A stretch of DNA of 64,000 nt, taken from NCBI GenBank assembly GCA_937775205.1, contig CALKBX010000005.1:186001-250000 (forward strand), in the 5' to 3' direction. The notes below the pieces were generated by a model. It was not told the DNA's origin. It searched no databases and was given only the letters and a program-made list of their open reading frames with translations. This document shows positions 1-64,000 of the stretch, piece by piece; the stretch's first letter is position 1; every line of letters begins with the position of its first letter. The position numbers and the translations under genes are program-made. This DNA is from an uncultured Verrucomicrobiae bacterium (lineage in GTDB: Bacteria > Verrucomicrobiota > Verrucomicrobiia > Limisphaerales > UBA1100).

Positions 1-797
1 GTTGGCCGGTGTGAAACATTTTCTCCGTGCCCTTCACGAGATAAGTGAAGGGCATGTACGGGCGCGCTTCTTGCGTCCAAAACGTCGCGGACGTCCGCGC
101 GCCCGCCGTTGTCTTCCAGGCCACGCCCCATTCGTTCACCGCGCCGTTAAGCGTGAGCACGAAGGCCTTCAGCCCGTCGCGGTATTCGATGACGAACATG
201 TCCGGTGCCTTCGCCAACTCACGCAGCGGTCGTTTCGGCTGGCGTGTGATGGGGCTGTGCTTTAGGCGCTTGAGCGCGGCGTCGAGCAGTTTGCGGTCGA
301 ACATCCCCGCGTCTATCGCGCGCCAAACCGCCTCGCCGGAAAGGCAGCGCACGCGCTTCACGCCTGTCTCGCCGCCCGCGCGGCGTTCCACAAGGCACAC
401 TGCACCATCTCCAGCGCGTGATAACCGTAGGCGTCGAGAGTGTGATACGAAACGGCGACAATTTCCTTGAGCTTCGCCTCGCGCTTCACGTCCACCGCCA
501 GCTTGCCAGTGCCGAGTGTGAGCGTTTCCTCCACGGTTTTGTAAATGGGCACGCCGAATTTTTCGCCCACTTGCGGCTGGTATCGCCGGCCGGCACTTGG
601 TCGGTATACAGCGAAACAAGCTTGAGATTCGGCCGCTCGCCTTTTTCGTCCAGCGTGTGTGTGAGCAGCAATCGGCTCACAATGGCATCCGCTTGCGAGT
701 TGTGCCGGTACTCCGTCACGATCGCCGCAATCCGTTTCGGCGGCGCGGCGCAGCCGATGACCGAAAAAAGCAGTGAAACAAACAGTATCTTTTTCAT
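1..797 (-). pseudogene. Decayed gene for a Planctomycete/Verrucomicrobia-type secreted or lipoprotein hypothetical (frameshifts plus apparent internal deletion); 3' end lies outside the window
   Basis: Collinear protein pieces in different minus frames: MKKILFVSLLFSVIGCA...LVSLYTDQVPAGDTSR / GEKFGVPIYKTVEETLTLGTGKLAVD / HTLDAYGYHALEMVQ / CLVERRAGGETGVKRVRCLSGEAVWRAIDAGMF... Confidence 0.65.
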
Positions 798-802
798 AAA
801 TA

Positions 803-2230
803 TTAATAATCCCGAAACGGCCCGCGCGGCTCGGCGGCTTCCATTTCCTTTTTCCAGTTGGCGAAACGGGCTTTCATCATCTTCAAAATTTCCGGCTTCG
901 CTTCTGAAAGGTCGTACTTCTCGCTCAAGTCCGTTCGCAAATCAAAGAGGCCGTTGCCGCGGCTGCTCTCCACCCATTTCCAGTGGCCCACGCGCGCGCC
1001 CTTGTCGAGGCGGCGTTGCCAGAACATTTCTTCACGCGGTGATTTCTTTTTGCCTTGAAGGACCGGCAGCATGTCGAAGCCGTCGAGCTTCACCCCTTTG
1101 GCCGGCGCGGCCCCGGTGGCGGCACAGAGCATTGGGAAAATTTCCAGTGAGGTGAGGAATTCATTGCTCGCGGTGCCGGCGGGGATTTTGCCGGGCCAAC
1201 GCACGATGCACGGCACGCGGATGCCGCCCTCAAACATTTGGCCTTTTCGACCGCGCAAGGGCGCGTTGTCCGCCGCGCCGCCACCGCCGTTGTCGCTGAA
1301 GAAAATCACAATCGTGTTGTCGGCGATTTTATATTGGTCGAGCAAGTCGAGCAGCTTGCCGATAGCGGCGTCCATAGCGGTGATGGAGCCGACAAACTCC
1401 AGCCGCCGCGCGGCGCGATTGCGGACGGTGGCCGGTTTGCCGTAGCGCGTGCCCGTTTGCGTGCCGGCTTGGGAGACGAGCGCGGGGTACAGTTTCTTAA
1501 ATTTATCCGGCGCCTGCGCGCTGCTGCGGATGATGGGGTCGAGGCTGGACGCGCCGTGCGGGGCATTGAAGGGCACGTAGAGTAAAAATGGTTTTTTGTG
1601 ATTTGCTTTCAGGAAGCGCACGGCCTCGCGCTCGAAGAGATCGGTGCAGTACTTGCCTTTGTCTTCGGTGGTGGGCGAGTTGTTGCGGTACATCGACGGC
1701 ACGCCATAGCGTTCGTGCGTGTAGTAATCGATGCCGGTGTTGACGAACCCATAAAAATCATCGAAGCCGCGCGCGAGCGGGAGGAAGCGTTTGTGCACGC
1801 CGAGATCCCATTTGCCGAAAATGCCACTGGTATAGCCGGCGGTTTTCAGTGCGCGCGGCAGCAGCACCTCGCGCGTGTCCATGCCGCCGATGCGCTCAAA
1901 GGTGGCCTCGTATTGGCCGGGCTTGTATTTGTAGCCGTAGTCGGGAGCTTCATTACGAATCATGTCGTAAATGCCATTGCGCTGCGGATAGCGCCCGGTG
2001 AGTAGAGCGCCGCGCGAAGGCGTGCACGCGGGCCACGCCACATAAAAACTCGTGAGCTTCACGCCGCCCTTGGCGAGGCGGTCGAGGTGCGGCGTCTTTA
2101 TTTCATGCGAGCCGAAGCAGCCGAGGTCGCGATAGCCTTGGTCATCGGAGACGATGAGCAGAATGTTCGGCGTCGCGGCGGCGAGCCAAAGTGGCAGCAT
2201 TACCAGCAGCAGGGCGAGGGTGCGTTGCAT
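803..2230 (-). CDS. Sulfatase (arylsulfatase family), signal peptide
   Basis: TPNILLIVSDDQGYRDLGCFG; C-T-P-S-R active-site motif in PACTPSRGALLTGRYPQRNGIY; signal-peptide-like N-terminus MQRTLALLLVMLPLWLAAA. Confidence 0.93.
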   Translation of the reverse strand: MQRTLALLLVMLPLWLAAATPNILLIVSDDQGYRDLGCFGSHEIKTPHLDRLAKGGVKLTSFYVAWPACTPSRGALLTGRYPQRNGIYDMIRNEAPDYGYKYKPGQYEATFERIGGMDTREVLLPRALKTAGYTSGIFGKWDLGVHKRFLPLARGFDDFYGFVNTGIDYYTHERYGVPSMYRNNSPTTEDKGKYCTDLFEREAVRFLKANHKKPFLLYVPFNAPHGASSLDPIIRSSAQAPDKFKKLYPALVSQAGTQTGTRYGKPATVRNRAARRLEFVGSITAMDAAIGKLLDLLDQYKIADNTIVIFFSDNGGGGAADNAPLRGRKGQMFEGGIRVPCIVRWPGKIPAGTASNEFLTSLEIFPMLCAATGAAPAKGVKLDGFDMLPVLQGKKKSPREEMFWQRRLDKGARVGHWKWVESSRGNGLFDLRTDLSEKYDLSEAKPEILKMMKARFANWKKEMEAAEPRGPFRDY

Positions 2231-2326
2231 GCGGCTATTGCAAACTGCGCGGCGCGGTTTGCCAATGCAAAAATCGAATAACTGTCGCTTGACCCGTACC
2301 GCTCTTGGCCACTTCAATGCGCGCGC

Positions 2327-2803
2327 ATGCAATTACAGGTGGAAAACAAATACTTGGATTTCAGGAAATCGAGCATTCACAATGTGGGTGCGTACGCGAA
2401 ACGCGACATCCGCAAGGGCACGCGCATCATCGAGTACATCGGCCGGCCGCTCACCAAAAAGAAGGCGGCGGAGGAGCTGAATGATGGCAATGGCTACGTT
2501 TTTACCATCAACAAATATTTTGATATTGATGGCAACGTGCCGTGGAATCCCGCGCGCTATATCAACCACGGCTGCGCCGCCAACGCCGAATCCGATGTGC
2601 AGGAAGATCGCGTGTGGATCAGCGCCCTCAAAATAATTAGGAAAGGCGAGGAGGTGGTTTACAATTATAACTACGACCTCGTGGACGCCTTCGAAAACCC
2701 TTGCAACTGCGGTGCCAAAGAATGCGTGGGCTATATGGTGGACGATGAGTACTGGCCCAAGCTGAAAAAGATGATTGAGAAGCGGGGGAAGAAGGGGGAA
2801 TGA
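2327..2803 (+). CDS. SET-domain protein (putative lysine methyltransferase) with post-SET-like Cys cluster
   Basis: GAYAKRDIRKGTRIIEYIG, RYINHGCAANAESD, GEEVVYNYNYD, PCNCGAKECVGYM. Confidence 0.85.
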   Translation: MQLQVENKYLDFRKSSIHNVGAYAKRDIRKGTRIIEYIGRPLTKKKAAEELNDGNGYVFTINKYFDIDGNVPWNPARYINHGCAANAESDVQEDRVWISALKIIRKGEEVVYNYNYDLVDAFENPCNCGAKECVGYMVDDEYWPKLKKMIEKRGKKGE

Positions 2804-2870
2804 CCAAGTTTCAAGGAACCCTCAAGCCCCAATAGCTTCACGGATTGGGAATTATGATTTGGGACTTCCC

Positions 2871-3239
2871 CTAGCTTTCCATCGGCCAATCCGCCACCAC
2901 CAATCCTTGATACCCCTTCGCCAACGACTTCACATTCGTGTAGCCCATCTTTTGCGCGGCGTCGCACGTGAGTGCGCTGCGATAGCCGCCGCCGCAGTAC
3001 ATGATAATTTCCGCTGTCTTGTCGGGGAAACGCGTTTCCAAGTCGCGCTCCAAAACGCCCTTGCCGAGATACTGCGCTTCCTTCGCGTGGGCCTTGGTCC
3101 ACTCGCTTTCCTCGCGCACATCCAGCAGCACGGCCTCGGGATTTTCCTTCAAACGCGCCGGCAGCTCATCAATGGAAATTTCGGTCACCCGCGACAAGGC
3201 ATCTTCCACAAGGGTAAGAAATTCGGCCGAATGTTTCAT
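2871..3239 (-). CDS. Rhodanese-like domain protein
   Basis: LLDVREESEW...YCGGGYRSALTCDAAQKMGYTNVKSLAKGYQGL. Confidence 0.88.
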   Translation of the reverse strand: MKHSAEFLTLVEDALSRVTEISIDELPARLKENPEAVLLDVREESEWTKAHAKEAQYLGKGVLERDLETRFPDKTAEIIMYCGGGYRSALTCDAAQKMGYTNVKSLAKGYQGLVVADWPMES

Positions 3240-3258
3240 GCCGAAAAGATAGCGCGGT

Positions 3259-4209
3259 TTGGCTTGCGAAGCGAGCCCGCGATGGTCAATTTGCCGAGTG
3301 GGTAACCCCCGTCAAAACTTCCTCATCGCCGCCAGCCTCGTGCTGGCCACTATCGTGTGGGGCGCAAACAACACGACCATTGGCTATCTCGTGCGCGATT
3401 GGCCGGTGTTGTGGACCACCGGCACACGATTGCTGGGCGCGGGAATCCTGTTGCTGGGGCTGCTGCGATGGACGAAAATATTCGGCGAACCGCAGGCCGT
3501 GCCGCCGGATGTGCATCGGCGGCTGTGGGTGCGCGGCGCGCCGTTATTTGTCGGATGGGCGGCGGGGTTTTCGTGGGCGGTCACCATGACGCCTGTGTCG
3601 CACGCCTCGCTATACCTCGCCGCCTCGCCGGTTTGGGGGCTGTTGCTGGAAGAACGCCCACGGCTGAACCGCGAAAGCCTTCGCAAATATTTCGCCGCGC
3701 TACTCGCACTGGCGGGCATTGTGATTTTATTTCTTCCAAAGCTGAACGCCGCTGCCGGGGACGGCCATTCGTGGCTCGGCGATGTCATCGCCTTTTGCGC
3801 CAGTTGGTCGTGGACGATTTACAGTCGCGAATCGCGCGAAATGTCCGGCCGCATCAGTGGCATGCTGTACACCGCGCACACGGCATGGCGTGCGGGCCTG
3901 TTGCTGCTGCCGTTTGTCATTTGGGAAATCACAAACAATCCACCCGCGCTCAAGAGCCATCTCATCGGTTGGCAGGGGTTCAGCATTTTCGCCGGAACCA
4001 TCGTCGGGCTAGGCATCTGGAACCACGTGCTGCGCTACTGGCCTGTCAGCCGTGCGTTGTTGTTCAACAACCTCATCCCCGTCTTCGCGATGCTTTGGGC
4101 GTGGCAGTGCATAGGGGAAAAAATCACGCCAACCTTTTGGCCGGCCATGGCGTTGGTCGTGTCAGGCGTAGTCATTGGCCTTGCGCCGTGGCGGAAACCG
4201 GAGGAATGA
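3259..4209 (+). CDS. DMT superfamily (EamA-like) membrane transporter
   Basis: Multiple hydrophobic helices; LVLATIVWGANNTTIGYLVRDWPVLWTTGTRLLGAGILLL; start codon uncertain. Confidence 0.8.
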   Translation: MACEASPRWSICRVGNPRQNFLIAASLVLATIVWGANNTTIGYLVRDWPVLWTTGTRLLGAGILLLGLLRWTKIFGEPQAVPPDVHRRLWVRGAPLFVGWAAGFSWAVTMTPVSHASLYLAASPVWGLLLEERPRLNRESLRKYFAALLALAGIVILFLPKLNAAAGDGHSWLGDVIAFCASWSWTIYSRESREMSGRISGMLYTAHTAWRAGLLLLPFVIWEITNNPPALKSHLIGWQGFSIFAGTIVGLGIWNHVLRYWPVSRALLFNNLIPVFAMLWAWQCIGEKITPTFWPAMALVVSGVVIGLAPWRKPEE

Positions 4210-4261
4210 CAAAAACGTGATTTGCCAGCAGCCCGGAAAAAGCCAATGATGGCCGCGCAAA

Positions 4262-4519
4262 ATGTATCAACCCGAATCAGTAACACTTTACGTGAAGCCC
4301 GTATGCGGCTGGTGCCGTCAAGCGGAGCATTGGCTCACCAGCCAAGGCATCGAATTTGAAACGGTCGATGTGATCGAGAATCCGGAAGCCTTCGAGGAAA
4401 TGGAACGCATCTCCGGCCAAACCCTCGCACCGGTGATCGCCGTGGATGACCAAGTGCTGGCGGACTTCGGCGCGCGCGAGTTGGTGGTTTTTTGGGAAGG
4501 GCTCGGGAAAGCGAAATGA
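4262..4519 (+). CDS. Glutaredoxin-like protein
   Basis: VTLYVKPVCGWCRQAEHWLTSQGIEFETVDV; CxxC active site. Confidence 0.85.
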   Translation: MYQPESVTLYVKPVCGWCRQAEHWLTSQGIEFETVDVIENPEAFEEMERISGQTLAPVIAVDDQVLADFGARELVVFWEGLGKAK

Positions 4520-5412
4520 GCGCCGTAGCCGAGCCAACCCCTTCGACGCAAAAACGCCCGCGCCTGCCCGAGTGGTTCCGGTTGCAGCTGCCGACGGCGA
4601 GCGCGTACTTTGCCACGCGCAATCTCATCGACGACCTCAACCTCCACACCGTTTGCGAAAGCGCCCGCTGCCCGAACCATTGGGAATGCTGGAGTAAAGG
4701 CACCGCCACCTTCATGATCGCCGGCGACCGCTGCACGCGCGCGTGTGGTTTCTGTGCGGTGGACACCCGCAAACCGATGGCGCTCGAGGCCGATGAACCC
4801 GAACGCGTCGCCGAAGCCACGCGGCGGATGAAGCTCAAACACGTCGTCATCACCGCCGTGGCCCGCGACGATTTGGCAGATGGCGGCGCGGCGCATTTTC
4901 AAAAAGTCATCGAGCGCGTGCGCGCCGTGAATCCCGAAATCATCATCGAAGTACTCACGCCCGATTTTTTGGATGACGATGCGGCCATCGACACCGTGCT
5001 CGCCGCGCGTCCTGAAATTTTCAATCACAACCTCGAAACCATCCGCCGCCTCACCCCTGAAGTGCGGTCCGTGGCGACTTACAAACGCTCACTGTCAGTT
5101 TTGAATAAAGTGAAACAGCGCGCCCCAAAAATTTTCACCAAGTCCGGACTCATGCTCGGCCTCGGCGAAACGGAAGCCGAACTGCACGAGGCGATCGCCG
5201 ACCTTCGCGCCGTCGGCTGCGACCTCCTCACCCTCGGCCAATACCTCCAGCCCACCAAAAAACATCTGCCGGTGGTGGAGTTCATCCACCCCGACCAATT
5301 TGCCGCGCACAAAAAAACCGCCGAGGCCATGGGCTTCACCCACGTCGCCAGCGGCCCACTTGTGCGTAGCTCTTATCATGCGGATGATTTCGTGCTGCCG
5401 GCCGCACATTGA
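4516..5412 (+). CDS. lipA: Lipoyl synthase
   Basis: CESARCPNHWECWSKGTATFMIAGDRCTRACGFCAVDT (both CxxxC/CxxxCxxC clusters); LMLGLGETEAE; GPLVRSSYHADDF. Confidence 0.96.
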   Translation: MSAVAEPTPSTQKRPRLPEWFRLQLPTASAYFATRNLIDDLNLHTVCESARCPNHWECWSKGTATFMIAGDRCTRACGFCAVDTRKPMALEADEPERVAEATRRMKLKHVVITAVARDDLADGGAAHFQKVIERVRAVNPEIIIEVLTPDFLDDDAAIDTVLAARPEIFNHNLETIRRLTPEVRSVATYKRSLSVLNKVKQRAPKIFTKSGLMLGLGETEAELHEAIADLRAVGCDLLTLGQYLQPTKKHLPVVEFIHPDQFAAHKKTAEAMGFTHVASGPLVRSSYHADDFVLPAAH

Positions 5413-5420
5413 ACTGGTAA

Positions 5421-7424
<2,004 letters not shown>

Positions 7425-7598
7425 TGGGCAAAAGGTGCCATCCAATTTCGCACAATCTTTTTGTTTCCGGCAAAAAGCATGGTGAATAACCCGAGCTTGG
7501 GCGTTGGCCCGGTTTCTGCTAAACACAAAGCCGTTGCGAGGGAGCCGCACGAATTCACCAAGGAGGGGGAACAACCAACCGTTTTATGAAGGTGCATC

Positions 7599-8129
7599 GT
7601 GTTTTCGCATTTGGGGCAAGCAATGAAGATGGGACAATTGGAACCACCGGACACGCATTTCCTGTCCGGCGCTGAAGGGTGGATGGAATTGGGGGACTAC
7701 GATTCGGCTCTGGCCGAGTTGGAGTTAATTTCACCGGACTACCGGCGGCACTTTGATGTGCTGCAGGTGCGTTGGCATATTCACAATCGCATGCAGGATT
7801 GGGATCGTTGCCTCAACATCAGCCTCCAAATGATCGAGGCGCAGCCGGAGATGCCGCAAGGCTGGATCAACCACGGCAACGCGCTCTTTTATCTCGAGCG
7901 ATTCGAGGAAGCCTTCAACCTACTCGTGCCGATGCTCAAACGCTTTCCGCACGACGAGGCGATCCCGTACAACCTCGCCTGTTACAAATGCCAAAGTGGC
8001 GCCATTCAGGAAGCCCGCGAATGGCTCGAGTGCGCCCTTAAAGTCGGCGACTCCAAGCGCGTCAAAAATATGGCCGTCAACGATCCCGATCTCACGCCGC
8101 TGTGGGAGCACGGAGTGAAGATCAAATAA
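7599..8129 (+). CDS. TPR-repeat protein
   Basis: TPR-like repeats; paralogous in sequence to the 53.5-kb and 41.1-kb TPR genes. Confidence 0.75.
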   Translation: MFSHLGQAMKMGQLEPPDTHFLSGAEGWMELGDYDSALAELELISPDYRRHFDVLQVRWHIHNRMQDWDRCLNISLQMIEAQPEMPQGWINHGNALFYLERFEEAFNLLVPMLKRFPHDEAIPYNLACYKCQSGAIQEAREWLECALKVGDSKRVKNMAVNDPDLTPLWEHGVKIK

Positions 8130-8174
8130 ACGCCGCCGATTGACACCCTCGCGCGGTCTCATTACCCTCGCCCT

Positions 8175-8513
8175 ATGGAGCAGGAGCAATCACCCAATGT
8201 GCCAAAGGCGCGCAAACTGGGCATTCTGATTTCCGTCGCGCCCACGCACGCCAGCTTTCACCACGGGCTCCAGCTTGCCGCCGCCGCACTCACCGCCAAG
8301 GACGAAGTCTACCTCTACTGCCTCGACGACGCCGTGGCGGGCGTGGAAGATCAACGCCTGCAAACCCTACGCGGCCACGGCCTCCGCCTTTTTGCCTGCG
8401 CCTATGCCTGCCAACGGCGCAAAATTGTCCCCGGCGAAAACGCCCTGTACGGCGGCCTCACATTGCTCAACGACGTGATGTCCGCCACCGATCGCTTTGT
8501 CAGTTTCAACTAA
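8175..8513 (+). CDS. DsrE/TusD-family protein
   Basis: GILISVAPTHASFHHGLQLAAAALTAKDEVYLYCLDDAV...CAYACQRR. Confidence 0.7.
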   Translation: MEQEQSPNVPKARKLGILISVAPTHASFHHGLQLAAAALTAKDEVYLYCLDDAVAGVEDQRLQTLRGHGLRLFACAYACQRRKIVPGENALYGGLTLLNDVMSATDRFVSFN

Positions 8514-8522
8514 ATTAATTTG

Positions 8523-8912
8523 ATGGAAACCCTCGCCGACAAACTGCAAGTCGACCTCAAGCCCAAGCGCAAGGTGCTCATCATCATCGATGCTGATCCC
8601 CGCACCAACCCGCGCGCTGCCGAGGCTGTGCGTTTGGCTGGCGGCGTGTGTGTGTGGGAACAGGTGGAAGTAAGCGTCGTGCTGCACCACGCCGCCGCTC
8701 ACGCACTCAGCGAAGCTGCGGCGGATTTGCCCGATAGCAAAATGTACAAACAATTCCTCCCGATGGTTCGCGAAAAAGGCGGGCGCGTGTACGTGATGCC
8801 CGATGAAAAAACAATGGAAGCCCTCGACGCCGAAGTGATTTTGAAAAACCACCTCAAAGAACCCGCCCTCGCCAAACTGACCGCCGAAGCGGAAATGGTT
8901 ATGAGATTTTGA
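8523..8912 (+). CDS. DsrE/DsrF-like protein
   Basis: KRKVLIIIDADPRTNPRAAEAVRLAGG; adjacent to another DsrE-like gene. Confidence 0.55.
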   Translation: METLADKLQVDLKPKRKVLIIIDADPRTNPRAAEAVRLAGGVCVWEQVEVSVVLHHAAAHALSEAAADLPDSKMYKQFLPMVREKGGRVYVMPDEKTMEALDAEVILKNHLKEPALAKLTAEAEMVMRF

Positions 8913-8913
8913 A

Positions 8914-9096
8914 ATGGCCCGCATCATCCACATCCTCACCCGCGAAGACGATCCACTGCCCGCCGGCATCATCGCTGCCCAGGAAACCATCGGCCACGAA
9001 ACCCGCGTCATCGATCTCACCGAAGTGGACCCCAACGGTGACTACTCAATTTTGCTCGAAGAAATTTTCGCCGCCGATTCCGTGCAGGTTTGGTGA
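8914..9096 (+). CDS. Small TusB/DsrH-like protein
   Basis: 60-aa ORF overlapping the preceding stop; IIHILTREDDPL...ILLEEIFAADSVQVW; gene context. Confidence 0.5.
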   Translation: MARIIHILTREDDPLPAGIIAAQETIGHETRVIDLTEVDPNGDYSILLEEIFAADSVQVW

Positions 9097-9176
9097 GTAA
9101 AGCAGTTTGACTTTTGGGCTTTGAAAGAATAGCCTCCCGCAACTCGTGGATGACCCGCGGGCGGGAGAAAAAAATT

Positions 9177-9476
9177 ATGGCTTACGTTGTTACAGGTGCC
9201 TGTGTCGATTGCGTTTACACGAGCTGCGTGGATGAATGTCCCGTGGCCGCCTTTCATGAAGCGCCCGACAAACTGTTGATCAATCCCGAGACCTGCATTG
9301 ACTGCGATGCGTGCGTCGCTGCGTGCCCCGTCGAAGCCATCCACGCCGAAGACGATGTGCCCGAAGATCAACAGGAATGGATCGCCATCAATCTGACCGC
9401 CGAAGAATTCCCAGTCATCGAAGCCGCCAAAGATGCCCTCAAAGGCCCCAAGTGCGTGAACCCCAACGCGGCTTAA
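9177..9476 (+). CDS. fdxA: 7Fe/8Fe ferredoxin (FdxA type)
   Basis: AYVVTGACVDCVYTSCVDECPVAAFHEAPDKLLINPETCIDCDACVAACPVEAI. Confidence 0.9.
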   Translation: MAYVVTGACVDCVYTSCVDECPVAAFHEAPDKLLINPETCIDCDACVAACPVEAIHAEDDVPEDQQEWIAINLTAEEFPVIEAAKDALKGPKCVNPNAA

Positions 9477-9496
9477 TTTAGCCGTACTTCAATTTT
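9438..9496 (+). repeat. Direct repeat copy A: fdxA 3' end plus flank
   Basis: About 59 bp closely similar to 9985-10045; encodes (K)GPKCVNPNAA-stop. Confidence 0.9.
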
Positions 9497-9955
9497 ATGA
9501 GTGTTTCGATTTCTAAAATCGAAGTCTTCTTGGCATTAACGCTAATCTTCGGGCTATCCGGTTGTGGTAAAACTGAAGGGGTCTACGTCGGCCATTATTA
9601 CGATGGTAATGAGACCATTACGTTGAATGCGAATGGAACGTATCGGCAGGTTTTTTACTACAAAGGACAACTTCTTTATGACAGAACGAACTTGTGGTCA
9701 AAAGTCGAAAATGAAATAACGTTTCATCAATTCCATTGTATTGAGGAATGGTTTGAGTTGGAGAACGGATTGAGTCATCGACATCCGTTGGACTTTATTT
9801 TTGCTCATTCCTTTTCGTCGATCACAAATGAAAGGGGTGATTATATTTACCCACCGTATGAAAACTTTGAGGGGCAAATTTATTCATTTGGCAAAGGGGG
9901 CCGAATCCGGTTTGGAGGTATTGAAATCTATAATGAGCTTGAAAAAGTAAAATAA
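9497..9955 (+). CDS. Small lipoprotein-like protein of unknown function
   Basis: Hydrophobic N-terminus ending LSGCGKT (lipobox-like); AT-richer than neighbours. Confidence 0.6.
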   Translation: MSVSISKIEVFLALTLIFGLSGCGKTEGVYVGHYYDGNETITLNANGTYRQVFYYKGQLLYDRTNLWSKVENEITFHQFHCIEEWFELENGLSHRHPLDFIFAHSFSSITNERGDYIYPPYENFEGQIYSFGKGGRIRFGGIEIYNELEKVK

Positions 9956-9984
9956 GTGCAAATTTGATGTCGCCCAAGTTTTTC

Positions 9985-10045
9985 TCAGAGGCCCTAAGTG
10001 TGTGAATCCCAACGCGGCTTAATTTAGCCGCGCTTCAACTTTTTC
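9985..10045 (+). repeat. Direct repeat copy B: orphan fdxA C-terminal fragment
   Basis: aga ggc cct aag tgt gtg aat ccc aac gcg gct taa = RGPKCVNPNAA*, with no upstream ferredoxin body. Confidence 0.88.
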
Positions 10046-10751
10046 ATTTCGCCAATCCGGCCAAACTTTCGAGGATTGCCTCGGCGCCGGCGCGTGGGTT
10101 TTTGGCGGCGCAGATGGGTCTTCCGATTACTAGCCAACTGGCTCCGGCTTCGATGGCCTCGGCGGGGGTCATTATTCTTTTTTGGTCGCCGGTGTCGGTG
10201 CCGGCGGGGCGGATGCCGGGGGTGATGAGCTGTATGTCGTCGGGGAGGATTTTTCGTAGGGGGGCGATTTCCATTGGGGAACAGACGAGGCCTTTGAGGC
10301 CGGCGGCGGTGGCGAGGGTGGCGAGGTGTTGGACTTGGTCGGCGGGATTTTTTTGGATGCCGAGTTCTTCCAAATCACTTTTGTCCATGCTGGTGAGGAC
10401 GGTGACGCCGAGGATGAGGGGGGTGTTGGCCGCTTCATCGGCGGCGGCTTGGGCGGCGCGGAGCATTTGGGTTCCGCCGCTGGCGTGGACGGTGAGCATT
10501 TGGACATCGAGCCGCGCGGCGCTGGCGACGGCTTTGGCGACGGTGTTGGGGATGTCGTGAAATTTGAGATCGAGGAACACGCTCGCGCCGGTGTCGCGCA
10601 CGCGGCGGACGATGTCGGGGCCTTCGGCGACGAAGAGTTCTTTGCCGATTTTGAATGCGCCGACGGCGGGGGCGAGTTGTTCAGCGAGCGCCAGTGCGCG
10701 GGCGGCGTCGGGCACGTCCAACGCGGCGATGATGGGATTCTGATTATTCAA
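10044..10751 (-). CDS. pyrF: Orotidine-5'-phosphate decarboxylase
   Basis: PIIAALDVPD...FLDLKFHDIPNTVAKAV...VIGRPICAAKNPR. Confidence 0.95.
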   Translation of the reverse strand: MNNQNPIIAALDVPDAARALALAEQLAPAVGAFKIGKELFVAEGPDIVRRVRDTGASVFLDLKFHDIPNTVAKAVASAARLDVQMLTVHASGGTQMLRAAQAAADEAANTPLILGVTVLTSMDKSDLEELGIQKNPADQVQHLATLATAAGLKGLVCSPMEIAPLRKILPDDIQLITPGIRPAGTDTGDQKRIMTPAEAIEAGASWLVIGRPICAAKNPRAGAEAILESLAGLAK

Positions 10752-10799
10752 CGCGCGGAGGTTAGCATCCGCGCGCGCGGTTGAACAGCCGGAAGCAGT

Positions 10800-12152
10800 T
10801 TAGCGCTTGCGCGGTGCGCGGCGGGGGTCGAAACGGCCGTCAAGTTTTTTGGCTTTTTCGGGGTCGCTCATATCGATGAGCCGTTGGTCGACGCGATCCA
10901 TCCACACGAGCACTTCTTTGTCCTGTGTTTGCACGCGGAGGGTGGAGAGATATTGTTTGCGGGCTTGGAGCGTTTCCGCGGGCACGTTGCGCCCTTCGCC
11001 GAGGCGGCCGAGGTAGTATTGGACGTTGCGTAAACCTTGTGACCGCTCATCGCGTGCCTTGTCGCCGGTGGCGGCGAGGAGTTGGAAACTCTCCGTCATA
11101 CGTTTGTTGACGATGATGTTGGCATCCGCGCTGACGCCCATGTAGTTGGCGGCAATCTGCCGGATGCTGCTACGGTTGCGGTCGTCCAAATCGGGATGGT
11201 CATAAACATCCCGCAAGATGGGCATCGACTTGGAGCCGAGCACGCCGGTGAGGTAGCCGAGCACGGAGCGGTCTATATAAGTGACTTCAATTTCCTTGCC
11301 ATCGCGCTGGCGTTGTTTGCCGGTGCGGACGAGTTGGGTTTTGGCTTGATCGACGAAGCGCGTGTCTTTGTGTTGGCGCAGGATGTTGAAGAGCATGCCG
11401 CGGTTTTGGCGGTCAAGAAATGAAACCTCACGGCCTTCGTCGAGGATGGGCAGCGAAAGCAAATCGCGGGTGGCGAGTAGGTACGTTTCCTTGTGTACCT
11501 CGGGCGAAAGATTCTCAAGGGATTGGGCGATGTACGCCACCTCGATGGCGCGGCGGGTTTTTTTGAGGACGCCCAACAGAGCGTGCTCGGCTGCAGTGAT
11601 GGCGTCCACATCGCGTTTGCCGATGTGGCGCACGGTGTTTAGCAAACCGATGCGTAGGCTGGGCGGGAAAATGGGGTCGGGATAAATCCGGCCTTCGGAC
11701 CAATTGCCGGAAATAATTTCGGACGTGTTTTCGCGGTACTCGAGGTCCACGTTTTGGTTGAGGAAATTTTCGATAGCCGGGAGCGCGTGTGTGCCCATTG
11801 AGGTGAGCTCCTCAAATTGCCGGATCACCTGCCGCACTTGGATGCGGTGCGCGTCGGTGTTGTTGGAACGCCGATCCTCGTTTGAAAGATCAATCTGCTT
11901 CAGATAATCCAAAACTTCCCGCGCGGATCCCGTGGCCGCGCCGGGCACCACCACTTGTTGCACAATCAATTCGGGTTTGCGCGCCTCTGCGGCGTTCAGC
12001 TTAGCGCGCAAACTGGCGAGTTGTTCCTGATGTTTTTGGCCGGCTGAATCCGTGCGCTCTTCGCGGTCCACGGTTTTTTGGCCGGAGACGATGACGTACG
12101 TTCCTGCGATGGAAACTGTGGCGACTGCAATAATGGCGACAATAATTTTCAT
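10800..12152 (-). CDS. Hypothetical protein with N-terminal membrane anchor, helical (possibly HEAT-like)
   Basis: Long ORF with N-terminal hydrophobic segment IIVAIIAVATVSIAGTYVIV. Confidence 0.6.
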   Translation of the reverse strand: MKIIVAIIAVATVSIAGTYVIVSGQKTVDREERTDSAGQKHQEQLASLRAKLNAAEARKPELIVQQVVVPGAATGSAREVLDYLKQIDLSNEDRRSNNTDAHRIQVRQVIRQFEELTSMGTHALPAIENFLNQNVDLEYRENTSEIISGNWSEGRIYPDPIFPPSLRIGLLNTVRHIGKRDVDAITAAEHALLGVLKKTRRAIEVAYIAQSLENLSPEVHKETYLLATRDLLSLPILDEGREVSFLDRQNRGMLFNILRQHKDTRFVDQAKTQLVRTGKQRQRDGKEIEVTYIDRSVLGYLTGVLGSKSMPILRDVYDHPDLDDRNRSSIRQIAANYMGVSADANIIVNKRMTESFQLLAATGDKARDERSQGLRNVQYYLGRLGEGRNVPAETLQARKQYLSTLRVQTQDKEVLVWMDRVDQRLIDMSDPEKAKKLDGRFDPRRAPRKR

Positions 12153-12261
12153 TTTATATAATAACTTCCGACTTTTTGACGCATTTTAGTTCGAAAGGTT
12201 ACCTCGGGGCGCGCTTGACCGCCAGCGTCGTGCGTGCATAGCTGTGCGCCGCGTCCCTTGG

Positions 12262-15200
12262 ATGAGTGGACGAGCAAAATTGTTCAATCAGATTTCCGCC
12301 ACGCCTTCGGGCCATGCCCTGTGGGAGGCTGTGGCGGCGGGCGGCGCTGTGTCTTGCGCGGGCGTGGACGCGGCGGGCTGGGCGCACTTGGCCGCCGAAT
12401 TGCGCGCACGCACCGGCCGCACGGTGGTGCTCGTGGTCGCCAAGCTTAAGTTTCAGGAAACGCTGCAGCAGGATTTGGAAACGTGGCTGCGGCTGATGGA
12501 GGTGGAAGCGCCCGCGCGGTTTTATCCTGATTGGGAAGTGCTGCCGCACGAAAATAAACTCCCCCACGCCGACGCCATCAGCGAACGGCTTGAGACGTTG
12601 CAAGCGCTCCGATCGCTTGCCGAAAACACTGCCCCCGTCATCACCACCACCGTGGCCGCGCTGATGCAGTGCACGCTGCCGCCTACGGAGATTACTCATC
12701 GCACCCGCACGTTGCGGTTGGGCGAGCGGTTGGACCCGCTGGACTTCATCGAATGGTTGGAGGCGCAAGGGTACGAGCCCGAAGCGCAAGTCACCGCGCG
12801 CGGGGAAATTTCCCTGCGCGGCGGCATCGTGGATGTATTTCCGTTTACCACGCCGTGGCCGGTGCGTTGCGAATTTTTTGGTAACGAACTGGAATCGCTG
12901 CGTTACTTCAATCCGCTCAGCCAAGTTTCGCGCGAGAAAATTGACAACGCCACCTTCGCGCCCGGCGGCGAGATGGGTTTGCTGCGGCACCTCAAAGATA
13001 ACCCGCGCGCCACGTTGCTTGATCATTTGCCCGACGACGCCATTTTGCTTTTCTGCAATCCCGATGCCCTCACCGAGGCCGCAGCGGAGAAGGTGATGGA
13101 GATTCCCCCGGGCGATGCGTTTCACGTGGAGTGGACGACGCTGCTCGCTCGCATCGATGATCGCAATCTTTCGTGTGTGGAACTGCACGAACTGGCTGAT
13201 GAAGCCGCCGACCTCACGTTGGAAATTCACAGTCTCGAGGCGTTTCGTTCGATGGATCAGCGCGCGGTGGAGCCGCAAGTGGTGGAAGCGCAGCGGCGCG
13301 AATTTTTTGCGCAGCTTCACCGCTGGCGGAGGCAGGATCATTCGGTGGTGGTGCTGTGCAATAACGAGGGCGAGCAGCAGCGCTTGGAGGAACTTTGGCG
13401 CGAGTATGGTTTTGCCGAAGACGGCGGCGCGTTGGAGATTGCGCAGGGCGCGTTGAGTCGCGGCTTTTTGTTTCCGGCCGGCAAATGGGTGGTGGTGAGT
13501 GATGCGGAAATTTTCGGCCGTTACAAGGTGCAACGCCCGCGTCGGCTCAAGAGCCGCCACGGTTCGGCGATGCGGTCAGCGTTTGATATTAATTTCACGG
13601 AAATGGAGGAGGGCGATTTCGTGGTGCACGTGCAGCACGGCATCGGACGGTTCGAGGGGATGAAAGTGCTACCGCTTTCCGGCGCGCGCGAGGGAGAATC
13701 GGAAAACGGTCACGAGTGTTTGGTCATCGAATACGCATCCACCGATCCGAACAATCCGCCACCGAAACTTTATGTGCCCGTGAGCGAAGCGCATCTCGTC
13801 AGCAAATACGTTGGCGCGGGCAATGCCAGTCCCGCGCTCAATGCGTTGGGCGGCAAGCGTTGGATGAAAACGAAAGAGAAAGCCGTGCGCGCGGTGGCCG
13901 ATCTCGCCAGCGAAATGTTGCGGATTCAAGCCGTGCGCGAGGCGGAGGAAGGTCATGGTTTTCCGGAGGACACCCCGTGGCAGCGCGAGTTTGAAGCGGC
14001 TTTTATTTACGAGGAAACCCCCGATCAGGAAAAATCCATCAACGATGCGAAGGACGATATGCAGCGGCCGAAGCCGATGGATCGGTTGATCTGCGGTGAC
14101 GTCGGTTTCGGCAAAACCGAGGTGGCCATCCGCACGGCGTTCAAGGCGGTGATGGCCGGCAAACAAGTCGCCGTGCTCGTGCCCACCACAATTTTGGCGC
14201 AGCAACATTTTCTCACCTTCGCCGAGCGCATGGCGGATTATCCCGTGCGAGTGGAATTGCTCTCACGGTTTCGGACCAAGAAACAACAGCGCAAAACTAT
14301 TGAGGCGATGGCCGCCGGCGCGGTGGATATTGTCGTCGGCACGCATCGGCTCGTGCAGCCGGATGTGAAATTCAAGGACCTCGGCCTCGTGGTCATCGAT
14401 GAGGAGCAACGCTTCGGCGTCGCGCACAAGGAACGATTCAAACAACTCCGCACGCACGTGGACGTCCTCACCCTCAGTGCCACGCCCATCCCGCGCACGC
14501 TCTATCTCGCCCTCACCGGCGCGCGCGATATGAGCACCATCGAAACTGCGCCGCAGGATCGTTTGCCGGTGGAAACCATCGTGGCCGATTACAACGAGCA
14601 ACTTATTCAACGCGCCATCCGCCGCGAGCTGCATCGGGGCGGGCAGGTTTTTTTCCTGCACAACCGCGTGGGCACCATCTACACGATGGAACAAAAATTG
14701 CGCGCCATCGTCCCCGAGGCAAACATCCTCGTCGGCCACGGCCAAATGAAAAGTGATGAACTGGAAAAAGTAATGACCGCGTTCATCAATGGCGAAGCCG
14801 ATGTGCTGCTTTCCACCACGATCATCGAAAGCGGAATCGACATCCCGAATGCGAACACCATTATCATCGACCGCGCCGACCGCTTTGGCCTGAGTGATCT
14901 TTATCAACTGCGCGGTCGCGTGGGCCGTTACAAGCATCAGGCGTACGCTTACATTTTGCTGCCACGGCACGCCGCGTTGCTCGCCGATGCGCGCAAACGC
15001 ATCAGCGCCATCAAACAATATTCCAGCCTCGGCAGTGGATTCAAAATCGCAATGCGCGATTTGGAAATTCGCGGCGCGGGCAATCTGCTCGGTTCCGAAC
15101 AAAGCGGCCACATCACTGCCGTCGGTTTCGAGATGTATTGTCAGTTGCTCAAACAAAGCGTCGCACGGCTCAAGGGCGAAAAAGTAAAACCGCGCATCGA

Positions 15201-15730
15201 CGTGGAAACGCGCTTTGATTTTCTCGCGCTCAGCCCCGAGCAAATCACCGGCCCCAAAGTTAAACCCACCGCGCAGCCAAGAAAAAAATCACGGGAGATT
15301 GCCGTGCCGCGTGAGGACTGGGAATGGGCCGAGTACGACGACGTCGTGGAACGCGCCGAGGAGGAAAACACCTGCCCCATCGCGCCCGCGTATATCCCGC
15401 TCGATTACATCAACCCGCCGCGCCAGCGCATCGATGTGTACCGCCGCCTCGCGCAGGCCGATTCGCGCGAGGCGCTCAAGCAATTGCGCGCGGAAATTGT
15501 GCGATCGCTTCGGCCCGCTGCCCGAGGCGATGGAGCATTTGCTGCTGGTTTCTGAGCTAAAAGTCATCGCCTCCGGCAAAGCGATTACCTCGATTGTGGC
15601 TGATAAAGACCGGCTCAAGCTCCTCCGCAATGAGGATTACATTTCACTGGCCGGCAAGTTTCCGCGTCTTAAAAAGAAAACCGCCGGGCCCCGGCTGCGG
15701 GAGGTGAAAAAGTTGTTGTTGGCATTGTGA
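12262..15730 (+). CDS. mfd: Transcription-repair coupling factor Mfd; reading frame interrupted near 15494-15497
   Basis: [68 protein letters not shown]; last ~80 aa ([24 protein letters not shown]...) continue in another frame. Confidence 0.93.
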
Positions 15731-15762
15731 CGCCTCAAACGCTATTTTGCCCCTACGCCACT

Positions 15763-16200
15763 ATGGCAGAAAAAAAGACCGACAACCCGAAAAAGCTATC
15801 GCGCCAGGAACAGCGCGACCTCGACATCGAGATTCATTTTCTCGAAGGCGTCGTGAAGCGCGATCGCCGCTACGTGGAGGCGCTGCAACTTTTGGGCGAC
15901 GATTACACCCGCCGCGGCCGCTTCGAGGAAGGGCTGAAAGTCGATTGCCGCCTCGCCCGCCTTTGCCCCGATGATCCGCTCGTGCATTACAATCTCGCGT
16001 GCAGTTTTTCCCTCATCGCCGAATTTCGCAAAGCCGCCAACGCACTGCGCAAAGCGCTGCACTACGGCTACCGCGATTTTGATTTTCTGAAAACTGATCC
16101 CGACCTCGAACCCCTGCGCGGGCAACCCATCTACGCCAAACTCAAAAAAGAAATCGCCGAGTTTGAAGCAGGCGAAATTGGCGAAACAGGCGAGGTGTGA
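15763..16200 (+). CDS. TPR-repeat protein
   Basis: LQLLGDDYTRRGRFEEGLKVDCRLARLCPDDPLVHYNLACSFSLIAEFRKAANALRKAL. Confidence 0.75.
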   Translation: MAEKKTDNPKKLSRQEQRDLDIEIHFLEGVVKRDRRYVEALQLLGDDYTRRGRFEEGLKVDCRLARLCPDDPLVHYNLACSFSLIAEFRKAANALRKALHYGYRDFDFLKTDPDLEPLRGQPIYAKLKKEIAEFEAGEIGETGEV

Positions 16201-16201
16201 G

Positions 16202-17301
16202 ATGACCGTCCGCGTCAAGGGCCGCCGTCGTCATTACCGCACCGTCTCCTTTTCCGCGCGCACCAACGAAGTCGTCCTCATCGAGCAGCGCAAACTCCCG
16301 CACGCCTTCGAACTCACGCGCACAAAAAATTTCAATCAAACCGCCCGCGCCATCACCAATATGACCGTGCGCGGCGCCGGCGCCATCGGGGCCACCGCCG
16401 CGTATGGGCTCGCCCAAGGCGCGCGCGCTTTCAACGGCAAAACCGAAGCTGCCTTCGCGAGGCATCTCCAACGCACCTACGAAACCCTCGCCGCCGCGCG
16501 CCCCACCGCCGTGGATTTGGTGAACGCACTCAACCAAGTTCGCGCCGCAATGGTCGCCGGAAAAACTATTTCCCAAAAACAAAAACTCGCCCTGCGCGCC
16601 GCCCAACAATTCGCCGATGACGACGTGGCCCACTGCGAAGCCATTGGAAAGCACGGCGCGAAGCTCATTAAAAACGGCACGCGCGTGCTCACGCATTGCA
16701 ACGCCGGTTGGCTCGCCTTTGTGGACATCGGCAGCGCCACCGCCCCGATGTACGCCGCGCAGGCGAAGGGCAAAAATTTCACGTCTACTGCGATGAAACC
16801 CGCCCGCGCTCCCAAGGCGCCGCGCTCACCGCGTGGGAACTCGCGCAGCAAGGCGTCAGTCACGAAGTCATCGCCGACAACGCCGCCGGCCATTTAATGC
16901 AACGCGGCGAGATCGACCTCGTCATCACCGGCAGCGACCGCACCCTCGGCCGCACCGGCGAGGTAGCGAACAAAATCGGCACCTACACCAAAGCCGTCCT
17001 AGCCGCCCGCCACAACATCCCCTTCTACGTCGCCATCCCCCTCTCCACCCTCGACTGGAATTTAAAAAGCGGAAAAGAAATCCCCATCGAAGAACGCGAC
17101 GCCGAAGAAGTCCTAACCGCCTGGGGCACCGACCACCGAGGAAACTTCCGCCAAGTCCGCACCGCCAACCCCACCAGCCCCGCTCGCAACCCCGCCTTCG
17201 ACGTGACGCCCGCAAACCTAATCACCGGCATCATCACGCCGAAGGGAATTTACAAGCCCCGCGATCTGTGGCGAGAGCGTAAGCGGTTGGGTTTTGTTTG
17301 A
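16202..17301 (+). CDS. mtnA: Methylthioribose-1-phosphate isomerase-like; frameshift near 16772-16780
   Basis: NMTVRGAGAIGATAAYGLA, VLTHCNAGWLAFVDIGSATAPMYAA in frame 1; HVYCDETRPRSQGAALTAWEL...VITGSDRTLGRTGEVANKIGTYTKAVLAARHNIPFYVA in frame 2. Confidence 0.9.
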
Positions 17302-17320
17302 ACCGCCAAGGCGCAAAGAC
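17296..17320 (+). repeat. Left arm of 25-bp perfect inverted repeat (gtttgaaccgccaaggcgcaaagac)
   Basis: Perfect reverse complement at 17478-17502. Confidence 0.95.
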
Positions 17321-17477
17321 GCAAAGTTTTTTATAACTCATAGTCCAGCATACCGCTGAAGGGTGCCCTTTTTTCTATCCCTTGATGTAGATTGACCAAT
17401 ATTGAAAAAGGGGCAAGCGTCTGCCCTCACTGCAACGCCTATTTGTCCGCATGATTTCTACCCTCAAAAATTTTGGT

Positions 17478-17502
17478 GTCTTTGCGCCTTGGCGGTTCAA
17501 AC
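17478..17502 (-). repeat. Right arm of 25-bp perfect inverted repeat
   Basis: gtctttgcgccttggcggttcaaac. Confidence 0.95.
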
Positions 17503-17554
17503 CTCTCCGTCATTGACTTGAATCGGTTGCTTGTTTAACGTCCGCGCTTTCCAC

Positions 17555-17628
17555 GGCGAGGTAGCCAAGTGGTAAGGCAGGGCTCTGCAAAAGCTCTATC
17601 ACCGGTTCGATTCCGGTCCTCGCCTCCA
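17555..17628 (+). tRNA. tRNA-Cys(GCA)
   Basis: GGCGAGGTAGCCAAGTGGTAAGGCAGGGCTCTGCAAAAGCTCTATCACCGGTTCGATTCCGGTCCTCGCCTCCA; folds as cloverleaf, GCA anticodon, encoded CCA. Confidence 0.95.
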
Positions 17629-17756
17629 ATTTTCCATTTTTTTCATAAAAACCAGCAAAAATCGCCTATTTTGGGAGCTTGTGAAAAAAATCACAAAATC
17701 GCTTGCAAGATGCCGCTGTATTCGTAGGATGCGCGCCGGAGCGGTTCTTTTGGATG

Positions 17757-18407
17757 TCTAACGTCTTCCCAAAATGGACCAATCGTCTGCCTTTGATTGC
17801 TTTGGTGGGCGGATTGGTGACGGGCGCCTGCGTAGTTGCAGGTGTCACGTATTATTTTACCCCCAAGTTTACGCGGGTGGGTTATCAGCCTATTCAACCG
17901 GTTTCATTCTCGCATGAGGTTCACGCGGGGCAGCTTGGGCTCGATTGCCGTTACTGCCACGATGGCGTGGAAAAATCGTGGTTCTCAAACATCCCCGCTG
18001 CCGAAACCTGTATGCGCTGCCATACCTCGGTGTTGAAGGATGATCCTCGTTTGCAACCGATCCGCGATGCGTTTGAAAACGATAAACCGATCAAGTGGGT
18101 GCAGATTCATAAAACGCCGGACTATGTTTATTTTAATCACGCGGTGCACGTGAACCGCGGCGTGAGCTGCGTGAAATGCCACGGTCGCGTGGATCAAATG
18201 GACGAGGTGAAGCACGCCAAGTCATTGAGCATGGCCTTTTGCCTCGATTGCCATCGCAGTCCGCACGAGCAAGTGCGGCCGCAGAGTGAGGTGTTCAACC
18301 TCGGCTGGGAGCCCGGCGAGGATTGGGTGGCCGAACGCGACGGCGCGGCGTTGGTCAACAAAATGAAATTGCGAACTTCCGAGAGCTGTTCGGCCTGTCA
18401 TCGATGA
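17757..18407 (+). CDS. actA: Alternative Complex III subunit ActA, pentahaem cytochrome c
   Basis: Five CxxCH motifs (CRYCH, CMRCH, CVKCH, CLDCH, CSACH) plus N-terminal TM; operon context. Confidence 0.9.
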   Translation, partial: SNVFPKWTNRLPLIALVGGLVTGACVVAGVTYYFTPKFTRVGYQPIQPVSFSHEVHAGQLGLDCRYCHDGVEKSWFSNIPAAETCMRCHTSVLKDDPRLQPIRDAFENDKPIKWVQIHKTPDYVYFNHAVHVNRGVSCVKCHGRVDQMDEVKHAKSLSMAFCLDCHRSPHEQVRPQSEVFNLGWEPGEDWVAERDGAALVNKMKLRTSESCSACHR

Positions 18408-21400
18408 ACGACGAATCTTCAACCCCTCAAACTGAATACTGGCGCAGCATTGGCGAAGCCAACGGCACGTCGGAGCACGCGGACTGGAGCGACAAGGAAT
18501 TTCCCGAGGGCGCGAAGGAGTTGCCGGAAGATTTTTCGCGGCGCGATTTTCTTAAGTTGATGGGTGCCTCCGCCGGCTTGGCGGGTGTGGGATTGTTGGG
18601 CGTCGGTTGTCGGCGTCCGGTGGAAACGATTATTCCCTTTGGCGAACAGCCCGCCGGTTATGTGCACGGCGTGCCGCAATTTTTTGCCACGGCTCGACCC
18701 ACGGCTACGGGCGCGGTGCCATTGGTGGTGAAGTCCGATGAAGGCCGTCCCACGAAGGTGGAAGGCAACGCCGACCATCCGGACAGCAACGGCGCGACCG
18801 ATCTTCACACGCAAGCGTCGATCCTGAATTTGTACGACCCCGACCGCGCGCGGGAATTCACCGTGTACGGTAAGGCAATGAAAGACGGTCGCGCCGATGC
18901 CATAAAGAAATTGGCAGAATTGGTGGATAAGAACGTGCCCACCGCCTTCCTGATGTCCGCGGGCAACTCGCCCTCACGCGCGCGGATGATTGAAAAAATC
19001 ACCACAAAAATGGGGGCAAACGCGAAGTTTTATGTGCACGAAGCGGTGGATTACGCGGTGCATTCGCGCGCTGCCACGGCTGTTTTTGGTGCTACAGTGA
19101 AGCCATTTTGGAAGCTCGATAAAGCGGCAATCATCCTGTCGCTCGATTGCGATTTTATTGGCACGGAGGAAGATTCAAGCCGCCATATGCGCGACTTTGC
19201 GCGCGGCCGCAAGCTGGCCAAAAACGAAGGCCGCATGAACCGCCTTTATGTGGCCGAGGCGTTGATGAGCCAAACCGGCGCTAACGCCGACCACCGCCAG
19301 CGCATGAACGCCAGCGCGGTGACCAATGCTGCCGGTTATCTCGCCAAGGCACTGGGTATTACGGTGAAGGGCAACGTGTCTGTGCCGACTAATAAAGAAT
19401 GGCTCGATAAATGTCTGGAAGATTTGCAGGCGCACGCCGGCAAAGGTTTGGTGATGGCCGGTTATCGCCAGCCGCAGGCGGTGCATGAGTTGGTGAATCT
19501 CATCAACGAAAAACTCGGCAACCTTGGTCACACGGTGGAGATTCACGTGAGCGACACGCCCCCCGTCCACGGCAACCTGCACGATCTCAAGGATAACCTT
19601 GGCAACGTCGATCGCATCATCAATCTCGGCTGCAATCCCGCTTACGATGGCGGTGCGGATTTGGATTGGGCGGCGAACGCCAAAGGCAAAACCGCTTTTC
19701 GTCTCAGTCATTTTGCCGAGGACGAATCCAGCGAGGCCACCGGCGTAGTTGCGCCGCGCGCACATTATTTAGAAAGCTGGGGCGATGCTCGCACTAGCGA
19801 TGGCACGCTCGTGCCGGTGCAGCCGCTCATCGCGCCGCTCTTCGATGGCCTTTCGGAACTCGAAGTGCTTTCCGCTTTTGCATACGGCATTGGTTCCTCC
19901 GGTAAACAGCTCGCGAAGGAAGTGCACGAGATTGTGCAGGACACCTTGAAGCTGGAAAACAGCGACGCGAGTTGGGGTCACTTTTTGCACAGCGGTTTTC
20001 TGGCCGATAGCGCCGGTGGAAAAAAGAATGAACTTCCGGGCAAATCAGCCAGCAAATTGCTTTCGGCTGAAGCCATAAGCGAAACTACCATTAGCGAAAC
20101 TAATCTTGAAGTCGTCTTCACCGCTGATCACAGCGTGGGTGATGGCACGTTTGCCAACAATGGTTGGTGCCAGGAACTTCCCGATCCGATCACAAAAATC
20201 ACGTGGGACAACGTGATGAGCATCAGCCGTGTGACAGGTGAAAAACTCGGCCTCGGCAATGGTCAAGTGGCCAAGCTGACGTTGAATGGTCGCTCGGTGG
20301 AAGGCCCCATTTGGATTCAGCCGGGCATGGCCGATAACACCGTATGTCTGCCGCTGGGGTACGGGAAAAAGCATGGCCGCATTGCGAATTTCAAGGGCGA
20401 AGGCGTGGGCTTCAACGCGTACGCGGTGCGCGACACGGATTTCCCGAACATCGCCGTGGGCGGCAAGCTTTCGGATACTGGCAAAACGCATTCCCTTTCC
20501 AGCACGCAAGAGCATTGGAGTATGGAAGGCCGGTCGATCATTCGTGAGGCGACCTTGGCGAAATACAAAGAGACGCCAAATTTCGCGCTTGAGATGGGAA
20601 TAAAATCCCACGCCCGGAACGAAGGCAAAATTTACCAGCACCCTTACAAGGAACGCCCAAGCCTCAAGAGCGACGTCCATCAATGGGGAATGTCGGTGGA
20701 TCTCAGCAGCTGCACCGGTTGCAGCGCGTGTGTGATTGCCTGCCAAAGCGAAAACAATATTCCCATCGTCGGCAAGGAACAGGTGGGCAACGGCCGCGAA
20801 ATGCATTGGCTGCGCATCGACCGTTATTACACCGGCAAGGATCACGATCCCAGCGTCAACGCTACGGCGGGCGATGACGAGCAGCATTTGGAAACTTGGA
20901 TTGATGACCCGCAAGTGATCAATCAGCCGATGATGTGCCAGCATTGCGAGAGCGCTCCGTGCGAGACGGTTTGCCCCGTGAACGCCACGGTGCACGATGA
21001 TGAAGGCCTGAACACGATGGCCTACAATCGCTGCGTCGGCACGCGGTATTGCTCGAATAACTGCGCGTGGAAAGTGCGCCGGTTTAATTTCTTCGATTAC
21101 AATAAACGTCCACTCGACAAGTTGTACGATTCGCCGATGACCAAGCCTTCGTTGTTCTTCGATTGGATGGAGAGCCGCGAAAAGAGCAACCGGCCCGAGG
21201 ACGAATGGGATTTGGTGAAGCTTGCCAAGAATCCTGACGTGAGCGTGCGAATGCGCGGCGTGATGGAAAAATGCACGTACTGCGTGCAACGCATCGCGGG
21301 GGCCAAGATCGCACAGAAGGTGAAAGCCAAATCCGGCAACGACGTGCAAGTGCCCGCTAACGGAGTGAAGACCGCTTGCGAACAAGCTTGCCCCGCCGAG

Positions 21401-21643
21401 GCGATTACGTTTGGAAATTTATTGAACGAGGACGACGACGTAAACGCCGAGAAAGCCAGCCCGCGCAATTACGAAGTGCTCGGCTTCCTCGACAACGTCC
21501 CGCGCACGACTTACCTCGCCAAGATTCGCAACCCCAACGCGGCGATGCCCGATGCTTACGAGAAACCGTTTAGCACTTCGGAGTATCATCCGGAAGAAGA
21601 GCACGATGCCAAAGACGAGGGCCACGGAAAGGCCGATCACTAA
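18404..21643 (+). CDS. actB: Alternative Complex III subunit ActB (molybdopterin-oxidoreductase-like plus Fe-S domain), Tat signal
   Basis: RRDFLKLMGASAGLAG; CTGCSACVIACQSENNIPIVGKEQV; CQHCESAPCETVCPVNATVHDDEGLNTMAYNRCVGTRYCSNNC; CTYCVQRI. Confidence 0.93.
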   Translation: MNDESSTPQTEYWRSIGEANGTSEHADWSDKEFPEGAKELPEDFSRRDFLKLMGASAGLAGVGLLGVGCRRPVETIIPFGEQPAGYVHGVPQFFATARPTATGAVPLVVKSDEGRPTKVEGNADHPDSNGATDLHTQASILNLYDPDRAREFTVYGKAMKDGRADAIKKLAELVDKNVPTAFLMSAGNSPSRARMIEKITTKMGANAKFYVHEAVDYAVHSRAATAVFGATVKPFWKLDKAAIILSLDCDFIGTEEDSSRHMRDFARGRKLAKNEGRMNRLYVAEALMSQTGANADHRQRMNASAVTNAAGYLAKALGITVKGNVSVPTNKEWLDKCLEDLQAHAGKGLVMAGYRQPQAVHELVNLINEKLGNLGHTVEIHVSDTPPVHGNLHDLKDNLGNVDRIINLGCNPAYDGGADLDWAANAKGKTAFRLSHFAEDESSEATGVVAPRAHYLESWGDARTSDGTLVPVQPLIAPLFDGLSELEVLSAFAYGIGSSGKQLAKEVHEIVQDTLKLENSDASWGHFLHSGFLADSAGGKKNELPGKSASKLLSAEAISETTISETNLEVVFTADHSVGDGTFANNGWCQELPDPITKITWDNVMSISRVTGEKLGLGNGQVAKLTLNGRSVEGPIWIQPGMADNTVCLPLGYGKKHGRIANFKGEGVGFNAYAVRDTDFPNIAVGGKLSDTGKTHSLSSTQEHWSMEGRSIIREATLAKYKETPNFALEMGIKSHARNEGKIYQHPYKERPSLKSDVHQWGMSVDLSSCTGCSACVIACQSENNIPIVGKEQVGNGREMHWLRIDRYYTGKDHDPSVNATAGDDEQHLETWIDDPQVINQPMMCQHCESAPCETVCPVNATVHDDEGLNTMAYNRCVGTRYCSNNCAWKVRRFNFFDYNKRPLDKLYDSPMTKPSLFFDWMESREKSNRPEDEWDLVKLAKNPDVSVRMRGVMEKCTYCVQRIAGAKIAQKVKAKSGNDVQVPANGVKTACEQACPAEAITFGNLLNEDDDVNAEKASPRNYEVLGFLDNVPRTTYLAKIRNPNAAMPDAYEKPFSTSEYHPEEEHDAKDEGHGKADH

Positions 21644-23131
21644 ATGAGTGACGCCGCCGGACAATCTGCGCAAGCCGTTGAGACGCATACGCCCAAGGAA
21701 TTGGTGCGGCAGCCGTTGGTGCTGAACAACCGGCCGCTCGGTTGGATCACCGAGCAAGTGTGCAGCATCGTGGAAGGCAAAATGCCGAAGTGGTGGAACG
21801 TGGCATTCGTGGTGAGTTTCCTCACCATGCTGATGTGCTTCGGCTACATCGGTTATCTCATCACCACCGGCGTGGGCGTGTGGGGCTTGAATCATCCCGT
21901 TGCGTGGGGCTGGGCGATTGTGAACTTCGTGTTTTGGATTGGCATCGGCCACGCGGGCACTTTGATTTCCGCCATCCTCTTTTTGTTGCGCCAAAAATGG
22001 CGGTGCTCCATCAACCGCACAGCGGAGGCGATGACTATTTTCGCGGTGATCTGCGCCGGCATTTTCCCGGGCATTCACGTGGGCCGCATTTGGCTGGCGT
22101 GGTGGCTGTTCCCGATCCCCAACGCGCACGGCATTTGGCCGCAGTTCCGCTCGCCGCTATTATGGGATGTGTTTGCGGTGTCGACGTATTTCACTGTGTC
22201 GCTGCTCTTTTGGTACATGGGCTTGATCCCCGACCTCGCGACCATCCGCGATCGCCTGCGCATTGCGGGCAAGAAACTCAATTCCGGTTTGGACTGGATG
22301 ATCAATCGCTTCAAGCAGTTCGCCTACGGCTTCTTCGCCATGGGCTGGACGGGGAGCAACCGTCACTGGCGCAATTATGAAAAGGCCTACCTTCTGCTCG
22401 CGGGCCTGAGCACGCCGCTGGTGCTTTCGGTGCACTCGATCGTGTCGTTTGACTTTGCCGTGTCGCAAGTGCCCGGCTGGCACACCACAATTTTCCCGCC
22501 TTACTTCGTGGCGGGCGCGGTGTTCTCCGGATTCGGCATGGTGCTCACGCTGATGATTCCGATGCGCGCGCTGTTTAAGCTGGAGGAAATCATCACCATC
22601 CGTCACCTCGAGTTGATGTGCAAAGTCATCATCGCCACCGGCAGCATCGTCGGCTACGCGTACGGAATGGAATTCTTCATTGCGTGGTACGGCGGCAATC
22701 CGTACGAGTTATACGCCTTTAAGAACCGCGCCTTCGGCCCGTATTGGTGGGCGTATTGGACGATGATTTCCTGCAACGTCATTAGCCCACAACTGTTCTG
22801 GTTCCAGTGGTGCCGCACGTCGCCGTGGTTTATTTTTATCGTCTCCATATTTGTAAACATCGGAATGTGGTTCGAGCGCTTTGTGATCGTGGTCACCTCA
22901 TTGCATCGCGATTATCTGCCATCGAGCTGGGGATATTACAGCCCCACACGCGTGGATATTTTGACCTTCGTGGGCACTTTCGGATTGTTCATGACACTGT
23001 TCCTGTTGTTCATCCGATATCTGCCGACCATTGCCATCAGTGAAGCAAAAGGCGTGACGCCGCAAGCCGATCCGCACCACAAATTGGGTGGGGCAAAACC
23101 AAGTCAACCCGAAGCGGAGGGCGCGCACTAA
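21644..23131 (+). CDS. actC: Alternative Complex III subunit ActC (NrfD/PsrC-like quinol-interacting membrane subunit)
   Basis: Polytopic; [42 protein letters not shown]; operon context. Confidence 0.93.
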
Positions 23132-23667
23132 TGAGCCAGCCTTTCGCCATCATTGCTGAGTACGACACGCCGGCCGACATCATGGCCGCGGCGGAAAAAG
23201 TGCATGCTGCCGGTTACAAAAAATGGGACGTGCACACGCCGTTCCCCGTGCACGGCATGGATGACGCGATGGGCTTGAAGAATGCGCAGGTCGGTTGGTT
23301 CACTTTCTTCGGCGGCCTCACGGGACTGACTGCCGGGATGTTGATGATTTATTTTATGAACAAAGTCGACTACGACATCGTGGTCGGCGGCAAGCCGCTC
23401 TTCAGCGGGTTTTATGCATTCCCCGTCGCTTACGAAATGACGATTCTGCTCGGCGCGTTTGGGTCGCTCGGCGGGATGTTTATTTTGAACCGACTGCCGC
23501 GCCATCATAATCCGTTGCTGGCGAACGACCGTTTTGCGGCGGTGACGGACGACAAATTTTTCGTGGTTATCGAATGCGACGATCCCGCTTACGACGAAGC
23601 CGCCACGCGCGCGCTGCTCGAGGGCACCGATCCGCAACACATCGAAATGGTGGAGGACGCCCAATGA
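23131..23667 (+). CDS. actD: Alternative Complex III subunit ActD (DUF3341)
   Basis: IIAEYDTPADIMAAAEKVHAAGYKKWDVHTPFPVHGMDDAMGL. Confidence 0.9.
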   Translation: MSQPFAIIAEYDTPADIMAAAEKVHAAGYKKWDVHTPFPVHGMDDAMGLKNAQVGWFTFFGGLTGLTAGMLMIYFMNKVDYDIVVGGKPLFSGFYAFPVAYEMTILLGAFGSLGGMFILNRLPRHHNPLLANDRFAAVTDDKFFVVIECDDPAYDEAATRALLEGTDPQHIEMVEDAQ

Positions 23668-24374
23668 GATACGTACTGATTGGCATTGCGATGGGGGCGT
23701 TTATGGTCGTGGCACTGGCGGGATTCCGCGGCGACATCTCGCGCAAACCACCGCTCGAAGTAATTGCGGATATGGATCGCCAGCCGAAACTGCGGCCGAT
23801 GGAGCCCAACGCATTTTTCAAAAATGGCCTCAGTTCGCAGCGATTGGTGAAAGGCACCGTGGCACGCAGTGAACCGTTGGTGACGGCGAGTGGCGAAAAA
23901 GTATATCCCTTTCAAACCAATCACGCGGTGAACAAAGGCTACACGATCGCCGATGGCGCGACGAATTTTGTGTCCATTCCCCTGCCGGTGACGATGGCGT
24001 TTGTGGAACGTGGCCGCGAGCGGTTTGGAATTTCGTGCGTTCCTTGCCACGGTGCGCAAGGTGATGGCAATGGCATCGTGGGCAAGTTCGGCTTCAGTGG
24101 TATCCGTGATTTGCATGCTGAGACAGCATTGAAGCTGGCCGATGGCGCCGTTTTCAAAATCATTTCCGAAGGCCAAAAGTCTTCACCAACCGAAGCGGGG
24201 ATGTTGGGCTACGCCTCGAACATCGATGTGGTCGACCGCTGGGCCATCGTGGCTTATGTGCGCGCGTTGCAGTTGAGCCGTTTGGGCGATGCGAAAAAAG
24301 ACAACGTGCCTGCGCGATTTTTGATTCCAGAAAAAGCTCCTGAAGCCGAAGCCGCAAAGGAGGGCACTGAATAA
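23664..24374 (+). CDS. actE: Alternative Complex III subunit ActE, monohaem cytochrome c
   Basis: GISCVPCHGAQGDGNGIVGKFGF; N-terminal membrane or signal segment. Confidence 0.88.
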   Translation: MRYVLIGIAMGAFMVVALAGFRGDISRKPPLEVIADMDRQPKLRPMEPNAFFKNGLSSQRLVKGTVARSEPLVTASGEKVYPFQTNHAVNKGYTIADGATNFVSIPLPVTMAFVERGRERFGISCVPCHGAQGDGNGIVGKFGFSGIRDLHAETALKLADGAVFKIISEGQKSSPTEAGMLGYASNIDVVDRWAIVAYVRALQLSRLGDAKKDNVPARFLIPEKAPEAEAAKEGTE

Positions 24375-25651
24375 TGAGCACCGAAACCGCCACTGTGCCC
24401 GTGGAGAAACAAGAAACCCAGTGGCGCAACATCCCGCAAATCGCGGTGGTGTCCGGTCTGTTGCTTTGCGTTTACGGCTTCATCGACGACAAGCAGCAGT
24501 TTGCCTATTCGTATCTCACTGCGTTTATGTTTTTCCTGAGCATCGGGCTAGGTTCGTTGTTCCTCGTGTTGGTGCATCACCTGTTTGATGCCGGTTGGTC
24601 CGCGCCCATTCGGCGGTATCTTGAGCATCTTTCCTGTTTACTTTTCCCGTGGCTTGGGATTGCATTTATTCCGATTGGTTTTCTGGCGATGGATATTTAT
24701 CCGTGGATGCATTTGGATCCGCACGATGACCACGCACTGCACGCGAAGGCCGCGTTATTCAATAAACCGATGTGGTACACGGCCTCGGTGGTTTTATTTT
24801 TGGTGTGGGGTTGGCTGACGCATCGGCTGCGTTACTGGAGTTTGGAGCAGGATAAATCCGGCACCGAAGCGTTTGAAGGCAAACTGGTTTTCCCGGAAAA
24901 CTTGATGGCCGGTTTCACGCGTAATTTTCAGGGATTGTCTTTCGAGAGAGACAATCAACAGGTGATGTGCACGCGGATGATGCGCATTCACGCGGGCTAC
25001 GGCGTGGCGCTCTTTGCCTTCTCGCTCACGCTCGGTTGTATCCTGTGGATGAAGAGCATTCAGCATCAATTTTTCAGCACGATGTACGGTGTGTATTATT
25101 TCGCCGGCAGCGTGTGGGTGAGCATTGCCACCGCGTGGATCATCGGCCGCATCCTCAAGGCGCGCGGGCATTTGCCGCAACTCCATCGCCTGCAGTTTTA
25201 TCACCTCGGCACGCTGTTGCTGGCGTTCACGGTGTTTTATGCGTACATCCATTTCTCGCAATATTTTCTGATTTGGAATGCAGCGGTGCCGGAGGAAACG
25301 TTCTGGTATGTGATGCGCGAAAAAGGCACGTGGATGTACATCGGCGTGGCGCTCATCGTCGGCCACTTTGTGATTCCGTTCCTCGCGCTGCTGCGCATTG
25401 ACGGCAAACTCACCAACAAACTGATGGTGCCGGTATTCATTTGGGTGGTGCTGATGCACTATATGGACATGACTTTTAATGTAATGCCCGAAATTCATGC
25501 CGACGGCCCATCGCCCGCGCTGGCGGATTTAGGTGCCTTTTTGCTGTTGGGCGGCTCGCTGGCAATGATTTTTATCCGCAACCTGTTTGACCATCCTGTC
25601 TGCCCGCTGCGCGATCCGCGCATGGGCGAGGCGCTGGAGCGACACGAATGA
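24374..25651 (+). CDS. actF: Alternative Complex III subunit ActF (NrfD-like)
   Basis: Polytopic; LFLVLVHHLFDAGWSAPIRRYLEHLS; overlaps actE by 1 nt. Confidence 0.9.
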   Translation: MSTETATVPVEKQETQWRNIPQIAVVSGLLLCVYGFIDDKQQFAYSYLTAFMFFLSIGLGSLFLVLVHHLFDAGWSAPIRRYLEHLSCLLFPWLGIAFIPIGFLAMDIYPWMHLDPHDDHALHAKAALFNKPMWYTASVVLFLVWGWLTHRLRYWSLEQDKSGTEAFEGKLVFPENLMAGFTRNFQGLSFERDNQQVMCTRMMRIHAGYGVALFAFSLTLGCILWMKSIQHQFFSTMYGVYYFAGSVWVSIATAWIIGRILKARGHLPQLHRLQFYHLGTLLLAFTVFYAYIHFSQYFLIWNAAVPEETFWYVMREKGTWMYIGVALIVGHFVIPFLALLRIDGKLTNKLMVPVFIWVVLMHYMDMTFNVMPEIHADGPSPALADLGAFLLLGGSLAMIFIRNLFDHPVCPLRDPRMGEALERHE

Positions 25652-26400
25652 GCCACGAACCGCAAACAACGGAAGCCACAGACGCTACGCGCCCCAGCTG
25701 GGCCGCGCACGAATTGGCGGCCTTGGCGCTGACGGTGGTGCTGGCGGTGTGGGTGGTCGCCCAATGGGGCGCCGCGGTGCAGCCGCAGCGGAACACCGAA
25801 CGTGATGAAAAACGCGCGGCAACGCTGGCCGAATTGCGCTCGGCGGATGAGGATGTACTGGATAGTTTTGGCGTGGTCGATGAACCGCTCAAGCGGTACC
25901 GCATCCCAATCCAAAACGCGATGACGCTCGTGGCGGAATTGGGTGCAAACAATATTGCCAAGGAAGTTGCCGAACGCACCGCGCCTCCGACGGATTTGAA
26001 ACTGGTTGAAATACCGGATCCGGATTTTTTGGCGGATGAATCTGAACTGGACGATCCGGACTTGATCGCTCAGGGTAAGACGTTGTTTCTGACCAAGATT
26101 TGTTTTACCTGCCACCAAAATGATCCGGCCGTGCCTGCGCCTGCGGGGTTGGCACTGGGAGCCCCCAAATTCATCGGCGATTTTTGGGGCAAAGAACGGT
26201 TGGTACATAAAGGCTTGGGCGGGCCGTTGGAGCGGGTGGTGATGGGGCCGGGATATTTTGCAGAATCCGTTTCGGCTGCCGGTTCCGGGTTACGCGTACT
26301 CAAAGGAGCTCTCACCCCCATGCCGCCGCCGCCGCCAGTAACCGACGAAGAAGTGAAGGCATTGATGGCGTATGTGCGTAGCTTGAGTCAGGAAAATTGA
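25648..26400 (+). CDS. Membrane-anchored monohaem cytochrome c (tandem copy 1)
   Basis: FLTKICFTCHQNDPAVPAPAGLALGAP...LTPMPPPPPVTDEEVKALMAYVRSL. Confidence 0.85.
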   Translation: MSHEPQTTEATDATRPSWAAHELAALALTVVLAVWVVAQWGAAVQPQRNTERDEKRAATLAELRSADEDVLDSFGVVDEPLKRYRIPIQNAMTLVAELGANNIAKEVAERTAPPTDLKLVEIPDPDFLADESELDDPDLIAQGKTLFLTKICFTCHQNDPAVPAPAGLALGAPKFIGDFWGKERLVHKGLGGPLERVVMGPGYFAESVSAAGSGLRVLKGALTPMPPPPPVTDEEVKALMAYVRSLSQEN

Positions 26401-26813
26401 TGAACTGGAAACCGGTAATTTTTATAGTGACCGGCCTCGCAGCATTCGGCGCGCAGGCGGATGAAAAGGAACTCATTGCCAAAGGCAAGACGCTGTTTCT
26501 GACCAAGATATGTTTTACCTGCCATCAAACTGATCCGGCAGTGCCGGCGCCGGCGGGATTGGCTTTAAAAGCGCCGATGTTTATTGGCGAGTTTTGGGGC
26601 AAGGAACGCGAAGTGGCGCTCGGCTTTGGCGGCAAGGTGGTGAAGGTGAAAATGGACGAGAAATATTTTATTGAGTCGGTGAAAATGCCGATGGTCAAAG
26701 TGGTGAAAGGCGCATTGGTACCAATGCCGCCCCCGCCCCCGCCCATTACCGATGAGGACATCGCTGCACTGATGGCTTACGTGAAAAGCTTGAGTAAGCC
26801 GCAGGTGAACTAA
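26400..26813 (+). CDS. Monohaem cytochrome c (tandem copy 2)
   Basis: FLTKICFTCHQTDPAVPAPAGLALKAP...LVPMPPPPPPITDEDIAALMAYVKSL; clear paralogue of the preceding gene; signal-peptide-like N-terminus. Confidence 0.85.
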   Translation: MNWKPVIFIVTGLAAFGAQADEKELIAKGKTLFLTKICFTCHQTDPAVPAPAGLALKAPMFIGEFWGKEREVALGFGGKVVKVKMDEKYFIESVKMPMVKVVKGALVPMPPPPPPITDEDIAALMAYVKSLSKPQVN

Positions 26814-26826
26814 TGAAATAATTTTG

Positions 26827-28293
26827 ATGAGCGAATCGATAGACAACATTGCACCTGAAGCTACGCCGGAGGAAATCAATGCCTCCTGTCGTTGGCCGGT
26901 GATGTTTCTGTTTTTCAGCGCGGCGCTGTGGCTGGTGAAAGCGGCGATCATCGGCGTAATGGGTTCGGTTAAATTGCATATGCCGGAATTTTTGTCCGAT
27001 ATTTCCTTCCTCACTTACGGCCATTTACAGGCCAACGCTTGGGTGGCATTTCTGTTTGGCTTCGGCGGCAACGCAGGGCTCGGCCTTACGCTGTGGATGC
27101 TCAGCCGCTTGCGCGGCGCGCCGCTGGCCCGTCCGGGTTTTGTCATCGCAGGCACGGTGCTGTGGAATGTCGGCGTCACCGCCGCGTTGGTTGGCATCAC
27201 TTTGGGCGATCAAAATGGCGTGGCGGGTTTGGAACTGCCGGTGTACGCCGGTCGCGTGCTCTTGATTGGGCAGGCATTCATCGCCTTCAGCGCCATCCTC
27301 ACTTATTTTTCACGCCGTCATAAACAGCTCTATCCCAGCACGTGGTACCTCATCGGGGCGCTGGTGGCGTTGCCTTGGATTGTGGGCACAGCGCATTGGC
27401 TGCTGGCGGCGGCACCCGTGCGCGGCGCGGCACAAATTCCTGTGGGACATTGGGCGACGACCAGTTTGCTGCAGGTGTGGCTGGGCTGTCTCGGCTTGGC
27501 GGCGGTGTTGTATTTTATTCCAAAAATTATTGGCCGCGAATTATTCAGCCGCCAATGGGCGGCGTTTGGATTCTGGATGCTGCTGCTACTGGGCGGTTGG
27601 GTGAACTTGAACTCCGGCTCGCCCTTGCCGGTTTGGCAAATCAAGCTGAGCCAGTTCGCCAACGGCCTTTTCATCTTTGTGGTGATCGCCGTCGGCTGGA
27701 ACCTTCGCCAAACCGCCCGCGGAGTGCCGTTGCTGGGATCAGAAAATTTAACGCTTAAGTTTATGGGCTTCGCGCTCGGCGCGTGGGTTGTGTCCGGCCT
27801 GTTCACGTTCTGCAATGTGTTTCCGGAGTGGAATGCGATACTGCAATTCACGTATGCGAACACCGCGCTGCGCCATCTATTCGCGTGGGGCTTCTTCGCG
27901 ATGGCGATGTTGGGCGGTATTTATTATGTGGCGCCGCGACTGTTGGGGTCCGATCTCGATTGGCCCTGCGGGCGGACAGTGCGTTGGGTATACCGGTTAA
28001 TTGCCGTGGGCGTAATCATCATCACACTGGCCGGTGTGGGGATGGCGTGGGGTCACGGCCAAGCGTTGCAACAAATAGGAGTGGACGCGATGACTTTACA
28101 AACCAAAGCCATTAACCCTATGCGCATCGCGTTTCTTGGGGAGATATTATTTATGGTCAGCAGCTTTATTTTCCTCGGCAGTTTGTTATGCCTCTTGTCA
28201 CGGAACTGTTGTGGTGAATTGAGCCCGATGGCGCTTTGGCGTCAGATTCGTGAAGCCAAAATGGAAGGTGAAACGGAAGGTGGCGCGCAATGA
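26827..28293 (+). CDS. cbb3 oxidase CcoN-like subunit I homologue, apparently lacking CuB/haem b3 ligands
   Basis: About 12 hydrophobic helices; subunit-I-like TYGHLQANAWVAFLFGFGGNA and ALRHLFAWGFFAMAMLGGIYYVAPRLL; no HH dipeptide anywhere. Confidence 0.75.
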   Translation: MSESIDNIAPEATPEEINASCRWPVMFLFFSAALWLVKAAIIGVMGSVKLHMPEFLSDISFLTYGHLQANAWVAFLFGFGGNAGLGLTLWMLSRLRGAPLARPGFVIAGTVLWNVGVTAALVGITLGDQNGVAGLELPVYAGRVLLIGQAFIAFSAILTYFSRRHKQLYPSTWYLIGALVALPWIVGTAHWLLAAAPVRGAAQIPVGHWATTSLLQVWLGCLGLAAVLYFIPKIIGRELFSRQWAAFGFWMLLLLGGWVNLNSGSPLPVWQIKLSQFANGLFIFVVIAVGWNLRQTARGVPLLGSENLTLKFMGFALGAWVVSGLFTFCNVFPEWNAILQFTYANTALRHLFAWGFFAMAMLGGIYYVAPRLLGSDLDWPCGRTVRWVYRLIAVGVIIITLAGVGMAWGHGQALQQIGVDAMTLQTKAINPMRIAFLGEILFMVSSFIFLGSLLCLLSRNCCGELSPMALWRQIREAKMEGETEGGAQ

Positions 28294-29465
28294 ACAAAGC
28301 CCCGTGGATTTTCTTGGGTGTGCTTTTCACGCTGAGCCTTTCGTGGTGGGGAATGGTCTATGGCCCCGCCTCGCAACTCGCTGGGCAATCAGCGGACAAA
28401 GGCGATGGTACCGCCGTGCTACCCCGCGTGGGTCTTGCAAAGCAGGGCGAACAAGTGTACCGCGAAAACGGTTGCTACTATTGCCATACCCGCACGGCGA
28501 CGGGCGGTGAGTTTGGTTATGAATTGCGGCTCTCACAATTGGGGGGGGATCGCGAAGTTACCGATGAAGTTCTCGGCGAGAACATCACTGTTGAAAACAC
28601 CCGGTTGATTGATTTGGCGTTTGAATTCAAATACGTGGTTGCCGCGAAAAAAACACTCGATGATGCAAACAAAGCGCTGGCGGATGCGAAAGAAAAGACA
28701 CCGGAACTAAAGGACGCAGTTGCGGTTGCAGAAAAAAGTTTATCGAATAATACGGCATCATTTAGAGAAGTGAATTCCAATGTCACGGAAAAGATCACTG
28801 CCCAAGATGAAAAAGATACCATTCTGTTTAGGGCTTACGGACTGTCGGGTGTGGAAATAAAAGACAAAGCGTTAATGATCCAGCTGGGTATGGGCGAACA
28901 AATTATTGACGAGCACAGAAAAATCGCCAATGAAGCCATAATTAAACTCACCCATGGCAAGGCGCAGTGGGGCGACATCGAGGATATGGTGCGCGGTTTA
29001 AAAACCCGTGCAGGCGCGCAGTTTAAGTTGCAGCCGGTGGTGATCGATTGGCCGGATGTGCAAAACGGGGTGGCGTTGCGCCAATCGGTGACACGCGATT
29101 TTATGCACGATACCTACGCGATGCCCGGCGTCATGCAGCTGGGTCCGAATCTCGCTAATGCGGGCGGCACGCCGGCTCTGGAGGATTCGAATCAGTTTTA
29201 TGTGCATCTTTATCAGCCACGCCTCATCAACGAAAAATCGGTGATGCCACCGTATCGGTATTTGTTTCGGAAAATAAAAGTCAATACCGGTGAAACCTCG
29301 CCAAAAAATGCATTGAAGATCAAGGGTAAGGACTTGGTAGCAGGCTACGCCATTATCCCCACGGAAAAGGCTGAGGCGCTATTTGAATTTCTTAAAAGCC
29401 TGCGTACCGACGCGCTGCCGGAAGCACCGATCGTGGATAACCCGAAACCGGCGGACGACCAATGA
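28290..29465 (+). CDS. CcoO-like monohaem cytochrome c with long helical insert
   Basis: GEQVYRENGCYYCHTRTATGGEFGYELRLSQLGGDREV; MQLGPNLANAGG; NEKSVMPPYRYLF; coiled-coil-like KKTLDDANKALADAKEKTPELKDAVAVAEKSL. Confidence 0.75.
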   Translation: MNKAPWIFLGVLFTLSLSWWGMVYGPASQLAGQSADKGDGTAVLPRVGLAKQGEQVYRENGCYYCHTRTATGGEFGYELRLSQLGGDREVTDEVLGENITVENTRLIDLAFEFKYVVAAKKTLDDANKALADAKEKTPELKDAVAVAEKSLSNNTASFREVNSNVTEKITAQDEKDTILFRAYGLSGVEIKDKALMIQLGMGEQIIDEHRKIANEAIIKLTHGKAQWGDIEDMVRGLKTRAGAQFKLQPVVIDWPDVQNGVALRQSVTRDFMHDTYAMPGVMQLGPNLANAGGTPALEDSNQFYVHLYQPRLINEKSVMPPYRYLFRKIKVNTGETSPKNALKIKGKDLVAGYAIIPTEKAEALFEFLKSLRTDALPEAPIVDNPKPADDQ

Positions 29466-30076
29466 GCGAAAATTTCTCCAACTTGAACGAGCCCAGCGAG
29501 CCCAGCAGTGGCACGGCGCAAATGCCGATGGGCATTATGATTGTTCTTATTTTGCTCGGCTATATCGGGTGCTACAACGTGGATCAGTGGAACGCCAATT
29601 TCGCCGCCAATGTGCACGCGCCATTCACCGAGCCGGACGAGGTGGCTTCGCTGGCACCCTCGGCTGAGGAATTGCTGGTGGCGCGCGGCAAACAAGTCTA
29701 TTCCAAAAATTGCGTGGCCTGTCACCAAGCTAATGGCGCAGGGTCAGGCACAGACATCCCGCCCTTGGCCGGTTCCGAATGGGTGAAAGGCGATGTTGCC
29801 ACTATTGTGGCCATCACACAGAAGGGGCTTATTGGGCCGATCAGCGTGGCCGGGAAAAAATATGGCGCGGGAGCCATGACTGCTGCGGGCGAAACGCTCA
29901 GTCCCGATGAATTAGCGGCCGTAATCTCCTATATCCGGAAAGAGTGGAGTAATGGCGGAAGTGCGGTTGGAGTCGAAGAGGTAAATGATGCCCGAAAAAA
30001 GGTGGACGACAGCGGCCAAAGCGGGCAGTGGGAAGTGAAGGCTCTGGAAGCAGCCGGTTTCATAATTCCTGAATAA
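29462..30076 (+). CDS. CcoP-like membrane-anchored monohaem cytochrome c
   Basis: IMIVLILLGYIGCYNVDQW; GKQVYSKNCVACHQANGAGSGTDIPPLAGSEW. Confidence 0.8.
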   Translation: MSENFSNLNEPSEPSSGTAQMPMGIMIVLILLGYIGCYNVDQWNANFAANVHAPFTEPDEVASLAPSAEELLVARGKQVYSKNCVACHQANGAGSGTDIPPLAGSEWVKGDVATIVAITQKGLIGPISVAGKKYGAGAMTAAGETLSPDELAAVISYIRKEWSNGGSAVGVEEVNDARKKVDDSGQSGQWEVKALEAAGFIIPE

Positions 30077-30099
30077 CCCGTTTTTTTCTATTTCAACGC

Positions 30100-30129
30100 A
30101 AGCCACAGCAAACGATTGCTGTGGCTTTT
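30100..30129 (+). terminator. Rho-independent terminator after the respiratory operon
   Basis: AAGCCACAGCAaacgatTGCTGTGGCTT followed by ttgtttt. Confidence 0.8.
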
Positions 30130-30133
30130 GTTT

Positions 30134-30388
30134 TCAACCCTCCGCATCGAGATTATGGCGGGGTTGAGTTTCCAATCGGTCGATGGCTTGGAATTTGTAT
30201 TTTTGATCGGTGGTGATGATGAACATCCCGTCGATGCCGTCTTTACTTATGTAAGGGTGCAGCACTTTGAAGGGGAGCTGCACGGTGCGCCCATCGGCGG
30301 CGGTGGCGATGACCTGGCGGATGCGACCGCGATAATAATCTTCCACCTGTAGCGTGGTGAGCCGGATGGAAACGGTGATGCGGATCAT
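30134..30388 (-). CDS. DUF2835-like small protein
   Basis: YYRGRIRQVIATAADGRTVQLPFKVLHPYISKDGIDGMFIITTDQKYKFQAIDRL. Confidence 0.65.
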   Translation of the reverse strand: MIRITVSIRLTTLQVEDYYRGRIRQVIATAADGRTVQLPFKVLHPYISKDGIDGMFIITTDQKYKFQAIDRLETQPRHNLDAEG

Positions 30389-30560
30389 TTTAATTTAGCG
30401 ATTAGCGCCATTGGCCGGTGAGGGTGAAGGCGGCCTCAACGGGCAGGGCAAGGGCCAATAGCAGCAGGATTGGCCGGAAGCATTTCACTCCCAGATTTTA
30501 GGCGTAAAAACGACTGCCGGCAAGCTCGGGCTTGTGTGTTGGGCAAGCTCAGACTAATGT

Positions 30561-31166
30561 GTGGATATGAACCTGCCGTCCATCGAGTTGTTGCGCCAAG
30601 GCGACTCGGAGGGTTGGGATGTAGTCTTTGAATGGCTTTGGCCAATGGCACTGAGTTCCGCGCGCCGCAAGCTCGAGGTTCTCGCTCCGGCCGAGGTGGA
30701 GGATGCGGCGCTTGATGCGTTTGTGGCCTTGTTTCAAACTATCGACAACGTGCCGTCCACCGAGAGTCTGCCCTCGCTGATGGTGGCCATTGCCAGCAAT
30801 CGCGCGATCGATGTATTGCGCAGCCGAAGCGCGCAAAAACGCGATGCCTCGCTGAGCCGCACTTTTGATGTCGTGCTGGAGGATGAAACACCCGGCACAC
30901 AGGTGAACCCGCTGGAGGCCCTGCAAATCCAAGAGTTGTATGAATTGCTTGAGCAAGTGCGGCTGGATCTTCCACCTTTCACCGCCCGGATTCTCCACGA
31001 GTACTATTATGAGGGGCAGAGCCATCGGGAAATTGCCGAGCGGCATCGCGTCACTGTGTCCTCCATTAGCGGTCGTATTCGCCGAGGTTTGTTGATCCTG
31101 CACAACAAGTTGAAAAATAATCGAATTTTTTGCGAAGATTATCCGGACAAAATACGAATTGTATAA
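30561..31166 (+). CDS. ECF-type RNA polymerase sigma factor
   Basis: AEVEDAALDAFVALFQTI (region 2-like); FTARILHEYYYEGQSHREIAERHRVTVSSISGRIRRGLLIL (sigma4-like HTH). Confidence 0.85.
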   Translation: MDMNLPSIELLRQGDSEGWDVVFEWLWPMALSSARRKLEVLAPAEVEDAALDAFVALFQTIDNVPSTESLPSLMVAIASNRAIDVLRSRSAQKRDASLSRTFDVVLEDETPGTQVNPLEALQIQELYELLEQVRLDLPPFTARILHEYYYEGQSHREIAERHRVTVSSISGRIRRGLLILHNKLKNNRIFCEDYPDKIRIV

Positions 31167-31274
31167 TGAAGGGCGGCTTCGGCCCCGGTGATGGCTCTAA
31201 AGCTTCGGCAAGGCTCTAAAAGTCGATAATATCCAAAAAAGTGTGAAACGACCGAAATTGTTGAAAACGGACCT

Positions 31275-32063
31275 ATGCGCGACGAATTATTGGAACTGGT
31301 AATGAACAAGGCCACCGGCAGAGCTTCGGAAGAGGAGCTCACCCGGATCGATGCCATTCTTGAACAGGAACCCAGCCTTTGGGATGACTACAACCAATGG
31401 CACCGCGATATGCCAGCCCTGCGCGGCGTCATCTGCTTTGCCGCCGCCACCGCGGAGGATAGGCATCAATTGCCCGAGCACATCCGCAAGGAACTCCGCT
31501 CCCGAATGCGCGCCGCCCTCCGCAAGCCCCAGCCCAATTACGACCGGCTCATGGAGCTCGGCAACAAACCGCCCAACCCCCAACCCTCCTGGCGCTGGGC
31601 CGTGGTCCCCGCCGTGGGCTTGGCCGCCATCGTGGTGATCTCGCTCGTTCTCTTTAATAACCGCCCCGAGGCAGAGGCCCCCGCACCACTTGAAGTGGCC
31701 AACAATACCCGCAACCCGCTGCTCCCTGCCGAGCCGGTCATCCAAGTCGCCCTGCTCGATATCGTGGGCGCCACCCGCGGCCCGGAAGATCCCACCCTCC
31801 AACAATTCCAAACCGCGTGGCCCAGTGTGAAAGTGCTCCAATTCAACCGCCGCGCCACCTCCCGCGATTGGCTCACCCAATGGCCCTTCACCGCCACTGG
31901 CCCCGTCTGCAAAATTTTTTACAATCAATCCTCCGGCGAACTCCAACTCATCGCAATCGTGAACGAGCAAAAACACGAAGCCAGCTTCAAGCTAAACGAT
32001 GTTTCCGAACTCCCCCAACTCATCGAAAAAGCGAAGGCTCAGCTAGCCGAGTGGTTGAAGTAA
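31275..32063 (+). CDS. Putative membrane anti-sigma-like protein
   Basis: Immediately downstream of ECF sigma; single TM WAVVPAVGLAAIVVISLVLF. Confidence 0.6.
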   Translation: MRDELLELVMNKATGRASEEELTRIDAILEQEPSLWDDYNQWHRDMPALRGVICFAAATAEDRHQLPEHIRKELRSRMRAALRKPQPNYDRLMELGNKPPNPQPSWRWAVVPAVGLAAIVVISLVLFNNRPEAEAPAPLEVANNTRNPLLPAEPVIQVALLDIVGATRGPEDPTLQQFQTAWPSVKVLQFNRRATSRDWLTQWPFTATGPVCKIFYNQSSGELQLIAIVNEQKHEASFKLNDVSELPQLIEKAKAQLAEWLK

Positions 32064-32086
32064 ATTCAACCCGTTGAACAAAAAGA

Positions 32087-32114
32087 TGGTACCGGAGGAG
32101 GGACTCGAACCCAC
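32087..32114 (-). repeat. Putative att site: 28-nt tRNA-Leu 3'-end fragment
   Basis: tggtaccggaggagggactcgaacccac identical to 48513-48540, without the rest of a tRNA. Confidence 0.85.
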
Positions 32115-32389
32115 CGGACCGCCTTTCCCCGTCGAGGGGATTTTATTCATAGCGGTTCCTAACTATAGCATCCGGCTTCATATATCAATACTATTGTAAG
32201 ATTACATCACTGGGAACCGTGATGAACGTTGCAGAACAGAATAGCGTTCAATTGCGTTCAGTTGCCAAAAACCCGTTCAGTAAACGTTCAGTAAAACGCC
32301 TTACGCGAGGCATGCCAACCACACAACCCGGCCGGCCTCATTCGCATACATATATATTCCTGCTATTGATGTTTTACGGGTAATATAGC

Positions 32390-32908
32390 TTGGAGTTTTT
32401 GCGTCTAATAGATGCGAATGCGATCAAGAATGTTGATCTACGCGCTGCCAATCATTTGCTAATGAGACATCCGCTATATCCGAATCTGGACATGATGGAG
32501 TGCAAGTACACTCCGAGGTTGGGGGCCGAGGCCGTTCATCTTTTAAAGGAAGGCAAAAGCTTTTCAGCCGTTGGCCGTGCGTTGGGCGTCCATCGGGATA
32601 CCATCAAGAACTGGGGCAAGCGATACGACCTTGAGCTGGGCAAGGCGGTGGTGGAGGCGAAGCAATGTTGGGGACGGGAAACATCCATGAACGAAGCTCT
32701 GGATCATTTGAGCCGGAACCCGCTCAAGAGATCTGAAGTTGTTGAGAAAAAGGTATCACCATCCTCGGAGGAGCTGGAAAGGGAAAAGCGGCGTAGGATT
32801 TTTCAGGAGATGGAGGGAAGGCATCAACAACAGATGCTCAAAGAAGAGCGGGAACTTTCCGAAAGAGAGACCATGCCTCCAGAGATGCAGGGGTTCTGGC
32901 TTGGGTGA
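32390..32908 (+). CDS. HTH-containing (homeodomain-like) hypothetical protein
   Basis: EAVHLLKEGKSFSAVGRALGVHRDTIKNWGKRY; start codon uncertain. Confidence 0.5.
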   Translation: MEFLRLIDANAIKNVDLRAANHLLMRHPLYPNLDMMECKYTPRLGAEAVHLLKEGKSFSAVGRALGVHRDTIKNWGKRYDLELGKAVVEAKQCWGRETSMNEALDHLSRNPLKRSEVVEKKVSPSSEELEREKRRRIFQEMEGRHQQQMLKEERELSERETMPPEMQGFWLG

Positions 32909-33031
32909 GTGCCCCAACAGCATTTACACCAGAGCCGGTGAGGCGTAGGGTGGCGGGCATGAAGCAGACTCACTTTGCGGTGGTGGTCCGGGTTCACCCC
33001 AAAACAAGAAACTAAGCATCTGATACCAACC

Positions 33032-33244
33032 ATGAAAACCTGGCGCGGACGTGAGCCGCTCTTTCATCTTTCCAGCCCGCTCGCGGGCTGGGATGGGCCG
33101 AAGCCCACACGTCATCACGACTACATTGCCCCGGCGGATTTCCCCGCTGCGTGGCAACATCGCAGCATCACCGTGGAGGTCGAAGCCAAGGCCAAGGAGC
33201 TCGCGGTCTTAAAACTGCTCGCGCACTTGCGGGCCGACGGCTGA
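33032..33244 (+). pseudogene. Fragment resembling the C-terminus of UV damage endonuclease UvsE
   Basis: TWRGREPLFHLSSPLAG...TRHHDYIAPADFP...ITVEVEAKAKELAVLKLLAHL; no N-terminal barrel upstream. Confidence 0.5.
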
Positions 33245-33262
33245 TTGCACCCCTTGTCCACG

Positions 33263-33745
33263 ATGCCTGCCCAACCCTTCAACGTCCGTCTCGCCTTCGC
33301 CCTGGCGGGCTGGCTGGTTCTTAGTTTCAGCGCCGCGTCGCTCGGCGCGTTCTTCATGCCGGGCGAATGGTATGCCACCCTCAAAAAGCCGTCATGGAAT
33401 CCGCCCGACTGGATCTTTGGCCCGGTGTGGTCGGCGCTCTACACGATGATGGCGGTGGCGGCGTGGCTGGTTTGGAAGCGCGGCGGATTCGCCGCGCAAC
33501 GGCGGCCGCTCACGCTCTTCCTGGTGCAACTCGCGCTCAACGCCGTATGGACACCACTGTTCTTCGGGCTGCACCGGCCGGGCCTCGCGTTCGCCGAAAT
33601 CGTAATGCTGTGGCTGGCGATTGCCGCGACACTTGCCGCCTTCCGTCCAGTGAGTCGCCCCGCCGCGTGGCTGCTCGTGCCATATCTGGCGTGGGTGAGC
33701 TTTGCGGCGGTGCTGAATTTCACCCTGTGGCGACTGAACTCCTGA
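33263..33745 (+). CDS. tspO: TspO/MBR family protein
   Basis: MPGEWYATLKKPSWNPPDWIFGPVWSALYTMMAVAAWLVW...NAVWTPLFFGLHRP. Confidence 0.93.
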   Translation: MPAQPFNVRLAFALAGWLVLSFSAASLGAFFMPGEWYATLKKPSWNPPDWIFGPVWSALYTMMAVAAWLVWKRGGFAAQRRPLTLFLVQLALNAVWTPLFFGLHRPGLAFAEIVMLWLAIAATLAAFRPVSRPAAWLLVPYLAWVSFAAVLNFTLWRLNS

Positions 33746-33760
33746 ACTGTCCCAACTCAA

Positions 33761-34351
33761 ATGACAATTCCCTCCGCAACTTCTCTCCGCCATCTCGCCG
33801 CGCTTGTATGTGCGTGTCTTGCCATCACCATGAATGCTGACGCCGCTTCCGAAAAAATGATCTTCGACTTCCAGACGGCGACCAATTCCACGAAGTGGCA
33901 AGTCGTCAACGACGACGTGATGGGCGGCGTGTCCACCAGTCAGTTCCAACTCCTCACGAACGGCGGCGCGATCTTCAGCGGTGTGGTCTCGCTCGAGAAC
34001 AACGGCGGGTTTGCCTCGGTGCGGTCCACGCCCGTGCGGGGAAATCTCAACGGCACCGATGCCCTCGTGCTCCGCGTGCGGGGGGATGGACGGCGTTACA
34101 AGTTCACCGTGCGCACCGAGGCGGGTTTCAACGCGTTGAATTATCAGGCCGAGTTCACCACGAAGCGCGGCGAGTGGGAAGAGCACCGTCTCGCCTTCAA
34201 GGATTTCATGCCGACCTTTCGCGGACGCGTGTTGACCGACGTGCCGCCGCTGATTCCTTCAAAAATCACTTCAGTGGGCCTCCTCATCTCGGACAAACAA
34301 GCGGGCCCGTTCCGGTTGGAGATGAGCTGGATCAGAGGGGTAACCCCATGA
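33761..34351 (+). CDS. CIA30-domain protein, secreted
   Basis: WQVVNDDVMGGVSTSQFQ...FSGVVSLENNGGFASVRS...YKFTVRTEAGFNALNYQAEF. Confidence 0.88.
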   Translation: MTIPSATSLRHLAALVCACLAITMNADAASEKMIFDFQTATNSTKWQVVNDDVMGGVSTSQFQLLTNGGAIFSGVVSLENNGGFASVRSTPVRGNLNGTDALVLRVRGDGRRYKFTVRTEAGFNALNYQAEFTTKRGEWEEHRLAFKDFMPTFRGRVLTDVPPLIPSKITSVGLLISDKQAGPFRLEMSWIRGVTP

Positions 34352-35433
34352 CACCGGAGATGAAAAAGCTGGCCCGCCGCCGCCTGTGGCTTGGCATCAC
34401 GAACGTCGGCTTCTGGGTGTTGACGGCTGCAGCGGGCCTTTACTGGCTGGCGAGCTATGATACCAGCGACCTCGGCATCCGTCGTCTCGGTTTCATATTG
34501 GGGGCGGCGGTCGCGGTCCAGGCCGTGTTCGATTTCATCGGCGGCATTTTGCTGATGCCCGAACCACGGCCAACGATCACGGCCTTCCTCCATCGCTGGT
34601 CGCGCGGCGCGCTCGTTCACTCGCTGGTGCTGACCGGAGTGGGTTTCCTGAGCTACGTCAGCTTCCGACTCTCGGGCGGATTCTGTTTTGCCATTCTGCT
34701 CGCGACAGCGGGGCTGGCGCTCGGCCGTCGGCAACTCTTCCGCGCGATGGACGGTGTTCCAATCAAGGAAACTCCGCATGATGGCGGAACGCTTCTGACC
34801 GCCAACACCACCGACCCGGCTTTCACCGGTGGGATCGTAGGTTTTGGACGTCGCGCCAAAAGCCTGATACCGGAACGTTGGCTGGCAAATTTGCCGAAGG
34901 AAGAACTCGCCGTGGAATCGGGCCGGCGTCAGTGGCAGTTGGAGAATGGCCTGCCTGACCGTGCATTCATTCTGGTTCTCGGTTGGAATCTCATCGGTGG
35001 TTTTTTCGGATCGCTCATCTTCAAACTCGCCGAGCGCACCCCAGCCGAAGCATTGCTCGGCCACGCCTGTTGGATGACGCTTTGGACGTTTGGCAGTCTG
35101 CTGATACTGCCGACGTTGAGTCGTAAAGCCGTCTTCGCCGCTGACCGCGCTGCTGCCGATTCTGGCCACGACCCGCGGCCATGGATTGCTCGCTTTCCCA
35201 ACTTGGTCGGCGAAGACGGCAGTTCAAATTCCACCGTGCAAAAGATCTTTTACCCGATTCCGTCAGCCTCGCTGCGGTTGCGCCAACTTGAGAAACCGCT
35301 GTCAGGTTTTGTTGCCGGCAATCTCGCGCGCAGCAACCTCTACTACTCTTGGGCCACGTTGACGTTGTTGGGGCGTGCCGTGCATTGCAACGTCGGCCGC
35401 CCGGCGCTTTGGGTTTTCCCACCCTCGGCATGA
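34348..35433 (+). CDS. Polytopic membrane protein of unknown function
   Basis: Multiple hydrophobic segments from MTPEMKKLARRRLWLGITNVGFWVLTAAAGLYWL; overlaps the CIA30 gene stop. Confidence 0.6.
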   Translation: MTPEMKKLARRRLWLGITNVGFWVLTAAAGLYWLASYDTSDLGIRRLGFILGAAVAVQAVFDFIGGILLMPEPRPTITAFLHRWSRGALVHSLVLTGVGFLSYVSFRLSGGFCFAILLATAGLALGRRQLFRAMDGVPIKETPHDGGTLLTANTTDPAFTGGIVGFGRRAKSLIPERWLANLPKEELAVESGRRQWQLENGLPDRAFILVLGWNLIGGFFGSLIFKLAERTPAEALLGHACWMTLWTFGSLLILPTLSRKAVFAADRAAADSGHDPRPWIARFPNLVGEDGSSNSTVQKIFYPIPSASLRLRQLEKPLSGFVAGNLARSNLYYSWATLTLLGRAVHCNVGRPALWVFPPSA

Positions 35434-35528
35434 AACGGGCGGCGGCCCGGTCGCCCCTGTTTTCGAACTCCCGGTCGAGCCAGGAATTTACACTGCCAAT
35501 GCCGGGCAATCAGTCCTACGATGCGGTC

Positions 35529-35879
35529 ATGGAAACTCTGACGATTTCTCTACAAGCCTTGGTGGCTGCCTCGATCTTCTTCGTGTGGGTCGTGCGCTAC
35601 GACAACGCCATTCAGGAGTTCAAACAGTATGGCCTACCGGACTGGCTGCGCGATTTGGTTGGAATTCTCAAACTGACTTTTGCGCTGCTGCTGCTCATCG
35701 GCATTGAGCGGAAGCCTTTCGCCATAGCAGGCGGTCTGGGCATCGCCTTCCTGATGGGATGTGCGTTTATCATACATCTGCGAGTGAAGAATCCGTGGTT
35801 CAAGATGCTGCCCTCGCTGACCTTGCTGGTGCTCTCCCTGATCATAGCGGTCATCAATTACCGACTCCTCAACGCGTGA
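35529..35879 (+). CDS. DoxX-like small membrane protein
   Basis: METLTISLQALVAASIFFVWVVRYDNAIQEFKQYGLPDWLRDLVGILKLTFALLLLIG. Confidence 0.7.
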   Translation: METLTISLQALVAASIFFVWVVRYDNAIQEFKQYGLPDWLRDLVGILKLTFALLLLIGIERKPFAIAGGLGIAFLMGCAFIIHLRVKNPWFKMLPSLTLLVLSLIIAVINYRLLNA

Positions 35880-36128
35880 TGACGAGCGGCACAGGGGGGA
35901 AAGCGAGGCGCGTTCAGTCCCGAACGAATGCCGCGAGGGCGAAGTGGCCAGCGGGTCAGTCTAATGAACGAAGGATGCGCACAATCACGGCATCCTGACT
36001 GCTCGCGGTTTTATTTTCCACCGATTCGAGTCGCAGCACCTGACAAATGACCTGTTTAATTTTCATGGGAACGGCAAATCCTAAAGTGTGAACGCGCGGG
36101 TTCAAGCGTAAATTGTACTGTTAAAAAT

Positions 36129-37589
36129 TCAGGCAAGGATTTCCTTGATCACATGCCCGTGGACGTCGGTGAGTCGGCGTTGGATTCCGTTGTGGTAAAA
36201 GGTGAGGTGTTCGTGGTCGAGGCCGAGGAGGTGGAGGAGGGTGGCATGGAGGTCGTGGAAGGGGTGGGGGTCTTTGACGGCTTTGAATCCAAGCTCATCG
36301 GTGGCGCCGTGGCTGACTCCGGGCTGGATGCCGGCACCGGTGAGGACGGCGGTGAAGCCACCGGGATTGTGGTCGCGGCCCTGGGCGCCCTTTTGAAACA
36401 TTGGCATGCGGCCGAATTCGGTGCACCAAAGGACCAGCGTATCCTCCAGCAGGCCGCGTTGTTTGAGGTCGCGGATGAGTGCGGCGGAGGGTTGATCCAT
36501 GATCGGGCCGTGGACATCGTATTGCTCGCGCAGTTTTTGATGGCCGTCCCAATTCAAGCGGCCGCCGGTGGCGTAGGCGCCGTTGAAGAGTTGCACAAAG
36601 CGAACGCCTTTTTCAATCAGTCGGCGGGCGAGGATGCAATTCTTGGCGTATTCTGCCTTGACCTGATTTTGGGTATCGTCGGCGCCGTACAGTTTAAGGA
36701 TGTGTTTTGGCTCCGTGGAAAGGTCGCTGATTTCCGGGACTGAGAGTTGCATCCGCGCGGCGAGTTCATGGCTGGCGATGCGGGCGGCGAGATTGGCGTC
36801 GCCGGGGTTGCGTTTGAGGTGTTGGTCGTTGAGCAGTTTCAATAAATCACGGGCGGCGAGGTCGGTTTTTTTTGAAACGGATTCGGGCGGCTTCAGGTTT
36901 TGGATCGGTTGTTTAGAATTGAAGGGAGTGCCTTGAAACACGGCGGGCAGAAATCCGGCGCCCCAGTTGTTGACGCTTGCCTGCGGAACACCGCGCGGAT
37001 CCGGAATGGCGACAAACGCGGGCAGGTTTTCATTTTCGGATCCGAGGGCGTAGGTGATCCACGCGCCCATGCTGGGAAATCCATCGAGGGTGAAGCCGGT
37101 GGAAATAAAATTTTCAGCCGGGCCGTGGGTGTTCGATTTGCTCGTGAGCGAATGAACGAAGGCGTAATCATCGGCCATCGCGGCAAGATGGGGGACCATG
37201 TCCGAGCACATTTTTCCAGTTTGGCCATATGGGCGAAACGGGTATTGCGGCCGGGCCAGATTGCCGGCCGGGCCCTGGAACGTGACCGCCGGACCGTTTT
37301 TCAAAGGCTTTCCGTCGTGCTTAATCAGCTCGGGTTTGTAGTCCCAAGTTTCCAACTGGCTACATGCTCCGGCGCAGAAAATGACCAAAACATTTTTTGC
37401 TTTGGCGGGCTGATGCGGCGGACGCACCGCGTGCGGACGGGCGGGGTTAATGTTGGGCCTGTCGGCAAGCAGACCTTGTTTGCTTAACAGAGTCGTGAGC
37501 GCGATCGCGCCGAGGCCGGTTGCGGATTGGCCAAGAAAATCGCGCCGATTAAGCAGGCTCAGGCCATGGCTGGAAAGGGCGCGGTTCAT
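36129..37589 (-). CDS. DUF1501 domain protein
   Basis: [70 protein letters not shown]. Confidence 0.93.
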
Positions 37590-40570
37590 GGCAGGAATAG
37601 AAACTCATTGCTGTTGAACAATGCGCGGCAAAGCGTGGCGAGGCCGTGGGCTTCGGCTGTGGCCATGGCGGCCTTGGCTTCGATGGGTTTGGGCGGCCGG
37701 CCCAAAGCGTGTTGGAAGGCGCGGGTGACCTGTTGGCCGAGGTCATCGCCGGTTTCCGTGATGACGCGCTTAGAAAAAATGGCGGCCTGCTGATTGATAA
37801 AGGGGCTGTTGAACAGGTTGAGTGCCTGGATGGCGGTGGTGGATTGCTTGCGGTGAGGCATGGCCTGGCCGGCATCGGGGATGTCGAATGCGCCAAAAAC
37901 GGGGACGGGTTCCATGCGGATTTTGTGTTGGTAAATCATGCGGCGGAGTTCGTTTGGGGTAAAGTCGGTCACCGGCGGGAATCCGCTGAGGCCGCCACGG
38001 GTTTTAAAAAAACTGAAGCCCGGCCCGCCGGCTTTGAGATTCAAGTTGCCGCTCACAAAGAGGATGCTGTCGCGAATGGCTTCGGCTTCAAGTCGGCGCG
38101 ATGGGAATCGCCAAAGCAGGCGGGTATCCGAGTCCAACGTTTGCCCCGCCTCATTGATCAGATTCGTTTGCCGGTAGGTTTTGCTTAGCAAAATCAACTT
38201 GTGCAGGTGCTTGATGGACCAGCCGCTTCGGATGAATTCCGTGGCCAGCCAGTCGAGTAATTCAGGGTGCGAAGGCCGGGTGCCGTTGCGTCCGAAATCG
38301 CTGCTGGTCGAGACGAGGCCGGTGCCAAAATGAAACTGCCAAATGCGGTTTACCATCACGCGTGCGGGGAGCGGGTTCTCCGGAGACACAATCCATTTGG
38401 CAAGGGTGATGCGGCGGTTTTGCTCAGCCTCCCCGAGCTTGAGCCCGAGCTTGCCGAGCACGGCGGGGACGTGTGCGTTGATGCGGGCCATGCGTTGTTC
38501 GGCGTTGCCTCGGCGCAGGACATAGGTCGGCTCGGCGGTGGTGAAGTTACCGGAATAGATTCGTTTCGGTTTGGCTAATCGATCGCGCTCAGCCACTCGC
38601 TTTTTTCGTTCAGTCTCGAGCCGGTTGGCTTGGTCGGCGGCATTTTTTGGAAGCAGTCGATGGACAAATTGGGCGGAAGCGTGGGGCGTGCCAAACGGTA
38701 GGCGGTCTTTCTCGGTCGCCACGGTTCGCCATTCATTGGTGGTTAAGCCGGTCTGAATCGTATAGCGAATGGCAAGTCGATCCCGAAATTTTAAATCACG
38801 ATCGCGCGCCCATTCGATGCGGTTAACTAGCTGAGCCTGCGCAAACTCAAGCTGCACCCAGCCGTTGGTTTTCTGGCTGCTGATGAAACTCCGGCCGTTG
38901 CCGTATTTGCCGTCATTGAGGTGGCGGAGTTTGTGTTGGCTGTTGTTCAACGCACCGGAAGAGGTGGCCTTGGTTCCGTATTGGGGCCGGGCGAGGTTGA
39001 CCGAGTTGGTGAGGGCGGAGAAAATTTCGAGTTCGTCAATGCACGGTTCGTGCCGGAAATTATCCATCGTTTCGTGAAAAATCATGCGCATAAACTTCGC
39101 CTTCACCGGTTCAAAATTTTCGACATTTAGAATCGTGCTTGGCGCGGCACGCAGGTGCGGGCGGTCGAGCTGGGCTGTGGAGTCGAGGGCTTCCTGAAGG
39201 ATGATCACATCGGCCGTGATGCCTGTGCCGGTTTCGCCGCCGCGAAGAATGATGCGACTTTTCACGGTAAACTCGTGAACGCCCGCATCGTGGACACCGC
39301 TCCAAAGCGGGCGTGTTTCCGTTTCGCCTTCGGAGATTCCTGAGAAGTGGTATTGATCAATCTTCGCAATTTCCTGCTGGTCGTTTTTCGTGTTCAGATC
39401 CCCATCGCGATCCAGCATGTAACGGGCATCGCGTGTGTGGACACCGCTGCCATGCGCGCCCCAAGAAAGCCAAATGCGAAATCGCCCGGACGCGTTGGGG
39501 TTGTAGCTAAACACATCTTCGGCGGGCGCGTGTTTCCACCATGTGTAACGCCCGCGACTCAGGTTGGGGAGCCGTGTTGCATCACCCGGGTCCTTCAAAT
39601 ATCCGCGCTTCGTCCCGTCGGGGTTGGTGCCGTGCCCCTGTTTGGCTTTAAGATGAGTGGTGAACCGGGCGTCCTCGTCATCAATCAAAATGGTACGTCC
39701 GGAAAAAACTTTTGGTTCGAAAGTGCGCAGCTGAAAATCCAGTTTCTGAATCTGTTCGGTTAGCAGGTTGGCCTTCGCCAGACTGTTTTTTGTTTCTTCA
39801 GTTTCAATTTCACGCTCGCCGTAAGTAACCCCCGCGAAAAATGCCTGCATGGCGTAATAATCCTTCTGGGTGATTGGATCAAATTTATGATCGTGGCAAC
39901 GAGCGCATCCCACGGTTAGCCCAAGAAAAGTATCGCAAGTCCCGACAATGATTTCATTAAGCGCATCCTGTCGCGCTGCCCGGATGGAAGCTGCATCCTT
40001 GCCAATCTGCCCGGGCAACAAGACCGCGGCGGCAACTAAAAATCCGGTGCCCGCCGGTTCCCCCGCTGAATCGCCGGCGATTTGCTCGAAGGCAAATTGG
40101 TTGTATGGTTTGTCTTTGTTAAAAGCACGAATCACATAATCACGATACGGCCACGCATTCGCGCGCGGCGTGTTGACTTCGAAACCATGCGTGTCGGCAT
40201 AACGCACCACATCCAGCCAATGCTGCGCCCAACGCTCCCCGTAGCGCGGCGAGGCCAGATATTTTTCGACTATTTTGCCGTAGGCCACATCCGTTGTGCG
40301 TTGGTCTTTCAAAAACTCCCGCACCGCTCGCGGCGTCGGCGGCAGGCCGGTGAGGTCGAGTGCCACCCGCCGTATTAGCATGGCACGATCCGCCTCGGCT
40401 GAAAACGTGAGTTTTTTTTCGCGCAGTTTTTGACCTACAAAGAAATCAATGGGATGAATGTTTTTCGGGACATCCGCACGCTTCATTGGCCGCAATGACC
40501 AGTGCGCCTCCCCTGCCAGCAATGTGACAGTGAATGCTGTGAAAATTAAAATGATGCCAAGGCGATTCAT
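37586..40570 (-). CDS. PSD1-type DUF1549/DUF1553 protein
   Basis: [95 protein letters not shown]. Confidence 0.94.
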
Positions 40571-40753
40571 CTGAAACGAAATTAACTTTGGTCGGCAACG
40601 TTGAAGTGAATTTCCAACCTCGTCAACGGCCTTTGTTTGAAGTGGATTTTACTGTGCCCGTTTCCGAAGGGGAGGTACGGTTGGCAGGTGAACGTATCCA
40701 TCCATCGTCGCCAATTTATGTAGGCTTCGGCACTTGCTGTCGGTTCAGGATTA

Positions 40754-41100
40754 TTGCCGCGCAAAGCTGAAGGAGCCCCGGGCTTTCGGAAGTTTCGGGT
40801 TTGGGATGCGCATTGCCATCTCGGCAGACAGGGAGCTGGCTCGAGGCAGCGTGCCGGTGAATTGTTGGCGGTCGCAGGTCGGATGGGGATAGAGAAAGTG
40901 CTCATCGCGATGGGGCGCACACCGCACTTGGCCGATCCCACGCCGGCGCAGCTCGTTGAAAAAAACAACGACATGATGGCCGCGCTCGATGCGTTTCCGA
41001 ATGAGACGCTCGGGCTCGTGTACGTGAGCCCGAAACATCCGGCGGCGAGCGTGGCGGAGATTGACCGCTGCCTGAAACATCCGCGCGTGGTGGGTTTACT
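40754..41100 (+). pseudogene. Amidohydrolase-like protein truncated at about 41090-41100
   Basis: FRVWDAHCHLG...MGIEKVLIAMG...NDMMAALDAFPNETLGLVYVSPKHP...HPRVVG, then enters the inverted TPR copy. Confidence 0.6.
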
Positions 41101-41104
41101 TTTT

Positions 41105-41625
41105 CTCGCCCGCCCGCCACAGCGCCTCAAAGTCCGGGTCATCCAAGGCGCGCGTCTTGACTCCGTCACCACCTAAATCAATCGCCTTCTCCAGCTTCTT
41201 CCTCTCCTCGAACTTCTTGCCCAGCACACAAGCGTAGCAAGCGAGGTTGTACCAGATGAGTTCCCCCTCGTCGTGACGCCTTAACCTTCCTTGAGTTGCT
41301 CATACGCCTCCTTGGTTCGCTTGAGGCAATGCAGTGCAAAGGAGCGGTTAATCCATCCGGTAAATCGGGCGGGGTCTAGTCTGACCATCGCGCTACCTAT
41401 CTCCAGACAGTAGTCCCATTTCTCGATTGAGGCGTAGATGCCCCAGCGCACCTCCAGCACGTCGGGGTGGCCGCGTAGGGGTGCGTCTATCTGTTCCAAC
41501 TCCTCAAATGCCTCCTCGTGGTTGCCCAGTTCGAGCCAGCCTTGGGCGGCTGTGAGGTGGATGGAGTCGGGTGGTTGGAGTGGTTCCACGGGGTGAAGAG
41601 TGTGAGGAGCAGCAGCGAGCGACAA
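41105..41625 (-). pseudogene. TPR protein gene, inverted near-identical copy of the 53.5-kb gene with a 1-nt deletion
   Basis: PVEPLQPPDSIHLTAAQGWLELGNHEEAFEELEQIDAPLRGHPDVLEVRWGIYASIEKWDYCLEIG...; aaggaaggttaagg here versus aaggaagggttaagg in the intact copy. Confidence 0.85.
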
Positions 41626-41976
41626 TAAAAAAGCCGCCCTTGGACCAAACCGAAGTTCAATCGCCGGACGGCTACCAATCCTTTTCGATCCGTCCCTTGC
41701 GGGCTTTCACTCGAAGGTCAATGCCCTTGGTAGGGCACCTGCCTGCTGACCCCTTCCTGACTGGCCCGAAGGCCTGACTTTCAGGTTTTCAGATTCCGAC
41801 TGCCCCGAAGGACTGCTTTCTTCTGAAGTGGTCAGCTGGCTGACCGAGCTGCTCCGAAGAGCCGCTCAACGCAGAAGAAGTTATCACAATTTCTTCCGAC
41901 GCCAAGCTGGAGTTATTATTTCGTATGAACAGGGTTTTCACCGGTTATTGACACCGCATGAAATTATTTTACCGGT

Positions 41977-41993
41977 GGGACAGTATTTGTCCC
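41977..41993. promoter_or_regulatory. Operator-like perfect palindrome upstream of the VWA gene
   Basis: GGGACAgtattTGTCCC, 11 nt upstream of TATACT (-10-like, 42004-42009). Confidence 0.55.
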
Positions 41994-42017
41994 AAATGTG
42001 TGCTATACTAATCGGCT

Positions 42018-43274
42018 ATGAATATTGAAACCCATCTAGACTACGAAACCATCCTCGCCAACACCCATCAACCCATCCACTTCGCCATGAAGCTCAGAGC
42101 TAACGCAATTGATTCCAAACGGGAGCAGCCACTGGCCTTTTGCGTGGTGCTTGATCGCAGCGGCTCAATGTGTGGCGAACCGTTGAAGCAAGCCAAAGAC
42201 GCAGCCGCGGTGGCGGTTCGAAACCTGCGTGCTGAGGATCAGTTTGCACTGATCGCTTTCGACAATGAGGCCAACACCGTGTTCCCACTCCAATCGGTAT
42301 CGGACAAGGCGGCTCTCACCCAACAGATCCAGAGCATTCAGTCAGGTGGAGCCACCAACTTAACCGGTGGCTGGATGCTGGGCCGTGATGCGCTAAAACA
42401 AAGTGACGTTGCCATTACCCGTCGTCTTTTGCTGCTCAGTGATGGTCTATTGAATAACGGCGTTACGGAGCCTGAGATGGTTTCGTCCATTATCTGCTCG
42501 GGGCTTGAAGACGACAAGATTCGTACGTCCACCCTCGGGTTTGGTAATCATTACGATGAGGACCTCCTGTCAGATCTGGCCAATAAAACTAACGGCCAGT
42601 TTTATGACGCCAACAATGCCGACAAGTTGCCGGCGATCTTTGAGTCGGAACTGGACGGGTTGCAGAAGATCAGCGCGCAGAATATTCGGGTTCGAATCAA
42701 GCCGCTGGATTTCTGCGACAATCTGCAGGCATTGGGTACGCAACCGACGGTGACGTTGCCGGACGGACGAATCGAGTTTGCTCTGGGCGATCTGGTCAGT
42801 GAAGAGGAACAGGTGGTGTGCTGGTCAATGGACGGGCTGCCGATTCCGCTAGTGGACGGCAAACCGGTGGTATCGCTGGAGGGTGAAGAACTGCTGGATG
42901 TGGAGGTGCTCTACGACGAAATCCGTGAGGACGGGATTGGTTCAGAGACTTTCCATCAGGTCATCCGCGTGAAGGCCACGCAGGATCCGGCGGAAGTGAA
43001 GCCCAACGGCGAAGTCATCACCTGGACCAGCATCCAGCAATCGGGCAAGACGCTGGCCGAGGCAACCCAATTGATGGACAAAAGGGACATTGATGGGGCG
43101 TTAGACTTGCTGAACTCTTCTATCAAACGTTTGCAGTCACTGGAAGGGGTTGAAGGATTGGAAGATGCGATTAATCCGCTGCTCAGGCTACATGAGACCA
43201 TTCAGCGCGGCTTGTACAATCGCGGGACCCGCAAGCGGGCACGTCTTCGAGTCACGCGAGGCAGTACTACATGA
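42018..43274 (+). CDS. von Willebrand factor type A (VWA) domain protein
   Basis: LAFCVVLDRSGSMCGEPLKQAK (MIDAS DxSxS), GGATNLTGGWMLG, LLSDGLLNNG. Confidence 0.9.
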   Translation: MNIETHLDYETILANTHQPIHFAMKLRANAIDSKREQPLAFCVVLDRSGSMCGEPLKQAKDAAAVAVRNLRAEDQFALIAFDNEANTVFPLQSVSDKAALTQQIQSIQSGGATNLTGGWMLGRDALKQSDVAITRRLLLLSDGLLNNGVTEPEMVSSIICSGLEDDKIRTSTLGFGNHYDEDLLSDLANKTNGQFYDANNADKLPAIFESELDGLQKISAQNIRVRIKPLDFCDNLQALGTQPTVTLPDGRIEFALGDLVSEEEQVVCWSMDGLPIPLVDGKPVVSLEGEELLDVEVLYDEIREDGIGSETFHQVIRVKATQDPAEVKPNGEVITWTSIQQSGKTLAEATQLMDKRDIDGALDLLNSSIKRLQSLEGVEGLEDAINPLLRLHETIQRGLYNRGTRKRARLRVTRGSTT

Positions 43275-43408
43275 AGAGCGCCTCCCACTGGAGCTCGGAT
43301 GCCCCGCGCCCGCATTATAAATACGGCAGCATCATTGATTCCGAGGGTGACCAGCAAAGTAGCCCATCCTCGAAAACAAAAACCGATCAACAGTAGCCAT
43401 GCCTTGGC

Positions 43409-43451
43409 CATCGGCGGGACCCCAAGCTTATTGAGCTTGGACCCGCCGATG
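43409..43451. other. Strong 43-nt hairpin between convergent genes
   Basis: CATCGGCGGGaccCCAAGCTtattgAGCTTGGaCCCGCCGATG; no following T-tract. Confidence 0.75.
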
Positions 43452-43516
43452 AACCTTGGTTTGCCGACTAATCTTCATGGTTTCGCGCGCTCATGAATTT
43501 ACCCAGAGCGGGTCAT

Positions 43517-43723
43517 TCAGGAGTGCTCGACCTCGTCGGGGGAATCGATCAAAGGGCTTTGCGATCCTACGGTCCACCCTTCCGAGTAAATCGGATCGTC
43601 CGGCCCCGCTTCCACTATTCTGACTTTGTGTCCTTTTGGTGTCGTGATAATCCTCACCTTTGGGTCGTGTTTCTCAGTTGATAGCTTATTTCTGTTGTTC
43701 TGCTGTTCATTTGATTTAGCCAT
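43517..43723 (-). CDS. Small hypothetical protein
   Basis: 68-aa ORF in the minus-strand accessory gene run. Confidence 0.45.
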   Translation of the reverse strand: MAKSNEQQNNRNKLSTEKHDPKVRIITTPKGHKVRIVEAGPDDPIYSEGWTVGSQSPLIDSPDEVEHS

Positions 43724-43837
43724 TTTTATTTTCCTTTCTTTTCTGTTGTTTTATTCCTGACGGATCGGTCTCCATCATCACTTATGTTTTCTCAATAGTT
43801 GCCGGAAGCTTCGTTTGCTCCATTAAGGGGGGGGGGA

Positions 43838-44479
43838 TTACTCATCTTCTTCACAATAAAGATTTTCTGCCGCCCATTCTTGAAAGACATGAGCGTAATG
43901 AGTTTCGAGTTCGGGGTAGATTTCCGACGTTATCGTGGTGAACCCAGAGAGTTCATCCCGGGACATTTCTTCTGCGTTGCTGTTGTTGGAACTGAGCGCC
44001 AGTCCGCTGTAACAACCGCCCTCTTCATCTGTGTTGTCGATGAAGTCGATCAACTCTGACAACGTGAAGGGATCGTAACCCTCTTCATCAGCAAGATTGA
44101 ACTTGGTGTCATATTCATCCACGACTGAATATTGGATACCCCCCCCTGATGCCCGGGCTCGAATGCTGATAACATCGAAGGTGGTCGAGGAAAGGTCGAT
44201 GCGGGCAATTTCCGTTTCACCGTCCTCCAAGTCTGAAAGGTACTCGCCTCCCATGAAACTCGGATGGATTCGCCCCAGGGCTTCTCTTTCTTGCTCGGAC
44301 AGTTTCGGCTCAAGCAGTTTTTCATCGAGAACATCAAAATCGCCGGATGCCCAGCATGCCTTGATCATTTTCCGCCGTGCGGCACCCTTGACATCTCGAA
44401 GCAACGCCTGAAGGACGTCCTTATCGATCCAGTAGCTCACAGGCCGGAATTTATAATTAATTTTGGGATAGATTTTCAT
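43838..44479 (-). CDS. Acidic hypothetical protein
   Basis: IHPSFMGGEYLSDLEDGETEIARIDLSSTTFDVISIRARASGGGIQYSVVDEYDT; compositionally coherent ORF. Confidence 0.7.
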   Translation of the reverse strand: MKIYPKINYKFRPVSYWIDKDVLQALLRDVKGAARRKMIKACWASGDFDVLDEKLLEPKLSEQEREALGRIHPSFMGGEYLSDLEDGETEIARIDLSSTTFDVISIRARASGGGIQYSVVDEYDTKFNLADEEGYDPFTLSELIDFIDNTDEEGGCYSGLALSSNNSNAEEMSRDELSGFTTITSEIYPELETHYAHVFQEWAAENLYCEEDE

Positions 44480-44533
44480 TTGAGTGATTCCTTTCAGTAA
44501 TAGTTAGTTTGTAATCCGAATTTTCACGGGTTC

Positions 44534-45325
44534 TTAACAATAATCCCCCCGCTCTTTTCGCAGGGACGGGACATCGTCAGCTTCAAGCGTTAAGGCCGAA
44601 CCGGCATTGCGGGTTACGTCGGTCGGTGTCTTCCGAGGCGGCTCATCCTCCTCATCCTCAGAAGCCCACACCTCATTAGTCCATTCTTCGGGGTCACCAA
44701 AGTGGACATCCAGGAGTTCCTCCCAACGTTCCTGACTCCATTCATCACGCAAGTTTTCCCAATAGCTGATGAGAACCTCTCTTGCTCCATGAAGGGGTGT
44801 TGTTCGTTCGTCGAACCAGCCGATGGCGAAATCCTCGTAACCATAGATTTCATCTGAATCCTGTGAGCCAGTTACGATGTACACGTCCCATTCGGGGAGA
44901 TGAGTGACATGGTAGGCTTCAGGCCAACAGAGTCCGGGTGCGGTGTTTGCCCAGTTGATGGTGAAGAGTGGCAACGGCAAAAGGATGCGTTCGGGTAGTT
45001 CCCTCAGCTCCTTTATTTTACGGCCCAACTTCACCTCGTCACCCCTGCACACCGCAAATTGTGGCAGATGCTCCTGTATCGTGCTCAGGCAGATACGGGC
45101 AACGGCATTGGACAAGGCGTACTGCGTGGCGTCCTGACAGGCCCACGGAGCACCCTCATGGATGCCGATGCCTTGCTTCGCCTCGTCCCAATCCTTGGGC
45201 ACCGGATTGAGCGCCTTCGGGTCGTGTAGGCTTGCGGGCAGGGTATCCCTGCGGCCGAGGTATTCGGCGAGGAGATTGATTTCCCGCCGTTGATAGAACT
45301 TACTGATTTCGTTTTGCTTACTCAT
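44534..45325 (-). CDS. Hypothetical protein
   Basis: 263 aa from MSKQNEISKFYQRREINLLAEYLG; acidic C-terminus. Confidence 0.65.
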   Translation of the reverse strand: MSKQNEISKFYQRREINLLAEYLGRRDTLPASLHDPKALNPVPKDWDEAKQGIGIHEGAPWACQDATQYALSNAVARICLSTIQEHLPQFAVCRGDEVKLGRKIKELRELPERILLPLPLFTINWANTAPGLCWPEAYHVTHLPEWDVYIVTGSQDSDEIYGYEDFAIGWFDERTTPLHGAREVLISYWENLRDEWSQERWEELLDVHFGDPEEWTNEVWASEDEEDEPPRKTPTDVTRNAGSALTLEADDVPSLRKERGDYC

Positions 45326-45367
45326 GATGCGTTTTCCTTTCGGTACACGCATCAGGTCCGGACACAC

Positions 45368-45398
45368 AAAAAGCCGCCTAATCATCAGGCGGCTTTTT
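45368..45398. terminator. Bidirectional Rho-independent terminator
   Basis: AAAAAGCCGCCTaatcatcAGGCGGCTTTTT. Confidence 0.85.
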
Positions 45399-45737
45399 AA
45401 TCCGTTGGAGTTTCTGTTTCGGGTTCAACTGGAACCCGCACATCGAGAATGATTATTCATCCTCAAGGCACCTTGGCTTTCTCCATGCCAGGTTGCCGGA
45501 CCCATAGGGTCGCTCCTGATGCTGGAGACATGTTATGGCCAGAGAAGATGGAATGCAAAGAATTAATTAACCACTCCGCCGCTTGGATTGGGATCGACCC
45601 GGAACAAACGACGAAGCGATTAATGCATGAATTAAAGGCCGAAGAACTTAACGTCGTCGTATTTCAACAACAGCGTTGCCTCTGAATCCTGTTTGAGCCG
45701 GGAACCCAGCACGCGGTTCCAGGTTTCAAAGAATTGT

Positions 45738-46025
45738 TTATTTTCTTTGTGGCGAATCACTGAATCTCTGGCACTGCTTAACGCGGTTTGCTAATTCCGG
45801 GTCACCGACCACTATCAATTCGTCGCCGGCGCTGAGGCGACGTTCGCGGTATTCAAACCCTTTATCAACTAAGCCGGCTTCCGCCTGCTCCATTTCACTC
45901 TCCCACCAGGCGAGACGGGAGGAGTGGTGCTCTATTCTTTTATCCAGGGCAACTACTACTTCCCGAGCCGTGAAGGTGAATTCCCATTGCTCACGATTGC
46001 TAAGGCTCTGTTCGTTCATTTCCAT
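45738..46025 (-). CDS. Small hypothetical protein
   Basis: MEMNEQSLSNREQWEFTFTAREVVVALDKRIEHHSSRLAWWESEMEQAEAGL... Confidence 0.5.
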   Translation of the reverse strand: MEMNEQSLSNREQWEFTFTAREVVVALDKRIEHHSSRLAWWESEMEQAEAGLVDKGFEYRERRLSAGDELIVVGDPELANRVKQCQRFSDSPQRK

Positions 46026-46137
46026 ATGTATCTTTATTTCTTTCTGTTTGGTGTTTTGTTGGATGGCCGCGGACTATCAATGCAGCCAACGGGGATTATA
46101 CCACACGCTGTCAAGCGGAAGCTGTCCGGCCTGTAAT

Positions 46138-46419
46138 TTACCGTTTTCGCTGGGATCCCGGGATCATCATAACGGGATAAGCGGCCAAGTGTTCAACAGA
46201 CTGCTGGTCGATTAGGGCTGTAAGCTGGTCAATCAGTTCTTCGGGGGTTTCGTTGACGGTAACAAATTGCTCGGTAGTTTCATCATCTGATACCAGAAAC
46301 ACATCTGCCCCCGCGTCCGGTTCAACAGTGGGGCTGAACCATATGATGTGGCGCGTGTTGATCCAGCGGGGTTTACCCGAAGTGGCCCAGTGCGTTTTTA
46401 AGAATTGTTCTGAGGGCAT
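46138..46419 (-). CDS. Small hypothetical protein
   Basis: 93-aa ORF; PRWINTRHIIWFSP...FVTVNETPEELIDQLTALI. Confidence 0.45.
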   Translation of the reverse strand: MPSEQFLKTHWATSGKPRWINTRHIIWFSPTVEPDAGADVFLVSDDETTEQFVTVNETPEELIDQLTALIDQQSVEHLAAYPVMMIPGSQRKR

Positions 46420-46718
46420 AGTTTAGTTTGGTTTATTAGTTTAGTTATGTTGTGGGTTGTTTGTTCGTCTAGGTTTCGCAGTGCCCCCGATTCCTTGGCC
46501 AGCATGGTGGCTATGCTGTGAAAGGGTTCGGAGTCCGCAAAGTCATTTACCCAATGCCCGTTGAGAACTTTGAGTAGGTGCTGGCAATTGCCCTTGGTCT
46601 CAAGGATGTCAGCGCGTAAATGCCTCAAAAGCTGCGCGTCCATCTGCCCTTGGGTCATTCCCTTCGAGGAAGCTAACCGCTCCTTCAAGGTGATTAGCTC
46701 CAGAACTTTCTTTGTCAT
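46398..46718 (-). CDS. Small hypothetical protein
   Basis: 106-aa helical ORF overlapping the next gene. Confidence 0.45.
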   Translation of the reverse strand: MTKKVLELITLKERLASSKGMTQGQMDAQLLRHLRADILETKGNCQHLLKVLNGHWVNDFADSEPFHSIATMLAKESGALRNLDEQTTHNITKLINQTKLCPQNNS

Positions 46719-47140
46719 GTTATCTATATGTCGGAGGTTTCTGGCCTTGCTGGCCCTTTTATTTTTATTTTCTCTGGGCGGCTGTGTATTTAGTCACAAA
46801 AGTGTCATAAAACAGGGGTCTATGGAGTTAATCGCCACAATGAAGCCGCGCAATTGGATGGTTAGTCGGCTGGTTAATGATGAGAAAAGAAACCTCATGG
46901 ACCGTAGATGTCCCACTCACCCTCTATCCTGCTTCGATGAATCAATTCCTTACACGTTTTGGAAAATATCTTGAGAGCAAAGACAGAGAGATCTGGCATC
47001 AGGTGAACCTTGAGGACCGAACGCTGAAGGCCCTATTGCCTCTCAAGACCGGCGATTATCTGTTTAAACTGTGGTTTACTGACGACAAAGAGTTTGAGGT
47101 ATCGTGCCAACTTCCCGTCCATGTGCCCCCCCTCAAATAG
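46719..47140 (+). pseudogene. Lipoprotein-like gene with probable frameshift near 46860-46890
   Basis: FLALLALLFLFSLGGCVF (lipobox) in one frame, plausible continuation KETSWTVDVPLTLYPASMNQFLTRF... in another. Confidence 0.4.
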
Positions 47141-47168
47141 GACAAAAACTTGGGATTTGGTTAAACGC

Positions 47169-47519
47169 ATGAATGAAGAGATGCCGATTGGAATATACGA
47201 ATGTAACCCAGGCGATGGCACAGTCTACAGCCGAATCAGATTCACCGTGTTTGAAGATGATGACTTCCCGGAATTTGTGATCCAGTACAGCGCCTACTTG
47301 TCTGATCGCCTATTCCTACCGTTCATGGACGAAATATTCCGCAAAGCCACGATTCACAGTGATATAGTAAAAAAACAGTTATATCAGATCGCAGGAGGGG
47401 TTTACGAAGACCCTTGGAATGACTCTTCTTGGAAAGGCCCGGAACCTGAGCAGGACGATGAAAAGGACAGACGTTTCAGTATGTATATGGCAAAGACCGG
47501 GCTGCCTAAGCTGAATTAG
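47169..47519 (+). CDS. Hypothetical protein (possibly YbjN-like)
   Basis: MNEEMPIGIYECNPGDGTVYSRIRFTVFEDDDFPEFVIQYSAYLSDRLFLPFMDEIF. Confidence 0.4.
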   Translation: MNEEMPIGIYECNPGDGTVYSRIRFTVFEDDDFPEFVIQYSAYLSDRLFLPFMDEIFRKATIHSDIVKKQLYQIAGGVYEDPWNDSSWKGPEPEQDDEKDRRFSMYMAKTGLPKLN

Positions 47520-47880
47520 AAATCTATCATGAGTAAAATCTATAAGATAAAGCCGTCGAGCCTTAGCAAGTACGGCATTGAGTGCTCTCATTGCCTTTGG
47601 ATGGGGATGAATGGGCTGAGTCTCCGAGGCATTCAAGGCACAAGAGCTTGTGGGGAAAGGCGGGAGCGCATAGGATACGGCGTGAAATTTGGGTCACATT
47701 TCTTTATAACAGTTTTGGTGGTCACTATTGCAATTTGGATTGCGTACAAATTGTTTCGGGCACTTGCCAAGCAAGCCATAATGACAGCATATATCTTCAT
47801 TTGTTTTGTTTTTTTGCTGATGGGCACAGCAGTGTACATCTATCTTAAATATATAAACCAATAATCAAGATTCATGATTA

Positions 47881-48384
47881 TCATGATGTCATGGATGAAG
47901 GGATTGTTTGTATCCTGACCAGCCTAGTTTGGATTATCTTTGTGTTTATTTCACTCCAGCCGGGGCGTTTGAAACAAAGCCACTGATCGGCAGCTTCCGA
48001 GAAAGAGATTCTCTTGGTGGACCTATTTTGGTGGTGGATCGATTGAGTGAGATTATTGGACTGCTCGCATGAGGTGGCTTTCTTAAGCGTTATATAGTCC
48101 AACGCCACTTCGAGAAGGTCGTGGTACCCACTTTCGCGAAGAATGGTAAGGGCGCTGGATATTTTTGCTTCCTCTCTCTGGTTTATGGAAGCTAGTGAAA
48201 ACCTTCCTTCCGCAATTAGCTTCAGTTTCGTCAGGGCTTTTACTTTTGCTTCCTCTAAGGTCTTGGCGGATACCTTCCCCCTGGAACCGCCTATGCTCCA
48301 AGAGGCGTGGAACCTTTGATCGCTGGGTGCAAATACAATGCGTGCCTGGTAATTCCTGTATGTGACCACTTGTCGCATTTCCAT
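47881..48384 (-). pseudogene. Truncated tyrosine-recombinase-like protein (N-terminal region only)
   Basis: RGKVSAKTLEEAKVKALTKLKLIAEGRFSLASINQREEAKISSALTILRESGYHDLLEVALDYITLKKA...FSEAADQWLCFKRPGWSEINTK; no catalytic R/HxxR/Y; adjacent to tRNA-Leu. Confidence 0.5.
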
Positions 48385-48512
48385 TCGCACTTCATCGCAT
48401 AGGTTCGTAGTTTTGTTTACCGGAACAAAAGGCTCTTTTGTTCCGTAAGAGGAGGATGAGGCGTTCAGTAAACGCTCAGAAGAATTGGAATGTGGTTTTT
48501 CTGAAGGGAAAG

Positions 48513-48599
48513 TGGTACCGGAGGAGGGACTCGAACCCACACTTCCTTGCGAAAAGCGGATTTTGAATCCGCCGCGTCTACCAATTCCGCCACTCCGGC
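48513..48599 (-). tRNA. tRNA-Leu(CAA)
   Basis: GCCGGAGTGGCGGAATTGGTAGACGCGGCGGATTCAAAATCCGCTTTTCGCAAGGAAGTGTGGGTTCGAGTCCCTCCTCCGGTACCA on the minus strand; long variable arm. Confidence 0.96.
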
Positions 48600-48901
48600 A
48601 AGCCTTAAAAAATGGGAGTTTTTTTACAGTCTCCCAACAACTCATCCTTGCTTGTGCCACTGGTTGTGCCACTTTCACTCTAATTAACGACACAAAACAA
48701 TGATGAACACGTCCGGAAGTCTACACTCCCGTCCTTGACGGTCGCAAGCGCAAAGTCAGAAGCCTGTGGCAGCGCGGTGGCAAATACTATGCCAGGCTGA
48801 AGATCGCTTATCCCGGAGAGGAGACGCCCTCGGTCAGGCGAATCCCGCTTAAGGCTACAACGGTTCCCGAAGCCACCAAGGAGCTTCGTAATCTACAAGT
48901 C

Positions 48902-49864
48902 ATGCGTGACAAGGGGCAGACCGTTGTTCGCGGTCGCACTCCCACCCTTGCCGAGTTCGCACAGCAATATATTGAAAGGCTCCATATGGGCAATCGTAAG
49001 CGGCCCAAGACGATTTCCAGCGAGTGTGGCCATCTTCGGTTTTGGACCCGTGAGCTGGGCCGTCACCGGCTCCACACTATATCCGCAGGCCAGATCCAGA
49101 GAGCGCTTGATAAGCGCGCGTCTGATGGCAGGGCGCCGCGAACCCTGAACATTGCGCTTACCAGCCTTCGCAATCTCTATGCCGAGGCGATTGCCGATGG
49201 ATTAGTGGAAACCAGTCCTTGCCAGAGCGTGAAATGGCGCAAGGTTGACAACAAGGATCGGAAGCTGGTCACTGACCGAGATTTTTCCGCCATTTGTGAT
49301 GCAGCAATGGAGACCAGCAAAAACGGGCATCAGTTTTGCGACTATATCCGGCTCCTGCAGTATTGTGGAAGCCGTATGGCTGAAACGCTTCGATTGCGTT
49401 GGTCTGATGTTAAATGGGAACAGGAACAACTGGTCATTGGTGCTGATGGAGATTCCAAGAACCACGAATCAAGGCATGTGGATTTTAATCCCAGCCTCAA
49501 GTCACACCTTACCGAAATGCACCAGCGACGAGACGAAGGATCGGTTTGGATTTTCCCTTCTCCACAACGAGGCACGAAGGATATTCCATCCAAGTCCTTC
49601 CGCGAAACTCTCCTGCTGGCTCGTGAAGAGTCAGGACTGGAGCACGTCGGCTTTCACGATACCCGGCACCACTTTATCAGTATGTCGGTAATGGCCGGCA
49701 TCGACTACATGACGATTGCTGCTTGGGTGGGCCACAAGGATGGTGGCATCCTGATAGGAAAAACCTACGGCCACTTGGCCAACGAACACAGGCAACGAGC
49801 GGCACAGAAACTTGTGCTGGGAAGCGTGGGGATTATCGATGGCGGCAAGGTTGCGGCGGGTTAG
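48902..49864 (+). CDS. Tyrosine recombinase/integrase; open frame extends upstream to about 48707 without an ATG
   Basis: LLQYCGSRMAETLRLRWSDV, GFHDTRHHFISMSVMAGIDYMTIAAWVGHKDGGILIGKTYGHLANEHRQRAA. Confidence 0.88.
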   Translation: MRDKGQTVVRGRTPTLAEFAQQYIERLHMGNRKRPKTISSECGHLRFWTRELGRHRLHTISAGQIQRALDKRASDGRAPRTLNIALTSLRNLYAEAIADGLVETSPCQSVKWRKVDNKDRKLVTDRDFSAICDAAMETSKNGHQFCDYIRLLQYCGSRMAETLRLRWSDVKWEQEQLVIGADGDSKNHESRHVDFNPSLKSHLTEMHQRRDEGSVWIFPSPQRGTKDIPSKSFRETLLLAREESGLEHVGFHDTRHHFISMSVMAGIDYMTIAAWVGHKDGGILIGKTYGHLANEHRQRAAQKLVLGSVGIIDGGKVAAG

Positions 49865-50032
49865 GCATCGTGGCGCGTGGAACTGGACGCGGGGCGGTTT
49901 GATGAGGTGCACGGGAAGATTCTTTGTCGTAACGGCACAATGCAACCGAGATCACCCTGTGAATAAACCCATTCACAACTTTCGGTAAATCACCGTTGTT
50001 GGTTGTGTTCATTCGGGTCCATTCTGGTTCGC

Positions 50033-50605
50033 ATGACAACTGAAAGTAACTTTACGAATAACCATCATTCCCCGACACCATTTGAAATAGCATCACTTGC
50101 TGCACAATTGTCGGGTGGTAAAGATCCGAAGAAGCACTTGTGGAATGCCTATAATCTGTATTGGGAGGCGGCTCGCGGATTGGATCGAAGGGCTAGGGAT
50201 GTAATTGAAGCTGGTGAATTAAGTGTCGATTCTGAAAAGGCTCGAAAACTTGAGGAGGGAAGCTTATTTTTTGCACCTAATGCAGATACTGATCAACTGC
50301 GACTTTACCTGCAGAGTAATGGTATTAATTTGAAAAAGGGGGAAACCGTTCGCCGAAATCTACGCGAATATTTCATTGAAACGGGGCAAAGAAAGAAGGC
50401 AGCCCTACTTAGGTCGAGTTTAGCAGAGCTCCCATTCGAGCTCCCGTGGGAAACAAAGGGGGGCGAACATCCTTTCACTCGCATTAAAAGAACCACTATA
50501 GATGAGTTCATCAGGCACAAAAAAAAGCGAAAATCTGAAGGCGGTAAGAAGAGTCACCAGACCAAGAAAAAGAGGGCTGCTAGAAAAACTACTGCCAAGA
50601 AATAA
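50033..50605 (+). CDS. Hypothetical protein with Lys-rich C-terminus
   Basis: MTTESNFTNNHHSP...; KKSHQTKKKRAARKTTAKK tail. Confidence 0.55.
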   Translation: MTTESNFTNNHHSPTPFEIASLAAQLSGGKDPKKHLWNAYNLYWEAARGLDRRARDVIEAGELSVDSEKARKLEEGSLFFAPNADTDQLRLYLQSNGINLKKGETVRRNLREYFIETGQRKKAALLRSSLAELPFELPWETKGGEHPFTRIKRTTIDEFIRHKKKRKSEGGKKSHQTKKKRAARKTTAKK

Positions 50606-50779
50606 AATCATTCGGTGACATTTTTTTTTGGGCCGCAACGCCCACTTTCCCCTTTCAGATGGCCTGCAACAGGCGCAGGAACAGGCGTAATAGTCCGCAA
50701 CATTCCCTTTTTTCTTCGGAACGGGTTTTGACCGTGGTGGGCGGATTTTTCCCCCGACAAGACGTGGTAAGGTCTGGTC

Positions 50780-50992
50780 ATGGAAAAAACGCCATACATA
50801 ATTCAGCCAAACCTCGACACTCCGTTGCCGATACACTTCTACACCGATACCTTACAGATCGCTTCCCGCACTACCCTATGGCAGTGGGGCAAGGAAGGTC
50901 TCCGCATGACCCGCGTGGGCGGGAGGGTGTTCCTTTCACAAGCTGATCTTCAGCGGTTCATGAACGAGAGGACAGGAGAGGTGGCGCGATGA
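50780..50992 (+). CDS. Excisionase/MerR-like small HTH protein
   Basis: RTTLWQWGKEGLRMTRVGGRVFLSQADLQRFM; next to integrase. Confidence 0.6.
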   Translation: MEKTPYIIQPNLDTPLPIHFYTDTLQIASRTTLWQWGKEGLRMTRVGGRVFLSQADLQRFMNERTGEVAR

Positions 50993-51125
50993 CCTTGGCC
51001 AAGCTTGTGGCTCAAGTTCTGCCTCCAGATGAAATCAAGCGGATTGCCGAGTCAATGATTGGGCCGATCAGTTGGGAATCGAGTGGCTTTGGAATATGCA
51101 GCTGCCCTAGGCAAGGAGGCGCCTC

Positions 51126-51773
51126 ATGAAATACGAAAAGACTTGGGTGAAACTGTATCGAGGCAAGATTGCGAATGAATTGGTGGCGGCCAACCATCGA
51201 GCCTTTGTCCTGCTTTATCAGATCGCAGACCGGGTTCAACGGACCGCCGCCTTCAATCGATGCAATCTCGATGTGGGAGAGGCATTTATCGGTGACTTTA
51301 AATCATTAAACATGACCCGAGGCCAGTACCGATACGCAAAGAAATATCTGGAGAAAAATGGATTTGCAACCTTCAGGACAACCAACAAGGGAACCATCGC
51401 TAAGCAAATAAATTTCGATGTATTCGATCCGAATCTCGAAGGCGACGACCAACAGAACGACCATCCAGCAACCTTCAAACAACCAGCTGGCAACCATCCA
51501 ACGACCACTACCAATAATGTTAAGAAAGAAAACAATGCAAAGAATGGAAAGAAGGCTCCCAATTCTAGTAATGGAGGGATGGGAAGGATAATATCGCTGG
51601 AGAAAGCAATTAATAGGAAAACGAAGGAAGCAGAGGAGTACAAAAATCGTCATCGAGGAGAGGCTGCCGCAGGAGACTTCCATTGGGATCCCGGCACTCG
51701 GAAAATCTACCGACAGAAGCTCTCAAAAATTAAAGAACTCAAAGAGGAGCATGAATCGCTTCTCCGGCTTTGA
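51126..51773 (+). CDS. Phage/plasmid-type winged-helix (replication-like) protein
   Basis: VKLYRGKIANELVAANHRAFVLLYQIADRV...LNMTRGQYRYAKKYLEKNGFATFRTTNKGTIAKQINF. Confidence 0.5.
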   Translation: MKYEKTWVKLYRGKIANELVAANHRAFVLLYQIADRVQRTAAFNRCNLDVGEAFIGDFKSLNMTRGQYRYAKKYLEKNGFATFRTTNKGTIAKQINFDVFDPNLEGDDQQNDHPATFKQPAGNHPTTTTNNVKKENNAKNGKKAPNSSNGGMGRIISLEKAINRKTKEAEEYKNRHRGEAAAGDFHWDPGTRKIYRQKLSKIKELKEEHESLLRL

Positions 51774-51847
51774 TACTAGGTTAGGCCATGAGGAATCAGA
51801 CTGGCAGGAAGGCGGGCTAAGAATCGATTCTACGGGCAACAAGAACC

Positions 51848-52950
51848 CTACCTACGCTCGATAATCGGCAAGCCGGTATCTGGGTCAACGCTCGGCCGAC
51901 CGAAAGGCAAGTCGGACGGTTTTGGTTTGCTCGCCTTGTTGGCTTCAATTTTGCGAAGGAGTTCGCGGGAGAGTTTTTGAGCTTCAGCGATTTGGTCGGG
52001 GGTCATTTTTTTCTCTAGAAATTCAGATTTGAATCTACCCGCCGTCTTTTTCCCGTTGGCAGCAGCAATGTTTGCCCAAGCATATGCGGTTACATAATCC
52101 TGTATCACTCCTTGTCCATATCCATAACTCACCCCTAGATTGTTTTGCGCACTTGCATGTCCCTGATTGGCAGCTTTCTGGAACCACTTAACCGCTTCCT
52201 TGTTGTCCTTCTCTACTCCTTGGCCTTCATCATACATCACCCCAAGGTTGAATTGCGCATCGCATATCCCTGATCGGCAGCTTTCTGGTACCACTTAACC
52301 GCTTCCTTGAAATCCTGCGCCACTCCTTGGCCTTATCATACTTCACCCCAAGGTTGTATTGCGCATCTGCATCTCCCTGATCGGCAGCTTTCCGGTACCA
52401 CTTAACCGCTTCCTTGAAATCCTGCTCCACTCCTTTGCCATTGCTATACATCACCCCAAGGTTGTATTGCGCATCTGCAACTCCCTGATCGGCAGCTTTC
52501 TGGTACCACTTAACCGCTTCCTTGAAATCCTGCTCCACTCCTTGGCCATTTTCATACATCACCCCAAGGTTGTATTGCGCATGTGCAAGTCCCTGATCGG
52601 CAGCTTTCTGGAACCACTTAACCGCTTCCTTGAAATCCTGCTCCACTCCTTGGCCTCTTGCATACATCACCCCAAGGTTGTATTGCGCATCTGCATAATC
52701 CCTGATCGGCAGCTTTCTGGTACCACTTAACCGCTTCCTTGAAATCCTGCTCACCCCGTGCCCTTTGTGATACCATAAACCCAAGTTTGCATTGCGCCCT
52801 CGCATCCCCCTTCTCCGCCAACGCCTTCAGCGACTTAACGTCTTTCGGCAATGGCTTGTCCTTATCCGCCGCAACTAAAGGCAGGGAAAGGAATAGAGCC
52901 AGCAAAGCTATGAGGGTGGGTTTCATATCTTTAGGAATCTTAGAGTGTGG
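51848..52950 (-). pseudogene. SEL1-repeat protein gene with three apparent frameshifts
   Basis: Repeats of YNLGVMYxxGQGVEQDFKEAVKWYQKAADQG across different minus frames; breaks near 52695-52700, 52327-52336 and 52258-52266. Confidence 0.8.
52206..52760. repeat. About 108-bp near-identical coding tandem repeats (SEL1)
   Basis: ccccaaggttgtattgcgcat...ctgatcggcagctttc...ttaaccgcttccttgaaatcctgc unit recurs with 36-codon period. Confidence 0.85.
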
Positions 52951-53265
52951 TGCGATAGAATAAAGCCGAAAAAATAGAAATTCTAACGTGAACTTCGGCG
53001 AAGCCAAGGAGGCGCAGCGTTCCCCGACACCACATTTTCCCTCGGGTCCTTCCCAAGGCATGATGGCTAACGGGTGACCGAGTGCTTTTTTAGACTAGTC
53101 ACAGGCCTTCCAAACTCATTTCAGTTTCACTCATAGTGACGCCATAACGGCACAAACCAACAAACGTGCGTATGTAAATGCTGTTGAGGGAGGCATACAA
53201 GGCGAGGGCTATTTGCGGTTACTTCCTAATACTCCTCCTTTTTATCAATGACATGCCCGCCACTC

Positions 53266-53541
53266 TCACTTCTTCTTTTGGTGTTTACCCCAGCAGAAAT
53301 AACAACCATCGCCCCATTTCTTCTCGGCCTTACCAAGTTTCTTCGCGTCTTCGAGTGTGACGTATTTCACGTTGGTGGACTTTTTAAGACTGCGGCAATC
53401 TCTTTCTGCGTGCCATTTCTTGCCGCCATCGGGAGCTATGAAGCACCAACCTTTAGCAGCGACCTTTGGGACCTTCTTGTCAGCCGAAAAAGCTGTAAGC
53501 GTAAATGTTATAATTAAGATTAGGGGAGTGATGTATTTCAT
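53266..53541 (-). CDS. Small secreted protein with H-x4-C...CxxC motif
   Basis: Signal peptide MKYITPLILIITFTLTAFSA; KWHAERDCRSLKKSTNVKYVTLEDAKKLGKAEKKWGDGCYFCWG. Confidence 0.6.
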   Translation of the reverse strand: MKYITPLILIITFTLTAFSADKKVPKVAAKGWCFIAPDGGKKWHAERDCRSLKKSTNVKYVTLEDAKKLGKAEKKWGDGCYFCWGKHQKKK

Positions 53542-54132
53542 TTGTCAGAAACCTACCCCTCCGGTGACAAGCGGGCAAACACCAATACGGGCCAGCTTCC
53601 TTGCAAACCTACCACCTCTTCCCCACACTTCTCCCCCGTGGAACCACTCCAACCACCCGACTCCATGCACCTCACAGCCGCCCAAGGCTGGCTTGAACTG
53701 GGCAACCACGAGGAGGCATTTGAGGAACTGGAACAGATTGACGCACCCTTACGCGGCCACCCCGATGTGCTGGAGGTGCGCTGGGGCATCTATGCCTCAA
53801 TCGAGAAATGGGACTACTGTCTGGAGATAGGTGGCGCGATGGTCAGACTAGACCCCGCACGATTCACCGGCTGGATTAACCGCTCCTTCGCACTGCATTG
53901 CCTCAAGCGAACCAAGGAGGCGTATGAGCAACTCAAGGAAGGGTTAAGGCGTCACGACGAGGAGGAACTCATCTGGTACAACCTCGCTTGCTACGCTTGT
54001 GTGCTGGGCAAGAAGTTCGAGGCGAGAAGGAGGCTGGCGAAGGCGATTGATTTAGGTGGTGACGCAGTCAAGACGCGCGCATTGGATGACCCGGACTTTG
54101 AGGCGCTGTGGCGGCCGGGCGAGAAAAAGTAA
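53542..54132 (+). CDS. TPR-repeat protein (intact copy of the 41.1-kb inverted duplicate)
   Basis: Near-identical protein to the minus-strand 41,281-41,625 ORF. Confidence 0.8.
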   Translation: MSETYPSGDKRANTNTGQLPCKPTTSSPHFSPVEPLQPPDSMHLTAAQGWLELGNHEEAFEELEQIDAPLRGHPDVLEVRWGIYASIEKWDYCLEIGGAMVRLDPARFTGWINRSFALHCLKRTKEAYEQLKEGLRRHDEEELIWYNLACYACVLGKKFEARRRLAKAIDLGGDAVKTRALDDPDFEALWRPGEKK

Positions 54133-54145
54133 ACCCACCACGGCG
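54126..54145 (+). repeat. 20-bp direct repeat copy 1 (aaagtaaacccaccacggcg)
   Basis: Identical to 54704-54723. Confidence 0.9.
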
Positions 54146-54173
54146 AAACCGTTCAACTCTTTTGGTTGGGTGC

Positions 54174-54656
54174 TTAAGCGGACTGGCCTCGGACTGGTTC
54201 AGAAGTTTTCTTAAACACGAGATAGTCATAGGGGTGGTATTCCTTGCCTTTACCCATCAGCGCCCCGATGCAGCCGGGAGCCACGTCTATATGTATCGTC
54301 TCGACCTTCTGAAACTCGTATCCCTTGGCTTCGTATTTTTCCACCGTAGCCGTAAGGTCGTTAGCTATTCCGCCAGCAGCAGAGCCACCCGTTCTTCCTC
54401 CATGGTCGACAAACTGCTCTGACATGGATGCCGACGTGCCGCGGATAAAAGGAATGAAAAGAGTAGAACCTTGTAGTGACTTGATGCGGTTGCCGTCTTC
54501 CTTGGGGTTTCCTCGGCCTTGCGGTGACTTGATGGGGTCGCCGTCTTCTTTTCTACGTTGCGTTTCAGTCTTGCTGGTGGGCAAAAACGCCATGTACACC
54601 AACGCCGCCACTACAATCAGCGTGATTGAAATCGCCAGGCGGAACCATTTCACCAA
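54174..54656 (-). CDS. Membrane-anchored hypothetical protein
   Basis: MVKWFRLAISITLIVVAALVYMAFLP; ATVEKYEAKGYEFQKVETIHIDVAPGCIGALMGKGKEYHPYDYLVFKK. Confidence 0.55.
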   Translation of the reverse strand: MVKWFRLAISITLIVVAALVYMAFLPTSKTETQRRKEDGDPIKSPQGRGNPKEDGNRIKSLQGSTLFIPFIRGTSASMSEQFVDHGGRTGGSAAGGIANDLTATVEKYEAKGYEFQKVETIHIDVAPGCIGALMGKGKEYHPYDYLVFKKTSEPVRGQSA

Positions 54657-54703
54657 TAAAGACCGATGTCGTCCAATTGTATTCCATAATATTGCTCTTT
54701 CTT

Positions 54704-54723
54704 AAAGTAAACCCACCACGGCG
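54704..54723 (+). repeat. 20-bp direct repeat copy 2
   Basis: aaagtaaacccaccacggcg. Confidence 0.9.
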
Positions 54724-54912
54724 TTGGGCTAACTTGTTATGAAGCAGAGCTAGTCCGTTACCCCTTTCGGTTATGAAAGTCGCCGTGATGGGTAAGGAGT
54801 TGCTTTATGCCACTGAGGCTAACGATTGGCACATGTCAGGGCAAGGAGACAAGGCAAGCCCTCAAGGACTTTCAGGGGGAGGAATGAGGGGGTCGGGCGA
54901 CGGAACGTTTCT

Positions 54913-55230
54913 TCAGTGGCGGTATCCACCCCCACCAGCCCCCTTCAGCCATCCTTTTTTCATCGCCAAGACAGAGAAGCCTGTCATTGGGATTGCGAAA
55001 AGAGTGAACGGCATAGCAAAGTCAGGAACAAATATCCAAAATATGATGATGCTTGCTATGCCCGCAAAACATAGGACGCAGGTCTGAAACTTTACAGAGG
55101 AATTCGATTCTGGTTCTTCGTCCATGACTTCGTTAAGCCTACTCCCCCCGAACCCGAATGGCGAGCTAGAATCCTCTGATCTAGGTGAATCTCGTGACTC
55201 CTGAGGATCTCGCACTCCTCTTCTAGCCAT
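54913..55230 (-). CDS. Small membrane hypothetical protein
   Basis: TCVLCFAGIASIIIFWIFVPDFAMPFTLFAIPMTGFSVLAM. Confidence 0.45.
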   Translation of the reverse strand: MARRGVRDPQESRDSPRSEDSSSPFGFGGSRLNEVMDEEPESNSSVKFQTCVLCFAGIASIIIFWIFVPDFAMPFTLFAIPMTGFSVLAMKKGWLKGAGGGGYRH

Positions 55231-55306
55231 TACCCTGTTTTCCGCATCTATTACATTAGGCCCAACTCAGGGGGATTCTGACGGGTTAGGCCGTTGGGTC
55301 AACTCT

Positions 55307-56113
55307 CTACTTCGGCGGCGCGCACCGGCTACACGGCCTATACTTCTGCCGCGCCAACCCCAACGCCATCTCAATCTTCGACTTGGCTAGAAAGCGGCAG
55401 CTGTCCCGGTGATACGTGCCTCCGGTTCGAGTCACGAACACCTTCGCCTTCATGTCAGCAGCGGGCGGCTTGGCCACAGACTTGAGCAGCGGCGGCCCGC
55501 ACACCCCGCACGCCGTGTATTTGCCCAGCACACGTTGCAGTGTGGTCGGCACCTTGGACTTGGTCACAAACCGGCAATCTTCCCGGTGATACTTCGTACC
55601 GGTGAGGCTGACAAACACCGCCGTGTTCGGTTGGCCGATTTCAATCAGGGCAACGCCCTTGCCGCGCCGGAAATCCCACGGGGGCGTCTGATTAGGCTGC
55701 GACCAAATCCCGCGCTTGGCCGCCTTTGCCTTGGTCTCCGCCGCTGCCATTGTCTTGTCCTTGCTGTAAAACTTGTAGTGCCACGCCAAGCCTGCCTTAA
55801 CCAACTCGAGATTCACCCACTCCTCGCCGAGATACACATTGCCGAGGATGCGCTTGTAGCGGTCCATCTCGTCCCACTTCACCGTGACGCTCTTGCCGAA
55901 AACTTTCTGCGAGAGGAATTGCTTGGCCTTGGAGCCGAATGGTTGGCGGGACTCGGGGCAGTCAATGTGCTGAAGGCGAACCTTGTGCTGCTTGTTGCCC
56001 TCGGCCAGTACGGTGATGGTGTCACCGTCAGCTACACCCACCACCTTGCCCGTAAACTCAAAGGCGGAGGCCGTGAAGGCGAGGAGGAGCGTTAGGAGAA
56101 GGAACTGCTTCAT
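55307..56113 (-). CDS. Secreted thermonuclease (SNase-like) with two C-terminal metal-binding-like repeats
   Basis: GKVVGVADGDTITVLAEGNKQHKVRLQHIDCPESRQPFGSKAKQFL; VFVSLTGTKYHREDCRFV...CGVCGPP and VFVTRTGGTYHRDSCRFL...CSRCAPP. Confidence 0.88.
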   Translation of the reverse strand: MKQFLLLTLLLAFTASAFEFTGKVVGVADGDTITVLAEGNKQHKVRLQHIDCPESRQPFGSKAKQFLSQKVFGKSVTVKWDEMDRYKRILGNVYLGEEWVNLELVKAGLAWHYKFYSKDKTMAAAETKAKAAKRGIWSQPNQTPPWDFRRGKGVALIEIGQPNTAVFVSLTGTKYHREDCRFVTKSKVPTTLQRVLGKYTACGVCGPPLLKSVAKPPAADMKAKVFVTRTGGTYHRDSCRFLAKSKIEMALGLARQKYRPCSRCAPPK

Positions 56114-56342
56114 GCCCGCCACCCTACGCCTCACCGGCACGCCTGCTCAAGGACTGAAAAAAGCCACCCCCGCCTATTACAAAAATAATCTGATTGCCCG
56201 AACGCGTCACCGTTCTGGCCGTATCAAACGGCAGGAACGTGCCCCGGCTCTTGTGCCACTTTCATACACGCACACCTGTCGGCCTGAATTGAGTTGCCTC
56301 TGAAAAAGCCGGCATCATCGAACACGATTAAACGTGGAAATA

Positions 56343-56371
56343 GACTTGGGTCTCACCGTGATTGATGATTT
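56343..56371 (+). repeat. 29-bp direct repeat copy 1
   Basis: gacttgggtctcaccgtgattgatgattt, identical to 60896-60924. Confidence 0.93.
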
Positions 56372-56444
56372 GTCTGATATGATCGACTGGATGAAGGGAG
56401 AAGGGATGTTTGACAAGCCTGCAGCCGTTTTCATTCAAAGTGAA

Positions 56445-58943
56445 ATGCATGGTATGATGAATGGCGCACGAAAAAACCAAGTCGGATCAATGCGCAGAAT
56501 GAAGGGCTTCATAAACATACCGGCTAAGCGGGGGATTGGGTTGCTGGGTATCATGGCAGCCCTGTCGGTGGCGGCAGGACTACTGGGAATCGGGCTGGTT
56601 CAAACTGCGCGTGCGGCTGGTCCAGACTTTTCACAGGACGGCGCACCTTTTTTGAAGAAGTACTGCCTTGAGTGCCATAGCGGTGATGACCCGAAGGCGG
56701 AACTTTCTCTAGAGGGATACACGGACTCTGCATCCGTCGTCAAAGGGCGGAAGACGTTTGTAAAAGTGCTGCGGATGCTGGCTATCGGAGAGATGCCGCC
56801 GAAGAAAAAGCCACGCCCGACAGTGGTTACAGTGGAGGCGTTCACGGAGCACGTGAAGGCGGTTTGGGATTTTTCGGATCGCAACGCGAAACCGGATCCA
56901 GGCCGCGTGACCATGCGGCGACTCAATCGGGTAGAGTACCGTAACACGGTGCGCGATTTACTCGGGGTGGATTTTGATCCTACCGAAAGTTTTCCATCCG
57001 ATGACATCGGACACGGGTTTGACAACATAGGAGATGTGCTCTCGCTCTCGCCGGTGTTGATGGAACGATATCTCGATGCTGCGGAAACAATTTCGCAACG
57101 GGTCATTTCAGTGAATCCAGGAAAACCTGCGGTACGATATCTTGCCGGGATATATCTCCAGCCGGGCGGAAGCACGACAAAGAATCAGTTTCGGCGAATG
57201 GATCCTTCAGCAAAGGATGCCAAGTTATCGGGACCTTTCACTGCGCCGGGTGGTTATTTAAAACTCACGGCGGATGCCGAGTTGTTTTATCGCGCAACGT
57301 TGTATGCGGAAACAAAGAGCAAGGAGCCGGTGAAGGTGGTGTTATACATACAAGGCGGTGGTGTAAAAAAGGGGTCCAGTGCGCAGGAATTGGCGAAGGT
57401 ATTCGGGGGCGAGCTGCCACGGCTGAAGGGTGCAAAGATATTAAAGACATTTGAAATTACCGCACGCGATACAAAAACCCCACAAACCGTGGAGGTTCGC
57501 ATTTCCCGGGTAGCGGTATCGAACGCTGGCATTGCATTAGTAAAACCAACCTCAGGCAAGCCACATGCGATTTTGCATATTCGACATCTTTGGACTGAGG
57601 GCCCGTTGGAGACACGCCCAAAATCGCACTTGATGCTGCTCGGCTCGAAATCGGACAAACCGGACACAGCACGCCAGCAGGAGATCATCGCGCACCTGTT
57701 GCAACGTGCGTACCGCCGTACGCCCACCAAGGTGGAAACCGATCGCGTGCTACAATTTGCAAACGCACAGATGGACGCAGGACTTAAATGGGAGGAGGCG
57801 ATGCAAAAGGTGCTGCAGGTGGTGTTGTGCTCACCGAAGTTTCTCTTTCGCGTGGAAATGGACGACCGTCCATCTGCACCCGAATCGCGGGCGATTGATG
57901 AATTTCACCTTGCCTCGCGACTGTCCTATTTCCTCTGGAGCAGTATGCCCGATGACATGCTGCTTGATCTTGCGGCCAAACGTCAGCTCACCGCCAACCT
58001 CAATGCACAGGTCAAGCGAATGCTGGCCGATGAACGGGCGGGCGAATTGGGGCGTAACTTCGTGCAGCAATGGCTGCAGATTCAGCGACTCAAGACTGTC
58101 GCGCCGGATCCAAAGTTGTTCCCTGCGTTTAATGAACCATTGCGGCAGGCCATGTTGCGGGAAACCGAATTGTTCTTTGAGGCAATTATGAAGGAAGACA
58201 GAAGTGTTCTGGATTTAATCGATTCAGACTTCACTTTTCTAAACGCGCCTTTGGCCAAGCATTACGGCATCACAATAACAGGTGATGAAAAACCGAAGAC
58301 ATTGAAATTTAAGGGCGCTGATTTTCAGCGTGTTTTGCTTCCCGATCGAAAACGTGGCGGCTTACTCACGCAGGCGAGTGTCCTGACAGTAACCTCTAAT
58401 CCGACCCGCACCTCACCGGTAAAGCGTGGTCGCTGGGTACTCGAACAGATTCTTGGCTCGCCCCCGCCACCCCCTCCTCCAAATGTCCCTGAATTGGATG
58501 AGTCCGGGAAGACATTAAGTGCCGACACCTTGCGAAAGCGCATGGAGATCCATCGCAAGAACCCCAGCTGCGCAAACTGCCATGCGAAGATGGATCCAAT
58601 CGGGTTTGCGCTGGAAAACTACGACGCTATTGGAGGCTACCGCACACAGGACGGTGGACAGGATATTGATGCGGCGGGGGAGTTTGCCGACGGGACAAAA
58701 TTCAACGGATCTGAAGATTTAAAGACTATTATCAGTCAAAAGAAGGAATTGTTTGTGCGCTGTCTTTCTGAGAAGATGTTGACGTATGCGTTAGGGCGTG
58801 GATTGTCATATTATGACCGCCCCGCAATAGAAAAAATCGCGAAGGCATTGGCCAGTAATAACTACAAATTTTCCGTGTTGGTGAGGGAAATCGTCAAAAG
58901 CGAACCCTTCGGCATGCGACGCGGGTATAAACCAGAGGATTAA
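56445..58943 (+). CDS. Cytochrome c-like plus DUF1587/DUF1592/DUF1588/DUF1585 protein
   Basis: KKYCLECHSGDDPKAELSLEGY; RLNRVEYRNTVRDLLGVDFDPTESFPSDDIGHGFDNIGDVLSLSPVLMERYL; CANCHAKMDPIGFALENYDAIG; start uncertain. Confidence 0.93.
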   Translation: MHGMMNGARKNQVGSMRRMKGFINIPAKRGIGLLGIMAALSVAAGLLGIGLVQTARAAGPDFSQDGAPFLKKYCLECHSGDDPKAELSLEGYTDSASVVKGRKTFVKVLRMLAIGEMPPKKKPRPTVVTVEAFTEHVKAVWDFSDRNAKPDPGRVTMRRLNRVEYRNTVRDLLGVDFDPTESFPSDDIGHGFDNIGDVLSLSPVLMERYLDAAETISQRVISVNPGKPAVRYLAGIYLQPGGSTTKNQFRRMDPSAKDAKLSGPFTAPGGYLKLTADAELFYRATLYAETKSKEPVKVVLYIQGGGVKKGSSAQELAKVFGGELPRLKGAKILKTFEITARDTKTPQTVEVRISRVAVSNAGIALVKPTSGKPHAILHIRHLWTEGPLETRPKSHLMLLGSKSDKPDTARQQEIIAHLLQRAYRRTPTKVETDRVLQFANAQMDAGLKWEEAMQKVLQVVLCSPKFLFRVEMDDRPSAPESRAIDEFHLASRLSYFLWSSMPDDMLLDLAAKRQLTANLNAQVKRMLADERAGELGRNFVQQWLQIQRLKTVAPDPKLFPAFNEPLRQAMLRETELFFEAIMKEDRSVLDLIDSDFTFLNAPLAKHYGITITGDEKPKTLKFKGADFQRVLLPDRKRGGLLTQASVLTVTSNPTRTSPVKRGRWVLEQILGSPPPPPPPNVPELDESGKTLSADTLRKRMEIHRKNPSCANCHAKMDPIGFALENYDAIGGYRTQDGGQDIDAAGEFADGTKFNGSEDLKTIISQKKELFVRCLSEKMLTYALGRGLSYYDRPAIEKIAKALASNNYKFSVLVREIVKSEPFGMRRGYKPED

Positions 58944-58946
58944 GCA

Positions 58947-60293
58947 ATGACCAACTCAACCATTTCTCGTCGGAAAATGCTCAAGGGATTGGGCGTCACA
59001 ATGTCCTTGCCCTGGCTCGAATCGATGGGCCCGTTGAACGCATGGGCCGACCAACCCACGGATGGCAAACAGGACAAAGCTGTGCCTAACAGGATGGCGT
59101 TTCTGTACGTCCCCAACGGTAAAAACATGGTCGACTGGACTCCCAAGAAAGAGGGTTCGGGCTATGATCTTCCGGAAATTTTAAAGCCACTCTCCAAGGT
59201 GCAAAAAAAATTACAGGTGCTTACCGGCCTCACCGCAGATAAGGCCCGGGCACACGGCAGCGGGGGAGGAGATCACGCACGTGCATTAGCCGCCTTCCTT
59301 ACTGGCGCACATCCCAAGAAAACCGACGGCACGGACATTCGAAATGGCATCTCTGTGGATCAAGCTGCAGCACAGGCGATGGGTAGCAAAGTGCGTTTAC
59401 CTTCTATCGAACTGGGTGCCGAGGCCGGTGCAATGGCCGGCAACTGTGACTCGGGCTATAGTTGCGTTTATTCTTCTACCATGTCATGGCGCTCAGCCAC
59501 GCAGCCTTTACCTAAAGAGGTAAATCCAAAACTTGCCTTCGAACGACTCTTTGGCGGAGGAAACAGCACAGACCGCACTAAACGCAATGCCGCACGCAAG
59601 AGCATCCTCGATTTTGTAAGGGAAGATTCCAAGGACCTCAATCGCAAGCTCAGCGTGAACGACGCTCGTAAGCTTGACGAATATTTCACGGCCATTCGTG
59701 ACATCGAGTTACGGATTGAGCGTGCTGCAAATTTGCCGCCGATACAAACGCCCGATTATCTCGCGCCTAAAGGCATCCCAGGAAACTATGAGGAGCACAT
59801 CCGCCTGATGTGCGATTTGATCGTGCTGGCTTTTCAGGCAGATGTGACGCGTGTGACCACCTTCGTGCTCGCCAATGAGGGCAGCAACAAACCCTATCCC
59901 TTCATCAAAGTATCCGAAGGGCACCACGACCTTTCACATCATGGTGGGAAAGCGGAGAAAAAGGAAAAGATTCGCTCCATCAATATTTTCCACACGCGAC
60001 AACTCGCCTACCTTCTCGAGAAGCTCGACAGCGTGAAGGAAGCCGAGGGCACCCTGCTCGATCACTCAATGATCGCCTACGGAAGTGCTAACTCCGATGG
60101 CAACGCACACAACCACGATGATCTGCCTATCTTGCTGGCTGGCGGAGGCTGCGGCACCTTAAAGCCCGGCCGACACGTGCGCTATGCTGACGAAACCCCG
60201 CTCGCCAACCTCTGGATTTCCTTGCTTAATCGGATGGATATCAAAATCGCACAACTTGGGGATAGCACTGGCGGGCTGAAGCGTTTGAGTTAA
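58947..60293 (+). CDS. DUF1552 domain protein
   Basis: SRRKMLKGLGVTMSLPWLESM; MAFLYVPNGKNMVDWTPK; HGSGGGDHARALAAFLTGAHPKKT. Confidence 0.93.
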   Translation: MTNSTISRRKMLKGLGVTMSLPWLESMGPLNAWADQPTDGKQDKAVPNRMAFLYVPNGKNMVDWTPKKEGSGYDLPEILKPLSKVQKKLQVLTGLTADKARAHGSGGGDHARALAAFLTGAHPKKTDGTDIRNGISVDQAAAQAMGSKVRLPSIELGAEAGAMAGNCDSGYSCVYSSTMSWRSATQPLPKEVNPKLAFERLFGGGNSTDRTKRNAARKSILDFVREDSKDLNRKLSVNDARKLDEYFTAIRDIELRIERAANLPPIQTPDYLAPKGIPGNYEEHIRLMCDLIVLAFQADVTRVTTFVLANEGSNKPYPFIKVSEGHHDLSHHGGKAEKKEKIRSINIFHTRQLAYLLEKLDSVKEAEGTLLDHSMIAYGSANSDGNAHNHDDLPILLAGGGCGTLKPGRHVRYADETPLANLWISLLNRMDIKIAQLGDSTGGLKRLS

Positions 60294-60381
60294 ATCTCCC
60301 ACCATCCTGATTCAGAGAAGTTCAAGAGGACTCTCATCTCAATCCCAATGATCTCCCAAATTCCCCGAAAAATACTGAGAT

Positions 60382-60789
60382 TTATTGAAACGAAGAATCC
60401 CACACCCCAACACATTCATTCACTGTGGGAGCAGCATAGTCGGTGTAGTTCTTGATGAAGAAATCAACACTCTCAATCAACACCTTGGCAGTCTTGTCAT
60501 CATCAATCTTCAAGTGCCCCACGGTATCCAGTCGATTGAATGCCAACTGAGCCATCTGAAGTTGTTGTTCAGTTAAAGGAGTGGATACCAGATTGATTCC
60601 ACACTCGTTTGCTTTGCTCCGACGAACGTAGATCTGGTACTGGGTTTGTGCTGACTGTTTGTCCCGTGAAGTAACTGAGTTCCATTTCCCGTCATGTTTC
60701 ACCGAGAATGACCACCAGTTGTACTTCTTGCTGAATGCTGGTTCAGTGACTCTTTCAATCACTCCGTCGTATGTTTTCCTTCTACCCAT
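60382..60789 (-). pseudogene. Truncated integrase-like N-terminal fragment
   Basis: LTEQQLQMAQLAFNRLDTVGHLKIDDDKTAKVLIESVDFFIKNYTDYAAPTVNECVGVW; no catalytic domain. Confidence 0.5.
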
Positions 60790-60895
60790 ACCACTATTAT
60801 GGCTTCAGGTGGTGGGGAAATCCACTGGGGACTCAGAGAATTATTCGTGGATACAACTGTGTAATCTGTGTCGAGAGATGTGAGATCTCCCGGGA

Positions 60896-60924
60896 GACTT
60901 GGGTCTCACCGTGATTGATGATTT
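60896..60924 (+). repeat. 29-bp direct repeat copy 2
   Basis: gacttgggtctcaccgtgattgatgattt. Confidence 0.93.
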
Positions 60925-61043
60925 ACCTGAGACGATCAGGGTGGGTGAAGGGGAGAAGGAAGGATTTGTTCATTTAAAAGTTAAAGGCCCGCAAAACATG
61001 AACCTTATGGATATTCTTTTTGTTTCAGAAGCTTTCCCCCGGA

Positions 61044-62213
61044 TCATTCTCCAGGTTGAAGAGGCAGGCGCGCCACTTTTCCGCGCAGCCGGACTCTGCC
61101 ACTGACAGGCTCGCCGGCGCGGACATCTTCCTCGGTAAAAGTCGCCATCAAAACTTCGCCGAGGGGAGTGCGCTGGTGATCGTAGATGATGTAAATCCTG
61201 CCATCCTTGGCCTGCACGCCATCGGGATAGGTGACGTCCTCACGTTCGTCGATCATTAAGCCACCACTCCAAGTCTTGCCGTCGTCATCCGACACGTAGG
61301 CGGTGAGTTGCTCGCGCGGGACGCGTTTGTCGAGCGGGCCATGCTTTACCAGTAGCAGACTGCCTGACATCAAACGGCGAACGAAAAAGCGTGCAGTGCA
61401 GTGCTTGATTTCGCTGCGTTGCACGGGGGTCCATGTTTTGCCCCGGTCAGTGGAAATGGTTTCGGCCAGACCCTGCATCCGCACCAGCATCCACAGTGAT
61501 CCGTCTTTGCGCTCGACGATCATCGGCTCGTCCGGGCCGCGCTTTTTTGGATCGGCGATGTTGGCGGTGCCGCGAAGCGAAAAGCTTTCGCCCTGATCGG
61601 TCGACGCGTAGACCTTAATACTGTTATCCGTTTTCCATACCGACGAGGTCAGCAGCCAGTCGCCATCGGAGAGCACCGTCGGCTTGTTGAGCATGATACC
61701 GTCGCCCAGCCGACGCGGAGCGGACCACTGAAGTTCATCCGCATCGGGATTATCGCTGACAATGGCAAAGATACCATAACGTCCGTCCTGAACTCCAAAA
61801 GCCTGTCCCCAGAAAACCCACAGTCGCCCCTGTGGATCGATCCAGTTCGTCGCCGACATGGCGCGCACGCCCCGGCGGGGTAGAATCATGAGCTGCGCGT
61901 CCGACCATGACTTGCCGTCATCGTCGCTGAAGGTTAGCACCTGATAGTTTCGCGAACTTTCCACGTCGCGTCCGTACACTGCCCACAATCGGCCCTTCGC
62001 GGTGCGCGCGATTCCGGGGACGCCCTGACGTTTCGTCGGCGGGATGTGAAAACGCCACGGGTTGACGATGACGTGCGCGGGTTTGAGGGCAATGTCAGGA
62101 TCGGCCGGCTCTGCGGCGGCGCTGAGGTCTGCAATCGCGACTGCAGCAGCTGTCGCGAAGAGAAGTGCGTTCAGGCGAAGTTTCGGGGATTTCATGGGAG
62201 TGAGTTGCATCAT
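61044..62213 (-). CDS. Sialidase/BNR-repeat-like exo-glycosidase family protein
   Basis: Several Asp-box-like motifs (FSDDDGKSWSDAQ, ASTDQGESFS, STDRGKTWTPV, VSDDDGKTWSGG); signal-like N-terminus. Confidence 0.85.
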   Translation of the reverse strand: MMQLTPMKSPKLRLNALLFATAAAVAIADLSAAAEPADPDIALKPAHVIVNPWRFHIPPTKRQGVPGIARTAKGRLWAVYGRDVESSRNYQVLTFSDDDGKSWSDAQLMILPRRGVRAMSATNWIDPQGRLWVFWGQAFGVQDGRYGIFAIVSDNPDADELQWSAPRRLGDGIMLNKPTVLSDGDWLLTSSVWKTDNSIKVYASTDQGESFSLRGTANIADPKKRGPDEPMIVERKDGSLWMLVRMQGLAETISTDRGKTWTPVQRSEIKHCTARFFVRRLMSGSLLLVKHGPLDKRVPREQLTAYVSDDDGKTWSGGLMIDEREDVTYPDGVQAKDGRIYIIYDHQRTPLGEVLMATFTEEDVRAGEPVSGRVRLRGKVARLPLQPGE

Positions 62214-62228
62214 TATTTCAATCAGTTT

Positions 62229-64000
62229 CTATTCTATTACCATCTTCGCGAAGCGTTCGGGCACGTGATAGCTGCGCGTGCCGGTGTGCGGAAAAGACCA
62301 GGAGGTTTTTCCTGACGGGCGGACACGCGTGCGACCGACGTTCATATACCAGGGGCTGTCCATGCCGGGCTTCGCGCCGACGACGTGGTGATTCGGATCG
62401 GCGGCTCCTTCTTCGGCATCGACGACGGGGATGCGAACGACGACGCTCCAGAAATCGTCGCCGCGCTCAGTCTTCACCGTGGCGTTCGATTTCCAGCGCT
62501 GATTCAGGCGGCCGTGGCGATCGGCGTCGAAGATTTTCCCGTCCGGATTGACTTCGATCTGGTAATACGCGTGGCCCTGGGTTTCGAGCTGGATCGCGAC
62601 GCTGTCCCCGGTCCACACGTCGTCAGTCACGAATAGGTTCTTCATGTCAGGCTCGTCGCATTTGATCTCGAAAATGACCGCGCCCTCATCGTCCCAGCGA
62701 ACCTTGAATCGCGTCTTGGTTCCCACTGCTTTACCGGACTCAATGTCGACCAGCGCGTAACTGCGCAAGAACTTCTTCGAGTCGGTCGGGCGACCGACAA
62801 TCGTCGGCGCCTCTTTTCGGGGATCTCCCATTTCGGCCAGCCGCGCAACGGTCTGGCGCAGATCGTCCGGTTCGGGCAGCTCATCCAACATCATCGCGAT
62901 ACGTTGGCGGTAGACTGAATCACCGGCGGTATCGCGCGCTTTGGCGAGCATTTCGAGAAACTTCAGCCGGTCTTCGAGGGCAACGTTAGTCGCGCTCGTC
63001 GCCTTCACACCGGCGAGAATCGGAGCCTCCGTATAAGCGCGTTCAGCGAATTCGATCGCGGCCTTCATTTCGGTTGCGACGGGGCCGAAGAAGTTTTTGT
63101 AGTAATCATCGAGCAGGGCGTCGACGTCCTGATCCGCGTCCCAGTAGAGGCGGGAGAGCACGTAGAGGTTCATGTGATTCAGGGCTGGGTGATACCATTT
63201 CGCACGCCGCTGGCTGACCTCGTTGCAGTCGCCGAGCGACACGCCTTTGAGGGCTCGCATCTCGCGGGCCATGGCGTGAGGCTGGAAAATGGGAAAGGGC
63301 TCGGGCTCGTCCTCCGTGCCCCAGAGGCTGTATCGGTTGTTCTCCACGCGCAGAAGGCGACCGGGGTGGAGTTTTTCGCGCCATGCGTTTACCTGAGCGG
63401 TGAAGGATTCCCAATGCTCGTCGTTCATGAACCGGGGCCGACCGCGATTGGAAAGGAAGACGCCGACGTTGGGCGTGAATTTCTCGACGTTTCCCGGCGG
63501 CTCGACGTAGCTGGTGTAGGCCCCGCCCGAGACCAGCCGGTCGGGGTGCGTTTTGTAGAGCGCACGACCAACGCGATCGATGAAGCCCCAGACAAGGTCG
63601 GAAGGCGACTGTCCCGCGCACTTGTCGCATTGGCAGCGTTTGAAACCGTCGGTCGGCCAGAGCGAAACATGCGGTTCGTCGTAGTGATCGAACAGGAACT
63701 GCGCGAATTTGATCGTCTCTTGCTCGAGACCTTCGGAGCTGTAGCAGGCGGTGCCGTAACCTTTATGCGATGTGTCGCGTTTGTCGCCTATCAGTGCGTA
63801 GAAATCGGGGTGAGCCTCTTTCATGGCGTCCCTGCGGTGCACGAAAACATGACCGTGGGCATAACCGAGGTTGCCGAGCACGTGGTAGCTGGAATTGATG
63901 CCGATTCGGCGGCCCCAAATGACATCGTGCCAGGAAAAGCCTGAGTAGTTATACCAGTTGGCATAGCGCAGCGGGTAATCAGGCCGAATCGTTGTATCGC
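62229..64000 (-). CDS. DUF4838-like protein (partial; 5' end beyond window)
   Basis: SLWPTDGFKRCQCDKCAGQSPSDLVWGFIDRVGRALYKTHPDRLVSGGAYTSYVEPP; in-frame coding continues to the window edge. Confidence 0.75.
   Translation of the reverse strand, partial: DTTIRPDYPLRYANWYNYSGFSWHDVIWGRRIGINSSYHVLGNLGYAHGHVFVHRRDAMKEAHPDFYALIGDKRDTSHKGYGTACYSSEGLEQETIKFAQFLFDHYDEPHVSLWPTDGFKRCQCDKCAGQSPSDLVWGFIDRVGRALYKTHPDRLVSGGAYTSYVEPPGNVEKFTPNVGVFLSNRGRPRFMNDEHWESFTAQVNAWREKLHPGRLLRVENNRYSLWGTEDEPEPFPIFQPHAMAREMRALKGVSLGDCNEVSQRRAKWYHPALNHMNLYVLSRLYWDADQDVDALLDDYYKNFFGPVATEMKAAIEFAERAYTEAPILAGVKATSATNVALEDRLKFLEMLAKARDTAGDSVYRQRIAMMLDELPEPDDLRQTVARLAEMGDPRKEAPTIVGRPTDSKKFLRSYALVDIESGKAVGTKTRFKVRWDDEGAVIFEIKCDEPDMKNLFVTDDVWTGDSVAIQLETQGHAYYQIEVNPDGKIFDADRHGRLNQRWKSNATVKTERGDDFWSVVVRIPVVDAEEGAADPNHHVVGAKPGMDSPWYMNVGRTRVRPSGKTSWSFPHTGTRSYHVPERFAKMVIE

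Follow-up and report, generated by a model that had tools for sequence, protein, structure and literature searches.

An oxidase subunit homologue in an ACIII operon

Haem-copper oxidase genes are usually taken to show that a bacterium respires aerobically and to indicate its affinity for oxygen. The window, a stretch of 64,000 nucleotides from an uncultured Verrucomicrobiae bacterium, holds such a gene in an operon for Alternative Complex III (ACIII), and the locus raises the question of whether the product can reduce oxygen and, if not, what it may be kept for. The gene, called N here (26827-28293, plus strand), is an intact open reading frame encoding 488 amino acids with no internal stops. 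Its product scores 80.5 bits against PF00115, above the Pfam family cut-off; with the ccoN model TIGR00780 it reaches 39.7 bits, below the curated cut-off of 583. The nearest solved structures by sequence are cbb3 CcoN chains (phmmer; 3mk7 was aligned), hhalign to a canonical CcoN profile gives a probability of 99.4% (E 1.2e-21), and the homology spans the whole length of the protein. An AlphaFold model built on ten close rows has a pLDDT of 46.5, too poor for placing haem or for testing contacts. The top seven PDB fold matches of this low-confidence model (Foldseek) are all cbb3 chains, with TM about 0.6, and NorB is a weaker match; it would appear that N shares the CcoN fold and retains the 12 helices of an oxidase. 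From these profile and model comparisons N is firmly assigned as a homologue of C-type (cbb3) subunit I. The original prediction had described just such a homologue tied to ACIII, and PF00115, hhalign and operon order agree with it.

The ACIII genes lie upstream of N in the order actABCDEF, all on the plus strand like the genes that follow them. ActA (17754..18407), with five CxxCH motifs, has its start chosen at MSNVFPKW inside the open reading frame 17703-18407. ActB (18404..21643), a molybdopterin-like and Fe-S protein, is assigned from sequence, position and homology to the ActB of relatives. ActC (21644..23131) is an NrfD-like quinol-binding membrane subunit (PF03916, 74 bits), ActD (23131..23667) scores 212 bits against PF11821, ActE (23664..24374) is a monohaem cytochrome c with one CxxCH (PF13442/PF00034), and ActF (24374..25651), which has no Pfam match, is assigned as a second NrfD-like membrane subunit from position and relatives. 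Next come a membrane-anchored monohaem cytochrome c (25648..26400) and its paralogue, a second monohaem cytochrome c (26400..26813). N is followed by O (28290..29465), a CcoO-like monohaem cytochrome c (FixO, 39.9 bits) that retains CxxCH and the axial Met, and by P (29462..30076), a CcoP-like monohaem cytochrome c (TIGR00782, 39.2 bits).

Some parts of this operon vary. The N-terminal part of the 25648-26400 product resembles a small protein of one helix that stands by itself at that place in other operons, and the product looks like a fusion of that protein with a cytochrome c domain. The 26400..26813 cytochrome has no counterpart in the loci L007, L009 and L011. The O protein of the window, at 391 aa against a family median near 230, has an additional stretch, Lys/Ala/Glu-rich and coiled-coil-like, that separates the haem motif from the FixO-like part.

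Loss of the cofactor ligands

N contains seven His residues (H51, H66, H165, H190, H208, H350 and H410) and no His-His dipeptide. It was aligned by phmmer to 3mk7, by MAFFT with canonical and family members, and by hhalign, and the main replacements agree. The helix-VI CuB His is Thr212 in all three. The helix-VII HH pair corresponds to Asn262 and to part of a two-residue deletion, leaving helix VII without any His, and the cross-linked Tyr six residues before the pair is Gly256. The helix-II low-spin haem His is Ala71. In helix X the HxH motif becomes L348-R349-H350 in the ungapped phmmer and MAFFT alignments, which are preferred here to the hhalign alignment with its three-residue gap, and the haem b3 proximal His is Leu348. 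H350 is the sole residue of N at a canonical ligand position. At the places of the three CuB His and the one haem b3 His the alignments give Thr, Asn, a gap and Leu348, and the expectation from first inspection that the HH pair, the helix-VI His, the b3 His and with them the O2-reducing site are missing is borne out, the Tyr being gone as well. The positions of the haem b, haem b3 and FeB His ligands of nitric oxide reductase (NorB) are empty in the alignment. Among members of the window clade, none of the six ligand His is conserved, nor is the cross-linked Tyr.

Open frames and the sequences of relatives rule out mis-assembly or a frameshift of N: nine relatives sequenced in other assemblies lack the CuB, Tyr and b3 ligands too, so the loss is not an assembly error.

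Distribution of ligand loss

Of 388 genomes sampled from the phylum, a clade-profile search finds relatives of N in 95, nearly all within the window's class; a separate search finds ActD, the marker for ACIII, in 135 of the 388. Within the class, a genome with ACIII almost always has N as well. The exception is genus f4/g4, whose 13 genomes (G021, G024, G027, G030, G033, G063, G082, G096, G111, G113, G221, G232, G249) give a very divergent ActD match and zero N matches in the profile search, possibly a further step in which N was lost altogether.

Regions around 88 N matches were extracted, and 98 ACIII-linked N proteins were compared. On contigs long enough to show it, the genes run ActA-B-C-D-E-F, N, O, P irrespective of whether the ligands of N are kept. 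Ligand states are two-peaked, and the loss seen in the window recurs widely: 28 of the 98 proteins are intact, with six ligand His and the Tyr, and 70 are degenerate, all without the Tyr and with no more than two of the four active-site His; there are no intermediates. All eight outgroup sequences have the full set of six His and Tyr, so ligand loss is the derived state. Most positions that are fixed in intact N and lost in degenerate N fall at the level of the haems, in the outer half of the helices; degenerate members retain the structural Gly, Pro and Trp, and positions of the cytoplasmic half are as well conserved as the others. O has its CxxCH in 98/98 loci, and P has one haem motif in each of the 95 loci where it is found. 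Only two degenerate proteins, L061 and L069 (genomes G013 and G167), have both low-spin ligands. They form a separate clade, with CuB, b3 and Tyr lost and the low-spin pair kept, the state that the original prediction had proposed for the window.

A single loss is rejected by the AU test on both the N tree (p 0.0012) and the ActABC tree (p 1.9e-6); the former needs at least three state changes and the latter at least nine. The ActABC tree serves as a second estimate because the N tree groups most degenerate rows together, perhaps via long branches. The two trees conflict in places, which could come from transfer or recombination within the operon. L058 is a recent loss, nested among close intact relatives in both trees, and here N evolves faster following the loss. 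Between the window and L004:6162-7625, synonymous divergence is 0.11 in N and 0.6-0.8 in the measured act genes; the unevenness suggests recombination inside the operon.

Co-loss of CcoS

All 27 intact operons have a FixS/CcoS gene separating actF from N; it is absent there from all 65 degenerate operons, and the window operon has none. On well-supported branches, all seven independent contrasts between CcoS and N state are concordant (p 0.016). A whole-genome search with PF03597, over genomes mostly without another C-type oxidase, finds CcoS in 7 of 9 genomes with intact N and in 0 of 15 with degenerate N, the window's genome among the latter. The model is imperfectly sensitive, having missed the CcoS of G258 and G146, which the operon search found, and having no match in G346, a genome with a fused cbb3 gene. 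CcoH, CcoI and CcoS are reported to be essential for active cbb3 oxidase (PMC7558416), and mutants without CcoS assemble an enzyme that is inactive (PMC5742617). Since such mutants still assemble the enzyme, loss of CcoS fits a complex that assembles and no longer needs an active N.

Other oxidases

Electrons need another acceptor if N has no O2-reducing site, as was foreseen when the locus was first described, and a search for a canonical oxidase supplies a candidate. In the window's genome (92% complete) the sole other haem-copper oxidase found is a canonical A-type CoxA on another contig, with CoxB-, CoxC-, CtaA-, CtaB- and Sco-like genes as neighbours. The CoxA locus has no haem c motif, and cytochrome bd oxidase was not found in this 92% complete genome. 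A second strong haem-copper oxidase is present in 78 of the 80 genomes searched, and the two exceptions, G001 and G146, both have intact N. CoxA lies close downstream of N in 23/70 degenerate and 1/28 intact loci, counts that ignore descent; the window's genome, with CoxA on its separate contig, has no such adjacency.

What N may do

The ligands have been lost repeatedly, yet N is under purifying selection beside ACIII, which makes it probably a scaffold rather than the oxidase of its annotation. Values of dN/dS for N in the window clade are 0.05-0.09, a range like that of ActE and ActF; the N matches listed have no internal stops; and degenerate N keeps the same operon place in 70 of 70 cases. 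The reading we prefer, at a probability of roughly 0.7, is that N is a cofactor-free pseudo-oxidase, a membrane platform for the cytochromes that would link ACIII to a separate aa3 oxidase. Ancestral N would have been the catalytic C-type subunit I of an ACIII-CcoNOP assembly, and would then have lost CuB, haem b3 and low-spin haem b, with ACIII and the c-type cytochromes CcoO and CcoP staying in place. Degenerate N, to judge by its residues, would bind no cofactor and may hold CcoO, CcoP and the extra monohaem cytochromes beside ACIII. Electrons would run from menaquinol through ACIII (ActA/ActE) and the c-haems on the N-O-P platform to the A-type aa3 oxidase. That N touches O, P, ACIII or aa3 is an assumption based on gene order and on homology to CcoN. 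An electron-transfer or structural haem-b subunit had been proposed; of the two, a structural role without haem fits better, and a conserved low-spin haem b is not supported. For the wider claim, that an oxygen-reductase core became a haem-free part of an ACIII-cytochrome relay at least three and perhaps about nine times across the class, with the cbb3 credited with high affinity in methanotrophs among the cases, we see the odds as evenly balanced.

Haem could be held by unusual ligands, for example H51, H190, H208 and H410, and this counts against a cofactor-free N. These four residues, which by CcoN topology should lie towards the periplasmic side, are invariant in all ten members of the window clade, and H190 and H208 arose in that clade, the rest of the family having mostly other residues. 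That they form a new metal or haem site is nevertheless improbable: the other degenerate clades lack two of the four.

An electron-transfer subunit whose active site is gone and whose bis-His low-spin haem b survives is very unlikely. H350 of the window's N does occupy a canonical low-spin ligand position, as predicted, and the L061/L069 clade is in exactly such a state, but the partner ligand is Ala71, the H350 position is Gln in 5/10 clade rows, and CcoS is absent even from the L061/L069 operons. The His of TYGHLQANAW, H66, had been suggested as the other ligand. In canonical FGRLRPLH its counterpart is the Arg that precedes the true low-spin ligand by five residues; the position is Arg in 7/10 clade rows, and H66 is dismissed as a conserved feature. 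These differences occur among relatives about 70-90% identical; L006 and L011 have H350 and lack H66, and five rows have neither.

We also give little credence to an active non-redox role in transport, such as a path for protons or quinone that is coupled to ACIII; the 12-helix fold and the evenly conserved cytoplasmic-half positions would suit it, but zero conserved proton-path residues were identified and nothing positive points towards transport. That N is a decaying relic, functionless at present, is scarcely credible, for the faster change after loss in L058 and the 13 genomes with divergent ActD and no N match are outweighed by the low dN/dS, the lack of stops in the listed matches and the constant operon place.

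Relation to known systems

Read as a cofactor-free platform, N has partial parallels. It resembles CcoN of cbb3 oxidases (e.g. PDB 3mk7) in whole-length homology, in fold and in the CcoO- and CcoP-like genes that follow; it differs in having no conserved ligand His or Tyr, no CcoS and a tie to ACIII, and the CcoP-like subunit of the window differs from cbb3 CcoP in having one haem motif. PMC8498564, citing Refojo 2010, places a C-type oxidase beside ACIII in verrucomicrobial methanotrophs and Opitutaceae, in the same type of operon (ActABCDEF, then CcoN, CcoO, CcoP). That paper presents a working oxidase, whereas most operons examined here have a ligand-less N. In the ACIII-aa3 supercomplexes of Flavobacterium johnsoniae and Rhodothermus marinus, as the available part of PMC8552683 describes them, electrons pass from ACIII through c-haems to an A-type oxidase, the route proposed here; there the oxidase is joined to ACIII, and an oxidase-like third component goes unmentioned in that part. 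CcoN4 of Pseudomonas aeruginosa and other orphan CcoN are, like N, extra CcoN-type subunits in a respiratory chain, but PMC5697931 reports them as supporting cbb3 oxidase function and does not present them as ligand-less. We found no report of a ligand-less CcoN in the literature searched, mainly openly accessible papers.

A gene that passes the Pfam cut-off is ligand-less in 70 of these 98 ACIII-linked cases, so readings of respiration or affinity from such genes can err. Published genome papers treat the ACIII-linked cbb3 of methanotrophs as a working oxidase, and PMC6688271 connects these genes with the high affinity of Ca. Methylacidiphilum for oxygen. Family f5, with pmoA in 5/5 genomes searched, is from that gene presumably the verrucomicrobial methanotroph family. 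Its N, found in four pmoA-bearing genomes, retains one His of the HH pair as its only ligand residue, and this loss bears on the published inference of oxygen affinity (PMC6688271). The other haem-copper genes of f5 look A-type, B-type or NorB-like by motif. At L130, L131, L197, L198 and L199 (G266, G072, G054, G042) an A-type oxidase gene adjoins ligand-less N.

The N family forms a natural series, from all cofactors through low-spin ligands only to none, in which losses recur and CcoS disappears in step with them. The series makes testable both the roles of an oxidase protein beyond catalysis and the onward transfer of electrons from ACIII.

Variation in CcoO

The axial Met of CcoO is present in all 28 intact operons. 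It is replaced by Cys (e.g. SKCPSHRFLF) in one clade of 15 loci (L098, L105-L109, L112, L113, L115, L116, L118-L120, L125, L126), and by Lys, Arg or His in a small number of further degenerate operons. Such replacements suggest a changed, perhaps lower, haem potential.
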